12,394 nt of DNA, taken from positions 1 to 12,394 of the forward strand of contig JAEWRS010000536.1 in assembly GCA_023398855.1 (NCBI GenBank), read 5' to 3'. The notes beneath the pieces are model-generated. The model worked only from the letters and a program-made list of their open reading frames with translations. It had not been told where the DNA came from and made no database searches. This DNA is from Bacillota bacterium. GTDB taxonomy: Bacteria > Bacillota > Clostridia > Lachnospirales > Lachnospiraceae. Positions within the stretch are counted from its first letter, which is position 1. Each line of letters begins with the position of its first letter. Positions 1 through 12,394 of this stretch are shown piece after piece. The position numbers and the translations under genes were made by a program.

Positions 1-469
<469 letters not shown>

Positions 470-482
470 TCAGTTTTACAGT

Positions 483-512
483 GTTTATATTATAGCACAT
501 ATGGTAACAATT
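483..512 (+). promoter_or_regulatory. Predicted sigma-F-type promoter of spoIIR
   Basis: GTTTA (483-487), a 15-bp spacer and GGTAACAATT (503-512) fit the sigma-F pattern known from Bacillus subtilis as I recall it (GYWTA, about 15 bp, GGNRANANTW). The element sits 33 bp before the spoIIR ATG. Forespore sigma-F control is the known mode for spoIIR in Bacillus. The assignment is pattern matching only. Confidence 0.55.
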
Positions 513-516
513 ACAA
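489..516 (-). promoter_or_regulatory. Sigma-A-type promoter for the ligase gene
   Basis: Read on the minus strand, TTGTAA (516-511), a 16-bp spacer and TATAAT (494-489) form a good housekeeping promoter. It lies about 40 bp upstream of the ligase ATG. It occupies the same DNA as the predicted sigma-F promoter of spoIIR on the other strand. Confidence 0.65.
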
Positions 517-545
517 ATAGATTCCAGAAAAAAGGAGGAACACTC

Positions 546-1193
546 ATGAAACAAAAACGAGATTTATTTTTATGTATTACCTGTCTCCTGATTGCTTTTT
601 TGCTTACCTTATCAGACGGAAGGCAAAATGACGAAGCACTGGCAGCACGGATCGCTCCGGAAATCCTGCGTTTTCATGTATTAGCAAACAGTGACAGCTC
701 AGAAGATCAAAACCTGAAATTAAAAGTGCGCACCATGCTGCTAAATTCAATATATGAGGATCTTGGAGAAAGTGCATCACTAGAGGAAACAAAAGGCTAT
801 ATTATCTCTCACAAAGACAGCCTGGAGAAAAAAGCAGAACACTACATGAAAAAATTGGGATACAGCTATCCCGCACATATGGAACTGGCCAATAGCTACT
901 TTCCCACTAAAACCTATGGAGATATGGTATTTCCCTGCGGCAATTATGAGGCCGTCCGTGTAAAAATAGGCGAAGGAAAAGGACGCAATTGGTGGTGCGT
1001 CCTTTATCCTCCCCTATGTTTTACAGATTCTTCTTACGCGGTTGTTCCAGATACCTCCAAAGATATTTTAAGGAGCTCCATAGACGCATCTGACTATAAG
1101 AGACTGAGCCGGGAAACTCCGACGATCCATATCCGTTTTAAACTGGCGGACTTACTTTCCAAAAAACCGGAGCCTACTGTCCTGAATCCGTAA
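546..1193 (+). CDS. spoIIR: Stage II sporulation protein R (SpoIIR)
   Basis: A forespore-made, exported signalling protein. In Bacillus it activates the SpoIIGA protease in the mother cell, which then processes pro-sigma-E. The 215-residue product has a short N-terminal hydrophobic segment (about residues 7-22) that acts as a signal or anchor. The SpoIIR signature blocks follow: RFHVLANSDS, LKLKVR, YFPTKTYGD, NYEAVRVKIGEGKG, and NWWCVLYPPLCF. The ATG at 546 is chosen because AAAGGAGGA (531-539) sits just before it; the open frame continues upstream to 216 but crosses the promoter and the divergent ligase gene. The 3' end overlaps the convergent TolC-like gene by 20 bp. Its presence marks the host as an endospore former. 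Confidence 0.95.
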   Translation: MKQKRDLFLCITCLLIAFLLTLSDGRQNDEALAARIAPEILRFHVLANSDSSEDQNLKLKVRTMLLNSIYEDLGESASLEETKGYIISHKDSLEKKAEHYMKKLGYSYPAHMELANSYFPTKTYGDMVFPCGNYEAVRVKIGEGKGRNWWCVLYPPLCFTDSSYAVVPDTSKDILRSSIDASDYKRLSRETPTIHIRFKLADLLSKKPEPTVLNP

Positions 1194-2370
1194 TAATCCC
1201 GTTCACTGCCCACTGGTAGGTATCGTAGGCCTGATACAGGGTATTGTATGCACCCTTCTTTGTGCCTTCTGCCTGCAAAAATGCCATCTGGGACTGGAGA
1301 AATCCAAGCCGGCTCACCATGCCAAGCTGATAGGAACGTTCTGCTTTATTCTTCTCCAGGACCGCTTTTTCATAAGAGGTACAGGCGGCGTCATATGATG
1401 ACTTCGCCTGAAGGATTCCCTGATAATAAGACTGCATGGTGACCGTAATACTCTGCTCTGCCTCTGAAAGACCGTCATCCTTGTTTTTCATACCTGTGGT
1501 GGTATGGCCGGAAGCCCCGCGGCGCTTATCAATCAGCTCGTAATTGTTTCCAACTGCCTTAGCCGTATCTGCCTCCAAATTCAGGGAAGAGATAACAGAA
1601 AGATCTAATTGCGGGATTTCTCCGATTTGAACCTCTGTATCCGATGAATAGCCTGTCATATAGCACAGGGAACGCCTCAGGCCGTCAATGGTGTTATCAA
1701 GCTGTTCCAGTGATGCCTGTGCGGCCAGTACCTCTTTATTGGCTGCCAGTACATCTGCTTCCTTGGCCAGCCCCTGCTGATAGCTTATGGTCTGGGCTTC
1801 ATAGCCTGCCTGACTGACCTCCAGTATCTTCTGGAGCAGCCCCCTGTTGGCCAGTGCACTGTTATAACCGATCATGATCTGCCCAACAGCGGAAGAAAAG
1901 GTCTTGGAATAATGATCCACGTTCTTTTCGATCCCTGAATCAATCCGTTTGATTACTTTGTCCAGTTCCGCTGAACCTTTCTGCAATTTACCAACAGCAG
2001 CTTTCAGTCCGCCGTATTCTTCCTGTCCCTTTTCACTGTTTAACGCACCCGAATCTTTTATTGCTTTCGCATTGTCGTTAAGATCCCGGATCTGTTTTTT
2101 CATTTCATCATAGACGTAACGCTGATTACTAGTCTCATTCCCGGCAGTATCGGCAATATTCTGCATGTCAGGATTAAAATACCTTACCCTGTCTGTAAGC
2201 TCCTCAAATTCTATGGTCTGATCCTGAAGTTTGTTCCATGTTTCTTCTGTCATCCCTTCTGGAAGGGAGACTCCCGTCTGTCCTGGTCCTGCTGCCCCAT
2301 AAGCCGGTATTGCAGCGGTTAAGGCAAGAGTTATTGCCAGACAGGCAGATAAATATCTTTTTTCCCCCAT
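1174..2370 (-). CDS. TolC-like (outer membrane efflux family) protein 2, apparently without beta-barrel
   Basis: 398-residue exported helical protein and last gene of the efflux operon. A Sec signal peptide (charged GEKR, hydrophobic core about 8-20, likely cleavage after AYG or AYGA near 25-26) leads into long Ala/Gln/Leu-rich helices typical of TolC. Two hairpin-tip motifs are visible: QQGLAKEADVLAA (about 198-210) and YQLGMVSRLGFLQSQ (about 347-361). These match the repeated tip motif of TolC proteins. Where TolC has its two membrane beta-hairpins, only short polar linkers are present (about 70-125 and 284-305). The start is 3 bp after the stop of TolC-like 1, and its AGGAGG (2386-2381) lies inside that gene, so the two are probably translationally coupled. 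In a monoderm it would be an extracytoplasmic pump partner; the exact role is inferred. Confidence 0.8.
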   Translation of the reverse strand: MGEKRYLSACLAITLALTAAIPAYGAAGPGQTGVSLPEGMTEETWNKLQDQTIEFEELTDRVRYFNPDMQNIADTAGNETSNQRYVYDEMKKQIRDLNDNAKAIKDSGALNSEKGQEEYGGLKAAVGKLQKGSAELDKVIKRIDSGIEKNVDHYSKTFSSAVGQIMIGYNSALANRGLLQKILEVSQAGYEAQTISYQQGLAKEADVLAANKEVLAAQASLEQLDNTIDGLRRSLCYMTGYSSDTEVQIGEIPQLDLSVISSLNLEADTAKAVGNNYELIDKRRGASGHTTTGMKNKDDGLSEAEQSITVTMQSYYQGILQAKSSYDAACTSYEKAVLEKNKAERSYQLGMVSRLGFLQSQMAFLQAEGTKKGAYNTLYQAYDTYQWAVNGIITDSGQ

Positions 2371-2373
2371 ATC

Positions 2374-3525
2374 TTATGACCCTCCTGCCGAAGCCAGCCC
2401 GTTTACTGCATTATCATAAGTTTGAACCGCCTGGAATAGAGTAAGCTCTGCCGACTTTATCGCAAAGCTCTTCGTGTCATAGGCATTTTTCTGCTTGATA
2501 TAATCCAGCCTGCTCAAAGAGCCTAAATCTAACTTTCTCTGGGCTGTATCCATATTTTTGCTTTCCAGGACAAGTTCTGCCTGTGCCTGGTCATAAGCTG
2601 CCTTTGCCTGAAGAACAGCCCTGTAGCATTTGGTCACATCCGAGCCAATATTTTGTTCATTGCTGGCAATGGTCCGGTTCAAGGTCTGTTTAGTTACATC
2701 TCCTGACGCATTTTCCAGTTTTCTCCGATTGATCTTTAAGGTAAAGTTGTTATTTAAAGCAGCTTCCTTATCAGTGTCCGGAATCATAGCAGCTATGCGT
2801 TCCATGTTTACAACCGGAATTTCCCGGATCTCCGGCATATCGTTGTACTTCCAGCCCAGCATAACGCAAAGCTTTTGCCTGGTTTCCTCTACGGAAGAGG
2901 TCAGCTTGCTGATGGAAGCCTGAGTACTCTGAACACTCTCCTGTGCCCCTAAAACATCTGCCTGGGTGGCCATTCCCGCGCCTTGCCTTACAAGCGCGGA
3001 CTGGTAAGTTGCCTCCAGAAGTTCCAGGCTGCTTTTTGCAATTTCCAGTTCATAATTCTGCTGAAAATAAGCAATCATGGAAGACTGGGCAGCTGCCACC
3101 AGCTTTGCTTCCTCCTGGTCATAGGTAAGCTGGTGTATCTTTAAATCCTCCACATTAGAATCAGCAGCAGCTTCTGCCCGGTTTGCCCCTGCCGCGTTAC
3201 TGGCATCGCTGTACGGATCTTCTCCTGTAATACTGTTTCTGTAATCATTCGCCGCATCCCTGTATGATTGGGCATACTGGTCTTTGGTGACCTTTTCATC
3301 CCTTTTCTTATCCATAATATCCAGCTGGTTTTTTTGAACCGTTACATTATATTCACGGATCAGGCCAGCCAGTTCGTCATATTCCATGACATTGTCTCTG
3401 AGCTTTGCCCACTCTTCAGGAGTTCTTGCAAACTCCGGGCTGCCAGCCCAGGCTGTAGCCGCCGGTCCCATAACAGCAAGCACTGCCGCAAGACAGCATG
3501 CCCCGATCTGTTTCCATTTTCTCAT
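2374..3525 (-). CDS. TolC-like (outer membrane efflux family) protein 1, apparently without beta-barrel
   Basis: 383-residue exported helical protein, paralogue of its downstream neighbour. The signal peptide spans residues 1-27 with an AWA|G cleavage site. The two-repeat TolC layout is recognisable. Repeat 1 has a tip motif QGAGMATQADVLGAQ (about 181-195), then LCVMLGW and the linker EIREIPVVN. The second-repeat entry is NNNFTLKINRRKLENA, with tip motif LDLGSLSRLDYIKQK (about 332-346). In canonical TolC the membrane hairpin follows that repeat entry; here only about 20 polar residues (272-292) separate it from the next helix. It starts from an ATG preceded by AAGGAGG. A 129-bp gap and a hairpin separate it from the RND gene. 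Probably an extracytoplasmic partner of the RND/adaptor pair. Confidence 0.82.
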   Translation of the reverse strand: MRKWKQIGACCLAAVLAVMGPAATAWAGSPEFARTPEEWAKLRDNVMEYDELAGLIREYNVTVQKNQLDIMDKKRDEKVTKDQYAQSYRDAANDYRNSITGEDPYSDASNAAGANRAEAAADSNVEDLKIHQLTYDQEEAKLVAAAQSSMIAYFQQNYELEIAKSSLELLEATYQSALVRQGAGMATQADVLGAQESVQSTQASISKLTSSVEETRQKLCVMLGWKYNDMPEIREIPVVNMERIAAMIPDTDKEAALNNNFTLKINRRKLENASGDVTKQTLNRTIASNEQNIGSDVTKCYRAVLQAKAAYDQAQAELVLESKNMDTAQRKLDLGSLSRLDYIKQKNAYDTKSFAIKSAELTLFQAVQTYDNAVNGLASAGGS

Positions 3526-3618
3526 CCTTAATCCTCCTTAACTGGGATTTTAATGCTGTATTCCTGTCATTATCTTATCATATCCTTCAAAAAACATGAA
3601 ATCCACTTTCTTCCAACA

Positions 3619-3648
3619 GGGAACCGGGTTTTTCAGAATCCGGTCCCC
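3619..3648 (-). other. Intercistronic hairpin between RND and TolC-like genes
   Basis: Seven bases after the RND stop codon the minus-strand RNA can form a 9-bp GC-rich stem: GGGGACCGG pairs with CCGGTTCCC, including one G-U pair, around a 12-nt loop. No T-run follows, so it is not a classic intrinsic terminator. It could be a 3'-protecting or processing element, or a partial terminator that sets the permease to TolC-like ratio. Confidence 0.5.
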
Positions 3649-3654
3649 ATACTT

Positions 3655-6600
3655 TTAATCTGGTAATATCGTCTTATCAATCTTACCACTCATAAGGGAA
3701 TAATATATGGGTAGCATGAGCAGCGAAAGAATCGTGGAAGCTGTCAAACCGCCAACGTTTACCAGTGCAAGCCCCTGCATGGTCTCTCCATTACTTCCTA
3801 TGGCCAGTGCCATGGGGATCATGGATACAACAGTAGTAAGAGTCGTCATAAGAATGGGACGAAGTCTGGTAGCTCCTGCTTCAATCAGTGCAGTCCGCTT
3901 ATCCATGCCGGACCGGTACTGGTTCACCGTATCCACATATAAGATTCCAGAGTTTACCACTGTTCCGATAAGCATCAGAAATCCAAGAAGGGTCGGCATA
4001 CTGATGGCAACTCCCGCAGCAGCCAGGAACCCAAAGGAACCGATCAGGCTGAATGGAATGGTCGTCATAACCATCAGGGAGAATTTGGGTGATTCAAACT
4101 GAGCCGCCATAACGACAAAGATTAAAAACACTGCAATCGCAATCGCTTTAAACAAACCGGAAAACTCCTCCTGCATGGATTCATCTTCGCTGTTCTTTGC
4201 CCTTGAAACCATGTCATTTAAATATTTATTAACAATTTTTTCATCAATATCCTTTTTTGCAGCTTCTTTTCCTTGTTTTGTTGTCACTGCATCGGTAAAG
4301 GAGCCTGTTATCGTTACTAAGTACTGTTTGTTTTTCCTGTTAATAGAGGTAGGACTGTCTTCATATCCGATATCAGCGATATCTGTAAGCGCAACAGAAC
4401 CGCCGGAACTGTTAGGTACCATAATTCCTTCTACCTTGTCAAGAGTATCATAAGAATCCTTAGGATATTCCACTTTAATATCAACTTCCTGACCGGATAC
4501 TTCCATGGTAGCTGCCTTTGATCCACTGAGCATGGTATTGAGCAAACCGCCCACATTGGTAGGGACAACTCCCTCGGCCGCTGCTTTTATAGGGTCAACA
4601 TGGATCTTAATAACAGGCGCCGCATTTTCCAGGTCTGAATGGATTTTGATCAGCTGAGGCATTTCGATCAGTTCGGCCATCATCTGGTTTGAAGCGCTTT
4701 TCAGTTTATCCAGCTGAGAGCTTTGAAGAATTACTTCAAAATCGTGTTTGCTGCTCATATTGCTCATCATGGAGGTTGACTTCACAGTTACATTGCAATC
4801 CGCAATCTGATTCATTACCTTCTTCCACTTATTGACCACCTGGTTGGTAGAAAGCTTTCTGCCACTTTTTAAATAGGCTGTCAATGTTCCATTTTTGGCT
4901 CCGCTGAAGCTTAATTCGCTTCCACCGTAACTGACCAGATAGGACTTTAAATCCTCCTCTTCTGTAACGATGGTTTCCAGCTTCTTTAATATCTTATCGA
5001 CCTCTTCTACTTTAAGCCCCGGTCTCATCTCTGCAGTAATGGAAATCGTTCCCTGATCCACTTCCGGCATCAGCTCAAAGCCTAGCTTGGTAGCCAGTAC
5101 TAAGGAAGCGATTAAAAGCAAAACAGATACAACCATGACAGCTGCACGCCTGTTGAGCAATCTGCCAACTATTTTCCTGTAACCGTTCTGCATTGACTTC
5201 ACCAGCCCTCCCATGGGAGAATTCTGTTTTTCAACAGGGCGGAAGCGGCTGTAGCACAGAGGAACAATCGTAATGGCTGAAACCAAAGATGCCAGCATAC
5301 AAAATACAATTGTATAGCCTAATGGCTTAAACAACTGGCCTGTAAGGCCTTCTAATAGTGCCAGAGGAATAAACACGACACAGGTGGTAATCGTTCCTCC
5401 CAATATGGATTGAAAAACAGTCCCTGTTCCTTCCAGAGCTGCCTGCATATATTCCCGAAAACCGGTACCTTTTTGTGACCGGAAACAGCTCTCCATAACA
5501 ACAATGGAGTTATCCACCATCATTCCAACTCCCAGAACAATACTGCTCATGGTGATAACATTTAAGGAAAAACCCATGGCAGCCATTAAAATCAGAGACA
5601 CCAGAATGGATACGGGAATGGAGGTTCCTACAATAAGAGATGCTTTGATATCTCCAAAGAAAAGGAAAATAATTATCATGGAAATAATGACAGCCATGAT
5701 CATGGTATTCTTAACACTGCTGAGAGCTGATGTAATCTGGTCGCTGGTATCGTCAACTACTATAATATCCAGGTTGGGATATTCCTTTTTTAAAGTTTCA
5801 ACGGTCTTTTTCATGGACCTGGAAACATCCACTGCGCTGTTTTTCTGCTGTTTATTCATGGTTAAAGAAATGGTATCTTCTCCATTATACCGTCCAATGG
5901 CCGCCTGATTTTCAGAGGCTTCTCTAATATCGGCAATGTCTTCCATAAAGATGGTTTTTCCGTTGCCCGCCACTACCGGAACCTTTTTAAGGCTTTCAAC
6001 ACTCTTTACTTCCACACCGGTACTGACAGACAGATCTCTCTTTCCCACACCGGTATTCCCTGCCGGATAGGTGAAGTCAGCCGCTTTGATAGCCTGGCTG
6101 ATGGAATTCATATTAAGATGATACTGCTCCATCTTTTCCGGGATCAGCCGGACACTCACGTAGTTCTTCTGGCCTCCGCTCATGCCCACGCTGGCAACGG
6201 AAGAAATTTTCTCAAATTCCGGTACAATTTTTTCGTTTACAAAGTTATACAGATTGTTCTGGGATGAATCTTTCACTGCCAGAGTCACTACCGGCATATC
6301 GTTGATATTGAATTCCATAACACTGGGAGTTTCCACATCGTCAGGGAGTTTGACAATATCCATCTTTTTTTTCAGATCCGAATACGCTTTATTCATATCC
6401 GTGCCATACTCATATTCCAGCATGACAATGGAAACATTCTCCTGAGAACTGGACTGGACATTCTTAATACCGGATAAGGTGCCCACGGCTTCCTCCACCG
6501 GCCTGGTTACCAGGTCATTCACATCCTCAGGATTGGATCCTGGATAAACGCTGGTGATCAGCAGCATGGGGAAGTTCATTTCCGGTGTCAGCTCCATTTT

Positions 6601-6696
6601 GGAAGATAACACAGATGATAAACCGAAAACCAGCAGACACAATACAGCTAAGACAGTGGTGACGGGCCTCTTTAAAACGCCTTTTGTTATTCCCAT
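3655..6696 (-). CDS. RND efflux permease (HAE1/AcrB-like)
   Basis: 1013-residue proton-driven inner-membrane exporter, typical length for the family. TM1 (about 12-30) is followed by the first porter loop (MLLITSVYPGSNPEDV, TRPVEEA). TM2-TM6 lie around 330-480, TM7 near 518-536, the second porter domain at about 540-845, and TM8-TM12 at about 848-1002. The TM4 signature reads GMMVDNSIVVME, with Asp395 matching AcrB Asp407; the AcrB Asp408 position is Asn396. The AcrB Lys940 position in TM10 is Asn915, and AcrB Thr978 corresponds to Thr951 in RPILMTT. The relay is thus reduced to one Asp and one Thr. The gene starts 12 bp after the adaptor. Substrate cannot be read from sequence; drugs, bile acids, lipids or peptides are possible. 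Confidence 0.93.
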   Translation of the reverse strand: MGITKGVLKRPVTTVLAVLCLLVFGLSSVLSSKMELTPEMNFPMLLITSVYPGSNPEDVNDLVTRPVEEAVGTLSGIKNVQSSSQENVSIVMLEYEYGTDMNKAYSDLKKKMDIVKLPDDVETPSVMEFNINDMPVVTLAVKDSSQNNLYNFVNEKIVPEFEKISSVASVGMSGGQKNYVSVRLIPEKMEQYHLNMNSISQAIKAADFTYPAGNTGVGKRDLSVSTGVEVKSVESLKKVPVVAGNGKTIFMEDIADIREASENQAAIGRYNGEDTISLTMNKQQKNSAVDVSRSMKKTVETLKKEYPNLDIIVVDDTSDQITSALSSVKNTMIMAVIISMIIIFLFFGDIKASLIVGTSIPVSILVSLILMAAMGFSLNVITMSSIVLGVGMMVDNSIVVMESCFRSQKGTGFREYMQAALEGTGTVFQSILGGTITTCVVFIPLALLEGLTGQLFKPLGYTIVFCMLASLVSAITIVPLCYSRFRPVEKQNSPMGGLVKSMQNGYRKIVGRLLNRRAAVMVVSVLLLIASLVLATKLGFELMPEVDQGTISITAEMRPGLKVEEVDKILKKLETIVTEEEDLKSYLVSYGGSELSFSGAKNGTLTAYLKSGRKLSTNQVVNKWKKVMNQIADCNVTVKSTSMMSNMSSKHDFEVILQSSQLDKLKSASNQMMAELIEMPQLIKIHSDLENAAPVIKIHVDPIKAAAEGVVPTNVGGLLNTMLSGSKAATMEVSGQEVDIKVEYPKDSYDTLDKVEGIMVPNSSGGSVALTDIADIGYEDSPTSINRKNKQYLVTITGSFTDAVTTKQGKEAAKKDIDEKIVNKYLNDMVSRAKNSEDESMQEEFSGLFKAIAIAVFLIFVVMAAQFESPKFSLMVMTTIPFSLIGSFGFLAAAGVAISMPTLLGFLMLIGTVVNSGILYVDTVNQYRSGMDKRTALIEAGATRLRPILMTTLTTVVSMIPMALAIGSNGETMQGLALVNVGGLTASTILSLLMLPIYYSLMSGKIDKTILPD

Positions 6697-6708
6697 TTCA
6701 CCGCCCCC

Positions 6709-7851
6709 TTACTGTGCCGGACCGGAAGATTCTGTCTCGGTTCCTTCAGATTCTGCCGTGCCTTGTGGTGCCCCGGAATCTTTTTCATTTCCGTATGTAA
6801 GGGTGACCTTGGACCCATCATACAATTCACTGGTCCAGGTAGTCAATACCTGATCTTCAGCAGTGATGCCGCTTTGAACCTCTATGTACTCATTGTCTGC
6901 AAGCCCTACGGTGACAGCATTCTTCTTAAGAGTTCCATCTGCATAGGTATAAATGTATGGATTTCCACCCTCATAATAAATACTGTCCACCGGAACTGTC
7001 AGAACATTCTCTGCCCGCCGGGCAATTACATAAAGCTTAACCGAAGTCCCGGTAGCCAGGGCATCCCCGTCAGGAATGGAGGCCTTTACCTTAAATAAGC
7101 CGCTTGCCTGGTCTATCATTGTGCTTACTTCCGTGATGGACGCTTTGTGATCGGTTCCATTCTTTTCTACTCTTATGATGTCTCCTGCCTTTAACCCAAC
7201 TACAATCCGTTCTGTGGCGTAAAAGGTCAGAGATTTTCCGCCTTCACCTGAAATAACACAAATAGTAGTCTGTGGCGAAACCATATCATGAATGCTGATA
7301 CCAAAGCTTTCCACACGCCCCGCAATAGGAGCAGTCACCTGACTGCTTTCTGTCTGGATCTTATATGCGATCTTTGCATTCTCATACTGCAGTCTTGCCA
7401 TCTCAGTTTTGTCAACCAGGGACTGGTAATCTGCTTCCGCCACATCACCGGCCCCATAAAGAACCGTAAGGCGGTCTAAATTTTTCTTTGCATCTTCATA
7501 GGTGATTCTGGCAGTTTCCATGGTGATACGGGAACTCTCCACCTGTTTTGTGTCGATGACACAGAGAAGCTGACCGGCTGCTACCACATCTCCGGTTTTA
7601 ACACCTACACTTGTGACCTCTCCTGCTCCAAGGGGCGTTACATGGACAATACTGTCCGGCTCAATCGTTCCAATCAATTCATTGCTCAACTCAATGGTCC
7701 TGATTTCAGGTTTTTCGGCAGTTACAGCTGGCGGTATCTCAGCCACAAGCTCTTCCTTCTTCCCTTTCAGCATTCCTGGAAAAATCAGCCCTGCTGCAAT
7801 CGCCGCAATTACTACTGCTCCAGCGATAATGAAAACTTTTTTCTTATTCAT
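6709..7851 (-). CDS. RND efflux periplasmic adaptor (membrane fusion protein)
   Basis: 380-residue adaptor linking the RND permease to an outer partner. It has an N-terminal membrane anchor (about 6-24) and no lipobox. A split lipoyl domain follows (about 66-100 and 171-200, PLGAGEVTSVGVKTGD and APIAGRVESFGI), then an alpha-helical hairpin (about 101-168), a beta-barrel domain (about 205-275) and a membrane-proximal domain to about 350. The last 30 residues are a low-complexity Ser/Glu/Thr tail. At the hairpin tip, Arg127, Leu131 and Ala138 align with the R-L-S docking motif of AcrA-type adaptors (Ser replaced by Ala). The ATG at 7851 is chosen because AAAGGAG lies 6 nt upstream; a TTG at 7857 would touch the ribosome site. 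Confidence 0.92.
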   Translation of the reverse strand: MNKKKVFIIAGAVVIAAIAAGLIFPGMLKGKKEELVAEIPPAVTAEKPEIRTIELSNELIGTIEPDSIVHVTPLGAGEVTSVGVKTGDVVAAGQLLCVIDTKQVESSRITMETARITYEDAKKNLDRLTVLYGAGDVAEADYQSLVDKTEMARLQYENAKIAYKIQTESSQVTAPIAGRVESFGISIHDMVSPQTTICVISGEGGKSLTFYATERIVVGLKAGDIIRVEKNGTDHKASITEVSTMIDQASGLFKVKASIPDGDALATGTSVKLYVIARRAENVLTVPVDSIYYEGGNPYIYTYADGTLKKNAVTVGLADNEYIEVQSGITAEDQVLTTWTSELYDGSKVTLTYGNEKDSGAPQGTAESEGTETESSGPAQ

Positions 7852-7874
7852 TGTCAACTCCTTTTTTTGCCCTA

Positions 7875-8498
7875 TTAAGATTGTAATGGTTGTTTACGAA
7901 TTCCATATTGCAGAATTTCTAATTTTTCCCGGAAGAGTTTCTTAATTTTTTCTTCATCTTCCGGATGTTGGTAATACCACCCCATACAATGTACCAGTTC
8001 TATAAAAATCATGGTTACTACCTTTCCAAAAGTCTCAATACTTTGATCTTTAAGATCAGAAGTATCAATGGCACGATACATGGCCTCCTGCATTTCCTGC
8101 TGAGCCTGCGTATTTTCTGTGCACAGCCGGTGAGCCACACCAAACATCTTCTCACCCTCAACGATGTTTTTTACCAGCTGCAAAACATTCTCCTGTGTAT
8201 TGACTATGCTGTATTGTAAAAATTCTTCCGCAGTTATCCACAAATCGCCATGGTTTCTTTCTGCGCAATCTACCCAGCCATTCTGAAATCTATTAGCAGC
8301 TTCTTCGAAAATATATCCCAGGACATCACGTTTATCTTCAAAATAAGTATAAAAACTTCCTCTCGATATTCCTGCTGTCTGTATGATCTTATTAATAGAT
8401 GCTCTTTCAAACGGCACACGTGTAAACTCCTTTACCGCTGCCTCCCGAATGGATATTTTTTTAGCTGCAGGAAGATGATAAAACCGATCCGTAGGCAT
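7875..8498 (-). CDS. TetR/AcrR family transcriptional repressor
   Basis: 207-residue regulator and first gene of the efflux operon. The N-terminal DNA-binding domain (about 12-60) holds the TetR helix-turn-helix INKIIQTAGISRGSFYTYF (35-53) followed by EDKRDVL. The C-terminal two thirds are variable and helical, as expected of a ligand-sensing dimer domain. AGGAGAGGTGA precedes the ATG. Only 23 bp separate its stop from the adaptor gene, so it is co-transcribed with the pump. It very probably represses its own promoter through the 46-bp palindrome at 8549-8594. The inducer is unknown. Confidence 0.92.
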   Translation of the reverse strand: MPTDRFYHLPAAKKISIREAAVKEFTRVPFERASINKIIQTAGISRGSFYTYFEDKRDVLGYIFEEAANRFQNGWVDCAERNHGDLWITAEEFLQYSIVNTQENVLQLVKNIVEGEKMFGVAHRLCTENTQAQQEMQEAMYRAIDTSDLKDQSIETFGKVVTMIFIELVHCMGWYYQHPEDEEKIKKLFREKLEILQYGIRKQPLQS

Positions 8499-8548
8499 TT
8501 ATTTCACCTCTCCTTTCTGTCACTTTATGTAAAATTCTGGAAACACAT

Positions 8549-8594
8549 CAAGGTGACAACATGTCATTCATTATAATGACATGTTGTCACCTTG
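8549..8594. promoter_or_regulatory. Double-dyad palindromic operator for the TetR repressor
   Basis: A perfect inverted repeat with 20-bp arms (8549-8568 and 8575-8594) surrounds a 6-bp centre. Each arm contains its own smaller dyad, TGACA-N3-TGTCA, at 8554-8566 and 8577-8589. Their centres are 23 bp apart, about two helical turns. This layout suits two TetR dimers bound side by side. One dyad fills the spacer between -35 and -10; the other covers the transcription start. Confidence 0.85.
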
Positions 8595-8598
8595 TCAA
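8570..8598 (-). promoter_or_regulatory. Perfect-consensus sigma-A promoter of the efflux operon
   Basis: On the minus strand TTGACA (8598-8593), a 17-bp spacer and TATAAT (8575-8570) match the consensus at every position. Transcription should start near 8563, giving a leader of about 65 nt before tetR. The promoter is embedded in the palindromic operator, so it should be strong when free and tightly shut when bound. Confidence 0.85.
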
Positions 8599-8635
8599 TA
8601 AAGGTTATATTTATTTTATAATATTTCAGTTCTGT

Positions 8636-8827
8636 TTATTTTTTGCCATCAAGAAGCTCTTTTAACGCTTCATCGCTGTCTTCAATCCACACATCCTCTT
8701 CCTCTCCATCCAGTCCAAGAAACTGGGCAAGGGTTGTGGCAGTGGAGCTATGATTCCATTCTTCAATATAATCATCAATGGCTTCAAATTCTATCTCACC
8801 AGATAAATACTTTTCCTTAAATGCCAT
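8636..8827 (-). CDS. Small acidic conserved-looking protein of unknown function
   Basis: 63 residues, 19 of them Asp or Glu against 5 Lys and no Arg; no signal peptide, membrane segment or Cys. The pattern IDDYIEEWNHS, then LAQFLGLDGEEEDVW, then SDEALKELL resembles short uncharacterised proteins I recall from Lachnospiraceae, but I cannot name a family or function. AAGGAG (8841-8836) precedes the ATG. The gene starts 15 bp after gntR on the same strand, so it is probably the last gene of the ispE-gntR operon. It might be a partner of the GntR regulator, but nothing in the sequence proves this. Confidence 0.75.
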   Translation of the reverse strand: MAFKEKYLSGEIEFEAIDDYIEEWNHSSTATTLAQFLGLDGEEEDVWIEDSDEALKELLDGKK

Positions 8828-8842
8828 AGAATCTTCTCCTTC

Positions 8843-9517
8843 TCAATCCTGTTCCTTGATATTCTTTGATACTGTTATTTCCTGATTATCAATATGCTCC
8901 CGCATGGCTTCCTTTGCCTCCTGCACCTTCCGGTGTCTGACCGCTCTTAATATATTGTCATGCTCCAGCAAAAGGACCTGGCGTTTATCTTCATCCTTAA
9001 TGTATTCCAAACGGTAGCGATACATCTGCTCACGCAGATTATTGATCATCTGCACCAGCCTGTCATTGCAGGTGCCTTTATAAATCACATCATGATATGC
9101 CTCATCCGTCTCAGCGATTTCCATGGCATTACCGTTTTCAACCGCCTGCTTAAATTCTTCCTGTTTTTTCTCAAGCTCTTCCACTGACTCAGGAGTCATA
9201 CGCTGGCAGGCCAGTTCTATGGCAAGCTCCTCCAGGGATCTGCGCACCTCTAATACATCCCTTAAGCTTTTTTCAGAGATCTTTGCTACTTCTGCTCCTT
9301 TTCTGGGCACCATCAGCACCAGACCCTCCAGCTCCAGCTTTCTAATTGCTTCCCTTATAGGGGTTCGGCTGACTCCAAGACGTTCTGCAAGCTGGATCTC
9401 CATAAGGCGCTCTCCCGGAGCCAGTTCTCCTTTTAAAATCGCCTGGCGTAGCGTATTAAAAACCACATCCCGAAGGGGCAGATATTCATTCATATTAACC
9501 TTTAAATCATTGCTCAT
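8843..9517 (-). CDS. GntR family regulator, FadR/FCD subfamily
   Basis: 224-residue transcription factor. An N-terminal winged helix (about 14-75) includes LAERLGVSRTPIREAIRKLE and the wing LVLMVPRKGAEV. The C-terminal FCD ligand domain (about 84-210) shows the expected metal-binding set: Asp138, His142, His186 and His208. FCD regulators commonly sense small carboxylic acids through the metal site; the ligand here is not known. The start overlaps the ispE end by 11 bp (GGGAGG at 9530-9525 as ribosome site), giving translational coupling. It may autoregulate through the TGTATACA palindrome near the operon start. Confidence 0.93.
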   Translation of the reverse strand: MSNDLKVNMNEYLPLRDVVFNTLRQAILKGELAPGERLMEIQLAERLGVSRTPIREAIRKLELEGLVLMVPRKGAEVAKISEKSLRDVLEVRRSLEELAIELACQRMTPESVEELEKKQEEFKQAVENGNAMEIAETDEAYHDVIYKGTCNDRLVQMINNLREQMYRYRLEYIKDEDKRQVLLLEHDNILRAVRHRKVQEAKEAMREHIDNQEITVSKNIKEQD

Positions 9518-10412
9518 TGGTAACCTCCCTGGTATTATAAAAATTCGTCAGATAAACCTGCTTTGCAAGATTTTTTGACTCCCCATATCTCAATTCTTCA
9601 TAAGCTTTTTCCGCGGCCCTGGGGTTGGTAAATATACCAAATACTGTGGGTCCGCTACCGCTCATTAATGTATTAATGGCACCTAACTCTTTGATTTTAT
9701 CCTTGATCTGTGCGATTACGGGATATTCTGGAATGGTGACTGTTTCAAGTACATTTCCCATACGTTCCGATATCTGGTAAATATCCCGGTTGCCAATGGC
9801 CCGGATCATGCCGTCTATGTCGGGATGGTCTTCTTTTTTTAAACCAGATACAGCCAGATGCTCATATACAAATTTCGTGGACACGCTGATCCCAGGTTTA
9901 GCAATAAGAATCTGACATTGGGGTATGTCAGGTAGTGGAGTTAATATTTCTCCGATCCCTTCGCTCAGCGCAGTTCCTCTCATCAGGCAGTAAGGGACGT
10001 CTGCTCCGATCCTAACCCCCCGTTCCATCAGCTCTTCCCTTGTGAGCCCAAGCTGGAACATCTTGTTTACTCCGAACAAAACAGTCGCCGCATCACTGCT
10101 GCCTCCTGCCATCCCTGCGGAAACCGGTATGAACTTATTCAAGTGAATACGGATGCCGTGAAGGACATGGAACTCGTCCATAAGAAGTTTGGCCGCCTTA
10201 TAAACCAGGTTGTTTTCATTCACCGGAAGGTAATAGAGATTTGTCACAACCTCGATTCCCGGGGTCTCTTTTAAGTAAATGTCAATCTTATCATAAAGCC
10301 CTACTGTCTGCATGATCATCCGCACTTCATGATATCCGTCTTCTCTTTTTTTCAAGACATCAAGTCCCAGATTGACCTTCCCGTATGCTTTTAATCCCAG
10401 ATGTCTTATCAT
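9507..10412 (-). CDS. ispE: 4-diphosphocytidyl-2-C-methyl-D-erythritol kinase (IspE)
   Basis: GHMP kinase that phosphorylates CDP-methylerythritol using ATP in the non-mevalonate (MEP) isoprenoid pathway. The 301-residue length is typical. Motifs in order: AYGKVNLGLDVL with catalytic Lys12, EDGYHEV (24-30), the glycine-rich ATP loop PVSAGMAGGSSDAAT (96-110), GADVPYC with catalytic Asp138, and the C-terminal LMSGSGPTVFGIF. The ATG at 10412 has GAGGGTG seven bases upstream; a TTG two codons earlier at 10418 is too close to that site. First gene of an operon with gntR and the small acidic protein. A sigma-A promoter is visible about 70 bp upstream. Confidence 0.96.
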   Translation of the reverse strand: MIRHLGLKAYGKVNLGLDVLKKREDGYHEVRMIMQTVGLYDKIDIYLKETPGIEVVTNLYYLPVNENNLVYKAAKLLMDEFHVLHGIRIHLNKFIPVSAGMAGGSSDAATVLFGVNKMFQLGLTREELMERGVRIGADVPYCLMRGTALSEGIGEILTPLPDIPQCQILIAKPGISVSTKFVYEHLAVSGLKKEDHPDIDGMIRAIGNRDIYQISERMGNVLETVTIPEYPVIAQIKDKIKELGAINTLMSGSGPTVFGIFTNPRAAEKAYEELRYGESKNLAKQVYLTNFYNTREVTNEQ

Positions 10413-10463
10413 AGGCAAACACCCTCACTTTTTATTTCTTAGGATTGTACTTTTTAATTATTT

Positions 10464-10471
10464 TGTATACA
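10464..10471. promoter_or_regulatory. TGTATACA palindrome, candidate GntR operator
   Basis: Perfect 8-bp palindrome located at the expected transcription start of the ispE promoter. Several GntR/FCD regulators bind short TGTATACA-like dyads, and the operon encodes such a regulator, so autoregulation is a reasonable guess. An 8-bp AT-rich palindrome can also occur by chance. Confidence 0.35.
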
Positions 10472-10477
10472 GTATTT

Positions 10478-10506
10478 AGTATATAACAAAAACAGAAAAA
10501 GTACAA
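10478..10506 (-). promoter_or_regulatory. Sigma-A-type promoter of the ispE operon
   Basis: Minus strand TTGTAC (10506-10501), a 17-bp spacer and TATACT (10483-10478). Expected start near 10471, giving a leader of about 60 nt before the ispE ATG. Confidence 0.6.
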
Positions 10507-10583
10507 GTGGTATCTTCTTATCTGGATGAAGGGTCTTGTTAATTTCTCACAATTTTTTTTCATAAACCCGTCATTTTTTTTAT

Positions 10584-10611
10584 TTGACAGATAGAATCAG
10601 TCGTGTATAAT
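10584..10611 (+). promoter_or_regulatory. Strong sigma-A promoter ahead of glnK
   Basis: TTGACA (10584-10589), a 16-bp spacer and TATAAT (10606-10611): both hexamers are perfect. The predicted start is near 10618, about 70 bp before the glnK ATG and only about 10 bp before a terminator hairpin. Confidence 0.8.
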
Positions 10612-10626
10612 GTTGATATACCGAAC

Positions 10627-10660
10627 AAGGGCGTTCCAAAACTGGAACCGCCCTTTTTTT
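10627..10660 (+). terminator. Intrinsic terminator in the glnK leader (attenuator candidate)
   Basis: AAGGGCGTTCC pairs with GGAACCGCCCTT (one bulged base) around the loop AAAACT, followed directly by seven Ts. It lies between the promoter and the glnK ribosome site, so most transcripts should stop after about 43 nt unless termination is prevented. Confidence 0.8.
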
Positions 10661-10688
10661 GTAAGCAAAATAGAGGAGGAAAGGCTGT

Positions 10689-11027
10689 ATGAAAAAGTTG
10701 GAAATCATCATCAAGCCAGAAAAGCTTGAAAGTCTGAAGGCTATCCTGGAAGGCAACAAGGTCAACGGAATAATGATCAGCAACGTCATGGGATACGGCA
10801 ACCAGAAAGGCCACACACAGATGTACCGGGGAACCATATATCATGTAAATCTGCTGCCAAAAGTCAAGGTGGAAACCGTCGTTCCAAAGGAACTGGCTGA
10901 TCCCATTATTGATGCAGTGGTAAAAGAAATCAATACCGGAAATTACGGTGACGGTAAAATATTTGTTTACGAAGTGCAGGATGCCGTACGGATCAGGACC
11001 GGTGAACACGGCCTGGAGGCTTTGTAG
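10689..11027 (+). CDS. glnK: PII nitrogen-regulatory protein (GlnK/GlnB)
   Basis: 112-residue trimeric PII signal protein that senses 2-oxoglutarate, ATP and ADP and controls ammonium uptake. The T-loop region carries Gln39, KGHTQMYRG and Tyr51, the residue uridylylated in proteobacteria. It is followed by LPKVK with Lys58, which contacts 2-oxoglutarate in known PII structures. The ATP-site loop TGNYGDGK (83-90) and Arg101/Arg103 are intact, so the protein looks functional. AGGAGGAAA precedes the ATG. The amt gene follows 205 bp downstream, the usual glnK-amtB pairing in which PII plugs the transporter; this is why the name glnK is preferred to glnB. No uridylyltransferase is in the window. 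Confidence 0.95.
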   Translation: MKKLEIIIKPEKLESLKAILEGNKVNGIMISNVMGYGNQKGHTQMYRGTIYHVNLLPKVKVETVVPKELADPIIDAVVKEINTGNYGDGKIFVYEVQDAVRIRTGEHGLEAL

Positions 11028-11081
11028 TTCCTGAAAGGATCTGACATTTAATTTCATACAGAATGAAAATAAACTATCAAC

Positions 11082-11122
11082 GGGGATAATTGCTTTTTAA
11101 GCGGTTATCCCCTGTTTTTATT
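11082..11122 (+). terminator. Intrinsic terminator between glnK and amt
   Basis: GGGGATAA (11082-11089) pairs with TTATCCCC (11105-11112). An inner GCTT/AAGC stem with two T-G wobble pairs makes a continuous 14-bp hairpin with a TTT loop. TGTTTTTATT follows. A strong terminator 54 bp after the glnK stop. Confidence 0.85.
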
Positions 11123-11232
11123 CTTGAAAAAGCAAGGAATCAAAGTCAGGTTCCCGTAGACGGCTGACTCAAGGCGTTAAGCTAATGGTTCTGAAATGAT
11201 TTCATCAAAAAAAATCAGGAGGAGTTATAATT
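11123..11232 (+). other. amt leader region with a hairpin and strong ribosome site
   Basis: No convincing sigma-A or sigma-54 promoter is visible here. AGTCAG (11144-11149) pairs with CTGACT (11164-11169), extended by CCG/CGG around TAGA with a bulged GTTC. A TGAAAT-G-ATTTCA dyad follows at about 11191-11203. The ribosome site AGGAGGAG (11217-11224) lies 8 nt before the amt ATG. No known riboswitch class was recognised. Confidence 0.4.
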
Positions 11233-12394
11233 ATGGAAAATACAACTTTATTACTGAATGTGATTTGGACCATGCTGGCTGCAATACTGGTTTATTTTAT
11301 GCAGGCTGGCTTTGCCCTGGTAGAAACAGGGTTCACAAGGGCAAAAAATGCAGGGAACATTTGTATGAAAAATATGATGGATTTTGTCCTTGGGTCCCTC
11401 TTTTACTTTATCCTGGGCTTCCCGCTGATGTTTGGAGGTAATGTGGCAGGCCTTGTGGGAAATTCCGGGTTCTTTAATCCTTATTCTCTGGCCGACGCAA
11501 ACGGGTTATTCAATGGCCTTCCCATCGCAGTATTCATGATTTTCCAGACCGTATTTTGTGCAACCTCCGCCACCATTGTCTCCGGAGCAATGGCCGAGCG
11601 TACAAAATTTTCCTCTTATTTAGTCTATTCGGCTGCTATCAGCGTAGTAATTTATCCAATAACAGGACACTGGATCTGGGGAGGCGGCTGGTTATCAGCC
11701 ATGGGATTCCATGATTTTGCAGGGTCCACTGCAGTCCACATGGTTGGCGGCATCTGTGCTCTGGTAGGAGCTAAAATCGTCGGTCCCCGTATTGGAAAAT
11801 ACAAGGAAGACGGGACTGTTCAAGCAATTCCAGGACATAATATTCCTCTGGGCGTTCTAGGTGTATTCATTCTATGGTTCTGCTGGTTTGGATTTAACTG
11901 CGGCTCCACTACTGCAGCCACAACAACTCTCGGCGACATTGCAATGACAACCAATCTGGCTGCTGCCGCTTCTACTCTGGTCACTCTTTTGTTTACCTGG
12001 ATTCGTTACGGCAAGCCCGACGTTTCCATGACTTTGAACGGTTCTCTGGCTGGTCTGGTAGCAATCACCGCCGGCTGCGATGTGGTAACCCCTTACGGGG
12101 CCATCATCATTGGAGCCATTGCAGGCTTTGCTGTTGTTCTCGCCATTGAATTCATTGATAAGAAAGCCAAAATCGACGACCCGGTGGGTGCTGTGGGCGT
12201 TCATGGATTTTGCGGACTTCTGGGCACGCTTTTGACCGGTATCTTTGGAAAGGACTGCAATTTCCTGACGCAGCTAGTAGGGGTTGCTTCTGTTCTGGTT
12301 TATACAGCCGTTGCAGCATTTATCATCTTTACTTTAATTAAGAAAACCATAGGCTTAAGAGTTTCCGATCAGGAACAGCTGGACGGTCTGGATT
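11233..12394 (+). CDS. amt: Ammonium transporter (Amt/AmtB), 3' end cut by the window
   Basis: Trimeric membrane channel for ammonium. 387 residues are present with about eleven hydrophobic spans. The pore twin histidines are visible as His169 (GSTAVHMVGG) and His324 (GVHGFCG), with Asp161 in DFAG and the Phe-gate region VFMIFQTVF (100-108). AERTKF and HWIWGGGWL are further family blocks. The end reached, GLRVSDQEQLDGLD, is the beginning of the cytoplasmic tail that binds PII, so only about 15-25 residues should be missing. The N-terminus begins directly with TM1 and no separate signal peptide. It follows glnK, its expected regulator, but is separated from it by a terminator. Confidence 0.95.
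   Translation, partial: MENTTLLLNVIWTMLAAILVYFMQAGFALVETGFTRAKNAGNICMKNMMDFVLGSLFYFILGFPLMFGGNVAGLVGNSGFFNPYSLADANGLFNGLPIAVFMIFQTVFCATSATIVSGAMAERTKFSSYLVYSAAISVVIYPITGHWIWGGGWLSAMGFHDFAGSTAVHMVGGICALVGAKIVGPRIGKYKEDGTVQAIPGHNIPLGVLGVFILWFCWFGFNCGSTTAATTTLGDIAMTTNLAAAASTLVTLLFTWIRYGKPDVSMTLNGSLAGLVAITAGCDVVTPYGAIIIGAIAGFAVVLAIEFIDKKAKIDDPVGAVGVHGFCGLLGTLLTGIFGKDCNFLTQLVGVASVLVYTAVAAFIIFTLIKKTIGLRVSDQEQLDGLD

What the first reader, a model, noticed from the sequence alone, without database searches (positions are those of the whole stretch)
1174..3525. TolC-like proteins that appear to have lost their beta-barrel strands
Both proteins keep repeat layout, linkers (EIP, NN-entry) and hairpin tips, but at the two places where TolC carries membrane beta-hairpins they have only about 20-50 polar, non-alternating residues. 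Lengths (383 and 398) also fall below the usual 420-490. A purely helical tube would be a distinct adaptation to a single-membrane cell.
Basis: partly seen in the sequence, partly recalled or inferred. Interest (0 to 1): 0.75.

Follow-up and report, generated by a model that had tools for sequence, protein, structure and literature searches.

The report
Barrel-less TolC pair in single-membrane bacterium
A Lacrimispora-like bacterium, apparently without an outer membrane, carries next to a pump operon two TolC-like exit-tube proteins that kept the helical tube but seem to have no membrane barrel; related barrel-less tube proteins occur in other bacteria of the phylum, sometimes in pairs.

The parts
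2374..3525 (-). OMFa (P0002, 383 aa): TolC-superfamily protein without beta-barrel; signal-peptide-like N-terminus by eye
1174..2370 (-). OMFb (P0001, 398 aa): adjacent paralogue, also barrel-less
3145..3300 (-). OMFa residues 76-127: repeat-1 hairpin site, helical hairpin (H81-97, H104-122) in place of strands 1-2
   Evidence: composition; length varies 49-86 residues among 36 rows
2701..2709 (-). OMFa residues 273-275: repeat-2 hairpin site reduced to a turn between H261-272 and H276-333
   Evidence: entry-to-tip 75 residues
2950..2979 (-). OMFa residues 183-192: helical tip 1 (G184), adaptor-facing end
   Evidence: mean column identity 0.79; aligned with the tip glycine of 27 of 30 barrelled proteins
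2497..2526 (-). OMFa residues 334-343: helical tip 2 (G335)
   Evidence: glycine in every row of the alignment; mean column identity only 0.61
1921..2115 (-). OMFb residues 86-150: repeat-1 hairpin site, long helical extension (within H67-107 and H113-198)
1501..1518 (-). OMFb residues 285-290: repeat-2 hairpin site reduced to a short loop
   Evidence: entry-to-tip 74 residues
3655..6696 (-). RND pump (1013 aa, ACR_tran 7.9e-202)
   Evidence: upstream of the OMF pair in most relatives
6709..7857 (-). adaptor (RND_mfp, 168.8 bits against cut-off 94.9)
7426..7473 (-). adaptor hairpin tip (residues 129-144), R...L......A/S motif like the RLS motif
   Evidence: R and L in 31 of 31 aligned adaptors, the window's included; RLS motif named in a figure legend of PMC8277102
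7875..8498 (-). TetR-family regulator of the operon

Best explanation
OMFa and OMFb are exported TolC-superfamily proteins that have kept the helical tube and its adaptor-facing tips and have replaced the membrane barrel by a helical extension (repeat 1) and a tight turn (repeat 2). With the RND pump and adaptor of the same operon they most likely form an efflux conduit whose exit tube stands on the adaptor and crosses the peptidoglycan/S-layer zone instead of opening through an outer membrane. Because the two paralogues stay side by side, I think the tube most likely contains both. Shown: homology, absence of a barrel (by prediction and by sequence length), operon, pairing. Inferred: export (signal peptide by eye), tube, docking, mixed subunits, wall crossing, transport.
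Against: No oligomer was modelled; docking, location and transport were not measured. One fetched OMF locus has a single gene (L217) and two pairs have no RND within the fetched region (L225, L226). 9 of 22 genomes with this RND size class have no OMF-sized OEP match, so such pumps may also work without a tube. By column identity the former barrel site of OMFa (0.52) is no more variable than the neighbouring part of helix 3 (0.53); it differs in length variation. In L014 the RND is split over two frames and OMFa ends early. The SLH link ignores kinship. The RND has N for the second Asp in 28 of 33 rows (D in 4, one gap) and N where AcrB has Lys in 33 of 33, so its coupling may differ (AcrB residues recalled).
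Confidence: 0.7

Rival explanations
1. OMFa and OMFb do not mix: each forms its own homotrimeric helical tube, either used alternatively by the pump or stacked one above the other.
For: Both keep two tips of their own; two OMF pairs have no RND within the fetched region (L225, L226); OMFs are described as three protomers forming one channel (PMC8277102, passages).
Against: Adjacency kept through order flips (34 of 34 loci; 11 of 12) suggests joint rather than alternative use.
Confidence: 0.3
2. They are not conduits but wall-bound or adaptor-capping helical proteins that seal, sense or anchor the adaptor.
For: No barrel means no membrane pore; distal ends vary in length; [quoted passage not shown]
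Against: The TolC alpha-barrel layout with both repeats, equatorial motif and tips is kept, which a cap would not need.
Confidence: 0.15
3. The barrel exists but is missed: the distal sequences form strands only in the assembled trimer or inside an S-layer.
For: CusC is described as changing conformation on folding and channel formation (PDB titles); single-chain prediction cannot show strands between chains; PMC8809574 describes a hydrophilic barrel domain with an omission in a C. difficile homology model; the periodicity index does not separate the window from barrelled proteins.
Against: Repeat 2 has no residues left for strands; repeat-1 sites are poor in beta-formers and modelled as confident helices.
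Confidence: 0.04
4. Degenerate remnants of an ancestral outer-membrane pump, without function.
For: The phylum has relatives with outer-membrane machinery (100 of 398 sampled genomes have Omp85 over cut-off); one locus, L014, has a broken RND and a shortened OMFa.
Against: Two OMF genes are kept in 34 of 34 loci at 30-82% identity of OMFa, with conserved motifs.
Confidence: 0.03

Closest known systems
TolC / OprM / CusC outer-membrane factors (Pfam OEP, PF02321)
   Same: Two-repeat helical layout, tips, RND and adaptor partners; best structural matches
   Different: No transmembrane strands; repeat-2 insert gone; repeat-1 insert helical; no lipobox seen by eye; no Omp85 in the genome of a close relative; two adjacent paralogues
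TolC-like proteins of monoderm Firmicutes (Stubenrauch et al. 2022, PMC8809574)
   Same: TolC-like protein in a single-membrane Firmicute, in an operon with adaptor and pump; barrel 'omission' in the C. difficile homology model; one operon (L. gingivalis) with two putative TolC-like genes
   Different: That work modelled one protein by homology; in the sections and passages read it does not report general barrel loss, the length rule, the pairing or barrel-less partners in Omp85-positive Bacillota
Shortened OMFs of Omp85-negative Bacillota
   Same: Barrel hairpin sites shortened; next to RND and adaptor in the five regions fetched for single ones such as L206-L208, L213 and L215
   Different: Repeat 2 is 94 residues in 23 of 26, here 74-75; usually one gene; apart from the window's clade in the tree but for L136, which sits beside it at support 63
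Short-plus-long tandem OMFs of Omp85-positive Bacillota
   Same: Two adjacent OMF genes, one of them barrel-less
   Different: There one partner keeps a barrel; the window's two proteins group with each other's relatives (56 rows, SH-aLRT 100), which points to a separate duplication
TriA/TriB paired adaptors of P. aeruginosa
   Same: Two paralogous subunits both required in one pump (PMC4338810, passages)
   Different: Adaptor, not exit tube

Membership tests
TolC superfamily by homology (Pfam OEP) | OEP profile over curated cut-off | tested here: met
   43.5 bits (OMFa) and 35 bits (OMFb) against cut-off 22, best stretches on the second half of the profile
TolC superfamily by homology (Pfam OEP) | TolC alpha-barrel protomer fold | tested here: met
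Outer-membrane factor (channel through an outer membrane) | four transmembrane strands per protomer, 12-stranded barrel | tested here: not met
   No strand of 3 or more residues in either single-chain model; repeat-2 insert absent
Outer-membrane factor (channel through an outer membrane) | host with an outer membrane / BamA | tested here: inconclusive
   No Omp85 match in G001, the genome of the close relative L001; the window's own genome is not held
Outer-membrane factor (channel through an outer membrane) | trimeric assembly | not testable with these tools
   Only single-chain prediction offered
Outer-membrane factor (channel through an outer membrane) | tip-to-tip docking on the adaptor | tested here: inconclusive
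   Tip residues of both sides conserved; binding not tested
Tripartite RND efflux operon | RND pump, adaptor and OMF genes together | tested here: met
Monoderm Firmicute TolC-like protein (PMC8809574) | presence together with S-layer proteins | tested here: inconclusive
   SLH domain in 12 of 14 OMF-bearing against 26 of 136 other genomes of the family sample, kinship not corrected; SLH is not specific to S-layer proteins

The most novel reading that the evidence does not exclude
In Bacillota the exit tube of such pumps is often a two-subunit assembly in which one or both subunits have no barrel: barrelled plus barrel-less in outer-membrane-bearing lineages (where the long partner carries extra barrel-zone residues, median 300 over both repeats against 269.5, as if to supply missing strands; range 235-345), and two barrel-less subunits forming an all-helical trans-wall tube in the window's family.
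Probability: 0.35. Interest if true: 0.82.

Novelty: new variant of a known kind. Interest (0 to 1): 0.62.

Why it matters
PMC8809574 asks how TolC-like proteins of monoderm Firmicutes assemble without the BAM complex (section 8); a barrel-less protein should need no BAM, which would answer it for this family and perhaps for many Omp85-negative Bacillota. PMC4338810 calls the conserved adaptor hairpin of Gram-positive bacteria puzzling (passage); a helical exit tube would explain it where one is encoded. Paired barrelled and barrel-less OMFs, if they form one complex, would break the rule that exit ducts are homotrimers.

Tried and rejected
Single-sequence searches of the PDB gave OprN at E 0.0071 as best hit for OMFa, among unrelated coiled coils, and nothing of the family for OMFb; the profile of A1 reached VceC at 1.8e-4, OprM at 0.001 and TolC at 0.006 and worse; structure comparison was needed. 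Of the 27 genomes with an OEP match in the family sample (22 over cut-off) I took 15 as OMF-bearing by frame size and dropped 12: eleven with frames of 660 aa or more (G016, G031, G033, G040, G051, G052, G062, G094, G100, G113, G153) and G156 (271 aa). G138, a full-length match, was then left out of the main SLH table; with it the table reads 12 of 15 against 26 of 135. Five rows were dropped from tree and tables: L209_3225 reads as an adaptor, and L184_4013, L192_6585, L211_4479 and L195_259 have odd spacing. Rows of the loci that repeat D and M rows were left out of the tree. The idea that OMFb descends from the barrelled partner of a short-plus-long pair was not supported: OMFa, OMFb, both window proteins and ten further family rows form one group (100). 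OMFb alone is only weakly a group (22; one of its 22 rows, L018, falls beside OMFa), the tree warns of many long branches, and its root is unknown. Extra strands in the long partners are inferred from length only (Mann-Whitney p 0.001, rows not independent). Composition does not separate group M from the barrelled group (VIYFWT 14-38% against 18-35%), nor does the periodicity index separate any group; for M the case rests on length. L122 and L123 in group M look nearly the same. One search read part of the loci on the wrong strand and was replaced; one search stopped with a script error and was replaced; one search came before the job was done. The AlphaFold2 alignments hold barrel-less relatives only, so the models are not independent of that choice; the length test is.

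That pairing and general barrel loss were not found in print rests on nine searches of the held library and on what I saw: PMC8809574, sections 8 and 9 whole and passages; passages only of PMC8277102 (300,000 of its 747,799 characters are held), PMC5007114, PMC4793230, PMC13082787, PMC4338810 and PMC11784454. Subscription papers and supplements were not seen.

Full report
What is there. The window holds a minus-strand operon: TetR regulator (7875-8498), adaptor (6709-7857), RND pump (3655-6696), OMFa (2374-3525) and OMFb (1174-2370). The closest named relative of OMFa is from Lacrimispora indolis (89% identity). Both OMFs pass the Pfam OEP cut-off. By eye, both start with a signal peptide and show no lipobox cysteine (sequence; no predictor was run).

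Length test. Rows were aligned and the entry and tip positions of each repeat located. Entry-to-tip of repeat 2: 131-173, median 132, in 30 barrelled proteins (one locus for each of the 30 genomes with the best OEP matches in a 398-genome phylum sample; all 30 genomes have Omp85); 84-132, median 94, in 26 proteins of Omp85-negative genomes (the 30 loci given less two full-length and two cut ones); 73-81 in 10 further family rows; 75-76 in 22 OMFa and 73-84 in 22 OMFb relatives; 75 and 74 in the window. The one M row at 132 (L128) has a proline-rich insert that does not look strand-like. The tip1-to-entry2 link is 70-75 in these groups. Repeat 1: 123 and 133 in the window, median 137 in the barrelled group, but its hairpin zone has 11-14% VIYFWT against 18-35%. 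A periodicity index did not separate the groups.

Phylum survey. Of 398 genomes of the phylum of G001, 287 have an OEP match and 101 an Omp85 match, 100 over its cut-off. Strong OEP matches (E 1e-20 or better) occur in 71 genomes, 69 with Omp85; weaker ones in 216, 29 with Omp85; none in 111, 2 with Omp85. Of the 189 OEP-positive genomes without Omp85, 63 were looked at (the 20 best and every fourth of the rest): among the listed matches, a start at or before profile position 10 occurs in four genomes (G523, G240, G505, G364); the others start at 62 or later, and the list was cut. Some of the weakest matches may not be OMFs.

The twist. All 29 Omp85-positive genomes with weaker OEP matches were looked at. 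By my reading of the listing, 28 of 29 have on one contig, within a few kilobases, one frame matching only the second half of the profile and one with a full or longer match (G476 does not; in G357 the short one is split over two frames, in G382 one is cut by the contig end, and for some short frames only one of two repeats is listed). I fetched 20 regions of 16 genomes, chosen because they showed both kinds: each holds a short protein with 91-95 and 92-94 residues per repeat next to a second, longer OMF (in L185 the second lies in a 952-aa frame and was not measured), several with overlapping stop and start. G523, Omp85-negative by the search, shows the same pair (L173). Ten regions of the strong barrelled group each hold one OMF; of ten regions of Omp85-negative genomes one (L210) holds a pair. 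So barrel-less proteins are not confined to cells without Omp85.

Tree. In a quick tree of 165 rows 22 of 26 M proteins and 11 of 21 short partners fall in one group (SH-aLRT 96), but 9 short partners fall among the long ones (92) and one stands alone, so the short partners are not shown to be one lineage. The 30 barrelled rows are together (99, with two other rows). OMFa, OMFb, both window proteins and ten family rows are one group of 56 (100), OMFa inside it (100), OMFb weakly apart (22). The window's pair thus looks like a separate duplication. The tree has no root and warns of long branches.

Pairing in this family. Each of the 34 loci L001-L034 has two adjacent OMF genes; in L026 both score as OMFa-like. 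Regulator, adaptor, RND and pair are all seen in 28 of 34; L002, L003, L009, L025, L027 and L032 lack one or more within the stretch held. OMFa comes first in L001-L019, L027, L028 and L032-L034, OMFb (or the second type) first in L020-L026 and L029-L031. In the family sample of 150 genomes 14 have OMF-sized matches besides G138. I fetched loci of 11 of these: 11 of 12 OMF loci are pairs, one (L217, G026) is single; two further fetched regions, L216 and L227, hold no OMF. The other three genomes, G001, G004 and G005, are those of L001, L016 and L019.

Docking end. Among OMFa relatives tip 1 has mean column identity 0.79 and the N-terminal equatorial motif 0.82, against 0.52 and 0.54 at the two former barrel sites; but helix 3 beside the tip is also at 0.53 and tip 2 at 0.61. 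In OMFb the tips have 0.67 and 0.67 against 0.41 and 0.44. The adaptor tip keeps R and L in 31 of 31; the third position is A in most Lacrimispora and Hungatella rows and S in most remoter ones. PMC8277102 names the RLS motif of adaptors (figure legend).

Wall or S-layer. PMC8809574 proposed that such proteins sit in the S-layer. In the family sample SLH domains occur in 12 of 14 OMF-bearing genomes and 26 of 136 others (Fisher p 1e-6; size-adjusted likelihood-ratio p 2e-5 on the 148 genomes with known size). Several SLH matches are weak and kinship was not corrected, so this is support, not proof.

What is known and what is new. Known: 12 TolC-like proteins in monoderm Firmicutes, many with pump operons, an 'omission' in the barrel of one homology model, and one operon with two TolC-like genes. 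Added here: confident barrel-less models, a length rule, coupling of strong full-length matches to Omp85, adjacency of two barrel-less paralogues with order flips, and barrel-less plus barrelled neighbours in Omp85-positive genomes. I rate it a new variant of a known kind. Transport, oligomers and location remain untested.

Noticed in passing
L176-L195 (Omp85-positive Bacillota genomes): Tandem OMF genes, one barrel-less (91-95 / 92-94 residues per repeat) and one longer with an often enlarged barrel zone (median 300 over both repeats, range 235-345, 20 rows with L173, against 269.5 in 30 single barrelled ones).
   Followed up: partly
Family sample, e.g. G107:C4, G066:C5, G133:C279: 43 of 150 genomes carry an RND in a frame of 1118-1680 aa; in most of them the ACR_tran match breaks near position 200, as if the porter domain held a large insert. 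None of the 14 OMF-bearing genomes has one among the listed matches, G138 does. It might make an exit tube unnecessary.
   Followed up: no
L002:5638-8862 and L003:5746-10149 (Clostridium sp. Marseille-P2415): Odd frames: one aligns with OMFa residues 1-348 and then with the RND from residue 282 on; the other is a 1467-aa frame with OMFa at its end. Recombination between tandem loci or misassembly.
   Followed up: partly
window:3655-6696 (RND), residues 389-402, 908-922, 941-955: First Asp of the TM4 pair kept (32 of 33, one gap), second is N in 28 of 33; N at the place of AcrB Lys940 in 33 of 33; R and T of TM11 kept in 33 of 33 (AcrB roles recalled). Possibly an unusual proton relay.
   Followed up: partly
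window:8843-10418: IspE and a GntR-type regulator lie upstream of the pump operon in many relatives too, a stable neighbourhood.
   Followed up: no
window:216-1193 and 10689-12393: A plus-strand frame that looks like sporulation protein SpoIIR, and P-II-like and ammonium-transporter-like genes (named from recall, not searched); the first would fit an endospore former.
   Followed up: no
L056 / G138:C74: Full-length, barrel-sized OMF in a family sample otherwise without one; possibly contamination of the assembly.
   Followed up: no
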